From Gammaproteobacteria bacterium (GTDB lineage Bacteria > Pseudomonadota > Gammaproteobacteria > GRL18), in contig WFNB01000112.1 of NCBI GenBank assembly GCA_015488755.1, forward strand, positions 1-64,000: a stretch of DNA of 64,000 nucleotides. The letters run 5' to 3'. Every line of letters starts with the position of its first letter. Position 1 is the stretch's first letter. This document shows, piece by piece, positions 1 to 64,000 of the stretch. Below the pieces are notes generated by a model. It searched no databases and was not told the origin of the DNA. It saw nothing but the letters and a program-made list of their open reading frames with translations. The translations under genes and the position numbers were made by a program.

Positions 1-120
1 AGAGCTTGGCTTAAAGAAATAAATCAATGAAGGCGGCAATCGTAGTGGCCAGCCTTCTCAGAAGGCTGGTTTTTAAATACCCTTATAGGGTGAGACTAAA
101 ACCACGTTCTAAGAACGTGG
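1..120. mobile_element. Probable IS200/IS605-type element end (remnant)
   Basis: Three perfect short palindromes follow one another: CCAGCCTTCT/AGAAGGCTGG (49-58 and 60-69), ACCCT/AGGGT (79-83 and 87-91) and CCACGTTCT/AGAACGTGG (102-110 and 112-120). Serial small hairpins with 1-3 nt loops are typical of the subterminal ends of IS200/IS605 elements, and of the 3' part of tnpB that yields the omega RNA. Sequence resembling an Rpn-type protein begins just downstream, so the element end appears joined to a truncated gene. A frame ending in TGA at 28-30 could be the last codons of an upstream tnpB, but only nine codons are visible. The family assignment is inferred from structure, not from a recognised transposase. 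Confidence 0.45.
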
Positions 121-503
121 ATATTTACTTAAAACGCAACTTCACACTGTGGATAAAACGAGTCTTACTCAGCGATAATAAAGAAGAAGACGTTCTCTAT
201 GAACAAGCCAATAACTTAGTGGAGCTTAAAACAATGTTAGCGGATCGATTTTCACAATGGAAAGAAAACTACAAACAAGAGTATTTAGAGAAAGGCATAG
301 AAAAAGGCGAAATCAATAAAGAACGCTCATTATTACTGCGTTTAATCAAACTTCGCTTTGGAGGCTCTTTTTGTCATACAATTGAGCCGGTTATTTTGTC
401 TATTGATTCGACAAAACGACTGGATCAAATTGCCGATTGGATCATTAGTTGTGATGATAAGAATAACTTTCAAACTCGTGTTGAGCAACTGACTCAAATA
501 TGA
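27..503 (+). pseudogene. 5'-truncated Rpn family (PD-(D/E)XK, recombination-promoting nuclease/putative transposase) C-terminal fragment
   Basis: The open frame is 158 codons, but only the part from about base 129 looks like protein. It reads FTLWIKRVLL, then LVELKTMLADRFSQW, then a run of KGIEKG-type residues and a short C-terminal helical segment. This is the usual tail of Rpn/YadD-like proteins, including the glycine-lysine-glutamate linker before the DUF4351-like end. Full-length members are about 250-330 residues with an N-terminal nuclease fold, and that part is missing here. The first 31 codons run through the hairpins of the element end at 49-120, so they are unlikely to be native. 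A perfect hairpin TAATACG-GTGA-CGTATTA (506-523) follows the stop. The family call rests on remembered motif order and is moderately secure. Confidence 0.55.
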
Positions 504-629
504 GGTAATACGGTGACGTATTAGGGGGCAGACATAAGCTGGATAACGGCCTCTTTGACTTTTTAGTGACTACAATAATACTGACTTATACTATACTTAG
601 GCTTTAGATTGTTTTATTAAGAGATTATG

Positions 630-740
630 ATGATTGATGTAATTAAATCCGTATTTTTTATTGGCCTGTTTGTTTGGTTTTGTGTCAGCGCCAGTTACGC
701 CATTATGAATCACCTGCTGTACAAACATTTTGACGACTAA
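630..740 (+). CDS. Small predicted single-pass membrane peptide (hypothetical)
   Basis: A 36-codon frame (37 if the preceding ATG at 627 is used) encodes a strongly hydrophobic middle (SVFFIGLFVWFCVSASYAI) and a short polar tail ending KHFDD. The ATG at 630 is preferred because the weak Shine-Dalgarno AAGAG (619-623) is then 6 nt away. There is one predicted transmembrane helix and no recognised family. It stands alone between a broken Rpn-type gene and the gamma-glutamyltransferase gene. The rest of the gaps 504-629 and 741-1034 shows no other convincing gene. Those gaps do contain two copies of TATTAGGGGGC (519-529 and 899-909) and an inverted copy of part of it (AGCCCCCT, 836-843). Confidence 0.35.
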   Translation: MIDVIKSVFFIGLFVWFCVSASYAIMNHLLYKHFDD

Positions 741-1034
741 CTCTGCTTATGCTAGAAATGTAAAGTCGCCTGCTCCATCAATTGAAATTACCCAAATTTA
801 AGCTTGTTTGAATCATATCTACACTGGAGTAAATAAGCCCCCTGTTTATAATGCCATTCATCTTTGAATAGTGCCTTTGGATTAAGCAATGCTTAGGATA
901 TTAGGGGGCTAATTCCGTCTTTTGAGTAGTAGTATTCTGAAGCAGGACTTGAGAGTGTAAAATCAGTATAAAGATTGATTTTTAGGTATTTGCTTCCATT
1001 TTATAGATTCAGCTATTAATTATTAGAGACTTTT

Positions 1035-2771
1035 ATGAAACAAATACCTGCTTACTTGTTATTAGCCTTTCTTATTGCTAGTGCTTTACTTTGCACTGTA
1101 TCAGCAAAGGCACAGTCGCTAAATGTTCATTCGGCAAGTGCTCATCAACCACCTAAGGCAGCTATTGCTAGTGCTCATCCTTTGGCCACTCAGGCAGGTA
1201 AAGAAATTTTAAAAAATGGTGGTAATGCCTTTGATGCTGCGGTTGCTATCACTGCTACTCTGGCGGTTGTTGAACCGTATAGTTCTGGCTTGGGTGGCGG
1301 TGGCTTTTGGTTAATTCGAGATCAGAAGCAAGAAAAAATAATTATAATTGATGGTCGAGAAAAAGCACCGGCCAATGCTTATAAAGACATGTATTTGGAT
1401 CAACAAGGCAATTATATTCCTAATAGCTCAGTTAATGGTGCGCTGTCTGCGGGTATTCCCGGTACCGTGGCTGCTATGGTTCATTTATCAAAAAAATATG
1501 GTCAATTATCCTTATCAGAAGTATTAAAACCAGCTATTCGTTATGCCCAACAAGGCTTTCCTGTTACCAAGCATTATCAAAAAATGGTCAGTTTTCGCCT
1601 TAAGGTATTACAAAAATACCCAGCATCGTCTGATATCTTTCTACATAATAATCAGATACCTGAACTAGGCTATTTAATTATTCAATCTGATCTGGCCAAT
1701 ACCTTAAAAGCCATTGCTTTATCTGCTAATGATGGTTTTTATACGGGCAATATCGCGACAAAATTAGTTCATTCAGTAGCATCAGACAATGGTATATGGC
1801 AATTAGAGGATCTGAAAAATTATCGTGTTATTGAACGTCAGCCTATTCAGTTTCGTTATAAGAATATGCATATTAGTTCTGTGCCACCCCCTTCATCGGG
1901 TGGTATTGCCTTAGCAACCATTTTACAGATATTGCAAAATTTTGACTTGCCAGCATTGGATTATGTCACACAAACCCACCTTATTGTTGAAGCCATGCGT
2001 AGGGCATATCGAGATCGAGCTGAGTTTCTAGGTGATGCTGATTTTGTGGCTGTGCCTGTTGAACGCCTGATGCATCCTTGGTATGCCAAAGGCTTAAGTG
2101 AAAGTATTCGCATGGATAAGGCTATGCCCAGTGATTATTTGCCGGGTATCCAGGGTAAAAAAACAGAAGGGCAGGATACCACTCATTTTTCTGTATTAGA
2201 TACTCAGGGCAATTTGGTGTCGGCAACGATGAGTATTAATTATCCTTTTGGTTCTGGTTTTACTGTTCAAGGTACAGGCGTTTTGCTTAATGATGAAATG
2301 GATGATTTTTCTGCTCGTCCTGGGACGCCTAATGTTTATGGTTTAGTGGGTGCTCAAGCTAATGCAATTGCACCGAATAAGCGTCCTTTGTCCAGTATGA
2401 GCCCAACAATTGTAGAAACAGATCAAGGTGTTATTTTACTAGGTACTCCTGGAGGGAGTCGGATTATCACAATGGTTTTGCTGGCTATTTTAGAATTGGA
2501 TAAAAATAAGGGGGAGATGCATTGGTCTCCTAAACAATGGATAAGCAAGGCACGATTTCATCATCAATATTTACCGGATAAGATTTTTTATGAACCACAG
2601 GCATTTAGCAAAGAAGAGCTCCTACAGTTAGAGCAAATGGGGCATAAAACAAAGGCACTTGGGTCTGTTTATGGTAATATGCAGGCAATCACATGGCACT
2701 ATGAAAACGGTGTTCAAGCTGCTTCAGATCCAAGGGTAGAAGGTTTTTCTTCTGTGTTTGAGTTACCTTAG
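1035..2771 (+). CDS. ggt: Gamma-glutamyltransferase (glutathione hydrolase), periplasmic
   Basis: The 578-residue preproenzyme transfers or hydrolyses the gamma-glutamyl group of glutathione. Residues 1-26 form a signal peptide with a hydrophobic core and an AKA cleavage end. The family's conserved elements are present in order: a glycine-rich SGLGGGGFW segment, DGREKAP (substrate-binding Arg), and the autoprocessing site at Thr382-Thr383 (DTTHFSV), where Thr382 would become the N-terminal nucleophile of the small subunit. MDDFSARPG, PLSSMSPT and GTPGGSRII follow. Length and motif spacing match E. coli Ggt closely, so both subunits should be intact. It appears monocistronic, with a GC-rich hairpin 48 bases after the stop. 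It probably serves glutathione salvage in the periplasm. Confidence 0.95.
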   Translation: MKQIPAYLLLAFLIASALLCTVSAKAQSLNVHSASAHQPPKAAIASAHPLATQAGKEILKNGGNAFDAAVAITATLAVVEPYSSGLGGGGFWLIRDQKQEKIIIIDGREKAPANAYKDMYLDQQGNYIPNSSVNGALSAGIPGTVAAMVHLSKKYGQLSLSEVLKPAIRYAQQGFPVTKHYQKMVSFRLKVLQKYPASSDIFLHNNQIPELGYLIIQSDLANTLKAIALSANDGFYTGNIATKLVHSVASDNGIWQLEDLKNYRVIERQPIQFRYKNMHISSVPPPSSGGIALATILQILQNFDLPALDYVTQTHLIVEAMRRAYRDRAEFLGDADFVAVPVERLMHPWYAKGLSESIRMDKAMPSDYLPGIQGKKTEGQDTTHFSVLDTQGNLVSATMSINYPFGSGFTVQGTGVLLNDEMDDFSARPGTPNVYGLVGAQANAIAPNKRPLSSMSPTIVETDQGVILLGTPGGSRIITMVLLAILELDKNKGEMHWSPKQWISKARFHHQYLPDKIFYEPQAFSKEELLQLEQMGHKTKALGSVYGNMQAITWHYENGVQAASDPRVEGFSSVFELP

Positions 2772-2818
2772 TAATGAACCTGTATGTGGAGAAGAAATCG
2801 CTTAATGAAGGCAAAAAA

Positions 2819-2844
2819 AAGCCCCAATGTTTCCAGAGGGGCTT
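2819..2844 (+). terminator. Terminator-like hairpin after ggt
   Basis: AAGCCCC (2819-2825) pairs with GGGGCTT (2838-2844) across a 12-nt loop. A run of eight A residues precedes it and a short GTTTT lies a few bases downstream. The A run would be a U tract for transcription from the other strand, so the hairpin could work in both directions. The U tract on the plus strand is weak. Confidence 0.5.
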
Positions 2845-3400
2845 AAGAGTTTTGGTGTCATCTATACCAACACATTAAAGTATAAATAACTCAATTTGCG
2901 GGTTGTAAAAAGACACAATAAGGAGTCAAAGTTCTAAACACGCATCAAGTAATAAAGCAAACAACATTGGAGAGTCGATATATTGTTCACATACACTTGA
3001 CTATACGCTTGCATGTGCCATGCCAAAAACTACGAAAGATAAATTTGGAATTAAAAAACAGTTACTTATGGTAACTGGCATGTTTTTTGGTTTTTTGTAA
3101 AGTACATGCTATTTCAAGTTTAATGCGATATAGCGTGTTTTTTTTCGTGATAGAGTTCAAATAATCCACATTTCTATACCAAATAGAATATAAAAATACA
3201 GTTTATCTGATGTTAGATGATGCTTTGTGAGCGGATATCTCTGTATTTTGCTGTGCAGTGAGTATAAAATCTTCTTAAGCACTTTTTTAACCTAAGGGTT
3301 ATTGAGATAATGGGATTTAGGTGTTTGCTTGTATTAATAGGCGACCTCCTTATACTGATTGTTCCTTTTCTAAACCTGCGATAACAATATTGGAGTTTTT
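2845..3400. other. Long intergenic region with a hairpin plus T tracts and a candidate promoter
   Basis: No convincing gene is seen in these 556 bases. A hairpin CAGTTAC (3059-3065)/GTAACTG (3071-3077) is followed by two T runs up to 3096, which has the form of a rho-independent terminator, yet nothing obvious is transcribed into it. It could end a small RNA starting near 2950-3000, but no clear promoter supports that. Closer to the next gene, TATACT (3351-3356) with a weak TTGTAT (3329-3334) 16 bases upstream is a possible promoter for the gene starting at 3401. Confidence 0.35.
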
Positions 3401-4096
3401 GTGTTCAAGCCGCTTACATTAATTATTGTCTTAGTCCTCTTCTTATCTGGTTACTGGTTTTATAGTAATATGGTGACTCCTCAGAATGATAGCACCACTC
3501 GAGTAACAAATTTACCTTGGCAGATCACTATTATTGACGATCATACTTTACATGTTTTAGATTTAGATGTTGGTAAAGCCACACTAGGTGATGCGGTTAA
3601 GATCTTAAAAAGTGAATATAATTTAGCGTGGTTTGATAATCAAGATGGTAGCATTGATTTAGAAGCCTATTTCATACGAGTGAGTTTGTCGGGTTTGAGG
3701 GCAAAAATATTGCTAGAATTAGACTCTGATCAGTTGGACATTGACTATCTGAAGAAAAATTCAGGCAAACCAGAGATACAAAGCTCTCGTACCATTAAAT
3801 ACCCCTTGGATGATTTGGCGCATAAAATGAGTCATCGCGTTATTCGTTCACTGACCTACATTCCCAAGACAAACGTTGATGCTCAATTGCTTAAAAGCAA
3901 ATTTGGGCAAGCAGAAGAGATTATTCCATTAGATGATAATACAGAATTCTGGCTTTACCCTAAACGTGGGCTGGTTATTTCATTGAGTAAGAAAGGTAAA
4001 GAAATATTGCAATACATACCGATTGCAGATTTTCCTCGCCTGAGGAAAAGTGTTCAGGACACAGTTGAATACGCCAAAGCGCAACCAGTAGAATAA
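3401..4096 (+). CDS. Unknown membrane-anchored protein preceding the FNR-type regulator
   Basis: The 231-residue product starts with GTG at 3401, supported by GGAG at 3392-3395 (5-nt spacing). Residues 4-24 form one hydrophobic helix, probably an uncleaved anchor or signal peptide, so the rest should face the periplasm. The soluble part alternates short beta-like and helical stretches and contains no cysteines and no motif I recognise. Only 5 nt separate it from the FNR-type gene, so the two are likely co-transcribed. The pairing suggests a role related to respiration or redox, but this is contextual. It is not a known subunit of the cbb3 oxidase. Confidence 0.6.
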   Translation: MFKPLTLIIVLVLFLSGYWFYSNMVTPQNDSTTRVTNLPWQITIIDDHTLHVLDLDVGKATLGDAVKILKSEYNLAWFDNQDGSIDLEAYFIRVSLSGLRAKILLELDSDQLDIDYLKKNSGKPEIQSSRTIKYPLDDLAHKMSHRVIRSLTYIPKTNVDAQLLKSKFGQAEEIIPLDDNTEFWLYPKRGLVISLSKKGKEILQYIPIADFPRLRKSVQDTVEYAKAQPVE

Positions 4097-4101
4097 AACG
4101 A

Positions 4102-4851
4102 ATGAGTAGTGATGAGCAAAAAATACTCACTAAGCCTGAACCTGATTATATTGCTTGTGATAAGTGCCACTTGTCACCACTTTGTTCCCCTGTAACCGTG
4201 GGTGCCCATGCCTATGATTTTACTGGTAAAATGGTTAATCGCAGGCACTATTTCAAACGTGGAGAAATGATTTTTAAGCAAGGGGATAAGGCTGAGCTGA
4301 TTTTTGCCATATCAGCAGGGTCGCTAAAGCTTACTGCTCATGTAAAAGATAATGATCGGGTCATTGATTTTCGTATACCAGGTGAGTTGATTGATGTGTG
4401 TTCGCTCAATGAAGGTTCGTATGCTTATAGCGCCCAGGCGTTAGAAGATATCTACCTATGTGAGATTGGTAAAGAAACGCTTAATGATATTGCCTCACAG
4501 ATACCGGAAGTTCAAGGACGTCTGATGAAAGTGGTGAGTCAGGAATTAATTAATATACAAAAGTCCTCTATGTTGATGCATGGTAATATTAACTCAGAAG
4601 AAAAAATTGCCGCCTTTATTCTCAATCTTGCTTGGCGCTATAAAAATAGCGGCTATTCTTATACTCGTTTTAAACTGAGTATGACCAGAACGGATATTGC
4701 TGATTTTCTTGGTTTATCAAAGGAGACAGTGATCCGTTTATTTAAAAAATTACAGAACAGTAAGCTCATTCAGATTGAAGGCAAAAGTATTCGCATTAAC
4801 AGTGTTGATGCATTACAGCATTTTGTTGGTATTAAACTTATTTCCTCTTAG
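4102..4851 (+). CDS. fnr: FNR-type oxygen-sensing transcriptional regulator (Crp/Fnr family)
   Basis: The 249-residue protein has the full FNR layout. Cys19, Cys22 and Cys28 have the CX2CX5C spacing of E. coli FNR ligands 20, 23 and 29. The fourth ligand is Cys120 in the LCEI motif, equivalent to Cys122. A cyclic-nucleotide-type beta roll (about 45-135), a long dimer helix and a C-terminal winged HTH follow. This suggests a [4Fe-4S] dimer that binds DNA only without oxygen. In the recognition helix Glu208 and Arg212 are kept, but the position of E. coli Ser212 is Ile211. Two perfect TTGAT-N4-ATCAA boxes lie just downstream, before ccoN, so it probably controls the oxidase genes. ANR/EtrA-type naming would serve equally well. 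Confidence 0.88.
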   Translation: MSSDEQKILTKPEPDYIACDKCHLSPLCSPVTVGAHAYDFTGKMVNRRHYFKRGEMIFKQGDKAELIFAISAGSLKLTAHVKDNDRVIDFRIPGELIDVCSLNEGSYAYSAQALEDIYLCEIGKETLNDIASQIPEVQGRLMKVVSQELINIQKSSMLMHGNINSEEKIAAFILNLAWRYKNSGYSYTRFKLSMTRTDIADFLGLSKETVIRLFKKLQNSKLIQIEGKSIRINSVDALQHFVGIKLISS

Positions 4852-4955
4852 TTATGTTAAGCTCTTTTTAAACTTTGACTGAAAGTGAAAGCAATAAATC
4901 TTATAAAATCCGTTACCTTATCAAATTAGTCAAGTAGCTCTTAACTTTTAAAACA

Positions 4956-4969
4956 TTGATTTATATCAA
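4956..4969. promoter_or_regulatory. Perfect FNR/ANR box (distal) upstream of ccoN
   Basis: TTGAT-TTAT-ATCAA matches the FNR consensus TTGAT-N4-ATCAA at every defined base. A weak -10-like TAGAAA (4991-4996) would put this box near -40, the class II activation position, but that promoter is only a guess. Confidence 0.8.
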
Positions 4970-5076
4970 GCACCCCCAAGAAAATACAAATAGAAAGTGA
5001 ACTTTTCTAGATCAGAAAAAACCCTTCTAAAATATAGGGTTGAAAGAAGAGTAGTAAGGGAAATCCATGATATTTA

Positions 5077-5090
5077 GTGTCATATGACAC
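5077..5090. promoter_or_regulatory. Perfect 14-bp palindrome GTGTCATATGACAC between the two FNR boxes
   Basis: GTGTCAT and ATGACAC abut as exact inverted halves. The sequence looks like an operator for a dimeric regulator other than FNR, because its half-site is TGTCA rather than TTGAT. The bound protein cannot be named. Similar TGTCA/TGACA half-sites cluster at 21372-21447. Confidence 0.4.
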
Positions 5091-5109
5091 CCTTTTGTAT
5101 TAGAAACCA

Positions 5110-5123
5110 TTGATAGTCATCAA
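5110..5123. promoter_or_regulatory. Perfect FNR/ANR box (proximal) upstream of ccoN
   Basis: TTGAT-AGTC-ATCAA is a second exact match to the FNR consensus, centred about 144 bp before the ccoN start codon. TCTAAT (5172-5177) is a possible -10 element that would place the box near -68, close to a class I activation position. Two perfect boxes before cbb3 oxidase genes are strong evidence of oxygen control. Confidence 0.8.
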
Positions 5124-5260
5124 GAAAAAAGGCAAAATAGCACCACAGAAATTCCTTTGGCTAGTCTTGCCTCTAATTTTGTGTGCCTAGACTTAGCGAG
5201 AGAAGAAGAACTGTAAAATTTTTAGATCATTTTTTGTAACAAATAATTGTGGAGAACACT

Positions 5261-6697
5261 ATGGAAGAAGCTGCAGCGGAGCAGAAGTATAACTTCGACG
5301 TTGTTCGCTGGTTTGCCGTAATGACCGCCGTCTATCTAGTCGTTGGTGCATTAGTTGGGGTGTATATTGCCTCAGAATTGGCTTGGCCAGTACTCAACTT
5401 TGACTCGCCTTACATCTCATTTGGTCGTCTAAGACCCTTGCACACCAATGCAGTAATTTTTGCTTATGGTGGTTGTATCTTGATGGCAACAGCCTTCTAT
5501 ACCGTACAGAGAACCTGTGCAGTTAGATTGTGGAGTGACAAAATGGCATGGTTCACCTTTATTGGTTGGAATCTTATCATTGTTTCTGCTGTTATTACTC
5601 TTCCATTAGGTATTACTCAGTCTAAAGAGTATGCTGAGCTAGAGTGGCCTATTGACTTAGCCATCGCAGTCGTCTGGTTATCCTTTATGTTTAACTTTAT
5701 GATGACAATTGCTAATCGTAAAACGTCGCATATTTATGTGTCAAACTGGTTCTTCATGGGTATGATGATTATGATCACTCTACTTCATGTCGTTAATAGT
5801 GCAGCAATCCCTGTTGGTTTATTTAAGTCCTATTCTGCCTATTCTGGTGTTCAGGATGCTATGATTCAGTGGTGGTGGGGACATAACGCGGTTGGTTTTT
5901 ATCTAACAGCAGGTTTCCTAGGTATTATGTACTACTTTGTGCCAAAACAGGCTAATCGCCCTGTGTTTTCTTATCGTTTATCTGTTATTCACTTCTGGGC
6001 ATTAATGTTCGGTTATGTATGGTTGGGTGCCCATCATCTTCAATATACTGCTCTGCCTGATTGGACAGGTTCTTTAGGTGCTGCGGTTTCTATTGCAATG
6101 ATCATTCCTTCATGGGGTGGTGCGGTTAACGGCATGATGACTCTGTCCGGTGCTTGGGATAAACTGCGGACTGATTATGTGTTACGCTTTTTAATTATCT
6201 CTTTAGCCTTTTATGCAATGTCTACTTTTGAAGGTCCAATTATGTCAATTAAGACAGTTAATGCACTGTCACACTATACTGACTGGACAATTGGTCATGT
6301 ACACTCAGGTGCTTTGGGTTGGGTTGCTATGGTTGGTATTGGTGCCTTATATCATATGATTCCAAAGGTTTTCCATACCCCTATTTATTCTAAAGCATTA
6401 ATTAATATGCATTTCTGGACAGCGACTATCGGTACTGTAATTTATGTGGTTGCTATGTGGGTCTCAGGTATTATGCAAGGCTTAATGTGGCGTGCTTATG
6501 ATGACTATGGCACATTGGCTTATACCTTTGCAGAAAGTGTGGAAGCCATGCATCCATACTATGCAATGCGCGCAATTGGTGGTGGTATCTTCTTGTTAGG
6601 TGCAATCATTATGCTGTTCAATATCATTATGACTGTCCTGAAAGCAAAAGGTTCAGGTTCAATCAAGGCGGCACAATCTGCTGCTGTAGCGGCGTAA
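5261..6697 (+). CDS. ccoN: cbb3-type cytochrome c oxidase subunit I
   Basis: CcoN is the catalytic haem-copper subunit that reduces oxygen to water at the inner membrane. The start at ATG 5261 (478 residues) is chosen because GGAG at 5251-5254 lies 6 nt before it; an in-frame GTG at 5249 overlaps that ribosome site and is unlikely. About twelve membrane helices are visible. Haem and copper ligands are present: His61 in RPLHTNAV, His208 in WWWGHN (CuB), a HH pair in GAHHLQYT, and two His in [10 protein letters not shown]. The MYYFVPK segment carries the active-site Tyr region of C-type oxidases. It is the first gene of ccoNOQP, with ccoO 13 nt downstream. It is preceded by two FNR boxes, as expected for a high-affinity microaerobic oxidase. 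Confidence 0.97.
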
Positions 6698-6710
6698 GGA
6701 GGACTTGATT

Positions 6711-7418
6711 ATGTCGGAAAATACACAACCAACTGGATTGCAGGACAAAGCAGAACGTAATGTCTGGCTATTTGCTTTTTTAACATTCCTGACAGTCTCT
6801 GTTGCAGGCTTAGTGGAAATTGTTCCTTTATTTTATCTTGATAGTGCGATGCCTGCGAAACACATCCCTGGTGTTGTCTGGAAGAGAGATGGTAAGTCTC
6901 TGGATGATTGGAAAGAAGGTGATGGGGTTCGTCCTCTAAAGCCTTTGGAGTTAGCCGGCCGTGATGTTTATCAGCGTGAGGGGTGTTATTTGTGTCATTC
7001 ACAAATGATCCGTCCTTTTCGTGATGAGAAAGAGCGTTATGGCCATTATTCATTGGCTTCTGAGTCAATGTATGATCATCCATTCCAATGGGGTTCAAAA
7101 CGTACTGGTCCCGATCTTGCTCGCGTAGGTGGCAAATACTCTGACGAATGGCATGTTGCGCATTTGACTGCTCCTCGTTCTGTGGTGCCTGAGTCTGTTA
7201 TGCCAAATTATCCATGGCTTTTGGAAAATACAGTTGATGGAGAAGGCCTAAAATCACATATGCGTGGTTTAAGAACGGTGGGTGTTCCTTACACAGATGC
7301 AGATATTGACAGTGCGTCTGCCATTACAGGTAAAACTGAAATGGATGCAGTAGTTGCTTATTTGCAGGTACTTGGAACAATGGTTAAATTCCAGGAAGGG
7401 GTAACCTATCGTGAGTAA
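6711..7418 (+). CDS. ccoO: cbb3-type cytochrome c oxidase subunit II (monohaem)
   Basis: CcoO carries electrons from CcoP or soluble donors to CcoN. The ATG at 6711 (235 residues) has an excellent AAGGAGG (6696-6702) 8 nt upstream, so the in-frame TTG at 6705 is rejected. One N-terminal transmembrane helix (about residues 20-42) anchors a periplasmic c-type domain. The single haem site is Cys92-Tyr-Leu-Cys95-His96, and a later VMPNYPW segment supplies the probable axial Met. The GTG start of ccoQ lies inside its last codons, which implies translational coupling. Confidence 0.96.
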
Positions 7419-7638
7419 TGACTCTTCTGAAAAGATAGAGCAGGCACAAGGTTATTTCTATACTGATTGGAGTGCAATGACATCACATGATTGGGCGGGC
7501 TTATTGATTACATCAATAACCTTTGTCCTAATGGTCATTGCTTACTTCTACGTTTTTCGGCCAAAAAATAAAGATAAATTAGAAGCACAAAAATTTATGA
7601 TTTTGGACGATGAACCCACAAATACGGAGAAAAAATAA
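7411..7638 (+). CDS. ccoQ: cbb3-type oxidase subunit IV (CcoQ/FixQ)
   Basis: A 75-residue single-helix protein. The hydrophobic segment spans about 29-48 ([20 protein letters not shown]), followed by [18 protein letters not shown], a typical CcoQ tail. CcoQ stabilises CcoP association and the whole complex. The GTG start overlaps the end of ccoO by 8 nt, with AGGAAGG about 11 nt upstream, and its stop overlaps the ccoP start by one base. The N-terminal 25 residues are longer than in many CcoQ proteins; a shorter form could begin at ATG 7477, but that would remove the polar residues before the helix. Confidence 0.88.
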
Positions 7639-8495
7639 TGTCGGAACATAATCCTTTTCCAGATGAAGGTAACACTGGACATATTTGGGATGACAATCTG
7701 AGAGAACTGTCTAACCCGCCACCAAACTGGTGGATGATGGCTTGGTATGCCAGTATTGCATTTGTTATTGGCTACGGACTGATCTACCCAATGATCCCTT
7801 TAGCAACAAGTTATACTAAAGGTCTAACGGGCTGGACTGCAATTGGCGAATACAATGCTGCCATTGCTGAAGTTGAAGCTATTCGAAAACCTTATGAAGA
7901 TAAATTGGCAGCTATGTCTGCTAAAGACATCCTTGCCGATAACGAGCTCTCTGCTTATGTAGAAGCATCGGGCAAGGTTATTTTTGGTGACAACTGTGCG
8001 GCATGTCATGGTGCTGGTGGTTCGGGTAACTCAGGTTTCCCTGTACTCGCGGACGATGACTGGTTGTATGGTGGCACAATTGAGCAAATTCAGACAACCA
8101 TTACTAATGGCCGCAAAGGTATGATGACTTCGCATGCTGGCACTTTAACAGAAGCTGAAATTGATACCTTAGCCAACTATGTTGTTGGTTTAAGTGAAGG
8201 CAAAGTAGACGAGAAAGGTAAAGCATTATTTCAGTCTAAAGCTTGTTTTGCTTGTCATGGTATGGATGCAAAAGGTATGACTGCTATGGGGTCTGCTAAT
8301 TTGACAGATGGTATCTGGCGTTTTGCAGCAATTGATCAGTTGGCAAGTGTTAAACGAACCATTACTCATGGTGTTAATGCGGCCAATGATCCTAAAACAA
8401 GAAATGCTGAAATGCCTTCGTTTAAAGGTAAACTGTCGGATGCTGATATCAAGAAAATGGCTGTTTACGTTTATAAGTTTGGTGGTGGCAAATAA
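7638..8495 (+). CDS. ccoP: cbb3-type cytochrome c oxidase subunit III (dihaem CcoP)
   Basis: CcoP is the dihaem electron entry subunit. The 285-residue protein has the usual N-terminal signature, with an NTGHIWDDNLRELSNPPPNWW-like motif leading into a membrane helix at about 33-55. Two periplasmic cytochrome c domains follow: haem 1 at Cys120-Ala-Ala-Cys123-His124 and haem 2 at Cys203-Phe-Ala-Cys206-His207. Probable Met ligands lie in GMMTSHAG and AEMPSFKG. TAA of ccoQ and its ATG share one base. An A/T-only inverted repeat starts at its stop codon. Confidence 0.96.
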   Translation: MSEHNPFPDEGNTGHIWDDNLRELSNPPPNWWMMAWYASIAFVIGYGLIYPMIPLATSYTKGLTGWTAIGEYNAAIAEVEAIRKPYEDKLAAMSAKDILADNELSAYVEASGKVIFGDNCAACHGAGGSGNSGFPVLADDDWLYGGTIEQIQTTITNGRKGMMTSHAGTLTEAEIDTLANYVVGLSEGKVDEKGKALFQSKACFACHGMDAKGMTAMGSANLTDGIWRFAAIDQLASVKRTITHGVNAANDPKTRNAEMPSFKGKLSDADIKKMAVYVYKFGGGK

Positions 8496-8521
8496 ATTAT
8501 TTATTTTATAATAAATAATTT
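8494..8521. repeat. A/T-only 12-bp perfect inverted repeat at the ccoP stop
   Basis: AAATTATTTATT (8494-8505) and AATAAATAATTT (8510-8521) form a 12-bp stem with a TTAT loop, starting within the ccoP stop codon. Without G or C it is a weak terminator. It may act as a processing or stability element between ccoP and the downstream assembly genes. Confidence 0.4.
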
Positions 8522-8685
8522 GTAGCGCTAACACTTTATTTTGGTGTCCTGTTGTTGACGTAAGTTGATGCTAATAGTTGATAAAAACATTGCTAAGAAT
8601 TTATTCTCTAATCAATTAAATTTTTCAACAGGATATTCCAGAATAAAAACTATGATAATTTTTATCCTATATAGAGGTGTTCAAA

Positions 8686-8802
8686 ATGAATGATGCTGTA
8701 TTTTTGGGATCTATCGGTGCTGTTGCTATTTGTATAGTAATTATTGTTTACATAGGTATAATGGCAGTGAAAAAAATTAATACCGATCATAGTGAAGATT
8801 AA
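8686..8802 (+). CDS. 38-residue single-helix membrane peptide in the cbb3 locus
   Basis: This short gene has a good ribosome site (GAGG at 8674-8677, 8 nt before ATG 8686) and ends just before a strong terminator. Its residues 5-28 (VFLGSIGAVAICIVIIVYIG) form one transmembrane helix, followed by a basic VKKI and an acidic tail ending HSED. Position and topology recall CcoM, the small extra subunit of the Pseudomonas stutzeri cbb3 oxidase, or DUF3149-type peptides. I cannot prove homology from memory. It lies between ccoNOQP and ccoG, so a role in assembly or stability of the oxidase is the natural inference. Confidence 0.6.
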   Translation: MNDAVFLGSIGAVAICIVIIVYIGIMAVKKINTDHSED

Positions 8803-8838
8803 GAACGTTTAAGGATTGAAGGTTTTTTCATAAAAAAA

Positions 8839-8861
8839 GAGAGGTTTACCTCTCTTTTTTT
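8839..8861 (+). terminator. Rho-independent terminator after the oxidase structural genes
   Basis: GAGAGG (8839-8844), loop TTTA, CCTCTC (8849-8854) and seven T residues form a textbook terminator. Seven A residues just before it would make it usable from the other strand as well. It separates ccoNOQP and the 38-residue gene from ccoG. Confidence 0.9.
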
Positions 8862-9078
8862 ATTTGTTTTAAAGGATAGAAATACGTTATTAGAAAATTA
8901 GTTTTTGTGTGGCAGAATCTTAATATAAAAGTTTACACACACTTTCCTATGTAACATAAGTTACTTACTCTTCACTTATATAACTTATACTGTCTCTTAC
9001 ATCCGTTATAAGATTTATGGCACAGAGATGCGTCATAAACTGCTGATACACATTATGATCAATTAGAGAAGAATTACT

Positions 9079-10509
9079 ATGTCTGAAAAAAAAATTCAAG
9101 ATCAGAGCCTTGAAGAACTCTATGCAGAAGCACATGAACACACCATTAATGTTGGTGACGTTAAGATACATGCCAAGCGTATGGGTGGTAAATTTAGAAA
9201 CCTAAAATGGGCCTCAAACCTTCTGTGGTTGGTTTTTTTTATAGGCCCTTATTTTCGCTTAGGTGATCGTCAGGCGGTATTGTTTGATATTCCCCATCGT
9301 CAATTTCATATTTTCAATTTGACATTACTTCCACAAGACATATGGATGTTGTCATTTGTATTATTATTTTTTGCTATATTGTTGGCTGTTGTTACGGCGT
9401 TAGCAGGGCGAGTTTGGTGTGGATTTTTCTGTTTTCAAACGGTGTGGACGGATGTTTTTACTTGGATAGAAGAAAAACTTGAAGGCACACCAGCTAAGCG
9501 TAGAAAACTTGAAAAAGCACCATGGACGGCAGCTAAAATTATTATAAGAGCTAAAAAATATTTTCTTTGGCTGTTAATCTCACTTTTAACAGGCGTTAGT
9601 TTTACGGCATGGTTTACCGATGCCTATCAACTATGGATTGATCTATTCACCTTGCAAGCTTCCTCAACTGCTTATATTACTATTTCTATGTTTATTGCAG
9701 GTACTTTCTTTCTGGCAGGTTTCTTACGCGAGCAAACCTGTTTTTGGTTATGCCCTTATGCACGCATACAGGCAGTTATGATTGATAATACCTCAATTGT
9801 TCCCAGCTATGATGTTAAACGTGGTGAGAACAGAGGTCGGTTAGTTAAAGGTAAGCCTACTTCTGCTGATCAGGGTGATTGCGTTGACTGTAACCAGTGT
9901 GTTGCTGTTTGTCCTACAGGGGTTGATATTAGAGGTGGTCAACAAGAAGGTTGTATTATGTGTGGCCTATGTATTGATGCCTGTGATTCTGTTATGGAAA
10001 AAATTAATAAGCCTACAGGCTTAATTAAGTATGCCTCATGGGATGGTATTATGGGCAAAGAAGAATTGCCCTTATTCAAACGCCCAAGAGTTTGGGTCTA
10101 TAGTACTATTTTATTAATTTCAGTTATTGGTGTTGTTGTTGGACTCAGTGGCATGGAGTCCTTAGAGTTAAAGATCCTCCATGCCCGTCAGCCTCTATTT
10201 GTAATACAAAGTGATGGTACTATTCAAAATCGTTATACATTAAAGGTCTTAAATAAAATAAATGAGGATTTAAATATCACCATTTCAGCCAATAATGAAA
10301 AATTTAAAGGTCTGATTTTATTGGGAGCAGAGAAGAAAATTAATGCACTTCATGGAACAGTCACTCCGGTGACAATATTTGTTAAGATACCTAAAAAGAA
10401 CTTAACAGAGACTTCACAGTCTATAGTATTCACTGTTTCAGGAAAGGATAAAGAAGGTACCTTTTATCAAAGTAGTAGAGAAAGCGTCTTTATTGGTCCG
10501 AAGCGTTAG
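9079..10509 (+). CDS. ccoG: Cytochrome c oxidase accessory protein CcoG (FixG/RdxA)
   Basis: CcoG is a membrane iron-sulfur protein that reduces copper during cbb3 oxidase maturation. The 476-residue protein has membrane helices at about 45-60, 93-115, 160-180, 203-218 and 347-367. A cysteine-rich AGRVWCGFFCFQ and REQTCFWLCPY lie between helices. Two ferredoxin-type [4Fe-4S] motifs follow at about residues 270-300 (CVDCNQCVAVCP and CIMCGLCIDACD). The C-terminal Ig-like FixG_C domain is periplasmic. It starts its own unit 217 bases after a terminator. An inverted repeat GTAAC-ATAA-GTTAC (8951-8964) lies in that upstream region and could be an operator. Confidence 0.95.
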   Translation: MSEKKIQDQSLEELYAEAHEHTINVGDVKIHAKRMGGKFRNLKWASNLLWLVFFIGPYFRLGDRQAVLFDIPHRQFHIFNLTLLPQDIWMLSFVLLFFAILLAVVTALAGRVWCGFFCFQTVWTDVFTWIEEKLEGTPAKRRKLEKAPWTAAKIIIRAKKYFLWLLISLLTGVSFTAWFTDAYQLWIDLFTLQASSTAYITISMFIAGTFFLAGFLREQTCFWLCPYARIQAVMIDNTSIVPSYDVKRGENRGRLVKGKPTSADQGDCVDCNQCVAVCPTGVDIRGGQQEGCIMCGLCIDACDSVMEKINKPTGLIKYASWDGIMGKEELPLFKRPRVWVYSTILLISVIGVVVGLSGMESLELKILHARQPLFVIQSDGTIQNRYTLKVLNKINEDLNITISANNEKFKGLILLGAEKKINALHGTVTPVTIFVKIPKKNLTETSQSIVFTVSGKDKEGTFYQSSRESVFIGPKR

Positions 10510-10548
10510 TATTATTTTTTATTTATATTTTTTGTATAGGTTAGTATT

Positions 10549-11061
10549 ATGTCGGCTATGGATTTAGAATCAAATAATAAACAACATTGGTATAAAAGCC
10601 CTTGGCTTATTGGCTGGCTATTATTAGTGCTTATAGTTATTGCTGTAAATGCGTATATGATTATGCAAGCCGTCAATGATTTCCCCGGTTTGGTAGTGGA
10701 GGATTTTTATGAGCGTGGTCAGAATTATGAAGAAAATATTCATAAGAAAATTGCCAATAATGAAAAGTGGTTAACCCACTTCACTATTTCTGAGGCGTTG
10801 GAGAATAAGCCTACAACAATTCATTTTACAATTACAGATAAGGGTAATGTTTTTAAAGTTGCTGAAAAAGTTACCTTATTTGCTTATAGGCCATCAAATT
10901 CTAAAAAAGACTTTTCTGTAGATATGAAATTGGTTGATAACAAATACTATCAGGGCACAATGAACTTTAATAGTAAAGGCAAATGGGACTTGCTTGCCAG
11001 TGTTATTATTGATGGTGTCGAGGTTAACTATGCGAAAAAACTGTTTGTTAAAGAGCAATAA
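10549..11061 (+). CDS. ccoH: FixH/CcoH family cbb3 assembly protein
   Basis: A 170-residue protein with one N-terminal helix (about 16-39), then VVEDFYERGQNYEENI, the hallmark of FixH, and a beta-rich periplasmic domain. CcoH is required for a stable cbb3 complex and interacts with CcoP. It lies 39 nt after ccoG and 12 nt before ccoI, the standard ccoGHIS order. The ATG at 10549 has only a weak AGG 8 nt upstream; the second ATG at 10558 is a possible alternative. Confidence 0.9.
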   Translation: MSAMDLESNNKQHWYKSPWLIGWLLLVLIVIAVNAYMIMQAVNDFPGLVVEDFYERGQNYEENIHKKIANNEKWLTHFTISEALENKPTTIHFTITDKGNVFKVAEKVTLFAYRPSNSKKDFSVDMKLVDNKYYQGTMNFNSKGKWDLLASVIIDGVEVNYAKKLFVKEQ

Positions 11062-11073
11062 AAGCAGTCGTTT

Positions 11074-13608
11074 GTGAATTCAACCTTAGATTTAAAGAAA
11101 AATAATTGCGATCATTGTCACCTGCCTCTTCCTAGTTCAGGTGAAGAAATTTCCTCTGTTATCAATGAGAAGAAAATGCTCTTTTGTTGTCATGGATGCC
11201 AGAGTGTTTGTGAAATAATCTACAGCTCTGGCATGGATGGTTTCTATCAGAGAACCATTGAAGGTGAGACCTTACAACCCCCTCCTGAAATTAATACCCA
11301 ACTTGATGTTTATGATCTAGATGAAGTGCAAAGTGAGTTTGTTGATTCTCTTGGCGATACTCGAGAAATTCATTTGTTGGTTGAAGGTATTCATTGCGCG
11401 GCCTGTGTTTGGCTGATAGAACATCGCTTGGCAACAGAGCTCGGAGTGCTGGATGTGAATGTTAATCTCAGTGCTAAAAAACTCCGTTTGAAATGGGATA
11501 ATAGAGTAACAAAACTATCACAATTATTACACTATTTAGGGCAAATTGGTTATGCCGCCGTGCCTTTTGATCCTGAGGCGGCCGAAGGACAGATAAAGAA
11601 ATACAATCGCCAACTACTCTTTCGCTTGGGGTTTGCTGGTTTTGCCACTATGAATCTTATGTGGATTTCTATTGCTCTTTATGCGGGAGCCGATGAGGGT
11701 GAATATAAGTCACTTTTTCAGTGGCTAGGGATGGCTTTGGCAACACCTACGTTAATTTATTCAGGCTATCCTTTTTATCGGGGGGCTTTGACGGGCTTAC
11801 TTAATCGCCATTTAACTATGGACTTGCCAATTGCCATAGGGGCCACAATCACCTATTTATATTCATGTTATGTGGTTCTTAGTGGTTCAGATATTGCTCA
11901 TGTTTATTTTGACACCGTGGTTAATTTTATTTTTGTTATTTTAACGGGACGTTATCTGGAAGCGATGTCAAAACGTCTAGCAGTGCAGTCCACACAACGT
12001 TTATTGGATCTGCAACCTAAAATAGCCACCCAGATCCTCAATGATGAATTATCCATTGTGCCTGTACGTTCACTGAAAGAAGGTGATCATGTGTTGGTGA
12101 AAGCAGGGGAGAAATTCCCTGTGGATGGTCTTATTATCGCTGGTGAAAGTATTGTTGATGAGTCAATGTTAACAGGAGAAAGTATTCCTGTTGCCAAATT
12201 TATTAATGATATGGTGTCTGCCGGAACAACAAATAAAGAAGGTGTTCTCACCATACAAGTGAAGCAAACACTCAAAAATACCGCATTAGGGAAAATTATT
12301 AACCTTGTTGATGAAGCACAATCAACCAAGGCACCGATTCAGTGTACGGCTGATCGTATTATCCCATGGTTTGTTTCTATTACTCTATTATTGGCCACAC
12401 TTACATTTATCTACTGGTTCTCAGAAGGGATTGAAATTGCATTAATGGCGGCGACTTCAGTGCTTATTATTACTTGCCCATGTGCCTTTGGTTTAGCAAC
12501 CCCAATGGCCATTGCTGTAGCAACTGGTGTGGGAGCAAGAATGGGGGTTTTAGTTAAACATGGTGCTGTACTGGAGATCCTTTCTTCAATTCGTCATTTT
12601 GTATTTGATAAAACAGGTACCTTAACTCAAGGTAAAATGCAAGTGAGTCAGATTTTTTTCAGTCCACTGAATGTGAATATCGAACAACTAGAACCTTCTA
12701 AAGAGTCTTTTGCTCAGGCATCGGTTTATCAAAAAAAGCTATTAAATTTAGCCTGTTATTTAGAAACTTACTCAGAACATGCTATAGCTAAAGCCATTGT
12801 TAATTTGGCTAAGCAATATAGCTTAATGTCTAAAGTCTCCTTAGAGCACATAAAAATAGTCTCTGGTTCAGGGATTTGTGCTGACTATCAAGGGCAAAAA
12901 TTGGCTATTGGTACGCTTGGTTGGATTAAAGGCTTAGCATCGACAGAAAAAAATAGGGAGCAAGTGTATTTGACGCTGACACAACAAATGCAAAGTTATC
13001 AGCGCTTGGGTTGTACCGTGGTCTATGCTTGGCTAGAAAATGAATCCATTGCTGCTTTTGTTATAGAAGACAAGCTACGTTCCAATGCTAAGGATGTTGT
13101 GACCCAAATGCAGCAGCAAAATTTTGCGCTTAGCTTATTAAGTGGCGACAAAAAAGAAGTGGCTGAGTATATGGCCAAACAGTTGAACATCTATGATGTC
13201 ATTGCTGAAGTGATGCCTGATGAAAAAGATCAGGTGATTCAGAAAAAACAACAGCAAGGTCACCTAATTGCTATGGTGGGTGATGGCATCAATGATGCCC
13301 CTGCACTGGTTCGTGCCGATGTGGGGATTGCAATGGGGTCGGGGACGGATGTTTCTATTGATAGTGCAGATATTATTCTAGTTAATGGGGAGTTAGAAAA
13401 AATTCCTCTGGCTGCTGAATTGTCTCGGGCGACCATAGCAACAATTAAACAAAATATTAGTATTTCAATTATTTACAATCTTGTTATGGTACCCTTAGCG
13501 ATGGCAGCAATGATTACCCCATTGGTTGCTGCCATTTCTATGCCTCTAAGTTCATTATTAGTCATTGCTAATGCAGCCCGATTGCGTTGGCGTTTTAAAG
13601 ATAAATAA
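11074..13608 (+). CDS. ccoI: Copper-translocating P1B-type ATPase CcoI (FixI)
   Basis: CcoI supplies copper for the CuB site of the cbb3 oxidase. The 844-residue protein starts at GTG 11074. Its N-terminal region has a metal-binding cluster (CDHCH and CCHGCQ) followed by a heavy-metal-associated domain with GIHCAACVW. Eight membrane helices flank the actuator loop (LTGES), the metal-path motif TCPCAFGLATP, the phosphorylation site FDKTGTLT and the hinge GDGINDAPAL. The pre-CPC N-terminal zinc-finger-like segment is characteristic of CcoI and separates it from CopA. The 12-nt gap to ccoH and the 18-nt gap to ccoS indicate one operon. Confidence 0.94.
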   Translation: MNSTLDLKKNNCDHCHLPLPSSGEEISSVINEKKMLFCCHGCQSVCEIIYSSGMDGFYQRTIEGETLQPPPEINTQLDVYDLDEVQSEFVDSLGDTREIHLLVEGIHCAACVWLIEHRLATELGVLDVNVNLSAKKLRLKWDNRVTKLSQLLHYLGQIGYAAVPFDPEAAEGQIKKYNRQLLFRLGFAGFATMNLMWISIALYAGADEGEYKSLFQWLGMALATPTLIYSGYPFYRGALTGLLNRHLTMDLPIAIGATITYLYSCYVVLSGSDIAHVYFDTVVNFIFVILTGRYLEAMSKRLAVQSTQRLLDLQPKIATQILNDELSIVPVRSLKEGDHVLVKAGEKFPVDGLIIAGESIVDESMLTGESIPVAKFINDMVSAGTTNKEGVLTIQVKQTLKNTALGKIINLVDEAQSTKAPIQCTADRIIPWFVSITLLLATLTFIYWFSEGIEIALMAATSVLIITCPCAFGLATPMAIAVATGVGARMGVLVKHGAVLEILSSIRHFVFDKTGTLTQGKMQVSQIFFSPLNVNIEQLEPSKESFAQASVYQKKLLNLACYLETYSEHAIAKAIVNLAKQYSLMSKVSLEHIKIVSGSGICADYQGQKLAIGTLGWIKGLASTEKNREQVYLTLTQQMQSYQRLGCTVVYAWLENESIAAFVIEDKLRSNAKDVVTQMQQQNFALSLLSGDKKEVAEYMAKQLNIYDVIAEVMPDEKDQVIQKKQQQGHLIAMVGDGINDAPALVRADVGIAMGSGTDVSIDSADIILVNGELEKIPLAAELSRATIATIKQNISISIIYNLVMVPLAMAAMITPLVAAISMPLSSLLVIANAARLRWRFKDK

Positions 13609-13626
13609 GCAATAGGTAAAAAATAA

Positions 13627-13836
13627 ATGGATGTCATTTACGCACTCATTCCCAGCATGATTTTTATTGGTATTGTTCTGGTTGTAATCCTATTCTGGGC
13701 CATTAAATCAGGACAATTTGATGATTTTGAAGGTGACGCCCATCGAATTCTAATGGATGATGATTTATTGCCAGAGAAAAAAACAAATTTAATCAAAAAT
13801 AACTCAGGCTCAGAAGCTGGGGAAAATAAAGAATAA
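13627..13836 (+). CDS. ccoS: cbb3-type oxidase assembly protein CcoS (FixS)
   Basis: A 69-residue single-helix protein of the FixS family. The hydrophobic stretch at about 5-26 runs into FWAIKSGQFDDFEGDAHRIL, the conserved CcoS signature. CcoS is needed for insertion of haem and copper into CcoN. It follows ccoI by 18 nt and overlaps the next gene by one base (TAA and ATG share an A), so that next gene is translationally coupled. Confidence 0.95.
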   Translation: MDVIYALIPSMIFIGIVLVVILFWAIKSGQFDDFEGDAHRILMDDDLLPEKKTNLIKNNSGSEAGENKE

Positions 13837-14147
13837 TGGTCAATTGCACAATAAAAGAGCTTGATTATTCAGATATTGATACGCTCTGTATTGACTTGGC
13901 GGATCGTAATGTCGATTATCGTCAGGCTATGGCACAAGCTAACACGATAGCCCAACAAAAATTGGATGATTATATGTTATTGTCATGGTATGACCGAGAT
14001 AGAGACTTTGAATCGCCACAGCATAGCAGTGAATGTCATGCAGATTCCGCCATTCCTGGTTATGTTGATTATGGTATTTATCATGGTGCATGCCTAAAAA
14101 TTGATTTTCAATCAGGTCGATTTGTCTTTTTTTATCGCCGTTTTTAG
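13836..14147 (+). CDS. Small conserved protein coupled to ccoS (resembles DUF5619)
   Basis: A 103-residue soluble protein without membrane helices. Its second half carries LLSWYDRDRDFESPQHSSEC, then GYVDYGIYHGA and RFVFFYRRF, an aromatic and charged pattern I associate with the uncharacterised DUF5619 family; the match is from memory. The ATG overlaps the ccoS stop, so it belongs to the ccoGHIS operon and may act in oxidase maturation. A conserved Cys-His (ECH) could bind a metal, but no function is known to me. Confidence 0.6.
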   Translation: MVNCTIKELDYSDIDTLCIDLADRNVDYRQAMAQANTIAQQKLDDYMLLSWYDRDRDFESPQHSSECHADSAIPGYVDYGIYHGACLKIDFQSGRFVFFYRRF

Positions 14148-14227
14148 TGAAAATTTTACATTTTCATACCATAATGAGAATATAGACGAAGGAATGTACT
14201 CACTAGAGCATCAATTGGGAGGTCAAA

Positions 14228-15043
14228 ATGGGTATAGGTATTAATAATTCAAACTCGATTGGACGCTTGCTAAATCAACATGATAACCGTTTAGCGACAA
14301 ACTTTGCTCGTCTGGCCTCAGGTAAGCACATTAATAGTGCTAAAGACAATGCTGCTGGTTTGGCGATTGTTGAGCGCTTTGCTACACAGATAACGGGCAC
14401 CAGTCAGGGCTATCGCAATACCAACGATGGTATTTCTCTGGCACAGACAGCAGATGGTTATAGCGCACAAATTACCGATATGATGCAGCGTGGTCGTGAA
14501 TTAGCGGCACAAAGTGCTAATGGTTCACTCAGTGATAGTGATCGGGCAGCCTTGCAATCTGAGTTTTCTATGATTCAGGATGAGGTCAGCCGATTAACAG
14601 AATCTGCAGAGTTTAATGGCCAGAAACTACTCAACAAAGATGCCGAGCTACAGTTTCAAGTCGATGCCAATGCAGGTGATCAAGTCAGTGTTAAAACCGT
14701 TGACTTACAAAGTAGTCTAAGTAGTAGTGGCTTCTTTTCTGCTGATTTATCATCACAGGCAGGAGCATCCGGTGCTTTATCTGTCTTAGATGACTCTATG
14801 ACTCAGGTAAATACCCAAAGAGCAGAGTTTGGTGCAACGCTTAATCGTTTTGAAAGTATCGGTCGAAACCTATTGAATAAGGAAGAAAATCTTGCTGCGG
14901 CCAAGAGCCGGATTCTGGATACGGATTATGCCAAAACAATCAGTGAAAGAAATAAAGAATTATTGCTTAAAGATGCAGCAACGGCACTGAGTAGTCAGGC
15001 TAATTTTTCCGCACAGCAAATTTTAGGTTTATTGTCAGCTTAA
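14228..15043 (+). CDS. Flagellin without a variable domain
   Basis: The 271-residue flagellin has the D0/D1 N-terminal segment (LASGKHINSAKDNAAGLAI at about 28-46) and the matching C-terminal helical segment (LAAAKSRILDTDYAKT and an ending QANFSAQQILGLLSA). The central surface-exposed D2/D3 part is almost absent, so this is a minimal flagellin. GGGAGG (14217-14222) is 5 nt before the ATG. No other flagellar gene is in the window, so the filament genes must lie elsewhere. The stop shares one base with the start of the DUF389 gene, an unusual coupling. It is called fliC/flaA in other genomes; no symbol is assigned. Confidence 0.9.
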   Translation: MGIGINNSNSIGRLLNQHDNRLATNFARLASGKHINSAKDNAAGLAIVERFATQITGTSQGYRNTNDGISLAQTADGYSAQITDMMQRGRELAAQSANGSLSDSDRAALQSEFSMIQDEVSRLTESAEFNGQKLLNKDAELQFQVDANAGDQVSVKTVDLQSSLSSSGFFSADLSSQAGASGALSVLDDSMTQVNTQRAEFGATLNRFESIGRNLLNKEENLAAAKSRILDTDYAKTISERNKELLLKDAATALSSQANFSAQQILGLLSA

Positions 15044-16965
15044 TGAAGTATAAAAAATCTGCCCTCTTTATTTATGATGAGCAGTCTAAAGAATTACTTG
15101 ATACCATCATAGAAAACAAATGGGGAGCGAAGATTGTTGCCGTAGACAAGCAGCTGTTTTTAGCTGATCCTCTGGAATATTTTTCCATTGCCACTCACTT
15201 ACTACTTGCGGGTGACATGCAACTGATTGAAGAATTAATTGATTTTGCTTATACCCAAAGTATGAATGGTCAACATTGTACTTTGGGTTTTTTGCCTTTA
15301 GAAGAGCAAAAAACCTTACGTAAGTCTTATAAACTGTCCAATGACTTACAAGCAAACCTAGAAGTTGCCCTAAGAGAAGAGACTCAGGCCATCAATTTAA
15401 TTGAATGTAATGGCCATATTGTTCATTTTAAAGCTGTTATGGGACAAATTCCCTTATTAAGGGCTTGGCACTCAGATTCATCATTGTTTTCTTTTTGGCA
15501 GAACATTCTTCTTGGGATACAAGAATTTTTCCGCTTATCACTGACCAAGATTTCTATAGACACTCATAATGGTCGTCACTTAAGCAGTGTTGCCAGTGGC
15601 TTATTTGTGGTCAGTCAAAATCAGGGCAGTCGTTTATCTCGCGTCTTATTGCACAAAGGTTCCATGCGCTCAGAAAAAGTGTCATTGATTGTTATTTCAC
15701 CTTTTTCAGCAGTAGAATATTGCTTATTTTTATTCTCTTTAATTTTTCACACTCATAAAGAAAATCATCTACCGCATGCAGTGTCGAATATACAGAGCAA
15801 AGAACTGACTATTCACTGTGCGGATGACTCTGTTTTATCTGCACAGCTGGATGGTCATCAATCAGTATCCTTTCCACTGCATTTTAAGGTGCTTAAGCAA
15901 GCCCTTAAAATTAATGCTCCGGAACATTTCTGGGAAGCCAACCCGCTAGCAAATAATGATAAAGAAGTCATACGTAATCGAAATTTACCCGATGAAAAAG
16001 AAGTTGCTAAATACCACAAAAAACACTTACCTTTTTTCTCCGTTGCATCAGAAGAACGCTTTAAAGATTTATTTGTACAATTGCGTAATGATGCAAAGAT
16101 AAATTCTCTCTATATTGTGCTAATGCTATTGAGCACGGTCTTAGCCAGTTTTGGTTTATTTGCCAATAGCAGTGCCGTTGTGATTGGGGCTATGTTATTA
16201 GCCCCCTTAATGTCACCCATCATCTCTTTTTCAATGGGCTTGCTCAGAGATGATAAAAATATGTTTCTTAGTTCACTATTTAAAATACTATTGGGTGTTG
16301 TTCTGGCCTTAAGCGCTTCGTCTCTATTGACTGTTTTATTACCACAAGTGGATTTAAGTAATGAAATTAAGGCACGTATTCATCCCAATTTAATGGATTT
16401 AGGTATTGCTGTTTTCTCTGGTATTGCAGCGGCTTATACCAAAGCACATAAAGAATTATTAAATAACCTTGCGGGTGTTGCCATTGCGGTTGCTTTAGTT
16501 CCACCTCTTGCAGTAGCAGGTATTGGCTTGGGACGCTCTGACTTATATGTGTTTGAAGGTGCTCTACTACTTTTCATGACCAATATTATTGGTATTAGCC
16601 TATCAGCAATTGTTATGTTCCTATTTTTGGGCTTTTCAAATACGGTAAAAAGTAAAAAAAATATTATTTTTATATCACTTCTTTTACTGCTACTTTCTTA
16701 TCCATTGTACCGTTCGTATACTGATAGCCTACAGCGTTATCAAATCACGAAGCAATTAATGGGGCAAGCTATCACTATCAATAAACAAGCTGTGACGATA
16801 GAACGGGCGTCTATTGAATATCAAAATAATATAAAAATTATTAATATGAGTGTGGTACTTAAAAAAGCATTAACACCACAAGAACTGGAATTATTGAAAG
16901 TAAAAATTAATCAGCATATCAGTAGTGACTATCAGATAAGAATGAGTGTTAAGTTTATTTTATAG
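15043..16965 (+). CDS. TIGR00341 family membrane protein (DUF389)
   Basis: The 640-residue protein combines a soluble N-terminal half with a DUF389 membrane domain. Residues about 255-305 (ELTIHCADDSVLSAQLDG and PLHFKVLKQAL) resemble the C-terminal strand pattern of diacylglycerol-kinase-like domains, as found in the long form of TIGR00341. The membrane part (about 350-560) has the conserved AVVIGAMLLAPLMSPI, a GIAAAYTKAH loop and ALVPPLAVAGIG. A C-terminal region of about 60 residues is soluble. Function is unknown. Its ATG overlaps the flagellin stop by one base, so it should be translated from the flagellin message unless an internal promoter exists. Confidence 0.85.
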   Translation: MKYKKSALFIYDEQSKELLDTIIENKWGAKIVAVDKQLFLADPLEYFSIATHLLLAGDMQLIEELIDFAYTQSMNGQHCTLGFLPLEEQKTLRKSYKLSNDLQANLEVALREETQAINLIECNGHIVHFKAVMGQIPLLRAWHSDSSLFSFWQNILLGIQEFFRLSLTKISIDTHNGRHLSSVASGLFVVSQNQGSRLSRVLLHKGSMRSEKVSLIVISPFSAVEYCLFLFSLIFHTHKENHLPHAVSNIQSKELTIHCADDSVLSAQLDGHQSVSFPLHFKVLKQALKINAPEHFWEANPLANNDKEVIRNRNLPDEKEVAKYHKKHLPFFSVASEERFKDLFVQLRNDAKINSLYIVLMLLSTVLASFGLFANSSAVVIGAMLLAPLMSPIISFSMGLLRDDKNMFLSSLFKILLGVVLALSASSLLTVLLPQVDLSNEIKARIHPNLMDLGIAVFSGIAAAYTKAHKELLNNLAGVAIAVALVPPLAVAGIGLGRSDLYVFEGALLLFMTNIIGISLSAIVMFLFLGFSNTVKSKKNIIFISLLLLLLSYPLYRSYTDSLQRYQITKQLMGQAITINKQAVTIERASIEYQNNIKIINMSVVLKKALTPQELELLKVKINQHISSDYQIRMSVKFIL

Positions 16966-17004
16966 TTATTAGGCTATGACTTATACGGTTATCTAAAGCT
17001 TACG

Positions 17005-17979
17005 TTATTTAGAAAATAACTGACCCTGATAGGTATTTAATACTAATAAACGATCTTCAATCATCTGTGTCGGGCGCATTTTTTCCTTTGTCCATTGTGG
17101 AGCAACTAACTCATCCCATCGACTGGCAACGGCAGCGAGGCGTTGTACCGCTATTTCAGGTGATAAATATTGTAAAAATAAGACTACCTTTTCAATATAC
17201 TCATCTAACTCAACGGGCGTAAACTTCCCCTCTTGGTACAATGTTGCTAAAGGGGTATTACTTAAAACATGTAAATTATGTAATTTCACATTTGATATGG
17301 GCAGTTTATTTAAGATTTTTGCACTTTGTATAATTTCATCATGTGTTTCATTGGGTAAACCAAACATAAGATGGATACCGATATCGACCCCTGTCTGTTG
17401 GTCTAATTTATGAATGGCATCGTAACCACTTTGAACGTCATGACCCCGATGTAAAAAATCCAAATGGTGATCAAAAAAACTTTGCAGACCCAGTTCAACC
17501 ATGACATAATTATTTTCATGACTTTTCTTAAGTAAGGGCAATAGTCTTGTTGGTAGACAGTCAGGGCGTGTACCGAGCACAATACCCTCAATATGCTCTT
17601 GTGATAAGGCGATAGCAAAACGTTGTTCGAGTTCAGATACCCGCTCAAAGGTATTGGTATAAGATTGAAAATAGACCAAAAATTTATTTGCACGGTAACG
17701 TTTGGCTATTTTAGCTTGATTAATAATGATCTGTTCTTTAAGGGGTTTATCTCGTTCAAGATGATACGCTGCTGAGCCCCATTCATCACAAAATATGCAT
17801 AAGGGCATACGACTATTTGCCTGTCGGCTGGGACAGGTTTGAGCAATACTTACAGAGACTTTATAAACTTTTTCACCAAATTGATTTTTGTAAAACTGGC
17901 TGATAGGAAAGTAGCGATGATTTCCCCAATGACTAAAATCTTTTGTGGTCAGCTCTGTGCTTGTTACCTTATTGGTCAC
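17005..17979 (-). CDS. TIGR01212 family radical SAM protein (YhcC-like)
   Basis: A 324-residue radical SAM protein. The N-terminal NHRYFPISQFYKNQFGEKVYKV segment precedes the cluster motif TCPSRQANSRMPLCIFC, which has the long CX11CX2C spacing of the TIGR01212/YhcC group rather than the classic CX3CX2C. GLQSFFDHHLDFLHRGHD and DIGIHLMFGLPNE are typical of the TIM-barrel core of this group. The reaction is not known. It lies 1 nt after the TetR gene, so the two form an operon. It converges on the DUF389 gene. Confidence 0.85.
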   Translation of the reverse strand: MTNKVTSTELTTKDFSHWGNHRYFPISQFYKNQFGEKVYKVSVSIAQTCPSRQANSRMPLCIFCDEWGSAAYHLERDKPLKEQIIINQAKIAKRYRANKFLVYFQSYTNTFERVSELEQRFAIALSQEHIEGIVLGTRPDCLPTRLLPLLKKSHENNYVMVELGLQSFFDHHLDFLHRGHDVQSGYDAIHKLDQQTGVDIGIHLMFGLPNETHDEIIQSAKILNKLPISNVKLHNLHVLSNTPLATLYQEGKFTPVELDEYIEKVVLFLQYLSPEIAVQRLAAVASRWDELVAPQWTKEKMRPTQMIEDRLLVLNTYQGQLFSK

Positions 17980-17980
17980 G

Positions 17981-18580
17981 CTATAACGTCCATCCCTTAA
18001 TAAAATTTCTAATCAATGATTGAATCAGTTTATCAGAACTGCATGCTGAATTAGCAAATAGATTGTTATTAATTGAAAGTGTACAAATACCATGAACACT
18101 GCTCCATAGTACTCGACTGGTTTTTGTGATTTCCAGTTCTGATTGCTCTGGATTAAGTGTTTTAAGTTGAATTTCAATTAAAGAAAAGAGGGCGTTAGCC
18201 TGACTGAGATACCAATCAGGTAAGTCCTTATCATTTAAAATATTGTTATCAAATATGAGTTCCCATAGGCCGGGATGAGTGTGGGCAAATTGTAAATACA
18301 AAGTAGCATAAGCTAAAATATTGCTTTGAGCATCTTTTTGAGACAGATCTAGCTTTAGGCATTCTTGATAAAGGTTTCCTAGTGTTCGGGCATTAACATG
18401 TAATAGTAAATCGGGTAAATTAGTAAAAATTTGATACAGTGTACCGACGGTATAACCCATTTTAGTTGCAATTTGTCGCGTACTGAGTTCATTGGCAGAC
18501 TTTTCATTAAGTAATTCTTCAGCAGATTTAAGAGCCAACTCTTTAAGCTCTTCACGGGAATGATCGCTACGTCGTGCCAT
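17981..18580 (-). CDS. TetR/AcrR family transcriptional regulator
   Basis: A 199-residue regulator. The HTH lies at about 14-60 (STRQIATKMGYTVGTLYQIF), followed by a helical ligand-binding domain with LWSSVHGICTLSINN, resembling the WHG type. The gene directly precedes the radical SAM gene, so it may regulate this pair and itself. The upstream gap 18581-18783 contains no gene. In that gap TTCCTTCGGG (18700-18709) matches a segment of the insertion in the family A repeat at 48341-48553, but that is too short to call a repeat copy. Confidence 0.85.
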   Translation of the reverse strand: MARRSDHSREELKELALKSAEELLNEKSANELSTRQIATKMGYTVGTLYQIFTNLPDLLLHVNARTLGNLYQECLKLDLSQKDAQSNILAYATLYLQFAHTHPGLWELIFDNNILNDKDLPDWYLSQANALFSLIEIQLKTLNPEQSELEITKTSRVLWSSVHGICTLSINNNLFANSACSSDKLIQSLIRNFIKGWTL

Positions 18581-18783
18581 ATGTGTTCCTGATTAATTTA
18601 GGTTTAACCTGAGTGTTGAGTAAGATGATAATAAATATAACAGCGCTTAATAATCACTCTAAATCTATTTGATGTCAATAGCTAGTTATTCGTGACTATT
18701 CCTTCGGGTGAAGTCAAAATACTCTGGAGTGCATTGTTGGTTTAATGGGGTAAAGGGGAGAAATACTATTGGAATTATGAGTT

Positions 18784-18828
18784 AACAACCATCGTCTGAT
18801 GATTTTATAGATCTAGACAATGGTTGTT
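18784..18828 (-). terminator. Hairpin downstream of the c4-type cytochrome gene
   Basis: A 14-bp inverted repeat (18784-18797 and 18815-18828) with one non-Watson-Crick position lies 36 bases after the cytochrome stop. On the minus strand that position becomes a G-U pair, so the stem is complete there. The U tract is poor, so it may be a stability element rather than a strong terminator. Confidence 0.45.
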
Positions 18829-18864
18829 ATTATTGGTGTTGATATCTGAATTATTCTCAGAGAT

Positions 18865-19482
18865 TTATTTACTTGCACCGCCACCACTGACGTAGTATTC
18901 AATTAACGCCTGTTTATCTTTATCAGACAATTTTTTGAATTTCTTTTTCATTTTTTTTGGCATTGGCTGATCGCCATTGCTGAGCTTTTCAAAGGCTCGG
19001 GTTAGATATTCACGTGACTGTCCAGCAAGTAGTGAGGCATCATCTTCAGGATTTGTCGCACCGTCAGAATGGCATTTTTCACATTTATGCTTATGTCGTT
19101 TGGCTCCTTTTTGAGCCAGTGCGGCATCGGATTTACCAAAATGCGGCTGATATTTTTGGCTGGAATAATATTTTGCCAGTGCTTCAATGTCAGCATCGCT
19201 CATATCTTTGGTAATGATATTCATGTCAGTTTCATCAGCATCATCTGGCTTAAATTTATCACCTATTCTTTCATTGCTCTTGTACTCATTGAGCATATCA
19301 GTAAGAGCATCCAGTGAAAAACCAGCAATATTGGGTACTTTATTGTATTTGCTATTGCCATCTTTGCCATGACAGGCGGCGCATTTATCTGAGGCAATGC
19401 TTGCACCATCAGCCATTGCAGATAAATTAATCAGGCTAAGCCCAGTTAAACTAAGGGTTAAAATAATGGTTTTGATTTTCAC
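18865..19482 (-). CDS. c4-type dihaem cytochrome c, periplasmic
   Basis: A 205-residue exported protein with a signal peptide of about 24 residues ending SAMA. It has two haem sites, CAACHGKDGN (about 34-38) and CEKCHSDGA (about 135-139), each followed by a cytochrome c domain with candidate Met ligands (TDMNII/DMSD and QPMPKKM). The layout matches cytochrome c4, which passes electrons to cbb3 and other oxidases. It is the last gene of a three-gene run with a NapC-like quinol dehydrogenase and an ankyrin protein. That suggests quinol-derived electrons pass through this cytochrome to the oxidase. The C-terminus is lysine-rich. Confidence 0.85.
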   Translation of the reverse strand: MKIKTIILTLSLTGLSLINLSAMADGASIASDKCAACHGKDGNSKYNKVPNIAGFSLDALTDMLNEYKSNERIGDKFKPDDADETDMNIITKDMSDADIEALAKYYSSQKYQPHFGKSDAALAQKGAKRHKHKCEKCHSDGATNPEDDASLLAGQSREYLTRAFEKLSNGDQPMPKKMKKKFKKLSDKDKQALIEYYVSGGGASK

Positions 19483-19555
19483 TAAAATTTCCTCCTATGG
19501 ATAGTGATATATTCCCCCCAATAATAGCTATTATTGGGGAGCTAGATCTCATTGT

Positions 19556-20506
19556 CTAGTGTTTCTTGTTTTTATCATATTGATAGACTTCTTTGGCATA
19601 ATCGAATCCAGAGAGTCCATCTTTATCTTTTATACTTGGATCGGCACCGTATTGATAGAGTAATATGGCAGCATCAAAATTTCGTTGGATATACGCTTCC
19701 ATAACGGCGGTGCTACCATTAATATCTTGGTGATTGGGGTCGGCACCACTTTCAAGTAATAATTTCATGGCATTTAATTGATCGGCTTCACTGGCCCAAA
19801 ATAGTGCAGTGGAACCGTCGTTACTTTGTGCTTCTAATGAACAACCTTGTTTGAGTAATTCTTTGATAACACTGATCTGACCGTGTGCGGCGGCAACCAT
19901 CAGTGCGGTGGCGTTATCTTTATTGTGAATTTCTGTATGAACACCTGCTTTGAGTAGAATTTTAATAATTTCAAGATGTCCTCTTTGGGCGGCAGCCATT
20001 AAAGCCGTATTGCCATCTTTGTCTTGTGTGTCAATATTGGCTCCGGCCTGAATAAGCTCTTTTAAGACTTTAGGATGATTGTAGATAGCAGACATCATCA
20101 GTGCATCCCAACCCGAGCGAGTTTTATTTTGTGTTTTTGCCCCATTTTTTAATAATAGATGGGTAAGTTTGGGATAACCACCTTCAGCTGAAAATGTTAG
20201 TGCTGTGCAACCGGGGCTTGTTCTTATATTGACATCAGCCCCTTTGTTTATCAATAAGTGAGCCACATCATCATTGCCTTCTTCAATGGCAAACATAAGC
20301 GCTGTTTTACCATAGCGACCATGAGCGTTCACACTAACACCTTGTTGCAACAAAGTGTTGACCTGATCAATGTCTCCAATCATAGAGGCCTGCATCAACT
20401 CTTTTTCTTGCATAGAGGGCTGATATTGCTTTTCTACGGCTGAGGCATTGGTCGAAACCATGCTAAAAATTGAGTAGACAATTAAGAAAATAATCGTATT
20501 ATTCAT
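19556..20506 (-). CDS. Exported ankyrin-repeat protein
   Basis: The 316-residue protein has a signal peptide (about 1-23, NASA/VE end) and about eight ankyrin repeats from about residue 35 to the end, with units such as GKTALMFAIEEGNDDVAHLL, GNTALMAAAQRGHLEIIKIL and GSTALFWASEADQLNAMKLL. Ankyrin repeats bind proteins; periplasmic examples such as AnkB-type proteins can protect or support redox enzymes. It sits between the NapC-like cytochrome (5 nt away) and the c4-type cytochrome (73 nt away). It is therefore likely a periplasmic partner or scaffold for those cytochromes. Confidence 0.85.
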   Translation of the reverse strand: MNNTIIFLIVYSIFSMVSTNASAVEKQYQPSMQEKELMQASMIGDIDQVNTLLQQGVSVNAHGRYGKTALMFAIEEGNDDVAHLLINKGADVNIRTSPGCTALTFSAEGGYPKLTHLLLKNGAKTQNKTRSGWDALMMSAIYNHPKVLKELIQAGANIDTQDKDGNTALMAAAQRGHLEIIKILLKAGVHTEIHNKDNATALMVAAAHGQISVIKELLKQGCSLEAQSNDGSTALFWASEADQLNAMKLLLESGADPNHQDINGSTAVMEAYIQRNFDAAILLYQYGADPSIKDKDGLSGFDYAKEVYQYDKNKKH

Positions 20507-20511
20507 TGTTA

Positions 20512-21093
20512 TTAGGCATCCTTATCGTCTTCATCATCAGGCTCTTCTGGATCTTCGTGAGCAATTCCTTGGTGACAATCAATACATGTTTTACCTTGGA
20601 GCTGTGCCCGAGGATGTTTTTTTCTGGCCATTCGTTCTTGTGAACTGAATTCCATATTATCAAAGCTATGGCAATTTCGACACTCTCTGGAATCGGTTGA
20701 CTTCATTTTTTCCCATACTCTTGAGGCCATACCCCAACGATGTGCTTCATATTTTTCTTTGGTATCAATGGTGCCTAGTATTTCATGCATGACATCTTTA
20801 TAGGCAAGAATTTTAGCTTTCATTTTAGGGAAAAACTGTTTTGGGACATGACAGTCAGAGCAGGTGGCTTGGACGCCAGAAGCATTTTTATAATGGACAG
20901 TTTCTTTGTATTCTTTTAAATTGACCTTCATGCTATGGCATGAGGTACAAAATTCCATTTGATTTGTGTAGGCAAGAATGGAATTAAATCCGGCGACTGA
21001 TAAGACACCTAAAAAGAATATAAATAAGATAGAAAAAAGATATTTTTTTGAAAAAAAACGCTGACCTTGAGCTGATGACAGATTATCAGTCAT
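20512..21093 (-). CDS. NapC/NirT family tetrahaem c-type cytochrome (membrane quinol dehydrogenase)
   Basis: The 193-residue protein has one N-terminal membrane helix (about 15-37) and four CXXCH sites: CTSCH, CSDCH, CRNCH and CIDCH. The NapC/NirT family oxidises membrane quinol and passes electrons to periplasmic reductases. Length and haem number match NapC. No nitrate, nitrite, TMAO or other reductase gene is adjacent; the neighbours are an ankyrin protein and a c4-type cytochrome. It ends in an acidic stretch (DPEEPDDEDDKDA) absent from typical NapC. Its true partner is therefore uncertain. The C-terminal IDCHQGIAH matches the family's last haem region. Confidence 0.88.
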   Translation of the reverse strand: MTDNLSSAQGQRFFSKKYLFSILFIFFLGVLSVAGFNSILAYTNQMEFCTSCHSMKVNLKEYKETVHYKNASGVQATCSDCHVPKQFFPKMKAKILAYKDVMHEILGTIDTKEKYEAHRWGMASRVWEKMKSTDSRECRNCHSFDNMEFSSQERMARKKHPRAQLQGKTCIDCHQGIAHEDPEEPDDEDDKDA

Positions 21094-21367
21094 TTGCCTT
21101 CCTTAATGAGAGTTTTTAAAAGTACTCTAAACAGTGATAGATAACCCAAACTGCTTGAGATTATATTTTTTATTATATTGAAAAGACCCAGAATTAAATA
21201 AGTCAAAACAATGATAAATGATTCTGATTAGGGGGGGACACAGTGATCAAAAAATCATTTTTTTAATTATTTAAACTGGGAGTCATATACACAGCACTTA
21301 CTGTGCCAATTGTAGGAGAATGCTACCTGCTATACTCTTAGTTTAAATAAGAAGAGAATAGCAATAT

Positions 21368-21447
21368 ATTTTGTCATGTCATACAATTTAATTAAAGAGT
21401 GTGTCATGACAAATCTCATGACAGGACAAAATTGTTACTAAATGACA
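21368..21447. promoter_or_regulatory. Cluster of TGTCA/TGACA half-sites with dyad symmetry
   Basis: Three TGTCA (21372, 21377, 21402) are followed by three TGACA (21407, 21419, 21443), including the perfect palindrome TGTCATGACA (21402-21411). A longer imperfect repeat pairs 21368-21382 with 21418-21432 (14 of 15). The cluster lies 41 bases before TATAAT (21488-21493), in the gap between the divergent NapC-like gene and the 1015-residue gene. It looks like a multi-site operator. The rest of 21094-21557 shows no gene. Confidence 0.45.
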
Positions 21448-21557
21448 AAAAATAGCTCTATTTCCATTTTTTTTTCTAAAAAAGCTCTATAATTGGCTGT
21501 CTTAATTATTATAAATGTTATTAAAGGCGACTAGGGAATAGTTGTGAGGATATTGTC

Positions 21558-24500
21558 ATGGATCGGGCGCAGAACAAAAAAATAAAACACAAATCCGCAA
21601 TAGAAAAAAAATCAAAGGGTACGTATAAGGTTGTTTTTAAAGGTCATCTACTTCCTGGTTTTTCTCAAGAGCAGGTGATTGGTAACATTGCTTCATTAAC
21701 AAAGCTCTCACCAGAGAAAGTTCAGAGTAAAATCTTTTGTGGTAAAAGCGTTGTTATTCGTCGCACAAATACAGAAGCTCACGCCAAACAATTACAGGTA
21801 TTATTTACAGAAGCAGGATTAGAAGTGGTTATTTTAAAGACCATGAAAAAAGTTCGGCATCAACATACCCAGCCTAAAGAAAAGTCGAATAAAGAGATTA
21901 TTGCCAAAGAAATTAAAACAACCATAAAAAAACGTAAGCTGCCTATTGTTGCTATTATTTTATGGGGTGTCTTTTTTGTAGTGCTGTTTAATTTATGGAA
22001 TCAATACCATATAGATGTGAGCACCCCAGATGAAATTGTTAAAATTGAACAAGCTTTAGCTGATAAGTCCTTATTATTTCTTGCTCATATTAATGTTGAG
22101 GAGTTAATAGCACGAGAAGATTTTTTTAATGAACTCTTTTCTGATACACAGAGCAAGCAAGTTCAGTCTTTAAAAAATAATGGTCTTATTGCTTCTGATA
22201 GCGATAAAGGTATTGCTCATATTGTTTCAGGTGCTTATTTTGAGGATCAAACTCTTGTTTCACAGACAATTATTACCGGTCAATTTGATGTGCAGTCGGT
22301 TTATCGTTATTTATTAAGTCAGTATGTAGTAAAAACGCTTTCTAATGTTAATTTTATGCACCTTCGTATTAGCAATAAAACTATGAGTCAATGTGAACAA
22401 TCACAATCAATGGAGGTGTCTATTGAGCCAGAGCGTATTATTATTTCTAGTGAAGGGCATCTTGATGATGCTCATAACATATTAGCCAATGGGGGAAATA
22501 ATGATAAGGCGCTAACGTCTTGGTTTGAGTATCAAGATGATAAGTTAGTTAGTTTGGCAATTTTTGCTCCTCAAAAAGATCAGTTAGAGACAAAAACACC
22601 AGAATTAGGCATGGCTGGTTTTTTTGCTAAAGATTTTGCTAAAAAAAATCAAGCATTGGAGAGTCTTTTCTTTGGTGTTGGCTTACAACTTTTTCCTGCT
22701 GCCGCTATTATTGATGCACGTTTAAATAGTACTGATGAGGTTTGGCTTTCAAGTATTGAGCAGAAGCTCCAAACTCAGATGAGACAATTAAAAGAAAAGA
22801 GTGTTGGTCTGGAGAGTGTGCTAAATGTGCTTACTAAAGTAAGTATTCAAGATAAGACTTCAGGTGCAGTGAGCATGCAATTACAAGTGGATAATGAATT
22901 AAAAAAATCCATTGTGCAATCAAGTCAAGATATGCTTGGACGTTTTTTCAGTGTTGATATTTCGGGTAATAATGCCGTAAAAGCTGCCCAGATGCCAGAA
23001 CGTTTGAATAATGATCCACAAGTGTTTTGGCCTCAATATAATCAACATAAACTAAAAACATTTAACACTGCATTTAATGTTTTTTTTAAACCTGTATGGA
23101 CTCGGGGCCCTTTTGCTATAGAAGTGGATGATCTCTTATTGCAAACGGATGATGGTGTGGATCATATTGTCTTGCAATTAGACGCTAAAGGACAAAATAT
23201 TGATAATGTAGGAGATAAATCGGCTTCTTTGCTGATCAAGTCCGTTCTGGATGAGCGGGGTCAGAACCTAATAGCTCCCTTGGGCTGCGGGCATAGCATG
23301 GCGAATAAAACTGTGTTCAGTCGTTTTGGTGGTGCTCGAACAGCCTCAATTAAGGGGAAACTGGTTCATTATAATGAGTTATCTGCAAAGAAAAAAATTA
23401 AGCTTAAAAAAGGTGTAAAACAAGCACAAATAAAGTCTATTAATGGTGAAATCAAACTTAATCTAGCGACTAAAGTTGAGCGAAAAGAGCTTGTTAAAGA
23501 GGATAAAAACCAATTGTTAAAGCAGTTTAACAGCCGAATTTTGTTTAAACCGTCTAATGCACAAACACTGTCGTATACACTTTCAGGTTCTACAGAAAAT
23601 ATTCTAGCTATTCGGGCACTGAATAAAGATAGAAAATATCTCAGCCGTTCGAGTATGACGGCAATGGATAATGCCTTTTCTGCAGGACGTTCTGTGACGC
23701 AAGAGTATGCCGGTCATATTGCTTTTATTGAAGTGGTTTATGCTGCCAAATTAGAGACACTGACTTATCCTATTGGCATTAAAAATTTACCCCCTTACCC
23801 AACACCAGAACAAGGTGTTTATGAGCTAGAAGGCTTTCAAGTATCCACATTAGAAAAATGGGATCAGGAGTATCAGGAACTAGAGCCCTTAAGCTTTGCT
23901 AAAGAAAATAACTGGTTGGGAAAACAAAATGCACGCTGGCATGCTGGGCCCTTAAACTTAGCTTTATACGCATTGAAAACCAGCCGTTTTTGGGGTACAA
24001 CTGGCTCATTACAAATAAAGACACATCGTATTGATGAGTTACAACATAATTTATCTGCTTTGGAAATTTTTATTGAGTATCCACAGCCAGATAAGAAGGG
24101 GCATCGCGGTAAATCGTATTACTACCCTTTAGAGGCCAAAGGCCATTATATCGAAAAAGAATTTGTACCAGATGAGAAACAGCCTTATATGGATGGTCAA
24201 TTGGCCTTTTCTTTACCCTATAAAAATGACAAGATACCCTTAAAAACATTAAAGGGTGAAGTCAATATTCATTTACCTATTTCTACCCATAGTGTTACGT
24301 TTACGAACTTGAGTATTGGTGCTATCTGGGAAGACGAAGGCCTACGTTTAAAATTAGTGCGATTGGGTAATGATGAAATGGAATTTAAAGTGCTCAATAA
24401 ACGCAGTAGACTATTAAAATTGATTTTATTAAATGCGGATAATAAACGTATTTCTTCTGCCAGTATTTATCGCAGTAGTCATGATGAACAACGAGATGGT

Positions 24501-24605
24501 AATATCGTTGTGAGTTATCATGGTAAACCAATAAAAGCCCGTGTGACCGTTTCAGAAGGTCAGAAAATAAAAACCTATCCTTTTGAGTTTACGATAAAAA
24601 ACTGA
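21558..24605 (+). CDS. Large membrane-anchored protein of unknown function with a small N-terminal cytoplasmic domain
   Basis: The 1015-residue protein has a basic N-terminus, then a compact domain at about 22-93 (YKVVFKGHLLPGFSQEQVIG and VVIRRTNTEAHAKQLQVLF). I associate this pattern with a small domain seen at the start of several gammaproteobacterial membrane proteins. A single membrane helix at about 131-151 follows. About 860 residues would be periplasmic and are rich in beta-type segments with few cysteines. No enzyme motif is visible. The start has GAGG at 21545-21548. A TATAAT box (21488-21493) and a TGTCA/TGACA operator-like cluster precede it. The next gene follows 10 nt later. A structural or envelope-related role is possible but unproven. 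Confidence 0.6.
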   Translation: MDRAQNKKIKHKSAIEKKSKGTYKVVFKGHLLPGFSQEQVIGNIASLTKLSPEKVQSKIFCGKSVVIRRTNTEAHAKQLQVLFTEAGLEVVILKTMKKVRHQHTQPKEKSNKEIIAKEIKTTIKKRKLPIVAIILWGVFFVVLFNLWNQYHIDVSTPDEIVKIEQALADKSLLFLAHINVEELIAREDFFNELFSDTQSKQVQSLKNNGLIASDSDKGIAHIVSGAYFEDQTLVSQTIITGQFDVQSVYRYLLSQYVVKTLSNVNFMHLRISNKTMSQCEQSQSMEVSIEPERIIISSEGHLDDAHNILANGGNNDKALTSWFEYQDDKLVSLAIFAPQKDQLETKTPELGMAGFFAKDFAKKNQALESLFFGVGLQLFPAAAIIDARLNSTDEVWLSSIEQKLQTQMRQLKEKSVGLESVLNVLTKVSIQDKTSGAVSMQLQVDNELKKSIVQSSQDMLGRFFSVDISGNNAVKAAQMPERLNNDPQVFWPQYNQHKLKTFNTAFNVFFKPVWTRGPFAIEVDDLLLQTDDGVDHIVLQLDAKGQNIDNVGDKSASLLIKSVLDERGQNLIAPLGCGHSMANKTVFSRFGGARTASIKGKLVHYNELSAKKKIKLKKGVKQAQIKSINGEIKLNLATKVERKELVKEDKNQLLKQFNSRILFKPSNAQTLSYTLSGSTENILAIRALNKDRKYLSRSSMTAMDNAFSAGRSVTQEYAGHIAFIEVVYAAKLETLTYPIGIKNLPPYPTPEQGVYELEGFQVSTLEKWDQEYQELEPLSFAKENNWLGKQNARWHAGPLNLALYALKTSRFWGTTGSLQIKTHRIDELQHNLSALEIFIEYPQPDKKGHRGKSYYYPLEAKGHYIEKEFVPDEKQPYMDGQLAFSLPYKNDKIPLKTLKGEVNIHLPISTHSVTFTNLSIGAIWEDEGLRLKLVRLGNDEMEFKVLNKRSRLLKLILLNADNKRISSASIYRSSHDEQRDGNIVVSYHGKPIKARVTVSEGQKIKTYPFEFTIKN

Positions 24606-24615
24606 GAAATATCAT

Positions 24616-25254
24616 TTGAATCACTATATCCCTTATTTAATTGTTAGTAGTGTTTTTTTAAGCTATTTTATTATCCATAGTGTGACGGCCTCTCTTAGCA
24701 TGAAAAAATGGGTAGCCAAGCGCTGGCCGGATAAAATGCCTTGGTACCGATTAAGTTTTAATACGCTAGCAATTATTTTAACTTTACCATTATTATGGGT
24801 GATGTATTATTTCCCCGGTGAGCCATTGTGGATCTGGCATGGTATTGGCTTTTATTTGACATCAGCAATTGCACTTATGGCATTGCTTGGATTTTTATTA
24901 TCGCTAAAATACTATGACTTAGCCGAGTTCTTTGGTACTCGACAAGTCAAAGAGCACAATAATAGCGTCAATGATCAAGAACATTTTCATGTGTCACCTT
25001 TTCATCGCTTTGTTCGCCATCCGTGGTATTTTTTTGCTTTGGTGCTTATTTGGACTCGAGATATTTCCACCGTACAGCTTTTGGTCTATCTCTTAGTAAC
25101 AGCTTATTTTATTATCGGTTCCAAAATAGAAGAGCAAAAACTCATTGTCTATCATGGTGAGGTTTATAAAAAATATCAGCAAAAAGTTTCTGGTGTCATT
25201 CCCCTGCCATGGAAAATACTGACTAAAAAACAAGTGCAAGACTTACTTGATTAG
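24616..25254 (+). CDS. NnrU/ICMT-like integral membrane protein
   Basis: A 212-residue polytopic protein with about five helices starting at TTG 24616, 10 nt after the previous gene. The C-terminal FHRFVRHPWYFFALVLIW followed by KIEEQKLIVYHGEVYKKYQQ is the signature of isoprenylcysteine carboxyl methyltransferase-like and NnrU proteins: RHPxY, then a Glu-rich helix and a YxxYxxxV segment. Such proteins use S-adenosylmethionine in the membrane or, for NnrU, have unknown roles linked to nitric oxide. The substrate is not predictable. Start choice is weak because no clear ribosome site precedes it. Confidence 0.65.
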   Translation: MNHYIPYLIVSSVFLSYFIIHSVTASLSMKKWVAKRWPDKMPWYRLSFNTLAIILTLPLLWVMYYFPGEPLWIWHGIGFYLTSAIALMALLGFLLSLKYYDLAEFFGTRQVKEHNNSVNDQEHFHVSPFHRFVRHPWYFFALVLIWTRDISTVQLLVYLLVTAYFIIGSKIEEQKLIVYHGEVYKKYQQKVSGVIPLPWKILTKKQVQDLLD

Positions 25255-25319
25255 TCTATAAATACGTCACCCTTTCCCACTATTTCTTAAAATTTTTTAA
25301 ACAGCAGGCTATTATCTTT

Positions 25320-28109
25320 ATGTCAGAGACACAGACAGATACACAATTAGTATTGGTTGATGGTTCTTCTTATTTATATCGAGCCTTTCATGCGATGCCG
25401 GGTTTAGTTAACTCTAAAGGCTTGCCCACAGGTGCTATTTACGGTGTTGTTAATATGCTCAAACGTTTGCGTAATGACTACCCAACACAGCGTGTTGCTA
25501 TGATTTTTGATGCCAAAGGCAAAACCTTTCGTGATGATATGTATGCGGACTATAAGGCTAATCGTTCTGCTATGCCGGATGATTTGCGTCTTCAAATTGA
25601 ACCCTTACATGAGGTAATTAAGGCTTTGGGTTTTCCTTTGATTGCCATCCCAAAAGTAGAGGCAGATGATGTCATTGGGACATTGGCAGTACAAGCGGTT
25701 GAGCAAGGGCTTGAGGTGGTCATTTCTACGGGAGATAAGGACATGGCGCAACTGGTGAATGAACATGTTTCCCTTGTTGATACCATGAAAAATCAAGTGC
25801 TGGATATTGAGGGTGTTAAGACTAAGTTTGGTGTGATGCCCGATCAAATTAAAGATTACTTAGCATTAATTGGTGATACTTCAGATAATATTCCCGGTGT
25901 AGCCAAAGTAGGCCCTAAGACTGCTGTTAAATGGCTAGCAGAGTTTGGTAGTGTGGCTAATATTATCGAGCATGCTGAGCAATTTAAAGGTAAAGTGGGG
26001 GAGAATTTACGAGCGTCGCTAGAACAGTTAAAACTCTCCTATCAATTGGTTACCATTAAACTTGATGTAAAAATGAATGAGCGCAGTGAGCAATTGTGTT
26101 TGTCTGAGCCAGACTCAAATAAACTAAAACAACTTTATGGTGAACTGGAGTTCAAGACATGGCTATCTCAATTATTAAAAAAAGAAGCTAAAAGCAAGCC
26201 TAAAAAAGAAGAGAGTAATCTCTCAGGACAACAAGAACTTTTAATAGATAATGACGAACAAGTAAACCCTGCCAATAATGAGCAGGGCGACTACACATGC
26301 ATTACGGATTGGCAGAGTTTTGATCTTTGGTGGCAAAAATTGCAAGATGCACCACTGTTTGCCTTTGATACTGAAACCACCTCTCTAGATTATATGCAGG
26401 CTGAAATTGTGGGTGTCTCTTTTGCCATCGAAGTTGGCCAAGCAGCCTATGTGCCCCTTATCCATAAAGACGTTGAAGTACCAGAACAATTGGATCGTAG
26501 TGAGGTTCTTAAGCGCTTACAACCTTTATTGGAAGATCCTAGCAAAGCTAAAGTTGGGCAAAATTTAAAATATGATCGCCATGTGTTATTAAATCATGGC
26601 ATTGATTTACAAGGTATTGCTTATGATACGATGCTTGAATCCTATGTGCTTGACAGTACCGCAACCCGTCACAACATGGATGCTCTAGCACTTAAATATT
26701 TAATGTATCAAACCATAAAATATGAAGAGGTCGCAGGTAAAGGCGTTAAACAACTACGCTTTGATGAAGTACCTGTCGCATTAGCCACACCGTATGCTGC
26801 CGAAGATGCTGATATCAGCCTACGCTTACATGAGGTGTTATGGCCAAAATTAGCACAGAAAGAAGGTTTGAAAAAACTTTTTTGTGAAGTGGAATTACCA
26901 TTACTCTCGGTACTCTCTCGTATTGAACGCAATGGTGTTTTAGTGGATGCAGCCTTATTACAAAAGCAAAGTGAGACGATTGCGCTACAATTGAAAGACA
27001 TTGAAAGTGAGGCTTTTGATATGGCTGGTGAGGCATTTAATATGGCATCGCCAAAACAAATCCAAACGATATTGTTTACTCAAATGGGCTTGCCTATTAA
27101 AGCGAAAACACCTAAAGGTCAGCCATCAACATCCGAATCCGTATTGCAAGAACTGGCGCTGGATTATCCCCTGCCAAAACTTATTTTAGAACATCGCTCA
27201 TTAGCTAAACTCAAGTCAACCTATACGGATAAGTTACCCTTACAGATTGATAGTCATACTGGACGAGTGCACACCTCTTATAATCAAGCAGTGGCAGTAA
27301 CGGGGCGTTTATCCTCTACGGAACCTAATCTACAAAATATCCCCATTCGTACCGCACAGGGGCGACAAGTTCGACAAGCCTTTATTGCCCCTAAAGGGAA
27401 AAAAATAGTCGCCGCTGATTATTCGCAAATTGAATTGCGTATTATGGCACATCTCTCTGGCGATCAGGGCTTATTAACAGCCTTTGAACAAGGGCTTGAC
27501 GTACATCGAGCCACCGCCTCAGAAGTATTTTCTATTCCTCTTGAGTCAGTCAGTATTGAGCAAAGACGCAGTGCCAAAGCCATTAATTTTGGCTTAATTT
27601 ATGGCATGTCAGCCTTTGGTCTGGCTAAACAATTAGATATTGGGCGCAAGGATGCTCAGGGCTATATTGATTTGTATTTTGAGCGTTATCCGGGAGTACG
27701 TCAGTATATGGATCGTATGGGGGAATTGGCCAAAGAGCAGGGCTATGTAGAAACTGTTTTTGGTCGCCGTTTGTATATTCCAGAAATTAATTCTCGTAAT
27801 GCTCAACGCCGTCAATATGCGGAGCGTACTGCTATTAATGCACCGATGCAGGGCAGTGCTGCGGATATTATTAAACGAGCCATGTTTCGTGTGGATCAAT
27901 GGTTGTTAAGCGAGGCTGTGGCAGGAAAACCATTTGCAGGGATAAAAATGACCATGCAGGTGCATGATGAATTGGTGTTTGAAGTACCAGAGCCATTATT
28001 AGAGGATGCGCTTACCCATATCACAACTCTTATGAGTGATGCGGCGCAGTTAAAAGTGCCTTTGATTGTTGAAGCAGGTATTGGCAATAATTGGGATGAG
28101 GCGCATTAA
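25320..28109 (+). CDS. polA: DNA polymerase I
   Basis: The 929-residue enzyme fills gaps and removes RNA primers. Residues 1-300 form the 5'-3' exonuclease (YRAFHAMPGL, VEADDVIGTLA, ISTGDKDMAQLV). Residues about 335-520 form the 3'-5' proofreading domain, with its catalytic Asp350 and Glu352 kept in FDTETTSLD. The polymerase domain carries DYSQIELRIMAHLSGD, KAINFGLIYGMSAFGL and MQVHDELVFEVP. Length and all three activities match E. coli PolA. The gene ends only 9 nt before the stop of the convergent diguanylate cyclase gene. Confidence 0.98.
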   Translation: MSETQTDTQLVLVDGSSYLYRAFHAMPGLVNSKGLPTGAIYGVVNMLKRLRNDYPTQRVAMIFDAKGKTFRDDMYADYKANRSAMPDDLRLQIEPLHEVIKALGFPLIAIPKVEADDVIGTLAVQAVEQGLEVVISTGDKDMAQLVNEHVSLVDTMKNQVLDIEGVKTKFGVMPDQIKDYLALIGDTSDNIPGVAKVGPKTAVKWLAEFGSVANIIEHAEQFKGKVGENLRASLEQLKLSYQLVTIKLDVKMNERSEQLCLSEPDSNKLKQLYGELEFKTWLSQLLKKEAKSKPKKEESNLSGQQELLIDNDEQVNPANNEQGDYTCITDWQSFDLWWQKLQDAPLFAFDTETTSLDYMQAEIVGVSFAIEVGQAAYVPLIHKDVEVPEQLDRSEVLKRLQPLLEDPSKAKVGQNLKYDRHVLLNHGIDLQGIAYDTMLESYVLDSTATRHNMDALALKYLMYQTIKYEEVAGKGVKQLRFDEVPVALATPYAAEDADISLRLHEVLWPKLAQKEGLKKLFCEVELPLLSVLSRIERNGVLVDAALLQKQSETIALQLKDIESEAFDMAGEAFNMASPKQIQTILFTQMGLPIKAKTPKGQPSTSESVLQELALDYPLPKLILEHRSLAKLKSTYTDKLPLQIDSHTGRVHTSYNQAVAVTGRLSSTEPNLQNIPIRTAQGRQVRQAFIAPKGKKIVAADYSQIELRIMAHLSGDQGLLTAFEQGLDVHRATASEVFSIPLESVSIEQRRSAKAINFGLIYGMSAFGLAKQLDIGRKDAQGYIDLYFERYPGVRQYMDRMGELAKEQGYVETVFGRRLYIPEINSRNAQRRQYAERTAINAPMQGSAADIIKRAMFRVDQWLLSEAVAGKPFAGIKMTMQVHDELVFEVPEPLLEDALTHITTLMSDAAQLKVPLIVEAGIGNNWDEAH

Positions 28110-28118
28110 TTTAGGATG

Positions 28119-29027
28119 TTAATGAGCTTGCTTAATACAATTTCGTCCCGCTGCTTTTGCTTGGTACATTGCGGCATCACTTGCGTGGATTAATTGTTCA
28201 ATGGTTTGACCATTATCTGGATAAGCGGCGAAACCAATGCTCAGAGTGATCTGTAGGCTATTGTTGGGATTAGGATAAAATTGTTTTTGCTCAAATAATA
28301 GCCGAATTCTTTCTATAATAATGCGTGCTTGTTTTATATCGGTATTAGGGAAAAATAATACAAACTCTTCACCACCATAACGCAGTAGAGTATCATGGCT
28401 TCTTATGGCTTGGGCAACAAGTTGCTTAATGGACTTAAGAACCTGATCCCCCATTTGATGCCCAAAGGTATCATTGACTTGTTTGAAATGATCGATGTCC
28501 ATAATTGCGACAACACAGGTTTGTTTCAGTGTTTGGCTTGTTTGAAGAAGGTTTTCAAGTTGTTGAATGCCACTTCGCCGATTTAATAAACCGGTTAAGT
28601 CGTCGATTTCAGATAAGTACTGTAGTTTTTCTTCCAATTCTTTTTTTTCGGTGAGATCAAAAATAGCACCAAGCAAACCAATGGTTTCACCTTGCTCGTT
28701 AGCAAAGGTTGCCTTGTGAAATTGAACAATACATTTCCTACCAAAAGAGGTGCTGATGTCTGCTTCATAGATTTGTTCACCAGAAGAAGTAAATAATTCC
28801 TGATCTTTTTTAAAGAATATGTCAGCCTGATCGTTAGGCCATAAATCATAAACTGTTTTGCCTATTAATTCTGATCGGGACTTACCTGAGAATTTTTCAT
28901 AGGCTTTATTGCACGTTAGATAATGTCCCTTTATATCTTTAGAAAATAAAGGGATAGGAACTAGATCAAAAATTTTGTGAAATGATTCTTTATTGTCCTT
29001 AATAAAATCAACAAGATTAAAATGCAT
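28119..29027 (-). CDS. PAS-GGDEF diguanylate cyclase in the cbb operon
   Basis: The 302-residue protein makes the second messenger c-di-GMP. A PAS domain (about 14-125: FDLVPIPLFSKDIKGHYLTC, LIGKTVYDLWP) is followed by a GGDEF domain with the active site GGEEF at 218-222. The product-inhibition I-site RSHD lies at 209-212 with the correct 5-residue spacing, so the enzyme looks active and feedback-controlled. There is no membrane helix. It starts 16 nt after cbbO on the same strand, so it is probably the last gene of cbbM-cbbQ-cbbO. A PAS sensor of redox or a metabolite tied to carbon fixation is an inference. Confidence 0.9.
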   Translation of the reverse strand: MHFNLVDFIKDNKESFHKIFDLVPIPLFSKDIKGHYLTCNKAYEKFSGKSRSELIGKTVYDLWPNDQADIFFKKDQELFTSSGEQIYEADISTSFGRKCIVQFHKATFANEQGETIGLLGAIFDLTEKKELEEKLQYLSEIDDLTGLLNRRSGIQQLENLLQTSQTLKQTCVVAIMDIDHFKQVNDTFGHQMGDQVLKSIKQLVAQAIRSHDTLLRYGGEEFVLFFPNTDIKQARIIIERIRLLFEQKQFYPNPNNSLQITLSIGFAAYPDNGQTIEQLIHASDAAMYQAKAAGRNCIKQAH

Positions 29028-29043
29028 GGCTTTTATTTAGCTT

Positions 29044-31314
29044 TTATTTGGTCAATGACATAAATAATTGTGGCAATTTTTCTGGTAATTTTTCTACATG
29101 ATCGATTACGGTGTAACCATTTTTGCCAAAAATATCACCAATATAGTCATCGGCTTTTTTATCTAAACTGATGCAATGAGTGTAAATATTTTTGCTGGAA
29201 AGCTCCTCAACGGCCTTGCGGGTATCTTCAATTAATAGGTGTTCATCATCGACATCAATATCTGCTGGCTCACCATCGGTCAAAATAAGTAATAATTTCT
29301 TATCTGCTGGTTGGTTTTCTAGATAATGCGCAGCATGACGTATTGGCGCACCCATTCGAGTAGAATAGCCTGCCTCCATTGCAGATAGACGTGATTTTAC
29401 TTCATCATCCCAATGTTCACTATAGCCTTTGATGTGTAAATAGCGCACATTATGGCGAGTGTCAGAATGAAAGCCTGCGATAGCAAAGGGATCATTGAGT
29501 TGCTCAATCGTTAAGGCTAATAAAGACACGGCTTCGCGACTGAGTTCTAATATGCTTTGGTCACAACCTTCTGGAACTTCATGTAATGATGCTGATAAAT
29601 CCACTAATAACATTACGGCAATATCACGGCCATCATTGCGGTGGCTCATATTAATACGTGGATCAGGCGTATGGCCACTTTTGAAATCAATTATTGAGCG
29701 AATGGCGACATCTAAGTCTAATTCACTGCCTTCTTCTTGATAACGAATACGTACCATTTGCTGTGGCTTAAGCAACTCCAGCATTTTTTTCAAACGTTTA
29801 GCTAAGCTATCATGCTTGGCTAAAATCTGATTAATTTTTTCAGGGTCACCCTTATAATGCAAGGTCTCATATAGGCTTACCCAGTCTGGACGATAAGTTT
29901 TGCTATTATAGTCCCATTCTGGATAGTGGCGTGGTGGTAGCTTATCGACATCGTGCTCATCTCGTTCAAATTCTTTTTTATCATCAAAGGACTCTTCTTC
30001 ATCGCCTTCTTCAATAAATTTCCAGAGATGTCGATTGTCATCACGATAATCAACCACGGTATTATCAAAAATAATATTGGGGAAAGAATCACTGGCTTGT
30101 TTGCTTTGGGCAATATAAGAAATACCCAATTGCACCATATCGTTAATGCCAGCCTCTCCCTGTTCCATGATTTCATGGAAACGAGCAATGAATTCATTGA
30201 TCTTACTCTCTTTATAGCCATGTTCAGGATTTAATAAGCCGTAGGATATCATGGCAAGTCGATGTAAAAGACAACTGGAGTGAACGTCATCACAACTGCC
30301 TTCTATTGGATAAGGATGCAATGCCTGAAAAATACTGCGCAACCCAGGGTATTTTTGTATAGCTAAATATTCAATGCGTGAATCTTCAAATACTTCGATG
30401 GATATACGCTGAAAAGGACTGAAGTTATCCGCCCATATTGCTTCACCCCAACGACGATGGGCAGCAATGTGAGCAATGGTGGCTCGATAACGATTAATGC
30501 CACTGATGCCTGCGTGATCATCATAGACATCAGGAACCCGAATGCCCAAACTATCGTAATAGGGCTTAGGCTTACGCAATTCATCAAAGCCAAGTGAATA
30601 AGGCACAAAATGATCGTGATCTTGCCATAGGCCATGCATATAGAGGTTAAGCTTACGTTCGTTGTCAGTGAATAGGGTACCGTGGCGTTCTCGCTGAAAT
30701 ACGGCGCGACTATCGGCAGACTGTAGACTAAAATAATCTTTTTGACGTTCGGGATGATTGCGATAATTATCCGCGCCATAATCAATCCAGTTTTTAATAC
30801 CTTCAATGGATAGTTCGTGGAGTAGATAGGTGGTTTGGTTGAGCAATTCAGGTAAACCGTCACTGGGAATGGTATCCACATGGCCATGTATTGAACGGGT
30901 GGTGCGTTTCATCATATCAAAAATAACATCAATATAATGTTGTAATTGTTCGGTGCTACCAAGTCGCCGTGCTGCTTCGGGAATGGACTGCAAAAAAGGC
31001 AGGATAGATTTACCATTAGGTGTTCGTGAAAAATCCCAAACACATTGAGAAATGGTTTTAATCATGGACTCATCTGTGCATTGCACGATTTGTGGCATTT
31101 CTTCAAGATAAATTAATACTGGCTCAAAGCCACGGCCAATCATGCACACTAAAGAGGCACCTGAAAGGTAATCAGCAATACCTTGTTCACTAAACACGGC
31201 CTCAGCTTCTTCCATGCAATCAGCAAAGACAGCGTCTAATTGTTTGAAGCCACATTTTAGTTGATCACGATAGACTTGCTGTTCTGGAGTCAGTGATATA
31301 TCAATATCCGTCAT
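29044..31314 (-). CDS. cbbO: CbbO (RuBisCO activation, von Willebrand A domain)
   Basis: The 756-residue protein is the adaptor subunit of the CbbQO RuBisCO activase, which removes inhibitory sugar phosphates from RuBisCO. The C-terminal von Willebrand factor A domain has an intact MIDAS motif, Asp572-x-Ser574-x-Ser576 (VDLSAS), with later Thr/Asp residues in ILTDGEPADID. The long N-terminal part is alpha-helical and specific to the CbbO/NorD group. It lies 88 nt after cbbQ in the same direction. Genomic linkage to form II RuBisCO favours CbbO over the related NorD. An acidic stretch precedes the vWA domain (about 430-450). Confidence 0.92.
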   Translation of the reverse strand: MTDIDISLTPEQQVYRDQLKCGFKQLDAVFADCMEEAEAVFSEQGIADYLSGASLVCMIGRGFEPVLIYLEEMPQIVQCTDESMIKTISQCVWDFSRTPNGKSILPFLQSIPEAARRLGSTEQLQHYIDVIFDMMKRTTRSIHGHVDTIPSDGLPELLNQTTYLLHELSIEGIKNWIDYGADNYRNHPERQKDYFSLQSADSRAVFQRERHGTLFTDNERKLNLYMHGLWQDHDHFVPYSLGFDELRKPKPYYDSLGIRVPDVYDDHAGISGINRYRATIAHIAAHRRWGEAIWADNFSPFQRISIEVFEDSRIEYLAIQKYPGLRSIFQALHPYPIEGSCDDVHSSCLLHRLAMISYGLLNPEHGYKESKINEFIARFHEIMEQGEAGINDMVQLGISYIAQSKQASDSFPNIIFDNTVVDYRDDNRHLWKFIEEGDEEESFDDKKEFERDEHDVDKLPPRHYPEWDYNSKTYRPDWVSLYETLHYKGDPEKINQILAKHDSLAKRLKKMLELLKPQQMVRIRYQEEGSELDLDVAIRSIIDFKSGHTPDPRINMSHRNDGRDIAVMLLVDLSASLHEVPEGCDQSILELSREAVSLLALTIEQLNDPFAIAGFHSDTRHNVRYLHIKGYSEHWDDEVKSRLSAMEAGYSTRMGAPIRHAAHYLENQPADKKLLLILTDGEPADIDVDDEHLLIEDTRKAVEELSSKNIYTHCISLDKKADDYIGDIFGKNGYTVIDHVEKLPEKLPQLFMSLTK

Positions 31315-31402
31315 AGTATTTACCCGTCAAATAATCTAAAGCTTATCTGAATGTTAGCTTTGCAGCACATTTATATAGGAGATCACTTAAGCAAAAGAGA
31401 GC

Positions 31403-32212
31403 CTAAGCAAAAATACTATCAATTGCGTGGTCTAAGGTATCACGAATATCGGTATCATCGGTGATTGGGCGAACCAGAGCCATACGACAAGCGGCTTTTG
31501 CTTCAATGCCTTTATTCATTAAATTGGCTGCATAAACTAATAAGCGAGTTGAAATACCTTCATCTAAACCATGACCTTTTAAATTACGGGCAGTTACAGC
31601 GATTTTAACCAATTTTTGGGCAATATCTTCGCTAGTGCCGGCTTCTTTCATAACAATGCTGGTTTCCACTGAAGCGCTTGGATAATCAAACTCCAGTGCT
31701 GAAAAGCGTTGTTTGGTTGACTGTTTTAAGTCTTTCATCAAACTTTGATAGCCGGGGTTGTATGATATGACCAACTGAAAATCAGTATGTGCTTCAATCA
31801 TTTCACCTTTTTTATCTAGGGGAAGATTGCGACGGTGATCGGTTAATGGGTGAATAACAACTGTGGTGTCCTGACGTGCTTCGACAACTTCATCCAAATA
31901 ACAAATAGCACCAATACGTGCTGCTGTGGTTAATGGGCCATCGACCCAACGAGTACCATTGGCATCGAGTAAATAACGTCCAACCAGATCCGATGCGGTC
32001 ATGTCTTCATTACAGGCAACAGTGATTAGGGGTTTCCCCAGTTTCCAAGCCATATGCTCAATAAAACGAGACTTACCGCAACCGGTAGGCCCTTTGATCA
32101 TAACTGGGAGACGCGCTTCATAAGCCGCTTCATATAAGGCAACTTCATCTTCCTGTGATTCATAATAAGGTTCTTCACTTATTTGGTACTGTTTAATATC
32201 TTGATCACTCAT
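31403..32212 (-). CDS. cbbQ: CbbQ (MoxR-type AAA+ RuBisCO activase ATPase)
   Basis: The 269-residue AAA+ protein is the motor of the CbbQO activase. Walker A is GPTGCGKS at 41-48 and Walker B is in ICYLDEVVEA; the sensor region is in QLVISYNPGYQ. Residues 48-55 contain SRFIEHMAW, as in NorQ/CbbQ. It lies between cbbM and cbbO. A terminator-like hairpin separates it from cbbM, so its expression may be lower than that of RuBisCO. CbbQ and NorQ are close relatives, and the assignment rests on the RuBisCO neighbour. Confidence 0.93.
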   Translation of the reverse strand: MSDQDIKQYQISEEPYYESQEDEVALYEAAYEARLPVMIKGPTGCGKSRFIEHMAWKLGKPLITVACNEDMTASDLVGRYLLDANGTRWVDGPLTTAARIGAICYLDEVVEARQDTTVVIHPLTDHRRNLPLDKKGEMIEAHTDFQLVISYNPGYQSLMKDLKQSTKQRFSALEFDYPSASVETSIVMKEAGTSEDIAQKLVKIAVTARNLKGHGLDEGISTRLLVYAANLMNKGIEAKAACRMALVRPITDDTDIRDTLDHAIDSIFA

Positions 32213-32392
32213 AATGGTTTCCTATGCGTTCTTTCATGCGGTGATAGTGCGCTGATAGTGTGGTAATGATTGCCAGTTTTATTCTTGAATGAATGAGCGG
32301 ACTCATTGATTGGAGAATAACACTGATGGTTGTTTATCGTTTATTGTGTGTTCTATGCTATTTTCTATGGTTTTTTAGGATATTAAGACAAC

Positions 32393-32428
32393 AAAGCCCC
32401 TGCTCACGTTATAAAAAGCAGAGGCTTT
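32393..32428 (-). terminator. Attenuating hairpin between cbbM and cbbQ
   Basis: On the minus strand the stem from 32428-32417 pairs with 32404-32393 (12 positions, one U-G). It lies 30 bases after the cbbM stop and is followed by GUUGUC rather than a strong U tract. It probably reduces readthrough into cbbQO or protects the 3' end of the cbbM message. Confidence 0.6.
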
Positions 32429-32457
32429 GCCATTAGTCATTCATGAGTAGCTAATGC

Positions 32458-33846
32458 TTACTTGTGAACACCTAACTTATCTCTCCAACCTGGGAAGATT
32501 GAATCAGCATCATGCTCAAATGACTCAAATGCACGTGCAAATTCTTTATGATCTTTGGCATATTCAACCGGATCAGCACCCTCTTTCCAACACTCATAAG
32601 CTTGGCGTAGAGAAATTGCACCAGCCGCTGGGCTGTCAATATGACCATAAGCACCACCACCAGCAGTGTTAATAACATTCGCGTGACCTAGATTTTCAAA
32701 GAAACCAGGTAGACGTAAGGCATTCATACCACCTGAAATAATAGGTGTGGTGGCTTTCATTCCGTACCATTCTTGATGGTAGAAAGGACCTGTACAGCTA
32801 TCACGTTCAATCATATAAGCGATGATCTTGTCGTCTTGTGAACCTTCCATCTTACCATAGCCCATGGTCCCTACGTGGATACCAGAAGCACCCATTAGAC
32901 GAGACATTTTAGCCAAGATATAAGCGGTGTAACCACGCTTAGAAGAAGGAGAAGTCACAGCGCCATGACCGGCACGATGATAATGTAAGAACTGGTTTGG
33001 ATATTGACGACGAGCGGTGGTGACCATACCAGGACCACCCACATAACCATCGACTAAGAAAGCCAGACGAGGGGCGTCTTCACCAAAAACTTCTAATGCA
33101 TAGTCAGCACGGGCACACATTTCATGATAATCATCAGCCGTAATATTCAAAGAGAATAATTTTGCTTCACCTGTCTCATCTTGAGCGCGTTTCATGGCAT
33201 TATGAACAAGTGGCAATACTTCTTTGATAGGACAGAAAACTTGATTACCCTGAGGCTCATCATTTTTGATGAAATCACCACCGAGCCAGAACTGGTAAGC
33301 GGCTTCAGCAAAAGGCTCTGGACGTAAACCCAGCTTAGGCTTGATGATAGTCCCTGCAATATAACCACCATCTTCAACAGGACGGCCTAATAAACGCCAC
33401 AAGTCTGAGATGTTCATGATAGGACCATCAAAGAGATTGAGCATTGCCGGTGGGACGTAAAAATCCTGCATTTGTGATTGCTTAATATCACCCATACCCT
33501 GATTGTTACCAATGGTCAGAGTTAGGAAAGAAACCAGCATAGCACGACCATCAATAACATTGCGGTCAAATAATTCATTCGGATAAGCAATCTTCATGAT
33601 TTCATTAGCTTCATCAATTTCATAAACTAATGCGTCAACACCTTTGGTGAAATCATCCGTTGTAGAAACTTCAACGTTAGTACCTGTAGAAGATTCTGCT
33701 GCAAAGTGAGCCGCTGCTTCTAAGAAACCATGACCTTCAGCCGGAGTCATTGTGTAAGCAACAAGGATATATTTACCACTTGAAAGTAGTTCGTCTTCGT
33801 TAAGACTTAAATCGGAGTAACGATTTGTTTGGTCTAATAATGCCAT
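32458..33846 (-). CDS. cbbM: Form II ribulose-1,5-bisphosphate carboxylase/oxygenase
   Basis: CbbM fixes CO2 onto RuBP in the Calvin cycle. The 462-residue protein is close in length to form II enzymes (R. rubrum 466), and no small-subunit gene is nearby. Active-site residues align with R. rubrum at an offset of three: Asn114, Lys169 in TIIKPK, the carbamylated Lys194 with Asp196 and Glu197 ([10 protein letters not shown]), His in HYHRAGHGA and the loop-6 Lys in GYGKMEG. All catalytic residues look intact. It is divergent from cbbR and followed by cbbQ and cbbO. Form II has low CO2/O2 specificity, which suits low-oxygen or high-CO2 habitats, in line with the cbb3 oxidase locus in the window. 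Confidence 0.98.
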
Positions 33847-33976
33847 TTATCCGTTTCCTTCTTTTTATATAAAAAGTATCAATTAAAATTGGGGCATGTG
33901 AATGGAGGCAGAAAAACAGGCGTTATTTTTGTCTCTATCTTCACAAGCAGTGCAGAGAATATAATTTAATTGAGAT

Positions 33977-34025
33977 ATAAAGTAAAACTTTATTTTTTAA
34001 TTGTTATCATAAGGTATTGCTTATG
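33977..34025. promoter_or_regulatory. Candidate CbbR operators in the cbbM-cbbR divergent region
   Basis: Two dyads lie in the 237-bp divergent gap. The first is ATAAAGT-AAA-ACTTTAT (33977-33993, perfect). The second is CATAAG-N6-CTTATG (34008-34025, perfect 6-bp arms). LysR-type regulators bind such dyads beside the divergent gene. Neither matches the T-N11-A spacing exactly, so the assignment is contextual. Confidence 0.45.
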
Positions 34026-34083
34026 GTGTGCTATGTGATATATTACTATTTTTCAGCTTTAAGCCGTTGTTAATGGATCGAAT

Positions 34084-35028
34084 ATGAATCTTACCTTTCG
34101 TCAATTAAAAGTGTTTGATGTGGTTGCTAGACACTTGAACTACACTAAAGCAGCCAAAGAGTTGCATCTGTCTCAGCCTGCGGTATCCATGCAGGTAAAA
34201 CAACTTGAAGAGCAGGTGGATACCCCTTTGATTGAGAAATTAGGGAAAAAGCTGTATTTAACGGATGTGGGTATGGAAATGCATAACTATGCCCGCAGTA
34301 CCATGCAACAGTTAATTGATCTTGAAGAAACCATTGGGCAAATGAAAACCTTACAGCAGGGGCATTTAAAACTTGCTGTGGCCAGTACGGCCAACCATTT
34401 TGTTATTCGTTTACTGGCACGTTTTGCTAATGCCCATCCTAAAATACGTATCAGCCTAGAAGTGACCAATCGCAGTTCATTATTAGACTTATTAGATAAA
34501 AATGAATGTGATTTGGTGATTATGGGCAGTCCTCCCGATGGCCATAATCTCATGTCACTGCCTTTTTTGGAAAACCCGTTGGTAGTTGTGGCTTGTCCCG
34601 AACATCGTTTAATCGCTAAGAAAAAAGTCACTTTGAAAGAATTAATTAAAGAGGAATTTATTATTCGAGAAGAAGGGTCTGGTACCCGCAGTGCCATTGA
34701 GCGATTTTTTGCAGGGCAAGAGCTGGCGTTTAAAACCAAGCTGGATATGAGTAATAATCGAGCCATTAAACATGCTACAGAAGAAGGCCTAGGGGTAACC
34801 ATTGTATCCATGCATACGTTGGAATTAGAGCTTAAGGCAAAAACCCTTAAAATTGTGAATGTCGAAGGTTTTCCCATTTATCGCCACTGGTATGTGGTAC
34901 AACGTGAAGGTAAGCGCTTATCCCCTATTGCGACAGTTTTTAAAGATTATATAATGGAAGGTGCCGATGATGTGATAGAAGAATTTACTCGGCCACTCTA
35001 TCAGCACTTAGAACAAAGTTCTCGTTAA
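34084..35028 (+). CDS. cbbR: LysR family regulator of the cbb operon (CbbR)
   Basis: A 314-residue LysR-type activator. The N-terminal HTH reads LTFRQLKVFDVVARHLNYTK and KELHLSQPAVSMQVKQLEEQ. The effector-binding domain begins at about residue 90 (GHLKLAVASTANHFVIRLLA) with a CbbR-like LLDLLDKNECDLVIMG. It is divergent from cbbM, the classic position. CbbR responds to metabolites such as RuBP or NADPH in known species; the ligand here cannot be read from sequence. An alternative name would be a generic RuBisCO-operon LysR protein. Confidence 0.93.
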   Translation: MNLTFRQLKVFDVVARHLNYTKAAKELHLSQPAVSMQVKQLEEQVDTPLIEKLGKKLYLTDVGMEMHNYARSTMQQLIDLEETIGQMKTLQQGHLKLAVASTANHFVIRLLARFANAHPKIRISLEVTNRSSLLDLLDKNECDLVIMGSPPDGHNLMSLPFLENPLVVVACPEHRLIAKKKVTLKELIKEEFIIREEGSGTRSAIERFFAGQELAFKTKLDMSNNRAIKHATEEGLGVTIVSMHTLELELKAKTLKIVNVEGFPIYRHWYVVQREGKRLSPIATVFKDYIMEGADDVIEEFTRPLYQHLEQSSR

Positions 35029-35070
35029 CTCCATGACCTGTCCAAACTTAGATAAAAAGGCATTTATTTT

Positions 35071-36531
35071 ATGATCATCCCCGTAATATTATCTGGGGGC
35101 ACTGGCTCTCGACTATGGCCCATGTCTCGGGAACTGAACCCGAAACAGTTTTTATCCTTATACAGTGAGCAGAGTATGTTGCAAGAAACCATTACTCGCT
35201 TGGAAGGGCTCGATGAGTTAGCACCACCTGTTATTGTCTGTAATGAAGAGCATCGTTTTCTGGTGGCTCAGCAAATGAGTCATATCGGTATTGCGGTGGA
35301 TAAAATTATTTTAGAACCTATCGGACGTAATACCGCCCCCGCTATTTGTGCGGCCGCAGAGTATATCAAAAATAAGGATGATAGCTCAGGTGATGATGTG
35401 TTGCTTATTTTAGCGGCCGATCATGTGATTCAGGATATAAGTGCTTTTCATCAAGTGGTTAGAGCGGGTTATCATGTTGCTCAGCAAGGGCAATTAGTCA
35501 CCTTTGGTATCGTCCCTGATAAGGCTGAAACAGGTTATGGCTATATTAAGCGAGCGGTTATTTTTTCAGAAAAAGACAATGCCTATAGGATTGCACAGTT
35601 TGTTGAAAAGCCTAATTTAGCAACGGCGGAAGCGTATTTTCAAAGTGGTGATTATTACTGGAATAGTGGTATGTTTATGTTCAGTGCCTCGGCAATATTG
35701 GCAGAAATGGCTGAACTATCGAGTGATATTTATCATGCTGTGAAAACAGCGGTGTCTATGGGAACTCAAGACTTGGATTTTTGCCGTTTAGAAATTAATG
35801 CATTTAAGTCGTCACCTTCTGATTCGATAGACTATGCCGTCATGGAGAAAACCGAAAAAGCCGTTGTTTTACCTTTGGATGCTCATTGGAATGATGTGGG
35901 TGCATGGTCAGCATTATGGGAAGTAAAGTCTCAGGACAATGATGGTAATGTACTTCATGGTGATGTACTAAGCTATGATCTGAGTAATAGCTATATTCAT
36001 GCGGAAGAGCGTATGGTTGCTGTGATAGGTATGGATAATTGTGTGGTGGTTGAAACCGCTGATGCGGTATTGGTGGCCGATAAATCCCGATCTCAAGATG
36101 TTAAAGAAATTGTTAACCAGCTTAAATATACCAAAAGGGAAGAAATTTTATCCCATCAAAGAGTGTATCGTCCATGGGGAAGTTATGAAAATCTGGATGA
36201 AACCGAACGCTTTAAGGTAAAGCGTATTATTGTGAATCCAGGTGCTAAACTTTCCTTGCAAATGCATCATCATCGAGCGGAGCATTGGGTGGTGGTCAGA
36301 GGCACAGCAAAAATTATTTGTGCAGATAAAGAATTTATTATGACCGAAGATCAATCCAATTATATTCCTCTTGGTACCGAGCATCGCTTGGAAAATCCAG
36401 GCGTTATTCCGTTAGAAATTATTGAGATTCAAACAGGGAGTTATTTGGGGGAAGATGATATTGTGCGTTTTGATGATTACTATGGTCGAGTTGATAACGG
36501 CCAAACAGAAAACAGTATGACTGAGGTATAA
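35071..36531 (+). CDS. manC: Bifunctional mannose-1-phosphate guanylyltransferase/mannose-6-phosphate isomerase
   Basis: The 486-residue type II GMP-PMI makes GDP-mannose. The N-terminal nucleotidyltransferase carries the pyrophosphorylase signature GGTGSRLWPMSRELNPKQF (about 9-27) and FVEKPN with NSGMFMF. The C-terminal cupin (about 370-475) has the isomerase motif LSLQMHHHRAEHWVVVRGTA. It is coupled to a phosphomannomutase-type gene 5 nt downstream, giving the route from fructose-6-phosphate to GDP-mannose for polysaccharide synthesis. No glycosyltransferase or export genes follow. The alternative names algA, cpsB or xanB apply in other species. Confidence 0.93.
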   Translation: MIIPVILSGGTGSRLWPMSRELNPKQFLSLYSEQSMLQETITRLEGLDELAPPVIVCNEEHRFLVAQQMSHIGIAVDKIILEPIGRNTAPAICAAAEYIKNKDDSSGDDVLLILAADHVIQDISAFHQVVRAGYHVAQQGQLVTFGIVPDKAETGYGYIKRAVIFSEKDNAYRIAQFVEKPNLATAEAYFQSGDYYWNSGMFMFSASAILAEMAELSSDIYHAVKTAVSMGTQDLDFCRLEINAFKSSPSDSIDYAVMEKTEKAVVLPLDAHWNDVGAWSALWEVKSQDNDGNVLHGDVLSYDLSNSYIHAEERMVAVIGMDNCVVVETADAVLVADKSRSQDVKEIVNQLKYTKREEILSHQRVYRPWGSYENLDETERFKVKRIIVNPGAKLSLQMHHHRAEHWVVVRGTAKIICADKEFIMTEDQSNYIPLGTEHRLENPGVIPLEIIEIQTGSYLGEDDIVRFDDYYGRVDNGQTENSMTEV

Positions 36532-36536
36532 AAATA

Positions 36537-38024
36537 ATGGCACGGATAACAATTGAACAATTGATGCAGTCGAGTCAGGTGACCTTTGGTACCAGTGGTG
36601 CTCGTGGTTTGGTTTGTGATATGACGGATCGAGTATGTTATGCTTACACAGTAGCTTTTATTCAATATCTTGAAAAAACACAGCAGCTACAAAACCGTCG
36701 TTCGAGTATTGTGATTGCCGGCGATCTTAGAAACAGTACCCCCAAAATAATGAATGCCTGTGCCAGAGCAATTGAGGAAAGAGGTTATCAGGTGGTGAAT
36801 GCTGGACTCATACCGACACCTGCTGTGGCTTTGTATGGTTTGGAACATAATTGTCCAGTGATCATGGTCACTGGTAGCCATATTCCTGATGATAGAAATG
36901 GTATTAAATTTTATAAACTATCGGGTGAAATTCTCAAAGCAGATGAACAACTCATTAAAGAACAAGAAATTGACTTACAGCAACATAAATTTTTGGATAA
37001 TGGTGCATTTAGAGACGTAAAAAATGGTCTGACTGTTGTCAATGAAAGTGCTCTTAAACGGTATGTATTACGTTATCAATCATTATTTCCTAAGCCCCTA
37101 TTAAAAGGACAAAAAATTGGTGTCTACCAACACAGCAGTGTGGCTAGAGATATTATACCGGAGCTGTTAACACATCTGGGGGCACAAGTGATAAAGCTGG
37201 GTTTCTCAGAACACTTTATACCGGTTGACACCGAGGCGGTTCGACTAGAAGATAGGGAGTTGGCAAAAAAATGGTTGCTTGAGTATCACTTAGATGCCAT
37301 TGTTTCGACCGATGGTGATGCGGATAGACCCTTAATGTTTGATGATACGGGACAATGCCTTCGAGGTGATATTATCGGCTTTATCTGTGCTCATTATTTA
37401 CATATTGATCATATTGTTACCCCAATAAGTTCTAATACCAGTGTTGAAAAATGCTATTTTTTTACTGACATTAAGCGTACCCGTATCGGGTCGCCTTATG
37501 TGATTGAAGCAATGAATCATTATATTGAGGATCACTATGCTGCTGTGGCAGGCTATGAAGCCAATGGTGGTTTTTTATTAGCGACACCAGTAAGAAAAAA
37601 TGATCATCTATTAACCGCCTTACCAACCAGAGATGCTATTATTGTGCTACTAAGCGTTTTATGCCATAGTGCTGAACAGGGCTTGCCCTTATCCAAATTA
37701 TTTGAAAAATTACCATCACGTTATACCTATAGTGATCGAATTAAAAATTTTGCCAGTGACAAAAGTCAGCATCTTATTGCCCGTTATACACAAAGTGATG
37801 AGCTAAAAAATAAGCAGCGTATTGAGGCAGATTTCCCACAATTTGGCTCAGTGATTGCGATTAATACCACAGATGGCTTGCGTATTTTGTTTGATAATGA
37901 AGATATTATCCACTTTAGAGCCTCGGGTAATGCACCAGAGTTTCGTTGTTATAGTGAATCAAATAGTATAGAAAATGCACAAGCAATTAATAAAATGGCA
38001 CTTGATACCTTGTTAGCTCTATAA
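36537..38024 (+). CDS. Phosphomannomutase/phosphoglucomutase-type alpha-D-phosphohexomutase
   Basis: A 495-residue phosphohexomutase. Its active-site serine loop reads MVTGSHIPDDRNG, the metal loop STDGDADRP, the sugar loop GYEANGGF and the phosphate loop RASGNAPEFR. Each matches the four conserved loops of the family. The variant HIP in place of the usual HNP occurs in some phosphomannomutases. Gap to manC is 5 nt, so it probably supplies mannose-1-phosphate. It could also accept glucose, as AlgC-type enzymes do. The sensor kinase gene follows 33 nt later and may be co-transcribed. Confidence 0.85.
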   Translation: MARITIEQLMQSSQVTFGTSGARGLVCDMTDRVCYAYTVAFIQYLEKTQQLQNRRSSIVIAGDLRNSTPKIMNACARAIEERGYQVVNAGLIPTPAVALYGLEHNCPVIMVTGSHIPDDRNGIKFYKLSGEILKADEQLIKEQEIDLQQHKFLDNGAFRDVKNGLTVVNESALKRYVLRYQSLFPKPLLKGQKIGVYQHSSVARDIIPELLTHLGAQVIKLGFSEHFIPVDTEAVRLEDRELAKKWLLEYHLDAIVSTDGDADRPLMFDDTGQCLRGDIIGFICAHYLHIDHIVTPISSNTSVEKCYFFTDIKRTRIGSPYVIEAMNHYIEDHYAAVAGYEANGGFLLATPVRKNDHLLTALPTRDAIIVLLSVLCHSAEQGLPLSKLFEKLPSRYTYSDRIKNFASDKSQHLIARYTQSDELKNKQRIEADFPQFGSVIAINTTDGLRILFDNEDIIHFRASGNAPEFRCYSESNSIENAQAINKMALDTLLAL

Positions 38025-38057
38025 GCATAATCCAATAAGTTTTGTTAGGAGATGGCA

Positions 38058-41000
38058 TTGTATTTATCCATACGCTTTAAAATTATTCTTCTAACAATCA
38101 TCCCTGTTGCTTTGATCTATTTGGTTATTTTGGGCTTTGCTTTATTGCAAGTACAAATTGATTCCACCAGTGATGTTGAAGAAGAAATGAAGCGCTTAAC
38201 TCAACATTATGCCGGTATTTTTTCCGGTTTTTTAAATGAATCCGCGCAAATTGCTCGTTCAACAGCTGCTATTGTTGAACAATATCCTGATATGACTTCC
38301 CGCCAATTGTATGCTCAAGTAAAATCCAATCTACGCCATAATCGCATTGTCTATGGCAGCGCCATTGCCTTTGAACGTGACCCTTATTACGATAATGAAT
38401 TATTTGCCCCGTATGCTTATCGAACTTCTGGGCGGGTGCAAACACTGGATATTGCTGATATTACTGACTATACCACTGGAAAATGGCAATGGTGGGATAA
38501 GGCCAAACAGGCCAGAAAGCCCATTTGGACTGATCCTTATTTTGATAAAGGGGTTGGTGATATTATTATGGCAACCTATGCGGTGCCCTTTTTTTACCAA
38601 AAGAAATTTAAAGGGGTAGCCACAATTGATGTGCAATTAGAAATTTTAGAAGAAGCGGTCGATCAAGGGATTGATGTGGATCTGGATTTATTAATTATTA
38701 CCAAAAAAGGGGATTATGTTTATCATCCTGACCCTAAGCAGGTGCTTAATAACTCCATTTATAAAGATGCCCAAAAATACCAACGTAAGGCATTAAAAGA
38801 TCTAGCAGATCACATGGTGGCTGGTAAACGAGGTGTGGTGCAATTGGATGGCTGGGAAAAAAATCAGCGTCAATGGGTTGCTTATTATCCGCTGCTTAAT
38901 ACAGAGTGGAGTATTGCCCTTCGAGTACCAGAAAATGTGGTTCTGGCAAAAGTTCGTAGACAAGGCATGAAGATTGCCAGTGTGTTAATATTGTCATTAT
39001 TTTTGATCATTGTTACTGTCTGGTTGGTCATTGGTAAAATTACTCAGCCATTGGCTCGTTTGGCAACGGGAGTAAAATCCGTTGCTGCGGGTAATTTAGA
39101 GGCTCGAGTAGAAGCAACCACTCATGATGAAATTGGTTTGTTAGCACAAAACTTTACCGATATGGCTGCCAAATTAAGCAAGCGTGAGCGAGATATACGA
39201 GAGGCTCGTTCTCAGGGGTTTAGCCGAATTGTACAAGGCTTAAAAGGGCGTTATTTTTACTTTTCGTATGATGCTAATGGTTCAATCTCTTATGTGAGTC
39301 CTTCTGTAAAAGAGATTCTGGGTTATACCAGTAAAGAATTCCAACATTTTTTTAATGATTATCTGGTTGATAGTCCTATTAACACCTCCGCAGAGGAAAA
39401 AATACAACTCAGTTTACAAGGCGAGCAACAAGAAGGCTTTGATATGGAGCTTGTTTCTCGTCAAAATGAACTCTTACGCTTTGAAGTGAATATCGTTCCA
39501 GTCTTTGGTGAAGATGGTAAGCTGGTGGCCTTAGAAGGAATGGCTCATGATATTACTGAGCGCAAGCGAGAAGAAGAAAAATTCAGAGTGTTATTTGAAA
39601 GCTCTTCGCAGGCCAATTTATTGTGTTCAAAAAAAGGTATATTAGATTGTAATCATGCTTTTTTAGCCTTATTTGGCTATGACTCTAAAGAAGAAGTTCT
39701 AGGGTCACATCTTTATTCTTATACACAAGCACTACAAGCTGATGGCAAAGCATCCTTTGATGTTTTGAATCAATTAATGGCACAAGCAGTTGAATCAGGC
39801 TATCAGCAAAAAGAACTTCTATTTGAAAAACTTAATGGTGAAGTCTTTCCAGCAGAAATCACACTGACCTCTGCGAGCATGAATGATCAAGAAGTATTTA
39901 TTGGTTTAATACAAGACTTAACACAAAGAAAGCAAGCAGAGAAAGAAATTATCCGAGCCAAAGAAATGGCAGAAAAAGCCAATAAAGCAAAGAGTGAGTT
40001 TCTCTCTAATATGTCTCATGAGTTAAGAACCCCCTTAAATGGTGTGTTAGGCCATGCTCAGATTTTAAAAAATGATACGGCTGTTAATAAAGAACAAATA
40101 GAAAGCTTAGATGCAATAAAAAATTGTGGTAGCCATCTATTGACACTGATTAACAATGTCTTGGATCTCTCTAAAATTGAAGCTGGGAAAATAGAATTAC
40201 AAATCAAAGCGGTTGAATTGCCCATATTGATTGAGGGTGTTTATGACATGGTACTTCCTCGTAGCTCAGCAAAAGGCTTAACACTTCAATGGTATATAAA
40301 AGATGACTTGCCAAAAATCATAAAAATAGATGCCACACGACTGAAGCAAGTGTTAATAAATTTATTGGATAATGCCATTAAGTTTACTCATGATGGTCAA
40401 GTTTCTTTGCATGTTTCAAAAGAATATGTGAGCGAACAACACGGAGCGCAACAGTATGCGCTTTGTTTTGTTATTGCTGATACTGGCATAGGTATTCAAA
40501 TAGATCAGCAGGCAACTATTTTTGAAGCTTTTAAACAAGCACAAGATGGTATCAATGCAGGGGGGACAGGTTTGGGTTTGGCTATTAGTCAACGATTGAT
40601 TAAAGAAATGGGGGGCAGTGAAATACACCTAAAAAGTGATTATGGACAGGGTAGCACCTTTTCATTTTCATTACCTTTAATTGAAGCTCATAAGAGTGAG
40701 ATCGAGGACGATGTTGTTCAGGACAAACAGATACCATCTGAACCAATAAGTGACCCTGTATCTCTGCTGGATGCTAAGACAATAATTTCTCAGGAAGATT
40801 TAACTTGCTTGTTACAACGATTGCAATCCGCCAGTGAAATGGGGGATATTAGTCAGATAAAAGAGATTCATACGATAATAAGTCAAACGGATGCACTGAG
40901 TAATGAACGACAAGCAAAAATGACTAGAATGATGCATGATTTTGATTTTGATGGCATACAAAATATGATTAAGCAACTATTGACTACTGATATAAGATAA
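38058..41000 (+). CDS. Membrane sensor histidine kinase (Cache-HAMP-PAS-PAS-HisKA-HATPase)
   Basis: A kinase of about 980 residues. TTG 38058 is preferred because AGGAG (38047-38051) is 6 nt before it, whereas it abuts the in-frame ATG 38052. Order of parts: helix at about 8-30, periplasmic dCache domain to about 300 (YWWDKAKQARKPIWTDPYFD), second helix at about 310-332, HAMP, two PAS domains (about 395-510 and 520-630), a HisKA domain with the phosphoacceptor His654 (NMSHELRTPLNG) and a HATPase with DNAIKF and GTGLGLAIS. A C-terminal tail of about 110 residues has no receiver. The signal is probably a small organic ligand. The partner is the response regulator 10 nt downstream. Confidence 0.9.
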   Translation: MYLSIRFKIILLTIIPVALIYLVILGFALLQVQIDSTSDVEEEMKRLTQHYAGIFSGFLNESAQIARSTAAIVEQYPDMTSRQLYAQVKSNLRHNRIVYGSAIAFERDPYYDNELFAPYAYRTSGRVQTLDIADITDYTTGKWQWWDKAKQARKPIWTDPYFDKGVGDIIMATYAVPFFYQKKFKGVATIDVQLEILEEAVDQGIDVDLDLLIITKKGDYVYHPDPKQVLNNSIYKDAQKYQRKALKDLADHMVAGKRGVVQLDGWEKNQRQWVAYYPLLNTEWSIALRVPENVVLAKVRRQGMKIASVLILSLFLIIVTVWLVIGKITQPLARLATGVKSVAAGNLEARVEATTHDEIGLLAQNFTDMAAKLSKRERDIREARSQGFSRIVQGLKGRYFYFSYDANGSISYVSPSVKEILGYTSKEFQHFFNDYLVDSPINTSAEEKIQLSLQGEQQEGFDMELVSRQNELLRFEVNIVPVFGEDGKLVALEGMAHDITERKREEEKFRVLFESSSQANLLCSKKGILDCNHAFLALFGYDSKEEVLGSHLYSYTQALQADGKASFDVLNQLMAQAVESGYQQKELLFEKLNGEVFPAEITLTSASMNDQEVFIGLIQDLTQRKQAEKEIIRAKEMAEKANKAKSEFLSNMSHELRTPLNGVLGHAQILKNDTAVNKEQIESLDAIKNCGSHLLTLINNVLDLSKIEAGKIELQIKAVELPILIEGVYDMVLPRSSAKGLTLQWYIKDDLPKIIKIDATRLKQVLINLLDNAIKFTHDGQVSLHVSKEYVSEQHGAQQYALCFVIADTGIGIQIDQQATIFEAFKQAQDGINAGGTGLGLAISQRLIKEMGGSEIHLKSDYGQGSTFSFSLPLIEAHKSEIEDDVVQDKQIPSEPISDPVSLLDAKTIISQEDLTCLLQRLQSASEMGDISQIKEIHTIISQTDALSNERQAKMTRMMHDFDFDGIQNMIKQLLTTDIR

Positions 41001-41010
41001 GAAGGTTTGT

Positions 41011-42936
41011 ATGAAAAAATCAGCTGGGACTCAATGTTTACAGGAAATAGAAAGTGGCCATGCATCCTTATTATTGGTTGATGATAACCCAACTAATTTA
41101 CAAGTCTTGTATCAAACCTTAGAAGGTCATGGTTATAAATTATTATTAGCAAAAAATGGTAAAGATGCTCTAAATATTGTAGCTAAAGTTCATCCAGAAC
41201 TTATTTTACTTGATATTATGATGCCAGGTCTGGATGGTTATGAGGTCTGCCAGCAAATTAAAAACAATACTGAAACCTCAGACATTGCTATTATTTTTCT
41301 GTCGGCATTAGATGAAGTCAAAGATAAAATTAAGGGCTTTTCTCTTGGGGCTGTGGACTATATTGCCAAGCCCTTTCAGGCAGAAGAAGTGATTGCCCGA
41401 GTGGAAACACATATAAAAATTCAGCAATTGGAAAAAACCTTAGCGCAAAAAAATAGACAATTAAAAGAAGATAATACCTTATTACTGGAATCTATGGGAG
41501 AAGGGCTTTTAGGGGTTGATAAACAAGGCTTAATTACCTTTATTAATCCTGCCGGTTTGGATCTTCTTGGTTATCTCGAAGATGATGTTATCGGTAAAAA
41601 TTTTCATGACCTATTCATGCATACAGACTGTGATGGTAAGCGCTACCCAATAGAAAAAAATAAGGTTTTTAATACCTTGCAAGATAGAAGAGAGCGCCAT
41701 AGTGATAAGGATGCCTTTTGGCATAAAGACGGCTCCTTTTTCCCCGTTGAATATACCGTAACGGCAATAGAGGGGATGTATGATATTAGTAGTGCCTGTG
41801 TTATTTTCAAAAATATATCAGAGAGAAAGCAACGAGAAACAGCACTGAATCAGGCATTAGCTACGGTTGAACAATTAAAAGAAAAATTACAAAAAGAAAA
41901 CAGCCATCTACGTGCGCAAAGCTCATATCTGCAAGAAGCAATACGCAGTGAACAAAATTATGGTGAGATCATCGGCCAGAGTCAAGCACTAAGAAAAACG
42001 ATGGATGAAGCTCAGCAAGTGGCCAAAACAGATACAACTGTGCTCATTAATGGTGAATCGGGTACCGGTAAAGAATCCATGGCACGGGCTATTCATCAAT
42101 ACAGTGCTCGTAAAGATCAGCCATTGATCAAAGTCAATTGTGGAGCCATTGCTGAGTCATTGGTTGAAAGTGAATTATTTGGCCATGTAAAAGGTGCCTT
42201 TACCAGTGCGATACAGGATCGTACCGGTCACTTCGAGCTGGCTGATAAGGGGACTATTTTTCTAGATGAAATTGGTGAGTTGTCTTTGGATGTGCAGGTA
42301 AAATTACTACGTGTACTACAAGAGCAAGAAATACAACGAGTGGGTAGTGGTGAGGTGATTCAAGTCGATGTCAGGATCATTGCTGCAACCAATCGTAACT
42401 TAAAACAAATGGTGGATGATGGCTTATTCCGTATGGATTTATTTTACCGCTTAAATGTCTTTCCTCTCACTGTACCACCATTAAGAGAGAGAAAGTCTGA
42501 TATCCCCTTACTATTAGCTAAATTTATAAAAAATCTAAGTAATAAACTTGCTAAGCCTTTGACCGAGGTATCAGAAGTCAGTATGGCCTTATTAATGGAC
42601 TATCATTGGCCGGGAAATATTCGTGAGTTACAAAATGTTATTGAGCGCTCTGCTATTTTATCGCGTAGTGATATTATTGAGATTGATGATGCTCTGGTAC
42701 CTGTGAGTATTGAGCGGGTACAATTGGCTCAAACGGAATTACAGAACTCATCAGAAAATATTCGGATAAAGCATAATAAAACACTGGCAGAAAATGAGCG
42801 GGATTACATTCGCTCATTACTGGATGCACATAATTGGCTTATTGGCGGTAAAAAAGGCGTTGCAGAAATTTTAGATGTACCAGCGAGCACCTTACGTTCT
42901 CGAATGAAAAAATTAGGTATTGAGCGCCCAGAGTAA
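41011..42936 (+). CDS. Response regulator with REC-PAS-sigma54 AAA+-Fis HTH domains
   Basis: A 641-residue NtrC-family activator. The receiver has Asp68 as the phosphoacceptor (LILLDIMMPG). A PAS domain lies at about 155-275, then a coiled coil, then the sigma54 AAA+ module with Walker A GESGTGKE at 348-355 and the sigma54 contact loop GAFTSA at 395-400, a variant of GAFTGA. Walker B is in GTIFLDEIGEL. A Fis-type HTH closes the protein (GGKKGVAEILDVPASTLRSR). It should activate sigma54 promoters when phosphorylated by the upstream kinase. The targets are not evident; the window shows no clear sigma54 promoter near it. Confidence 0.9.
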   Translation: MKKSAGTQCLQEIESGHASLLLVDDNPTNLQVLYQTLEGHGYKLLLAKNGKDALNIVAKVHPELILLDIMMPGLDGYEVCQQIKNNTETSDIAIIFLSALDEVKDKIKGFSLGAVDYIAKPFQAEEVIARVETHIKIQQLEKTLAQKNRQLKEDNTLLLESMGEGLLGVDKQGLITFINPAGLDLLGYLEDDVIGKNFHDLFMHTDCDGKRYPIEKNKVFNTLQDRRERHSDKDAFWHKDGSFFPVEYTVTAIEGMYDISSACVIFKNISERKQRETALNQALATVEQLKEKLQKENSHLRAQSSYLQEAIRSEQNYGEIIGQSQALRKTMDEAQQVAKTDTTVLINGESGTGKESMARAIHQYSARKDQPLIKVNCGAIAESLVESELFGHVKGAFTSAIQDRTGHFELADKGTIFLDEIGELSLDVQVKLLRVLQEQEIQRVGSGEVIQVDVRIIAATNRNLKQMVDDGLFRMDLFYRLNVFPLTVPPLRERKSDIPLLLAKFIKNLSNKLAKPLTEVSEVSMALLMDYHWPGNIRELQNVIERSAILSRSDIIEIDDALVPVSIERVQLAQTELQNSSENIRIKHNKTLAENERDYIRSLLDAHNWLIGGKKGVAEILDVPASTLRSRMKKLGIERPE

Positions 42937-43041
42937 ATTATTTTATTCTTTATTACGGTAAATACGGATTGTGTCGCACGGAAAAAACATTTACCCTAAA
43001 AATAAGCACTTTGTAACGACTTTCTTAATTTGAGGATATAG

Positions 43042-43485
43042 ATGATGAAAACCCTAAAAAAGAGTACGGTGTTATTGATAAGCTTTTTTTTGTTAGCTAT
43101 GAGTGGTTATGTTCTGGCAGATAACTCAAAAGAATATAAAGACCATATTGTCTATTATAATGCCTTTCCAACGGATTCATTGCCCTCCCAAATGACCAAG
43201 CAATATGGCTTAAAGCGTAGTAAAAATTATGCCATGATTAATGTGTCAGTAATGGAAAAAGGGGCAGGCATTCCAACGGGTGTAAAATCTAAGGTAACAG
43301 GACACTTGAAAAACCTAATGGGGCAAACCAGAGACTTAGAATTTCGTGAGATCAAAGAAGGGAAAGCGGTTTATTATATTGCTCAGATTGGTGTGCAGAG
43401 TAGAGAACTGGTGACCTTTGTTATTGATATTCGCCCAGAAGGCAGTAGTGAAAAATATAATATAAAATTTGGCAAAAAATTCTAA
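43042..43485 (+). CDS. DUF4426 domain-containing periplasmic protein
   Basis: The 147-residue exported protein has a signal peptide (about 1-27, ending VLA/DN). Its mature part carries the DUF4426 pattern: HIVYYNAFPTDSLP, YGLKRSKNYAMINVSV, then LMGQTRDLEFREI and VYYIAQIGV. The family is beta-rich and uncharacterised, widely present in gammaproteobacteria. It has no operon partner here: the upstream gene belongs to the two-component pair and the downstream gene is convergent. Start ATG 43042 follows TGAGGAT with good spacing. Confidence 0.85.
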   Translation: MMKTLKKSTVLLISFFLLAMSGYVLADNSKEYKDHIVYYNAFPTDSLPSQMTKQYGLKRSKNYAMINVSVMEKGAGIPTGVKSKVTGHLKNLMGQTRDLEFREIKEGKAVYYIAQIGVQSRELVTFVIDIRPEGSSEKYNIKFGKKF

Positions 43486-43500
43486 ATCTCAACAACATTG

Positions 43501-43524
43501 CTAAGCTTGCATACGCAAGCTTAG
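43501..43524. terminator. Bidirectional terminator-like hairpin between convergent genes
   Basis: CTAAGCTTGC (43501-43510) and GCAAGCTTAG (43515-43524) form a perfect 10-bp stem with an ATAC loop. It lies 15 bases after the DUF4426 stop and covers the last codons of the convergent TauE/SafE-type gene. No long T tract follows on either side. Confidence 0.5.
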
Positions 43525-44226
43525 ATTAAACAGTGAGAAAATACCAAAACCAATAATAATGCCTCCAGCTAAAGAACGCACCCACGTTTGGCGAATAAAA
43601 TTGCTGAGACTGGTAGCAAAAATACCCATTGCCAACAATAGTGGTAATGTCCCCAACCCGAAGCTAAGCATCAATAAGCCTCCTTCAAGGGCGCTGCCTG
43701 TCGAAATACACCAAATTAAAATGGTGTATACTAAGCCACAGGGTAACCATCCCCAAAGAGAGCCGAGAATAAACGCTTGAAAAGGAGAGCGCACAGGAAT
43801 GAAACGGCGACTGATGGGTTCGATTTTTTTCCAAAGTGCGCCACCGGCTTTTTCAATTTTTCTTAGACCAAACCACCAACCACCAATATACAAACCTAAG
43901 GCAATCATAAACAGGGCAGCAAAAATCTGTAAGCTATATTGGATATTATTTAATATGGGCAAATTAGATGCCAACATACTAATACCACCGACGAGTGTGC
44001 CGGCGAGTGTGTAGCTGAATAAACGTCCACCATTATAGGCAATAATATAGGTGAATAAATGAGTGGACTGAGCTGTGCTATTGGGTGTGTAAGATGAGCT
44101 ATTTGTTTGCTCTTGTTTGATGCCAAAGGTCAGTGCTCCGACAATACCGCCACACATACCCAAACAATGAACACCACCGAGAAGACCGGCAAAAAAAGCA
44201 GTGATATAAGATATTTCAACAGGCAT
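43501..44226 (-). CDS. TauE/SafE-DsbD_2 type membrane protein
   Basis: A 241-residue polytopic protein with about six helices. The N-terminal AFFAGLLGGVHCLGMCGGIVG is the hallmark of the DsbD_2/sulfite exporter TauE/SafE-like group that carries a CX3C pair in the first helix. WGWLPCGLVYTILIW contains a second conserved Cys. Members are often found beside cbb3 assembly genes and have been linked to copper or thiol transfer. Here the gene lies far from the cco locus. The substrate is unknown. It is convergent with the DUF4426 gene. Confidence 0.8.
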   Translation of the reverse strand: MPVEISYITAFFAGLLGGVHCLGMCGGIVGALTFGIKQEQTNSSSYTPNSTAQSTHLFTYIIAYNGGRLFSYTLAGTLVGGISMLASNLPILNNIQYSLQIFAALFMIALGLYIGGWWFGLRKIEKAGGALWKKIEPISRRFIPVRSPFQAFILGSLWGWLPCGLVYTILIWCISTGSALEGGLLMLSFGLGTLPLLLAMGIFATSLSNFIRQTWVRSLAGGIIIGFGIFSLFNLSLRMQA

Positions 44227-44247
44227 AGTGTGTACTCGACATGTTTG

Positions 44248-45024
44248 CTAGAGTGCTCGGTTATAGGTCATTAATAACGGTGCATGGTCGGAGAAGCGCT
44301 GATCTTTATAAATAGACGTAGATTCTAATAGAGGAACGAGGGAGGGTGAAATGACCTGATAGTCAATACGCCACCCCGTATTATTAGCCCAAGCTTGGCC
44401 TCGGTTTGACCACCATGTATATTGTTCTGCTTCTTTATTGAGTTCTCGAAAGGCATCATGCAAGCCTATTTCATCACCAAAGAGCTTATCAAGCCAAGCA
44501 CGTTCTTCAGGTAAGCAGCCTGAGCGTTTTTTATTGCCATTAAAGTTTTTAATATCAATGCGTTTATGGACAATATTCCAGTCACCGCAGACAATATACT
44601 GGCGCTCACTTTGTGCCATCTCTGTGAGAATAGGCGTTAGTTTGTCTAGAAACTCCATTTTTAATAACTGCCGTTCTTCTTTAGAGGAACCAGAAGGTAA
44701 ATACAGTGAAGCAATACTTAAATCACCAAAGTCTGCCTGAATATAGCGTCCTTCGGTATCGGCAATGTCCCAACCCAGTCCGGTGGTGATTGTGTCAGGT
44801 TCTTTTTTAGCATAAATAGCCGTGCCACTATAGCCTTTTTTATGAGCATCAAAAAAATAGCGATAATAGCCTTTAGGAGAAAAGATAGGATCATCTAATT
44901 GACTCAATTGTGCTTTTGTTTCTTGAATACAGACGACATCAGGATCTTCCTTTAACAGCCATTCAAAGAAGCCTTTTTTGGCAGCCGCACGTATGCCGTT
45001 TAGATTAGCAGAAATAACTTTCAT
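44248..45024 (-). CDS. xthA: Exodeoxyribonuclease III
   Basis: The 258-residue AP endonuclease/3'-5' exonuclease belongs to the endonuclease-exonuclease-phosphatase fold. Conserved elements are SANLNGIRAA at the start, CIQETKAQ (catalytic Glu), CGDWNIVHKRIDI (Asp/Asn), WWSNRGQAW, and the terminal FSDHAPLL (catalytic Asp-His). It repairs abasic sites. It is divergent from pyrE, a neighbourhood common in gammaproteobacteria. Confidence 0.94.
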   Translation of the reverse strand: MKVISANLNGIRAAAKKGFFEWLLKEDPDVVCIQETKAQLSQLDDPIFSPKGYYRYFFDAHKKGYSGTAIYAKKEPDTITTGLGWDIADTEGRYIQADFGDLSIASLYLPSGSSKEERQLLKMEFLDKLTPILTEMAQSERQYIVCGDWNIVHKRIDIKNFNGNKKRSGCLPEERAWLDKLFGDEIGLHDAFRELNKEAEQYTWWSNRGQAWANNTGWRIDYQVISPSLVPLLESTSIYKDQRFSDHAPLLMTYNRAL

Positions 45025-45179
45025 AATATCCTTGCTTGCTAAGGGAAGTGTTGTTTATTTGAACCAAGAAAAAAACAGCCACCATTATAACTGAATCTAA
45101 GGTATAATTCATTGCTGTAATTTTTGTAAATCATTCCCCTTATATCAACTGAAAGTTAAACTAGGAAACAGGTCAAAAC

Positions 45180-45821
45180 ATGCAAGATTATCAACAAGCT
45201 TTTATCGAATTTGCAATCAGTAAAGGTGTCCTTCGTTTTGGTGAGTTTACTTTAAAGTCAGGACGTATCAGCCCCTATTTTTTCAATAGTGGTTTGTTTG
45301 ATACGGGAGGTTCACTGGCAAAACTTGGGCGTTTTTATGCTAGTGCCTTAATAGCTAGTGATATATCTTTTGATATGCTCTTTGGTCCGGCTTACAAAGG
45401 CATCCCTTTGGCATCCACCTGCTCTATTGCACTTGCCGATGAACATGAACGTGATTTACCCTATAGTTTTAACCGCAAAGAAGCCAAGGATCATGGCGAG
45501 GGCGGTACTATTGTTGGGGCAGCTCTAAAAGATAGAGTGATGATTATTGATGATGTCATTTCAGCGGGTACATCGGTACGCGAGTCGATAGACTTGATTC
45601 ATCAGGCTCAGGCAACCCCCGCAGGAGTGGTGATTGCCTTGGACCGCCAAGAGTTAGGCAAAGGCGATGTTTCAGCCATTGCGGAGCTGGAAAAAAATTA
45701 TTCTTTACCAGTGACCAGTATTATCAAGCTGGAACATCTTATTGCCTTTTTACAGGGTAATAAAGAACTGGCACACTATTATGATAAAATTCAAATCTAC
45801 CGAGATTGCTACGGGGCTTGA
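45180..45821 (+). CDS. pyrE: Orotate phosphoribosyltransferase
   Basis: The 213-residue enzyme converts orotate and PRPP to OMP in pyrimidine synthesis. The PRPP-binding motif [17 protein letters not shown] lies at about 120-136, and [26 protein letters not shown] are the usual substrate loops. Length equals E. coli PyrE (213). It is monocistronic by appearance. The 103-bp gap to the convergent dehydrogenase gene contains a short inverted repeat GGACT-AA-AGTCC (45868-45879). Confidence 0.97.
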
Positions 45822-45924
45822 GTTGGCCATCATATTGGTGCTTAGGTTTTAGCTGGTAAAAAAGGCGGGACTAAAGTCCTGTTTACAATGGGCATGATGG
45901 TTCTAAGTGACAGTCCTGAGCATG

Positions 45925-47130
45925 CTACAGCCTTGAGCGGACTAATTGCTCCTTTTCTTTTTGGGTCAATATAATGGGGTTGGTTTGCATACTGCTGGGG
46001 CTGATATTGTCAACTAGACGAGCAATATCGGCTTCACTGACGCCATAAGCGGATAATGGCTCTAAGGCCATTTGCTGACTCCAATCAGACAATAAACTTA
46101 GTAGTACCTCGTGTGCTTGGGTATCATTAAGTGTCTCGTTCTTAGTTAATAAACGCCCCACTTGGGCATAGCGATGTAAACCAATATTATCCGGTTCTCG
46201 TTGTTGCATGGCCTCAATATTAATGCCTGTTGCCACTGCCAATACTGTACCACAGGCAACGCCATGAGGAATGGGGAAAAAAGCACCCAATGGCGAAGCC
46301 AAGCCATGCACACTGCCAAGACCAACCTGTGCCAGAGTAATACCAGAAATGAGAGCTGCATAAGCCATATTCGCCTGAGCCTGTTTGATCATGATGCTGT
46401 CAGAGGATGGCTGTGAATGATACCAGAGTAATAAACTATCACGGATACACTCAATGCCACTGAGTGCCAAGGCATCGGTAAAAGGATTGGCCTTGGTTGA
46501 TAAATAAGACTCAATGAGCTGCGTTAAGGCATCCATTCCATTGGCGGCAATGAGTGCCTTAGGACAACTTTGCAACAAGTCGGGATCAATCACGGCATAC
46601 TGTGGAATGAGCTGTTCATCACGAAAGGATTTTTTATAGCCAGAGTGACCGATATGACTTAATACTGAATTCTTAGTGGCTTCACTACCCGTCCCTGCCG
46701 TTGTCGGGACGGCAATAAAGGGTAAAGCCGGTCCGGTATAGGTTTTGCCTGCACCGACACCTTCAAGATAATTCATTACGGAATCGCCACTGGGCAATAA
46801 GCCACTGATCGCCTTAGCATAATCCAGAGCACTGCCACCACCAATGGCAACAACACATTGAATCCCCCGTTTGGAAAATTCTTGCACTGTTTGATCCACT
46901 GCATCGGGAGAGGGTTCACCAGTGATAATGCTATGAAACCACTGAATATCCTGTTGTCCTAACTGCCTGATTAAATTATTCCAAGCATGGCTTTGATAAA
47001 AAGACTGTGCCCCTGTGATCAATAATACTCGTTGACCATAAGACTGAATCATTTGGGGCAGTTGTTTGATTTTCCCTGAGCCAAACTTAATTCTTGGCAA
47101 AAGGGATAAGCTAAAAGATGAATTAAGCAT
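45925..47130 (-). CDS. Iron-containing alcohol dehydrogenase family protein
   Basis: The 401-residue group III (iron-type) dehydrogenase carries the NAD-binding AIGGGSALDYAKAIS segment (about 96-110), FIAVPTTAGTGSEATKNSV and the metal-binding GSVHGLASPLGAFFPIPHGV with its His residues. The family oxidises alcohols or reduces aldehydes with NAD(P). The exact substrate cannot be inferred. It is alone between pyrE (convergent) and a divergent NDUFA9-like gene. Confidence 0.9.
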   Translation of the reverse strand: MLNSSFSLSLLPRIKFGSGKIKQLPQMIQSYGQRVLLITGAQSFYQSHAWNNLIRQLGQQDIQWFHSIITGEPSPDAVDQTVQEFSKRGIQCVVAIGGGSALDYAKAISGLLPSGDSVMNYLEGVGAGKTYTGPALPFIAVPTTAGTGSEATKNSVLSHIGHSGYKKSFRDEQLIPQYAVIDPDLLQSCPKALIAANGMDALTQLIESYLSTKANPFTDALALSGIECIRDSLLLWYHSQPSSDSIMIKQAQANMAYAALISGITLAQVGLGSVHGLASPLGAFFPIPHGVACGTVLAVATGINIEAMQQREPDNIGLHRYAQVGRLLTKNETLNDTQAHEVLLSLLSDWSQQMALEPLSAYGVSEADIARLVDNISPSSMQTNPIILTQKEKEQLVRSRL

Positions 47131-47319
47131 GGTTATCTACCATATAAGTAGTTTATCTAATTGAAATATTTTACGGGTTGTGTATTATAATATCATTAAC
47201 TTCTAATGAATGAATTATCTTGTTATGATTGAAGCGTAACAATAATTTGAAGAACCTAATTTTTTATAAGTTTAGAAAATATACGCTAAAACAGTTGGAA
47301 TGAAAAGAAGGACAATACG

Positions 47320-48267
47320 GTGAAAATTTGTGTAATTGGGGGAACAGGCTTTGTCGGCACGCATTTAATTAATGAGTTAGTGACGCAGGGACATACGATA
47401 AAAGTGATCACCCGCAGGCCGGAACGTCATCGCCACCTAAAAACATTGCCGGCTATAAAAATCGTATCAATTGATTTTTTTGGTAATAAAATTTTAGAAC
47501 GTCAAATTGATACCTATGATGTGGTGATTAATTTGGCAGGGGTACTCAATTCCTCCACTCACAATTCCTTTGAGCAGGTGCATGAACAGGTTGCTTTTAG
47601 AATTGCACAAGCCACTAAAGCTGTTGGTACTCCTAGGTTACTACATATGAGTGCCTTAAATGCCAGTGATACAGCTCCTAGCAATTACTTGCGTTCTAAA
47701 GGGCGTGCTCAAGAAAAAATTCTAGCAATGAATGATGACAGCTTTAAGGTAACCGTTTTTTCACCCTCTGTTATTTTTGGTGTGGGTGATAGTTTTTTTA
47801 ATAAGTTTGCCCAGTTACTTAGTTTGATGCCGGTGTCATTGCCTTTGACCTGTGCAAAGGCACGTTTTGCACCTATTTATGTCGGTGATGTTGTGGATGC
47901 TTTTATTCATGCGATGGATAAGCCTCAGACATACGCTAAAAACTACCCATTATGTGGTCCCGAAACATTCACACTATATGAATTGGTCACTTATACTGCG
48001 GTACAAATCCACAGCCGTAGTCGTATTATTCCCCTTAACAATCTTCTTTCAAAACCTCTGGCATGGTTTATGGGGATGTTTCCCGGAGCCCCAATTACAT
48101 TAGATCATTACCAGAGTATGCAAATACCCAGCGTGTGTGATAATAGTGATGTCTATAATGAATTAGGCATAGTGCCACACAGTATTGAAGCCATTGTTCC
48201 TCAATATCTATCAGGCAAAGAGAGTGCAGGACAAATGGATTACTATCGAAGTATTGCAAATCGCTGA
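47320..48267 (+). CDS. NDUFA9-like NAD(P)-binding SDR protein
   Basis: A 315-residue extended/atypical short-chain dehydrogenase. The N-terminal CVIGGTGFVGTHLINEL is the nucleotide-binding glycine motif. VVINLAGVLNSSTHNSFEQV and LLHMSALNASDTAPSNYLRSK carry a YxxxK-like position (Tyr-Leu-Arg-Ser-Lys). The pattern resembles complex I subunit NDUFA9-family proteins of bacteria. Start GTG 47320 follows AGAAGGA (47306-47312). A 6-bp dyad TTGTTA-N11-TAACAA (47220-47242) lies upstream. The role is uncertain. Confidence 0.8.
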   Translation: MKICVIGGTGFVGTHLINELVTQGHTIKVITRRPERHRHLKTLPAIKIVSIDFFGNKILERQIDTYDVVINLAGVLNSSTHNSFEQVHEQVAFRIAQATKAVGTPRLLHMSALNASDTAPSNYLRSKGRAQEKILAMNDDSFKVTVFSPSVIFGVGDSFFNKFAQLLSLMPVSLPLTCAKARFAPIYVGDVVDAFIHAMDKPQTYAKNYPLCGPETFTLYELVTYTAVQIHSRSRIIPLNNLLSKPLAWFMGMFPGAPITLDHYQSMQIPSVCDNSDVYNELGIVPHSIEAIVPQYLSGKESAGQMDYYRSIANR

Positions 48268-48340
48268 ACAGAATGGGAATAGTCACTAAATGATTACCAA
48301 TTTAGTATAAATTAACATAAGATGCAGGCTTTAACCTAAA

Positions 48341-48553
48341 TAACCTGAGTTCTGGATAACTGAAATAGTAACGTATTGATTAGCCTGTATTTGTTACAGA
48401 AGTCGCCGCACCCCAAGAGCACTTCCTTCGGGCGTAAATACATCCTTGTAGGTTTCACTTTGGCATCCATGCCAAAGAGACTTCTTCCACAAACACAGGC
48501 TAACCAATACTCTGAAGTTATTTTTAAGATTATCTTATCCGGACTTCAGGTTA
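48341..48553. mobile_element. Palindromic MITE-like repeat, family A copy 1 (213 bp)
   Basis: The outer inverted repeat pairs 48341-48359 with 48535-48553 (16 of 19). An inner repeat pairs GATTAGCCTGTATTTG (48378-48393) with CAAACACAGGCTAACC (48490-48505). The central core contains TACATCCTTGTA and TTTGGCATCCATGCCAAA hairpins. The copy at 63471-63657 is the same element in the opposite orientation but lacks 26 bases present here just after GTCGCCG (positions 48414-48439 approximately). The element fills the gap between the NDUFA9-like gene and cca. It encodes no protein. Confidence 0.85.
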
Positions 48554-48581
48554 AATAAATAATTACCAAAACTAAGCGCTT

Positions 48582-49796
48582 ATGAAAATTTATAAAGTCG
48601 GTGGTGCGGTTAGAGATAAACTCCTGCAACGTCCTGTGGTTGATAATGATTATGTGGTTGTCGGAGCAACAGTCGAAGATATGCTGGCGCAAGGCTATGT
48701 GCCAGTAGGTAAAGATTTCCCTGTTTTTCTACACCCTGACAGCCATGAAGAATATGCACTGGCTCGCACTGAGAGAAAAATAGCCAAAGGCTATCATGGT
48801 TTTGAGTTTTATGCTGCTACTGATGTCACCTTAGAAGATGATTTAATTCGTCGCGATCTCACCATTAATGCCATTGCCGAAGATGATGCAGGTGTCTTAT
48901 ATGACCCTTATCATGGTTTGGATGATTTAGAGCAACGAGTGTTACGCCATGTATCGCCCTCCTTTGCTGAAGATCCCTTGCGAGTGTTGCGAGTCGCTCG
49001 TTTTGCCGCTCGCTATGCGGATTATGGTTTTACCATTGCCGATGAAACCATGACCATGATGAAATGTTTGGTGGCGCATGATGAAGTGGATGCTTTGGTG
49101 GCTGAGCGAGTTTGGCAAGAAGTAGAAAAAGCCCTAGCGGATGAGAATCCTTGGATCTTTTTTAAGGTACTCAGACAATGTGGAGCATTAGCACGACTGT
49201 TCCCTGAACTTGAACAACTCTTTGGCGTGCCACAAAGCGCCCAATGGCATCCAGAAATTGATACTGGTATTCATACCCTAATGGTATTAGAGCAGGCAGT
49301 AAAACTCTCTAAAGAACCTGAAGTTCGCTTTGCTGCTTTATTACATGATTTAGGCAAAGGGAGTACACCTAAAAATGAATGGCCTAAGCATTATGAACAT
49401 GAATCAAAAGGTGTGCCTTTAGTAAGAGCTGTTTGTGAACGTCTAAAAGTACCTAAGCATTATCGTGATTTAGCCCTATTAGTCACCGAATTTCACTTAA
49501 ACTATCATCGTATTAAAGAGCTGAAAAATTCAACTATTATCAAATTATTTAGCCGCTTGGATGCCTTTCGTCGTCCCAAACGCTTGGCACAATTTATCTT
49601 AGCCTGTGAAGCTGATGCCAAGGGGCGTAAGGGATTTGAAAACAGCTCAGATGAAAAATCACAACTGTTTAGAACATTTTTTCAAGCTGCCGATCAAGTG
49701 ACCACAGTTGACATTATTGCGCAAGGCTATCAAGGCTCAGACATTGCCGAGCAACTAAGAATAAAGCGTATTGCGGCAATAAAAGCCTGTCGTTAA
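48582..49796 (+). CDS. cca: Multifunctional CCA-adding enzyme (tRNA nucleotidyltransferase)
   Basis: The 404-residue enzyme adds and repairs the tRNA CCA end. The head has YKVGGAVRDKLL and the metal pair in VVDNDYVVVG. EDDLIRRDLTINAIA and DPLRVLRVARFAARY follow, typical of class II bacterial CCA enzymes. A C-terminal HD domain (RFAALLHDLGKGSTPKNEWP) matches the phosphohydrolase part of E. coli Cca (412 residues). No neighbouring gene is functionally linked. A family A repeat ends 28 bases before the ATG, so the repeat may lie in its 5' untranslated region. Confidence 0.96.
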   Translation: MKIYKVGGAVRDKLLQRPVVDNDYVVVGATVEDMLAQGYVPVGKDFPVFLHPDSHEEYALARTERKIAKGYHGFEFYAATDVTLEDDLIRRDLTINAIAEDDAGVLYDPYHGLDDLEQRVLRHVSPSFAEDPLRVLRVARFAARYADYGFTIADETMTMMKCLVAHDEVDALVAERVWQEVEKALADENPWIFFKVLRQCGALARLFPELEQLFGVPQSAQWHPEIDTGIHTLMVLEQAVKLSKEPEVRFAALLHDLGKGSTPKNEWPKHYEHESKGVPLVRAVCERLKVPKHYRDLALLVTEFHLNYHRIKELKNSTIIKLFSRLDAFRRPKRLAQFILACEADAKGRKGFENSSDEKSQLFRTFFQAADQVTTVDIIAQGYQGSDIAEQLRIKRIAAIKACR

Positions 49797-49885
49797 ATAT
49801 ATATCCAAACAACTTCAAAATGCAACTTTCAGTAAGTCCCTAAGTTTGTTCTTCGGCGTTATGAAATCTTTAAAATCTTGGTCAC

Positions 49886-51517
49886 TTAATGAGAGGAATG
49901 AATTTTATATTTATTCCTATCTTCAATTGCTTGAGCATAAAGTGTCATGTATTGCTTGGCGCTTTGTTTCCATGAGAATTCTTGTTTCATACCATTAATC
50001 ATGAGCTTTTTCCACGTCTCTTTGTTTTGATATAATAACGATGTGAGATTAATTGCATCAAGAATAGTAGCGCCCTCGGTTTCATGAAAAACGACGCCTG
50101 TTGCGCTTCGATCGGTGAGATTTTCTTTGGATGCGTGCACTACAGTATCGGCGAGGCCGCCTGTTTTTCTGACGATAGGAATTGTACCGTAACGTAAACT
50201 ATAGAGTTGGTTTAGGCCACAGGGTTCAAAACGAGAGGGCATTAAAAAGGCATCGCAACCAGCCTCGATTAAATGAGAAAGTGGCTCGTCATAGCCAATT
50301 TGTAATTGGATTTGTTCGGGGTGTTTGTTTGACCAGCGTCGTAGTCGTGACTCCAATTCTAAATCACCAGAACCAAGAATGACTATCTGTACAGGTAGCT
50401 TTAAGATGGCTTCCATATTTTCTAATAGCAGGTCGATGCCCTTTTGATAGACTAAACGGGCAACTAAGCCTAGGAGCAGTATATTTTTCTTTTGAGGTAA
50501 ATTAAAATATTTTTGTAAGGCAGTCTTATTGCTGAGTTTGTTCTTGATGGTTTTAATGGAATAATTTTTCTTAATCATGGGATCTTTAGCGGGATCCCAT
50601 TCTTTCATATCAATGCCATTTAAAATACCAGAAAGGCGTTCATTGCGATAGGCAAGCAAGTCAGACAAGCCATAGCCGAACTCTTCATGTTGAATTTCTT
50701 TGGCGTATGTTGGGCTAACCGTATTGACCCGATCAGAAAAGACTAAGCCACCCTTGATAAAGGAAAAGTCATCATAAAATTCTAACTCGTGATGATTCCA
50801 TAAAGAGGCAGGTAATTCTAGAGCATCAAAACGATCTCTGGAGTAAATACCCATGTGAGCCATGTTGTGTATGGTAAAAACAGTGGCCGGTCTGAGTGCG
50901 TTATGACGTACATATTCTTTCTCTAATAAAACACTGATTAAGCCTGTTTGCCAATCATTACTATGGACAATATCCGCTTGCCACTTTAGGCTGGTGCGTC
51001 CCATGGCAATTTCTACTGCTACATAATTGAGCAGGGCAAAGCGAAAATCATTGTCTGGCCATTCTTGATTATTGTCATCACCATAAGGTGTGCCTGAGCG
51101 ATTATAAATCTCTGCATCAATCATCCAAACCTTAACGTGAGAGCCGGGGAGTTTGGTTTCTAATAGGGTGATGCTGGCTGGATTTTCACTGTCAGCCAAG
51201 CCCAGTTTTCCTGGAAAACCTTCTTGAGGCAAAGACAAGGTGGCAACTGCTTTGATCTTTTCGGCTTTTTTTACCGCAAAAGGATAAGCCGGTATGAGTA
51301 CGCGAACATCTTGATACAATGCTTTGAGTGCTTTGGGGAGGCTGTTGCAGACATCGCCTAAGCCTCCTGTTTTGGCAAATGGATGCAGTTCACTACTAAC
51401 AAAGAGTATTTTATGCTTCGGTGCTATTTTTTTAACAGAAGCTGTTTTGGTGACTGCTTTTTTTCTTGTCTTTGCTTGCGTTGCTGTGGTTGTTTTGTTG
51501 GTCATTTTTTTAGTCAT
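49886..51517 (-). CDS. glgA: Glycogen synthase (ADP-glucose type)
   Basis: The 543-residue GT5 enzyme elongates alpha-1,4-glucan from ADP-glucose. The substrate motif is FAKTGGLGDVCNSLP, with Lys49 the expected ADP-glucose ligand. The second Rossmann fold has GLVARLVYQKGIDLL and DAFLMPSRFEPCGLNQ. A basic Lys/Thr/Ala-rich extension of about 33 residues precedes the normal start, so a shorter product is possible, but no better start is obvious. It follows glgB on the same strand, with a 152-bp palindromic repeat in the 181-bp gap between them. Confidence 0.95.
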   Translation of the reverse strand: MTKKMTNKTTTATQAKTRKKAVTKTASVKKIAPKHKILFVSSELHPFAKTGGLGDVCNSLPKALKALYQDVRVLIPAYPFAVKKAEKIKAVATLSLPQEGFPGKLGLADSENPASITLLETKLPGSHVKVWMIDAEIYNRSGTPYGDDNNQEWPDNDFRFALLNYVAVEIAMGRTSLKWQADIVHSNDWQTGLISVLLEKEYVRHNALRPATVFTIHNMAHMGIYSRDRFDALELPASLWNHHELEFYDDFSFIKGGLVFSDRVNTVSPTYAKEIQHEEFGYGLSDLLAYRNERLSGILNGIDMKEWDPAKDPMIKKNYSIKTIKNKLSNKTALQKYFNLPQKKNILLLGLVARLVYQKGIDLLLENMEAILKLPVQIVILGSGDLELESRLRRWSNKHPEQIQLQIGYDEPLSHLIEAGCDAFLMPSRFEPCGLNQLYSLRYGTIPIVRKTGGLADTVVHASKENLTDRSATGVVFHETEGATILDAINLTSLLYQNKETWKKLMINGMKQEFSWKQSAKQYMTLYAQAIEDRNKYKIHSSH

Positions 51518-51534
51518 AGTTTTTAGTTATCATT

Positions 51535-51686
51535 CATAGATAGGTACTTAAGAACTCTTGGGCTAGGATAACTCTGTGTTTACTACACAAGACGCCGTAA
51601 ATCCATCCTTGGAGGCTTTATTGCCACATCCATGTGGCAAAAACTTCTTCCGTAAACACAGAGTTATCCTTAAGTACCTACCTATG
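51535..51686. mobile_element. Palindromic MITE, family B copy 1 (152 bp) between glgB and glgA
   Basis: The terminal inverted repeats are CATAGATAGGTACTTAAG (51535-51552) and CTTAAGTACCTACCTATG (51669-51686), 17 of 18 paired. A perfect inner repeat GGATAACTCTGTGTTTAC (51566-51583) pairs with 51652-51669. The flanking 10-mers AGTTATCATT (51525-51534) and GGTTATCGTT (51687-51696) agree at 8 of 10 bases, as expected for an aged target duplication. The copy at 61698-61849 has exactly the same length. It would be part of the glgB-glgA message. Confidence 0.9.
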
Positions 51687-51698
51687 GGTTATCGTTAC

Positions 51699-53885
51699 TT
51701 ATTTTTTCTTAATAATTAATCCAGCCAGTGGTGGCAAGGTAATATTTATGGAATGCTCTCTATTCATCCAAGGGGTTGCTTCGCTGATAATCGGCTTACT
51801 ATTGCCGACATTGGAGCCTTGATAATAGTTAGAGTCTGAATTTAATAATTCTTCATAATGTCCTTCAAGAGGGACGCCAATACGGTAATTTTCTCTAATA
51901 ACCGGCGTAAAATTCAAGACAATAATGATAGAATCTTTAGGGCCATTACGTTGATAAATAAGAATAGAATGATCCGAGTCATGACAATCTACCCAGTCAA
52001 AACCTTGAGCATCAAAATCATAATAATGCAGTGCAGACTCTTGGGTGTAAAGTGTATTTAATTGTGCAACTAAGTCTTTAACGCCCCGATGAAAAGGAGA
52101 TTCTAACTCCTGCCATTGCAGTGCACTATCAAAGTCCCATTCTCGTCGTTGGCCAAATTCACTGCCCATAAAGAGCAGTTTTTTACCCGGATAGGTGAAC
52201 ATAAAGGTATAGAGTAAGCGTAAGTTAGCAAATTTTTGCCAATCATCACCGGGCATTTTTTCTAGCATAGAACCTTTGCCGTGTACCATTTCATCATGTG
52301 AAAAAGGTAAGAGAAAGTTTTCTGAAAAACTGTAAAGTAGGCCAAAGGTCAATTTATCATGATGATAGTGACGATGGATGGGATCCATCTGCATATAGCT
52401 GAGGATGTCATGCATCCAGCCCATGTTCCACTTCATAGTAAAGCCTAAACCACCAAGCCATGCGGGGCGGGTGACTTGAGGCCATGAGGTCGACTCTTCG
52501 GCAATCACTACGGTACCGGGGTACTCAACATGTGTCAGGTGGTTGAGTTCCTTAATAAAGTCAATGGCTTCTAAATTCTCATTGCCCCCGTATTTATTGG
52601 GCAACCATTGCCCTTCTTCACGGGAATAATCTAAGTACAGCATGGAGGCGACGGCATCGACTCGCAGGCCATCAATATGAAAGGCATCTAGCCAAAATAA
52701 GGCACTGGAGAACAAGAAGTTTTTGACTTCATTGCGACCTAAATTATAAATGAGTGTGCCCCAATCCTGATGTTCGCCTAGACGAGGATCTTCGTGTTCA
52801 TAGAGGGCACTGCCGTCAAATTGAGCTAGACCGTGCACATCTTTAGGAAAATGAGCGGGTACCCAGTCGACTAAAATGCCAATAGCATGCTGGTGACAAT
52901 AATCAACAAAATATTTAAAATCATCAATGCCACCGAAGCGACTGCTCGGGGCAAAATAGCCCGTTGCCTGATAGCCCCATGAACCGTCAAAGGGATGCTC
53001 GGTAATAGGCATTAACTCAATATGGGTAAAGCCCAAAGGTTTTATATAATCAACGAGACGGTGTGCTAACTCTTGGTAATTAAGAAATTTATTTTGCTCA
53101 TCACGTTGCCAAGAACCTAAGTGCAGTTCATAAACGGATAGGGGGCTGTGTTGCCATTGGTCTTCGTTACGAGTCTCTAGCCAGTGTTGATCCTGCCATT
53201 GATAATGATCCTTTTTGGTGGTGATGGATGCGGTGGCAGGACGAAATTCATATTGTTGGCAATAGGGGTCGATTTTTTCTAATACTTCACCGCTTTGGCG
53301 ATTGAGTAACTCGTATTTATAGAGACTGCCTGCCTGTATTCCAGGAATAAATAACTCCCAGACACCACTGCCCCCTCGGACTCTCATAGGGTGACAACGT
53401 CCATCCCATTGATTAAAGTCACCGATAACACTGGCTCGTTCGGCATTAGGTGCCCATGTGGCGAATAGCATGCCTTTAATGCCATCGACTTCAATTTCAT
53501 GTGAGCCTAAGACGTTATAGCATTTAAGTAATTTTCCTTCGCTAAACAGGTGTAGGTCAAAGTCACTGATTTGGGCATCAAAGGTATAAGGGTCGTATTG
53601 GCTATGCTCATAATTGCTTTTATCGACCCATTTTAATTGATAATGTGCACCTAGTGAGGTGAGGTCGCCATGCCATTCAAAAAAGTCGCTATCTGGCAAA
53701 CGAGTGACTTCAGATTCTGTTCCATTGTCATGGATTAGAGCAACTGTTTCTGCATGTGGCATAAACACGCGGATTAATGACTGTGCCTTATCAAAACCTA
53801 GGACACTGAAGGGATCGTGGTGCTTGGCATCAATGATTCGAGACAGGTCATTGTAAATGGGGGATTTTTGATATTTCTTTACCAT
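51699..53885 (-). CDS. glgB: 1,4-alpha-glucan branching enzyme
   Basis: The 728-residue GH13 enzyme makes alpha-1,6 branches in glycogen. An N-terminal extension and CBM48 region ([20 protein letters not shown]) precede the catalytic barrel. The nucleophile Asp410 lies in [11 protein letters not shown] and the acid/base Glu463 in [10 protein letters not shown], both at +5 relative to E. coli 405 and 458; the length equals that of E. coli Glg[11 protein letters not shown] is also present. It is the first gene of the glgB-glgA unit and is divergent from glgC. Confidence 0.97.
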
Positions 53886-54048
53886 GCTGAATTACCTGTT
53901 AAGCTACCGTTGTGAGCTTTATTATACTGCTATTTGTTTGCTTATCTATAACTTGACTTAAATAAGGTGATGTAATGACTTCTTTCTGTGCTGAAACAAC
54001 CCTCTATAGGACTGTGGAAATAGCATAAAAACTCAGTCTAATTTTCAC

Positions 54049-54062
54049 TTGATAGTGATCAA
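54049..54062. promoter_or_regulatory. Perfect FNR/ANR box in the glgB-glgC divergent region
   Basis: TTGAT-AGTG-ATCAA matches the FNR consensus exactly. With the promoter at 54082-54108 it would be centred about 60 bp before the glgC transcription start, a class I activator position. The nearest gene on the other side is glgB, 164 bp away. Confidence 0.75.
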
Positions 54063-54081
54063 TACTTAGCTTGAATTTAGT

Positions 54082-54108
54082 TTGTCATGAGATAGTTCGT
54101 GCTATACT
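54082..54108 (+). promoter_or_regulatory. Extended -10 promoter for glgC
   Basis: TGCTATACT (54100-54108) is an extended -10 element (TGN-TATACT). TTGTCA (54082-54087) lies 15 bases upstream as a one-mismatch -35. The predicted start is near 54115, about 70 bases before the GTG codon. Confidence 0.55.
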
Positions 54109-54183
54109 CAAAAGAATAATTAAGTAGAATGTTATCATTAATCATGCCATAAATTGAGTCTGAACTCATTAAAGGAGTCTACA

Positions 54184-55452
54184 GTGCCAGTCAAAACTTC
54201 CCACCGTTATGTAAGTCGAATTACCCGCGATACCTTAGCCATTATTTTAGCTGGAGGGCAGGGCTCCCGATTAAAGGAATTGACCGCATGGCGAGCTAAG
54301 CCGAGTGTGCCCTTTGGTGGTAAATTCCGTATTATTGATTTTCCATTATCCAATTGTGTGAACTCTGGTATTCGCCGTATTGCTGTGGCAACACAATATA
54401 AATCGCACTCACTGATACGACATATTCAGCAAGGCTGGGGGCATTTTCGTGGTGAATTTGGTGAGTTTGTCGAACTACTACCAGCGCAACAACGAATTAA
54501 AGATAATTGGTATTTAGGTACAGCTGACGCCATTTATCAAAATCTGGATATTATTCGTGCCCATGATCCAGAATACATTTTGGTACTGGCAGGCGATCAT
54601 ATTTATAAAATGGATTATGGTGTCATGTTGGCCAAACATGTTGAGAATAATGCTGATCTAACAGTCGGTTGTTTTGATGTGCCACTAGAAGAAGCAAAAG
54701 CGTTTGGCGTAATGGCTGTGGATGAAGAAAATCGGGTGATAGAATTTACCGAAAAACCAGAGCACCCTAAGCATATGCCTGGTAATCCTGATGTGGCTTT
54801 AGCGTCTATGGGTATCTATATTTTTAATCGTGATTTCTTGTTTGAACAATTGATTAAAGATGCAGATGAAGTCGGTTCAAGTCGTGATTTTGGTAAGGAC
54901 ATTATTCCGCATGTTGTGAATAAATACCGAGCCTATGCCTACTCCTTTAATAATAAAGCAGAACAAAGTCAGGTGTATTGGCGTGATGTGGGCACGATTG
55001 ATGCCTTTTGGAAAGCCAATCAAGAGCTTATTGGCGTGTCTCCTGAATTAAATCTTTATGATGATGTTTGGCCTATTTGGACGCATCAAGAACAATTGCC
55101 TCCGGCTAAATTTGTTTTTGATGATGATACCCGTAGAGGTATGGCGGTTGATTCAATGGTCTCAGGTGGTTGTATTATTTCTGGTTCCAAAATTTGTCAC
55201 TCACTCTTATTTTCTAATGTGCGAGTTAATTCTTATTCGGTTGTGGAAGATTCGGTATTATTGCCAGAAGTGCATATTGGCCAGCATTGTAAAATAAGAA
55301 ATGCAGTCATTGATAAAGGGACGCAAATACCCGATGGCACAAGTATTGGGCACAATCTTGAAGAAGATAAAGAGCGTTTTAGAGTAACAGAAAAAGGGAT
55401 TATTTTAGTCACGCCAGATATGATCGGGCATAAAAAACATACCGTGCGTTAA
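54184..55452 (+). CDS. glgC: Glucose-1-phosphate adenylyltransferase
   Basis: The 422-residue enzyme makes ADP-glucose and is the committed step of glycogen synthesis. GTG 54184 is the preferred start because AAGGAG (54172-54177) is 6 nt before it; an in-frame TTG at 54154 lies upstream of that ribosome site. [10 protein letters not shown] and [19 protein letters not shown] are the pyrophosphorylase and activator regions; [12 protein letters not shown] and EFTEKP are further landmarks. The C-terminal left-handed beta helix carries SGSKI and VLLPEVHIG repeats. It heads glgC-GH57-malQ-ppdK and has an FNR box upstream. Confidence 0.96.
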
Positions 55453-55517
55453 TGAGTAGGGGAAAATTAAGTACTTAATTATATTTTTGGGGTAAAGACA
55501 TTATTAAAGGGGAAAAA

Positions 55518-57266
55518 ATGAGTTCTTCAAGTGAAGACAAGCTAAAAGTGGTTATCTGTTGGCATATGCATCAGCCAGAATATCGTGATCTAAGAAAAAA
55601 TGAATACCAATTACCTTGGACGTATCTACATGTAATTAAAGATTATGTTGATATGGTTGATCATCTAGAAAGTGTCTCCGGTGCTCGAGCCGTGGTCAAT
55701 TTTACACCGACATTATTGGAGCAAATTGAAGATTATAAATATCAGATCAAAGATTTTCTACAGCATAATACTGCACTGCGTGATCCCTTATTGGCGAGTT
55801 TAACGTGCAGTCATTTGCCGTCAAGTCCACCACTGAGACTACAATTAATTCATGACTGTCTACGTGCCAATAGAGAACGATTAGTGGATCGTTTTCCGGC
55901 CTATCAAAAATTAGCTAATATGTCACAATGGTTTATTGATAATCCTGACACGGTCTTTTATCTCAATGAGCAATATCTGTTTGACTTACTGACGTGGCAT
56001 CATCTTGCATGGATGGGTGAAACGGTTAAACGTAATGACCAACGTATTAAGCGCCTTATTCTTAAAGAGAGTGACTATACGCTCAATGATCGCTACTTGT
56101 TGCTCGAAGTGATTGGTGAAATTCATAATACCATTATTGAGCGTTATCGAAATTTAGCACAGTCTGGCCAGATTGAGCTGTCAGTAACCCCTTATGCTCA
56201 TCCTATTATGCCTCTTATGTTGGATCTCAACTCAGCCAGAGAATCCATGCCTGATGTCCCCTTGCCCGATAAGCCTGCTTACCCCGGTGGCAGGGAAAGA
56301 GTGCATTGGCATATTCAGCAAGGTTTGGATATTTTCAAAAACCATTTTGGCTTCAAACCTATTGGTTGTTGGCCATCCGAAGGGGCACTTAGCGATGAGA
56401 CCTTGGAAATTTTAGCTCAATATGACTTTAAATGGGCAGCCACCGGAGGCAGTGTTCTTAATAATAGTTTAAGTAAGGCTGGTATGATTGATGAGGTCTA
56501 TAACACCATTGGCGTTCATCGTGCTTATACGGTAAACAAAGATAAAGTAGACGAGCCTCAGGATGTTTTACCTGACAACAAGGTAAAATGCTTTTTTAGA
56601 GATGATGGCTTATCAGATTTGATTGGTTTCACTTATTCAAAATGGCATGCTGATGATGCCGTGGGTAACTTAGTCGAACATCTAGAAACCATTTATAACT
56701 ATCGAGATAACCAAAGTGGGCGTGTGGTTTCTATTATTCTTGATGGTGAAAATGCTTGGGAATACTACCCTGAAAATGGCTACTATTTTTTAACCACACT
56801 CTATCAACGCCTTGCCGATCACCCGAATATTGAATTGACGACGTTCTCTGATTGTTTAGACGCGAAAGCACAAGCCACACAGCTACCATCATTAGTTGCA
56901 GGCAGTTGGGTGTATGGCTCTTTTTCAACATGGATTGGTGATCGGGCAAAAAACCGTGGCTGGGATATGCTTATCGAAGCCAAACAAAAATTTGATTATG
57001 TGGTGGCCAGTGGTGTGTTGGATGCTGGCGAGTTATCAAGAGCAGAACAACAACTGGCAATATGCGAAGGTTCGGATTGGTTTTGGTGGTTTGGTGACTA
57101 CAATCCTGCCGACTCCGTCAGTAGTTTTGAATCACTTTTTCGCTTAAATTTATCCATATTGTATCAATATCTTGGTGTCTTACCACCGAGTTATTTAACT
57201 CAAGTATTTACTCAAGGAAGTGGCGCACCGGTAGCCGGTGGCACAATGAGACCAGGACAGGAATAA
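55518..57266 (+). CDS. Glycoside hydrolase family 57 protein
   Basis: The 582-residue GH57 protein begins VVICWHMHQPEYRD, the family's first conserved region. The proposed nucleophile region reads GCWPSEGALSDETLEIL (Glu of WPSEG) and the acid/base region reads IILDGENAWEYYPENG (Asp of LDGEN). The family includes alpha-amylases, 4-alpha-glucanotransferases and branching enzymes; here it lies 65 nt after glgC and 1 nt before malQ, so it probably acts on glycogen or maltodextrins. The exact activity is not decidable. It contains no signal peptide, so it is cytoplasmic. Confidence 0.9.
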   Translation: MSSSSEDKLKVVICWHMHQPEYRDLRKNEYQLPWTYLHVIKDYVDMVDHLESVSGARAVVNFTPTLLEQIEDYKYQIKDFLQHNTALRDPLLASLTCSHLPSSPPLRLQLIHDCLRANRERLVDRFPAYQKLANMSQWFIDNPDTVFYLNEQYLFDLLTWHHLAWMGETVKRNDQRIKRLILKESDYTLNDRYLLLEVIGEIHNTIIERYRNLAQSGQIELSVTPYAHPIMPLMLDLNSARESMPDVPLPDKPAYPGGRERVHWHIQQGLDIFKNHFGFKPIGCWPSEGALSDETLEILAQYDFKWAATGGSVLNNSLSKAGMIDEVYNTIGVHRAYTVNKDKVDEPQDVLPDNKVKCFFRDDGLSDLIGFTYSKWHADDAVGNLVEHLETIYNYRDNQSGRVVSIILDGENAWEYYPENGYYFLTTLYQRLADHPNIELTTFSDCLDAKAQATQLPSLVAGSWVYGSFSTWIGDRAKNRGWDMLIEAKQKFDYVVASGVLDAGELSRAEQQLAICEGSDWFWWFGDYNPADSVSSFESLFRLNLSILYQYLGVLPPSYLTQVFTQGSGAPVAGGTMRPGQE

Positions 57267-57267
57267 C

Positions 57268-58827
57268 ATGAGTACCCACTATAATTGCTCTGCCCCCTTA
57301 GATAAAAGACGTTCAGGGGTGCTCTTGCATATCACCTCATTACCAGGGCCTTATGCCAATGGTGTGATTGGTGAAGATGCCTATCGCTTTGTTGATTTTT
57401 TACAAGAAGCAGGCTATAGCGTTTGGCAAACTCTGCCTTTAGGCCCAACGCATGGTGATGGCTCACCTTATCAATCGCTTTCGGTACATGCGGGCAACCC
57501 TCAATTAATTGATTTGCAATGGTTGGTTGAACGGGGCTGGTTGGAAGAGTATGACATGCATAATTGTTTTACTGATGTCTTTGGTCGTTCAAAATGTATC
57601 TCAATTGCGTTTAATAATTTTCGTAAAATAAATGAAAACTGCATTGATAGTTGTCTCGGTAAGACTCAAAAAAAGATCGTCGACTGTAAAAAGTTACTCA
57701 ATGAAGAAAAAAAATGTCGTGCCTTCCAATGTTTTATTCAAAAACAGGCCTTTTGGTTGGATGACTACGCCTTGTATTGTGCGCTCAAAAAAGAACACCA
57801 ACAAAAAAGTTGGTTTGCTTGGCCAGAGCCATTGAAAATGCGTGATGCAGACGCCTTAGCTGAGGCTCGTGAGCGTCTTAAGCAAGATATTTTTTATTAT
57901 CAATTTGAACAGTTTCTCTTTTTTAGCCAATGGTTAGGGTTAAAGCAATATGCGAATGAACGGGGGATTTACCTATTTGGTGATTTACCTATTTTCGTGG
58001 CTCATGATAGTGCAGATGTTTGGGCACATAGACAATTTTTTAAATTAGATGCTGATGGTAGCCCCGATGTGGTTGCAGGTGTACCACCAGATTACTTCTC
58101 AGAAACAGGTCAACGCTGGGGTAATCCCCATTATCAGTGGCAGACAATGGAAGATTCTGGCTTTAGCTGGTGGCTGGAACGGATCAAAACCCAACAGTTT
58201 TTGTTTGATCTGATCCGCATTGACCATTTTCGTGGCTTTGAAGCAAGCTGGGAAATTCCCGCTAATGAAGAGACGGCCATGAATGGGCACTGGGTCAAAT
58301 CTCCAGGGCAACAATTAATGCAAGCCTTGTATCAGGCTTATCCTGACTTAACCTTAGTGGCGGAAGATTTGGGTATTATTACTGCCGAGGTAAATGAGTT
58401 AAGAGAACAGTTCAATTTGCCGGGGATGAAAATTTTACAATTTGCCTTTTCGGGGGATAGTGCCAATCCTTATCTACCCCATAATCACCAAGTCAATAGT
58501 GTCGTCTATACAGGGACACATGATAATGACACCAGCCTATCTTGGTTAGAGTCGCTTAATGATGATGAAAAACACATTATTCAAGAATATTTTAACTTTC
58601 CCTATGAACCGCTTAATCACGTATTAATGAGTGCTGCTATGGTATCGGTTGCCAAACTGGCTGTTTTACCTATGCAAGACTTACTTAATTGTGGCGTTGG
58701 GCATCGAATGAATACCCCCGGTACAGTCGAAGGAAACTGGCAGTGGCGTTTTTCATGGGAACAAGTGGATGATGAAATAAAAGCACAAGCAAGACAAATG
58801 AATCAGCTTTATGGACGTATGGCATAA
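57268..58827 (+). CDS. malQ: 4-alpha-glucanotransferase (amylomaltase)
   Basis: A 519-residue GH77 enzyme that rearranges maltodextrins. SGVLLHITSLPGPYANG and PLGPTHGDGSPYQSLS form the start of the barrel. The nucleophile Asp is in LIRIDHFRGFEASWE, the acid/base Glu in LVAEDLGIIT, and GTHDNDTSLSW is the third conserved region. It lies 1 nt after the GH57 gene. Together they would process glycogen-derived oligosaccharides. Confidence 0.95.
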   Translation: MSTHYNCSAPLDKRRSGVLLHITSLPGPYANGVIGEDAYRFVDFLQEAGYSVWQTLPLGPTHGDGSPYQSLSVHAGNPQLIDLQWLVERGWLEEYDMHNCFTDVFGRSKCISIAFNNFRKINENCIDSCLGKTQKKIVDCKKLLNEEKKCRAFQCFIQKQAFWLDDYALYCALKKEHQQKSWFAWPEPLKMRDADALAEARERLKQDIFYYQFEQFLFFSQWLGLKQYANERGIYLFGDLPIFVAHDSADVWAHRQFFKLDADGSPDVVAGVPPDYFSETGQRWGNPHYQWQTMEDSGFSWWLERIKTQQFLFDLIRIDHFRGFEASWEIPANEETAMNGHWVKSPGQQLMQALYQAYPDLTLVAEDLGIITAEVNELREQFNLPGMKILQFAFSGDSANPYLPHNHQVNSVVYTGTHDNDTSLSWLESLNDDEKHIIQEYFNFPYEPLNHVLMSAAMVSVAKLAVLPMQDLLNCGVGHRMNTPGTVEGNWQWRFSWEQVDDEIKAQARQMNQLYGRMA

Positions 58828-58912
58828 GTCGTTTGAGTGAGTTAATAACAAGTTTCTGTTATTCAAGAGAGTGCCCACAGCCAAATTTTTGTTATTTAAA
58901 AGGAGTTTTATT

Positions 58913-61669
58913 ATGAATAAATACACATTTTCATTTACTCAGGGTGATGGTAAAAACAAAGCCTTACTAGGTGGCAAAGGAGCCAATCTTTGCGAAATGA
59001 CCCAAATTGGTTTAAATGTGCCACCGGGTTTTGTGATCACCACAGAGACCTGTCTTGAATATCTTGCTTCGGATAAAAACGCATTACCTGAAACGCTTAT
59101 GCTTGAAGTACAGGATCAGATGAAAGCCTTAGAAGATCAGACAGGTAAAAAATTTGGTGATGCGCAAAATCCCTTGCTGGTTTCTGTTCGTTCAGGCTCT
59201 GCGATGTCGATGCCGGGTATGATGGATACGGTTCTTAACTTAGGCCTTAATAGTGAAACCCTTAAAGGAGAAATCGCACAAACCGGTGATCCCCGTTTTG
59301 CCTATGATGCTTACCGTCGTTTTATTCAATTATTTGGCAAAGTGGCAATGGGGATTGATGATGAACCTTTTGATGAAGTGCTTACGCAGTTAAAAACCAC
59401 CAAAGGCATTAATGATGATACCGGCTTGTCCGCTGAGGACTTAATACAATTGTGTGATGAATTTTTAAGCATCGTCAAGCAACAAACTGGGCGGGCATTT
59501 CCAGAAGATCCCTATGAGCAATTAGAACTGGCGATACAAGCTGTATTTTCTTCATGGATGGGGAAACGTGCCATTGATTATCGCCGAGAATTCAATATCA
59601 CTCCTGATCTGGCCAATGGTACAGCTGTTAATATTGTTACCATGGTCTTTGGTAATCGTGGTGATGACTGTGCGACAGGCGTGGCTTTCACTCGAAATCC
59701 CGGTTCAGGAGAAAATCGCTTATATGGTGAATACTTAACCAATGCTCAGGGTGAAGATGTTGTTGCGGGGATCAGAACCCCAAAAGCGATTGAACAAATG
59801 GCTGTTGAAATGCCAGAACTGTATAAAGAATTAGAACAATTGCGAGCCCGCTTAGAAAGCCATTATTGTGAAATTCAGGACTTTGAATTTACCATTGAAC
59901 GAGGTGTTTTATATTGTCTGCAAACCCGTAATGGTAAAATGAATGCTCTGGCAATGGTTCGGACATCGGTGGAAATGGAACGAGAAGGTCTTATCAGTAA
60001 GCAAGCAGCATTACTAAGGATTAATCCCCAGCATCTTGAACAAATGTTATATCCCAGATTGGATCCCACCTTGCGTATTGATGCCGTTGCTCAAGGCTTA
60101 CCTGCATCACCGGGAGCAGCCAGTGGCATTGCCATTTTTGATGCGGATAGAGCAGAACAAATTGGTAAAGACGGCACACAAGTGATTTTACTGAGAGAAG
60201 AAACCAAACCCGAAGATATTCATGGTTTTTTTGCTTCTCAGGGAATTTTAACCAGTCGTGGTGGTAAGACATCACATGCAGCCGTTGTGGCTAGGGGTAT
60301 GGGTAAACCTTGTGTGGCTGGTGCTGAGGGAATTTCAGTTGATATTAATTTAAGACAGGCTAATATTGGTGATATTGTTATTAAAGAAGGTGATTGGATA
60401 ACACTGGATGGTACCACGGGTAATGTCTATAGAGGCAAGGTTGCTACTGTAGAAGCAGACTTTACTCACGAGTTAAATATTTTGCTTAGCTGGGCTGATG
60501 AGGTTGCCCAACTAAAAGTATTAGCCAATGCCGATACACCAGCCGATGCAGCCAAAGCCATCAAATATGGTGCTATGGGTATTGGCTTGTGCCGAACAGA
60601 ACGTATGTTTAATGATCCTGAGCGCTTGCCTATGGTGATTGAAATGATTGTTGCTGAGGATAAATTGCAACGCCAACAAGCATTAGATCGTCTGCTACCG
60701 ATTCAACGAGCGGATTTTAAAGGTTTATTTGAGGTCATGTCACCTAGGAATGTGACTATTCGTTTATTGGATCCTCCTATTCATGAATTTTTACCTTCAG
60801 AGCCACAGCTACAGCAGGAAATTGATCAATTACAGCACCTGCTTGGTATGGCTTCAGGTTCGATGGTTTTAGCTAATACCATGAATTTATTAGATACGTC
60901 ACGAGGTCGTAGAGCAACCGATAAAATGCCCTTACCTCATATGGTTGATCCTAATTTAGTAGAAGAAGCCATTGCTAAAAAACAAAGTATGTTGAAAAAA
61001 GTCCGAGCCTTGTATGAAACCAATCCCATGCTTGGGCATCGTGGTGTGCGTTTAGGGATTACCTTTCCAGAAATATATTCCATGCAGATCCGAGCCATTT
61101 TAGAAGCAACAGCAGAATGTGTAGCCAAAGGCTTAGATGTTCGACCACAAATTATGATCCCTCAAGTATCGACTGTGCAAGAATTAAAATTCATTAAGGA
61201 AATTACCGATGCCATCCATACGGAAGTTGAAAAAAACTATGATCTCACCATTAATTACAAATTTGGCTCAATGCTAGAAGTGGTTAGAGCCTGTATGCGT
61301 GCCGGTTCATTAGCCGAGGTTGCGGAATTTTTCTCATTTGGTACCAATGATTTAAGTCAGGCTACGTTCTCTTTTTCTCGTGAAGATGCCGAAAATAAAT
61401 TTTTGCCACTTTATAATGCGCGTAATATCCTGCAAGACAATCCTTTTGAAGTTCTGGATAGGGAAGGGGTTGGTCAATTAATGAAACTTGCTGTGGATTG
61501 GGGACGCAAGGAGCGTAAAGAGATATCTATTGGCATTTGTGGGGAGCATGGTGGTCATCCAGAGTCCATTCATTTTTGCCATAAAATTGGCTTGGATTAT
61601 GTTTCCTGCTCAGGCCCTAGAGTACCCATTGCCCGTTTAGCGGCAGCACATGCTGCTTTAATGGCATAA
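58913..61669 (+). CDS. ppdK: Pyruvate, phosphate dikinase
   Basis: The 918-residue enzyme interconverts pyruvate plus ATP plus phosphate with PEP plus AMP plus pyrophosphate. ATG 58913 has AGGAG (58901-58905) 7 nt upstream, so an in-frame GTG at 58871 is rejected. The nucleotide domain has GGKGANLCEMTQIGL; the phosphohistidine is His455 in GGKTSHAAVV (the same number as in Clostridium symbiosum), and the PEP/pyruvate domain ends with Cys876 in GICGEHGG. It is the last gene of the glgC unit, 85 nt after malQ, giving a direct link from polyglucose breakdown to PEP or to pyrophosphate recycling. Confidence 0.97.
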   Translation: MNKYTFSFTQGDGKNKALLGGKGANLCEMTQIGLNVPPGFVITTETCLEYLASDKNALPETLMLEVQDQMKALEDQTGKKFGDAQNPLLVSVRSGSAMSMPGMMDTVLNLGLNSETLKGEIAQTGDPRFAYDAYRRFIQLFGKVAMGIDDEPFDEVLTQLKTTKGINDDTGLSAEDLIQLCDEFLSIVKQQTGRAFPEDPYEQLELAIQAVFSSWMGKRAIDYRREFNITPDLANGTAVNIVTMVFGNRGDDCATGVAFTRNPGSGENRLYGEYLTNAQGEDVVAGIRTPKAIEQMAVEMPELYKELEQLRARLESHYCEIQDFEFTIERGVLYCLQTRNGKMNALAMVRTSVEMEREGLISKQAALLRINPQHLEQMLYPRLDPTLRIDAVAQGLPASPGAASGIAIFDADRAEQIGKDGTQVILLREETKPEDIHGFFASQGILTSRGGKTSHAAVVARGMGKPCVAGAEGISVDINLRQANIGDIVIKEGDWITLDGTTGNVYRGKVATVEADFTHELNILLSWADEVAQLKVLANADTPADAAKAIKYGAMGIGLCRTERMFNDPERLPMVIEMIVAEDKLQRQQALDRLLPIQRADFKGLFEVMSPRNVTIRLLDPPIHEFLPSEPQLQQEIDQLQHLLGMASGSMVLANTMNLLDTSRGRRATDKMPLPHMVDPNLVEEAIAKKQSMLKKVRALYETNPMLGHRGVRLGITFPEIYSMQIRAILEATAECVAKGLDVRPQIMIPQVSTVQELKFIKEITDAIHTEVEKNYDLTINYKFGSMLEVVRACMRAGSLAEVAEFFSFGTNDLSQATFSFSREDAENKFLPLYNARNILQDNPFEVLDREGVGQLMKLAVDWGRKERKEISIGICGEHGGHPESIHFCHKIGLDYVSCSGPRVPIARLAAAHAALMA

Positions 61670-61697
61670 GCCTATAGAAAATTCACTAGGAAATACT

Positions 61698-61849
61698 CAT
61701 AGGTAGGTACTTAAGCATGTCTGAGGCAGGATAACTCTGTATTTACTACACAAGACGCCGTAAATCCATCCCTAGAGGCTTTATTGCCACATCCATGTGG
61801 CAAAAACTTCCTCCGTAAACACAGAGTTATCCTTAAGTACCTACGTATG
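61698..61849. mobile_element. Palindromic MITE, family B copy 2 (152 bp) between ppdK and fabA
   Basis: Ends are CATAGGTAGGTACTTAAG (61698-61715) and CTTAAGTACCTACGTATG (61832-61849). The perfect direct repeat AGGAAATACT lies on both sides (61688-61697 and 61850-61859), a clear 10-bp target duplication. The core and inner repeat match the copy at 51535-51686 at nearly every base. Insertion duplicated part of the fabA 3' palindrome. Confidence 0.92.
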
Positions 61850-61875
61850 AGGAAATACTTAATTAAGTATTTCCT
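61850..61875 (-). terminator. Perfect 26-bp palindrome at the fabA 3' end
   Basis: 13-bp arms (61850-61862 and 61863-61875) without a spacer begin at the fabA stop codon and extend downstream on the minus strand. It is a likely fabA terminator or RNA 3' structure. The left arm carries the 10-bp target duplicate of the adjacent MITE, so the element inserted at this structure. Confidence 0.55.
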
Positions 61876-62404
61876 AGAAATTTTCAGTCGAGGTAAATAG
61901 GCCAACCCGTAAGTCTTTCATAGTATAAATTTCTCTATCATCAACGAACATGCTGGCATCGGCAATACCCATAACCAAACGGCGAGTAATGACTCGTTTT
62001 AGATTTAGTTTATAGGTCACTTTTTTTGCCGTTGGCAATACCTGCCCAGTAAATTTAACTTCGCCAACACCTAATGCTCTACCTCGTCCTGGACTGCCTA
62101 GCCAACCAAGATAGAAGCCCACTAATTGCCAGACAGCATCTAATCCAAGACAGCCGGGCATAACAGGGTCGCCTTTGAAATGGCAATCAAAAAACCAGAG
62201 ATCGGGAGTAATATCAAGCTCGGCAATAATTTCCCCCTTGCCGTGGCTACCGCCATCTTCATTGATTTCAATAATGCGGTCAATCATTAACATATTAGGT
62301 AGAGGAAGTTGTGCATTACCTGCACCAAACATTTCACCACGGCCACATTGAAGTAATTCTTCTTTGCTAAAGGCACTTTGTTTTTTGCTAGAGGATGTAT
62401 TCAT
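61874..62404 (-). CDS. fabA: 3-hydroxydecanoyl-ACP dehydratase/isomerase
   Basis: A 176-residue enzyme that introduces the cis double bond in anaerobic unsaturated fatty acid synthesis. The start at 62404 (MNTSSSKK) gives the family's usual length (E. coli 172); the open frame extends 23 codons further upstream without family resemblance. The catalytic pair is His75 in [13 protein letters not shown] and Asp89 in GLDAVWQL. FabB is usually beside fabA in this class; it is not here. It is followed by a perfect palindrome and a MITE. Confidence 0.95.
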
Positions 62405-62635
62405 AAACGTTTCTATATAATGATATTCTAAAGTTGATGCTATCTTAGCAGATTTTATTAAGCCAGACATCAATCACTTGTCTATTTGGAACAAAAATAT
62501 TATTTTCTTAAATTTAATCTAAAGTTTTATAATCTATGGTCGCTAGAAGATGTGGGTTGTTTTTATCATAATTAATGATAGACTCATTGGGCTTAGGTTT
62601 AATTAAGGAGTTAATTAGAGGCTTAATTAGGATTT

Positions 62636-63418
62636 ATGGATATTAATAGCGCATTATCTGCGCAAATAATTGCGCCCAACTTGAACCGTTTCCATTCTGC
62701 ACCTTTGTCAGAAGGCTCTCAGACATCAGGTAGAAATCATGCTGACCGCCTAACACTGTCTGCTCAAGGACTTTTAACGAGTGAAAAAGCCTTATCTGGC
62801 CAACAAGAATTATCCGCTGACAATAAGGAAGCAGCCGATAATGAAGCATCCGAAAAATCTCAAAGCAACTTAGAATCTAATAAAAATAACTCAGAGCCTA
62901 ACAATAGTGAAGAGCTAAGTGATGCTGAAAAATCACAAATAGAAGAATTAAAGCGTCGTGATACGGAAGTTCGGGCACATGAGCAAGCACATAAATCCGC
63001 AGCAGGTAATTTAGTTAAAGGTGGGGCAAATTTCTCTTTTGAAACAGGGCCAGATGGCAAGCGTTATGCGGTTGGAGGTGAGGTCAGTATTGATACGTCT
63101 ACGGTTGAAGGTGATCCGCAAGCGACGTTAGCAAAAGCACAACAGATCAAACGGGCAGCCAATGCACCTGCTCAGCCCTCAGCACAAGATCGTTCGGTTG
63201 CCGCACAGGCTTCGCAAATGGAAGTGCAAGCACGTAAAGAACTTGCTCAAGCAGGGCAAGAAAAGCAAAAAGGTTTTATTGATGGCAATACACCGCAGGC
63301 AAATTTTTTCGATAGCAAAATAGCCAATAATACCCAAGCCGTTCAAAATAGCTATCAGCAAATTCAAAATAGCAATATTACCCAGCAGTCAAATGCAGGC
63401 GTTGATGTATTTATCTAA
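62636..63418 (+). CDS. SprA-like putative metalloprotease-related protein (PF12118 type)
   Basis: A 260-residue soluble, low-complexity-rich protein. The first 85 residues are Ser/Asn/Glu-rich and probably disordered. The conserved part (about 95-195) has LKRRDTEVRAHEQAHKSAAG, with the HEQAH metal-binding pattern, and FSFETGPDGKRYAVGGEVSID, the signature of the SprA-related/CJM1_0395 family. Function is unknown; a zinc protease role is suggested only by the HExxH-like motif. It stands alone between fabA and a family A repeat. Confidence 0.8.
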   Translation: MDINSALSAQIIAPNLNRFHSAPLSEGSQTSGRNHADRLTLSAQGLLTSEKALSGQQELSADNKEAADNEASEKSQSNLESNKNNSEPNNSEELSDAEKSQIEELKRRDTEVRAHEQAHKSAAGNLVKGGANFSFETGPDGKRYAVGGEVSIDTSTVEGDPQATLAKAQQIKRAANAPAQPSAQDRSVAAQASQMEVQARKELAQAGQEKQKGFIDGNTPQANFFDSKIANNTQAVQNSYQQIQNSNITQQSNAGVDVFI

Positions 63419-63470
63419 TGGCTAGTGTTAAGCTGATTTCTTTAGCTTGGACGGGGTTATTTAAGTTAAA

Positions 63471-63657
63471 TAACCTGAACTCTGGATAAGATGATCTTGA
63501 AAATAACTTCAGAGTGTTGATTAGCCTGTATTTGTGGAAGAAGTCTCTTTGGCATGGATGCCAAAGTGAAGCCTACAAGGATGTATTTACGGCGACTTCT
63601 GTAATAAATTCAGGCTAATCAATATGTTACTTATTCAGTTATCCAGAACTCAGGTTA
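63471..63657. mobile_element. Palindromic MITE-like repeat, family A copy 2 (187 bp)
   Basis: The outer inverted repeats are TAACCTGAACTCTGGATAA (63471-63489) and TTATCCAGAACTCAGGTTA (63639-63657), 17 of 19 paired. The core is the reverse complement of the copy at 48341-48553 without its extra 26 bases. It includes TTTGGCATGGATGCCAAA as the small hairpin. The last three bases (TTA) are also the coq7 stop codon read from the other strand. Confidence 0.88.
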
Positions 63658-64000
63658 AATATAATAAGCGCCTGTTGTCATGACCTTAGATGTGATTTTC
63701 ATGGCTAACTTAACTGCCTGAGGTAAGTCAGCAGCCCCAGCCTCTTGTGCAATAACTGCATGGTGTAATTCATCTTCTTTCATTTGTTCTAATATTGCTC
63801 GGCTTTTGCTGTCTTTAGGAGACAACTGTTTTAGGTGGCTCTCTAAATGGCGAACAACTTGATGTTCGGTTTCAGAAACAAAGCCTAAACTCCATTTATC
63901 ACCGATTTTTCCAGCAATGGCTCCCATTGTTAATGAACCTGCGTACCAAAAAGGACTTAAATAACTGACATGTGTGCCTAGCTCATGGCAGCGTTGGGCA
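63655..64000 (-). CDS. coq7: 2-polyprenyl-3-methyl-6-methoxy-1,4-benzoquinone monooxygenase (COQ7), 5' part outside the window
   Basis: The C-terminal 115 residues of a di-iron ubiquinone hydroxylase. The frame is open to the window edge. It contains YLSPFWYAGSLTMGAIAG, LGFVSETEHQVVRHLESHL (metal Glu-x-x-His), SRAILEQMKEDELHHA (Glu-x-x-x-His) and SKVMTTGAYYI, closely resembling the C-terminus of Pseudomonas Coq7. The stop codon TAA is made by the last three bases of the family A repeat, so the element inserted exactly at the gene end. COQ7 shows that the organism makes ubiquinone by the oxygen-dependent route. Confidence 0.93.
   Translation of the reverse strand, partial: AQRCHELGTHVSYLSPFWYAGSLTMGAIAGKIGDKWSLGFVSETEHQVVRHLESHLKQLSPKDSKSRAILEQMKEDELHHAVIAQEAGAADLPQAVKLAMKITSKVMTTGAYYI

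Follow-up and report, generated by a model that had tools for sequence, protein, structure and literature searches.

A NapC-family tetrahaem cytochrome and an exported ankyrin protein form a conserved gene pair, usually beside FCSD, in sulfur-oxidising marine bacteria

In sulfur-oxidising marine bacteria the genes for a NapC/NirT-family tetrahaem cytochrome and an exported ankyrin-repeat protein (Ank) form a fixed pair, which usually lies beside the genes for flavocytochrome c sulfide dehydrogenase (FCSD, fccAB). The pair is present in the window, by which we mean the whole 64,000-nucleotide stretch analysed here (positions 1 to 64,000 of contig WFNB01000112.1, assembly GCA_015488755.1, from a gammaproteobacterium whose 3.5 Mb genome, G000, is in 122 contigs and is estimated to be 100% complete), where it is accompanied by a dihaem c4-type cytochrome gene and fccAB is absent. 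On the strength of sequence comparison we propose, at a probability of about 0.55, that NapC and Ank make up an electron port coupled to quinone, whose periplasmic partner can be exchanged: this partner would be FCSD in the relatives and is probably a heptahaem protein in the window's genome.

The three genes lie on the minus strand of the window and are confirmed to be what the first-pass annotation of this DNA took them for, at the coordinates that it gave. The napC gene (20512–21093) encodes a 193-aa protein with four CXXCH motifs (PF03264, E = 2.6e-69), ank (19556–20506) a 316-aa protein (PF12796, E = 2.8e-94), and the third gene (18865–19482) a 205-aa dihaem cytochrome with two CXXCH motifs and two cytochrome c domains, which we call c4'. 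Gaps of 5 bp (napC/ank) and 73 bp (ank/c4') separate them, and the c4' gene has a GTG start with AGGAGG upstream. An N-terminal membrane anchor, the four haem motifs and the PF03264 domain give the window NapC the features of the NapC/NirT family, and its acidic C-terminal tail, CIDCHxGIAHE(E/D)PxEP, belongs to a subtype associated with Fcc and Ank. Residues K94, K99 and D100 are invariant in the NapC alignment; their match in NrfH to the Lys and Asp near haem 1, which in NrfH and CymA serve as quinone site and ligand, is only a loosely aligned one. The N terminus of Ank is a signal-like helix ending in NASA, followed by VEK, and the AF2 model of the protein (pLDDT 92.8) consists of this helix and an ankyrin solenoid. 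A strong hairpin with no U-tract is predicted on the minus strand in the gap between ank and c4' (19514–19541, fold z = -4.5) and is possibly a processing or stability element; we rejected it as a conserved feature, since only the window has it and none is found at the ank-fccA junction of the relatives.

On one side the locus is flanked by genes for a TetR regulator and the radical-SAM protein MnmL, and on the other by genes for a 1015-aa protein and an MddA-like protein. The 1015-aa protein (window 21558–24605), which has no Pfam or NCBIfam match, is encoded divergently from napC and is kept beside it in the order. Also kept in the syntenic block is a DUF389 membrane protein (window 15043–16965) with weak similarity to lipid kinases in its N-terminal part. 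The annotated neighbours bear out the earlier statement that no terminal reductase adjoins the three genes within the window.

The association of napC with ank extends far beyond this genome. A profile of the Ank family, run against a single random draw of 274 genomes from the class, gave 19 matches at E ≤ 1.7e-107, distributed over 13 families, and every one of them lies directly beside napC on the same strand. The next match, in G009 (2.6e-93), is weaker by 14 orders of magnitude, is not next to a NapC gene and lies about 4 kb from fccAB; generic ankyrins follow at 1e-70 and weaker. Since all 19 of the best matches in the class adjoin NapC, this ankyrin subfamily is NapC-dedicated, and napC-ank is a conserved unit across many families, beyond chance linkage. 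When contigs were scanned with an Ank alignment built from the order, the patterns proved too specific to reach much outside the same clade. The first-pass annotation had treated all three genes as one unit; this holds for napC and ank, but not for the c4-type gene as a fixed third member, since the third gene is not constant and FccA or other dihaem families fill its place. The annotation had also named the arrangement that would speak against it, a NapC always beside a known reductase with the ankyrin and c4 genes elsewhere, and this is not what the genomes contain.

FccAB is the commonest, yet not the sole, neighbour of the NapC-dedicated ankyrin subfamily. Among 23 other genomes of the order, many of them fragmented MAGs, 14 encode NapC at 68–82% identity. 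Ten complete loci in the order have napC-ank and then a dihaem gene and a gene for a 433-aa flavoprotein, and in an eleventh (L044) the contig ends inside the dihaem gene. The flavoprotein is identified as FccB (PF21706, PF09242; PDB 1fcd_A, E = 2.5e-158) and its dihaem neighbour as FccA (PDB 1fcd_C, 1.5e-50). Where the relatives' contigs are long enough, they show the window's flanks, with the radical-SAM and TetR genes at one end of the locus and the genes for the 1015-aa and MddA-like proteins at the other. Of the 274 genomes sampled from the class, 87 have FccB, namely 15 of the 19 that carry napC-ank and 72 of the 255 others (Fisher p = 1.6e-5, a value that ignores relatedness), and fccAB is adjacent to the pair in 10 of the 19. 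Outside the order, 22 sampled genomes have napC, with or without ank, on the same strand as fccB and no more than 3 kb away, and 17 sampled families have a NapC gene by fccAB. The association is not universal: fccAB stands alone in G003 and G120, and in several genomes it lies by a napC that has no ank.

Some further NapC arrangements deserve mention in their own right. In G075 (L181:4882–8421) a gene for a DmsE/MtrA-type decahaem cytochrome (TIGR03508) and one more ORF come after napC-fccA-fccB, which puts FCSD beside a possible outer-membrane electron conduit. In G200 and G260 (L183, L187) NapC lies by a PdsA-like dihaem with decahaem and ~700-aa genes near, and an MtrB/PioB porin is confirmed in L187. 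Another dihaem-NapC pair, with neither ankyrin nor fccAB, is present in G249 and G133 (L185, L186). The napC-ank pair of G022 (L040:3503–6849) adjoins an opposite-strand cluster that encodes a ferredoxin-type protein, a TorD-like protein (PF02613), a dihaem and a QrcC/ArrB-like Fe-S protein, with no fccAB at that locus. Finally, G009 encodes a 921-aa NapC fusion protein with six CXXCH motifs (L197:4696–7461), whose C-terminal part is an ethylbenzene-dehydrogenase-like haem-binding domain (PF09459), and similarly long NapC ORFs are found in several members of the order.

In the window's own genome FccB is absent, both by profile search and by protein search of the whole genome. The relatives (synteny L038, L047) carry fccAB in the part of the block that corresponds to the gap between the TetR gene and c4' (18581–18864), and a tblastn search of this gap with FccB gave zero matches to any fccB remnant. 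The contig is continuous across the site, so the absence of fccAB at the locus is not a contig-end effect. In a NapC tree made by a quick method, the window protein is nested in the clade linked to ank and fcc, as sister to the proteins of L035 (82% identity) and L036. Because NapC nests in this fccAB-linked clade and the flanks are syntenic, we conclude that fccAB was lost here; the window represents a derived, fccAB-less state and the relatives' napC-ank-fccA-fccB the usual one. A NapC with no enzyme beside it, as the first-pass annotation described it for the window, is thus not the rule among its nearest relatives.

The dihaem that now follows ank is not a diverged FccA. It is about 40% identical to the relatives' FccA and 72% identical to the second dihaem of G019, and its best match among solved structures is 1fcd_C (3.6e-22). 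A first dihaem tree was also made by the quick method; in a more careful one c4' groups (99/97) with dihaems of G019, G023, G275 and G271 and falls outside the FccA clade (branches 100/99 and 99/97), which rules out that origin. These four dihaems are all encoded near napC, and in three of the genomes (G019, G271 and G275) a gene for a heptahaem lipoprotein is near as well. We also considered charge matching between the NapC tail and its dihaem and rejected it, since the net charge of c4' is within the FccA range and nap-type tails can be acidic too.

The heptahaem lipoprotein (~805 aa) is encoded in a cluster with PpiC and redoxin genes. In G000 this cluster (85% identity) is at L202:3921–8523 on contig C104, unlinked to the window's locus, where c4' remains by ank. 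Further loci are L178/L213, L180, L214, L042 and L203, and the protein is 69–86% identical across families. The heptahaem-PpiC-redoxin cluster adjoins napC-ank in G090 and G271, and the heptahaem gene does so in G275; in G271 the order heptahaem-PpiC-redoxin-NapC-Ank occupies a single strand and c4' is encoded divergently. In G019 the order over two contigs is rSAM-TetR-[heptahaem-PpiC-c4'-redoxin-FccB-FccA]-Ank-NapC, the contigs being taken to adjoin because the PpiC gene is split between them and because of their flanks. Among the napC-ank genomes of the class, all four that lack FccB (G000, G090, G271 and G275) have the heptahaem gene, a count that refers to napC-ank genomes only. The order member G022 also has it; the exception is G020, a fragmented MAG with napC-ank, in which the searches gave no FccB and no heptahaem gene. 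The lipoprotein has no informative match in Pfam, NCBIfam or PDB, and its AlphaFold model has a pLDDT of 28. The PpiC neighbour made the MccA/SirA octahaem sulfite reductase a candidate identity, which we rejected on the absence of both a CX11-19CH eighth haem motif and a PDB match. Elsewhere in G000 (contig C3, L206:3616–7214) two adjacent multihaem proteins are encoded with nine and eight CXXCH motifs, the first with a membrane part.

Several known systems share parts of this arrangement. The relatives' operon holds a true FccB and FccA like those of Allochromatium vinosum (PDB 1fcd), but G000 has no protein with the FccB domains PF21706 and PF09242, the window dihaem is of another clade, and the textbook FCSD feeds cytochrome c with neither NapC nor ankyrin. 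A published comparison found the surroundings of fccAB not to be conserved (PMC6382920). In S. sediminis cymA is next to pdsA, which places a NapC-family tetrahaem by a c4-like dihaem shuttle (PMC8805035); c4' matches the PdsA model (1.2e-38), but its 132.9 bits fall below the curated cut-off of 330 bits, and in the window the ankyrin gene separates napC from the dihaem. No mtrCAB porin-cytochrome genes are near the three genes in the window. G000 also has a separate, ordinary nap operon with its own NapC (L001/L205, C120), which is of the same family and has the same haem layout as the window NapC; however, the two are 49% identical, lie in different regions of the tree and differ in their tails (AHHLPxG in the nap protein, AHE(E/D)PxEP in the window's), and the window gene has no napAB linkage. 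AnkB of Pseudomonas aeruginosa is likewise a periplasmic ankyrin encoded with a haem protein, KatB, for whose full activity it is needed (PMC2830190), although that partner is a catalase.

From the gene content, conservation, phylogeny and co-occurrence described above, together with the loss of fccAB, we infer an electron path, its direction, a docking role for Ank and a present partner as follows. NapC, anchored in the inner membrane, would trade electrons with the quinone pool, a soluble dihaem cytochrome would ferry them between NapC and a periplasmic partner enzyme, and exported Ank would hold or mature this assembly at the face of NapC. With FCSD as the partner, as in most relatives, FccB would oxidise sulfide and FccA relay the electrons to NapC, which could hand them to quinone, so that NapC and FCSD together would do the work of a sulfide:quinone oxidoreductase. 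In G000, with fccAB gone, NapC-Ank has been kept with c4' and would most likely serve the heptahaem lipoprotein encoded on C104; the earlier suggestion that the ankyrin protein docks an unlinked partner is thus plausible. Passing electrons from sulfide to quinone releases free energy, which makes inward flow the more probable course where FCSD is the partner. The NapC relatives characterised to date mostly carry out quinol oxidation. Exchange with quinone may run either way in this family, by analogy with ImoA, a proposed quinone reductase that yet oxidises quinol in vivo (PMC9600427), and with CymA, for which both quinol oxidation and quinone reduction are reported (PMC6295460). A fuller version, to which we would give rather less than even odds, is that NapC-Ank is an undescribed docking port that wires FccAB, or a new heptahaem lipoprotein enzyme, to quinone and not to cytochrome c, with Ank as a dedicated scaffold, and that the window's genome has switched from sulfide to the heptahaem partner.

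Electrons might instead flow outward, with NapC oxidising quinol and passing electrons through the dihaem to the cytochrome c pool and a cbb3 oxidase, the bypass of bc1 that the first-pass annotation had suggested as one possibility. The window also encodes a cbb3 oxidase (COX1 5249–6697, FixO 6705–7418), and c4 cytochromes can donate to terminal oxidases. The NapC-family proteins CymA and ImoA, moreover, oxidise quinol in vivo (PMC9600427). However, since G000 has a gene for cytochrome c1, with cytochrome b and Rieske-like ORFs next to it, such a bypass is not required and would be redundant and less energy-conserving, and what is conserved beside the pair is FccAB or the heptahaem cluster and not an oxidase; we therefore regard outward flow of this kind as unlikely.

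Quinol might also drive a reductase, by way of NapC and FccA or c4'; FccB or the heptahaem protein would then reduce sulfur or some other acceptor in the periplasm. NapC-family proteins typically have this function, and the napC-ank-fccAB block lies directly by a nap operon in three members of the order (L037, L041, L052), but FCSD is held to be a sulfide oxidase, and the titles of matching records and the RuBisCO encoded in the window suggest hosts that live autotrophically by oxidising sulfide, which makes a reductase role rather improbable. Nor do the three genes have much of the look of a remnant, left without a dedicated partner after fccAB was lost and bound to decay. Such decay may be seen in G004, where short, decayed napC and ank fragments (L053:9594–10119) lie near a formate-dehydrogenase-like region, and fccAB is indeed absent from G000; the window genes, however, are intact, with conserved haem motifs and a NapC 82% identical to that of relatives, and c4' belongs to a specific, supported clade and is no random neighbour, so that we think a remnant very improbable.

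Our search of the open literature, with subscription papers outside its scope, found no paper on a unit of ankyrin, NapC and c4 proteins, nor on NapC with FCSD, in keeping with the earlier view that no system of such composition has been described. Textbooks present FCSD as a sulfide:cytochrome c enzyme and set it apart from sulfide:quinone oxidoreductase. An A. vinosum fccAB mutant oxidises sulfide like the wild type, and the role of FccAB has been called unresolved (PMC11267869). The heptahaem lipoprotein is an unstudied candidate for an alternative partner of NapC-Ank. NapC by fccAB, often with its dedicated ankyrin, suggests a path, open to experiment, by which electrons from FCSD could reach quinone, and such a path would alter the energy balance drawn up for many sulfur oxidisers of vents, seeps and symbioses.
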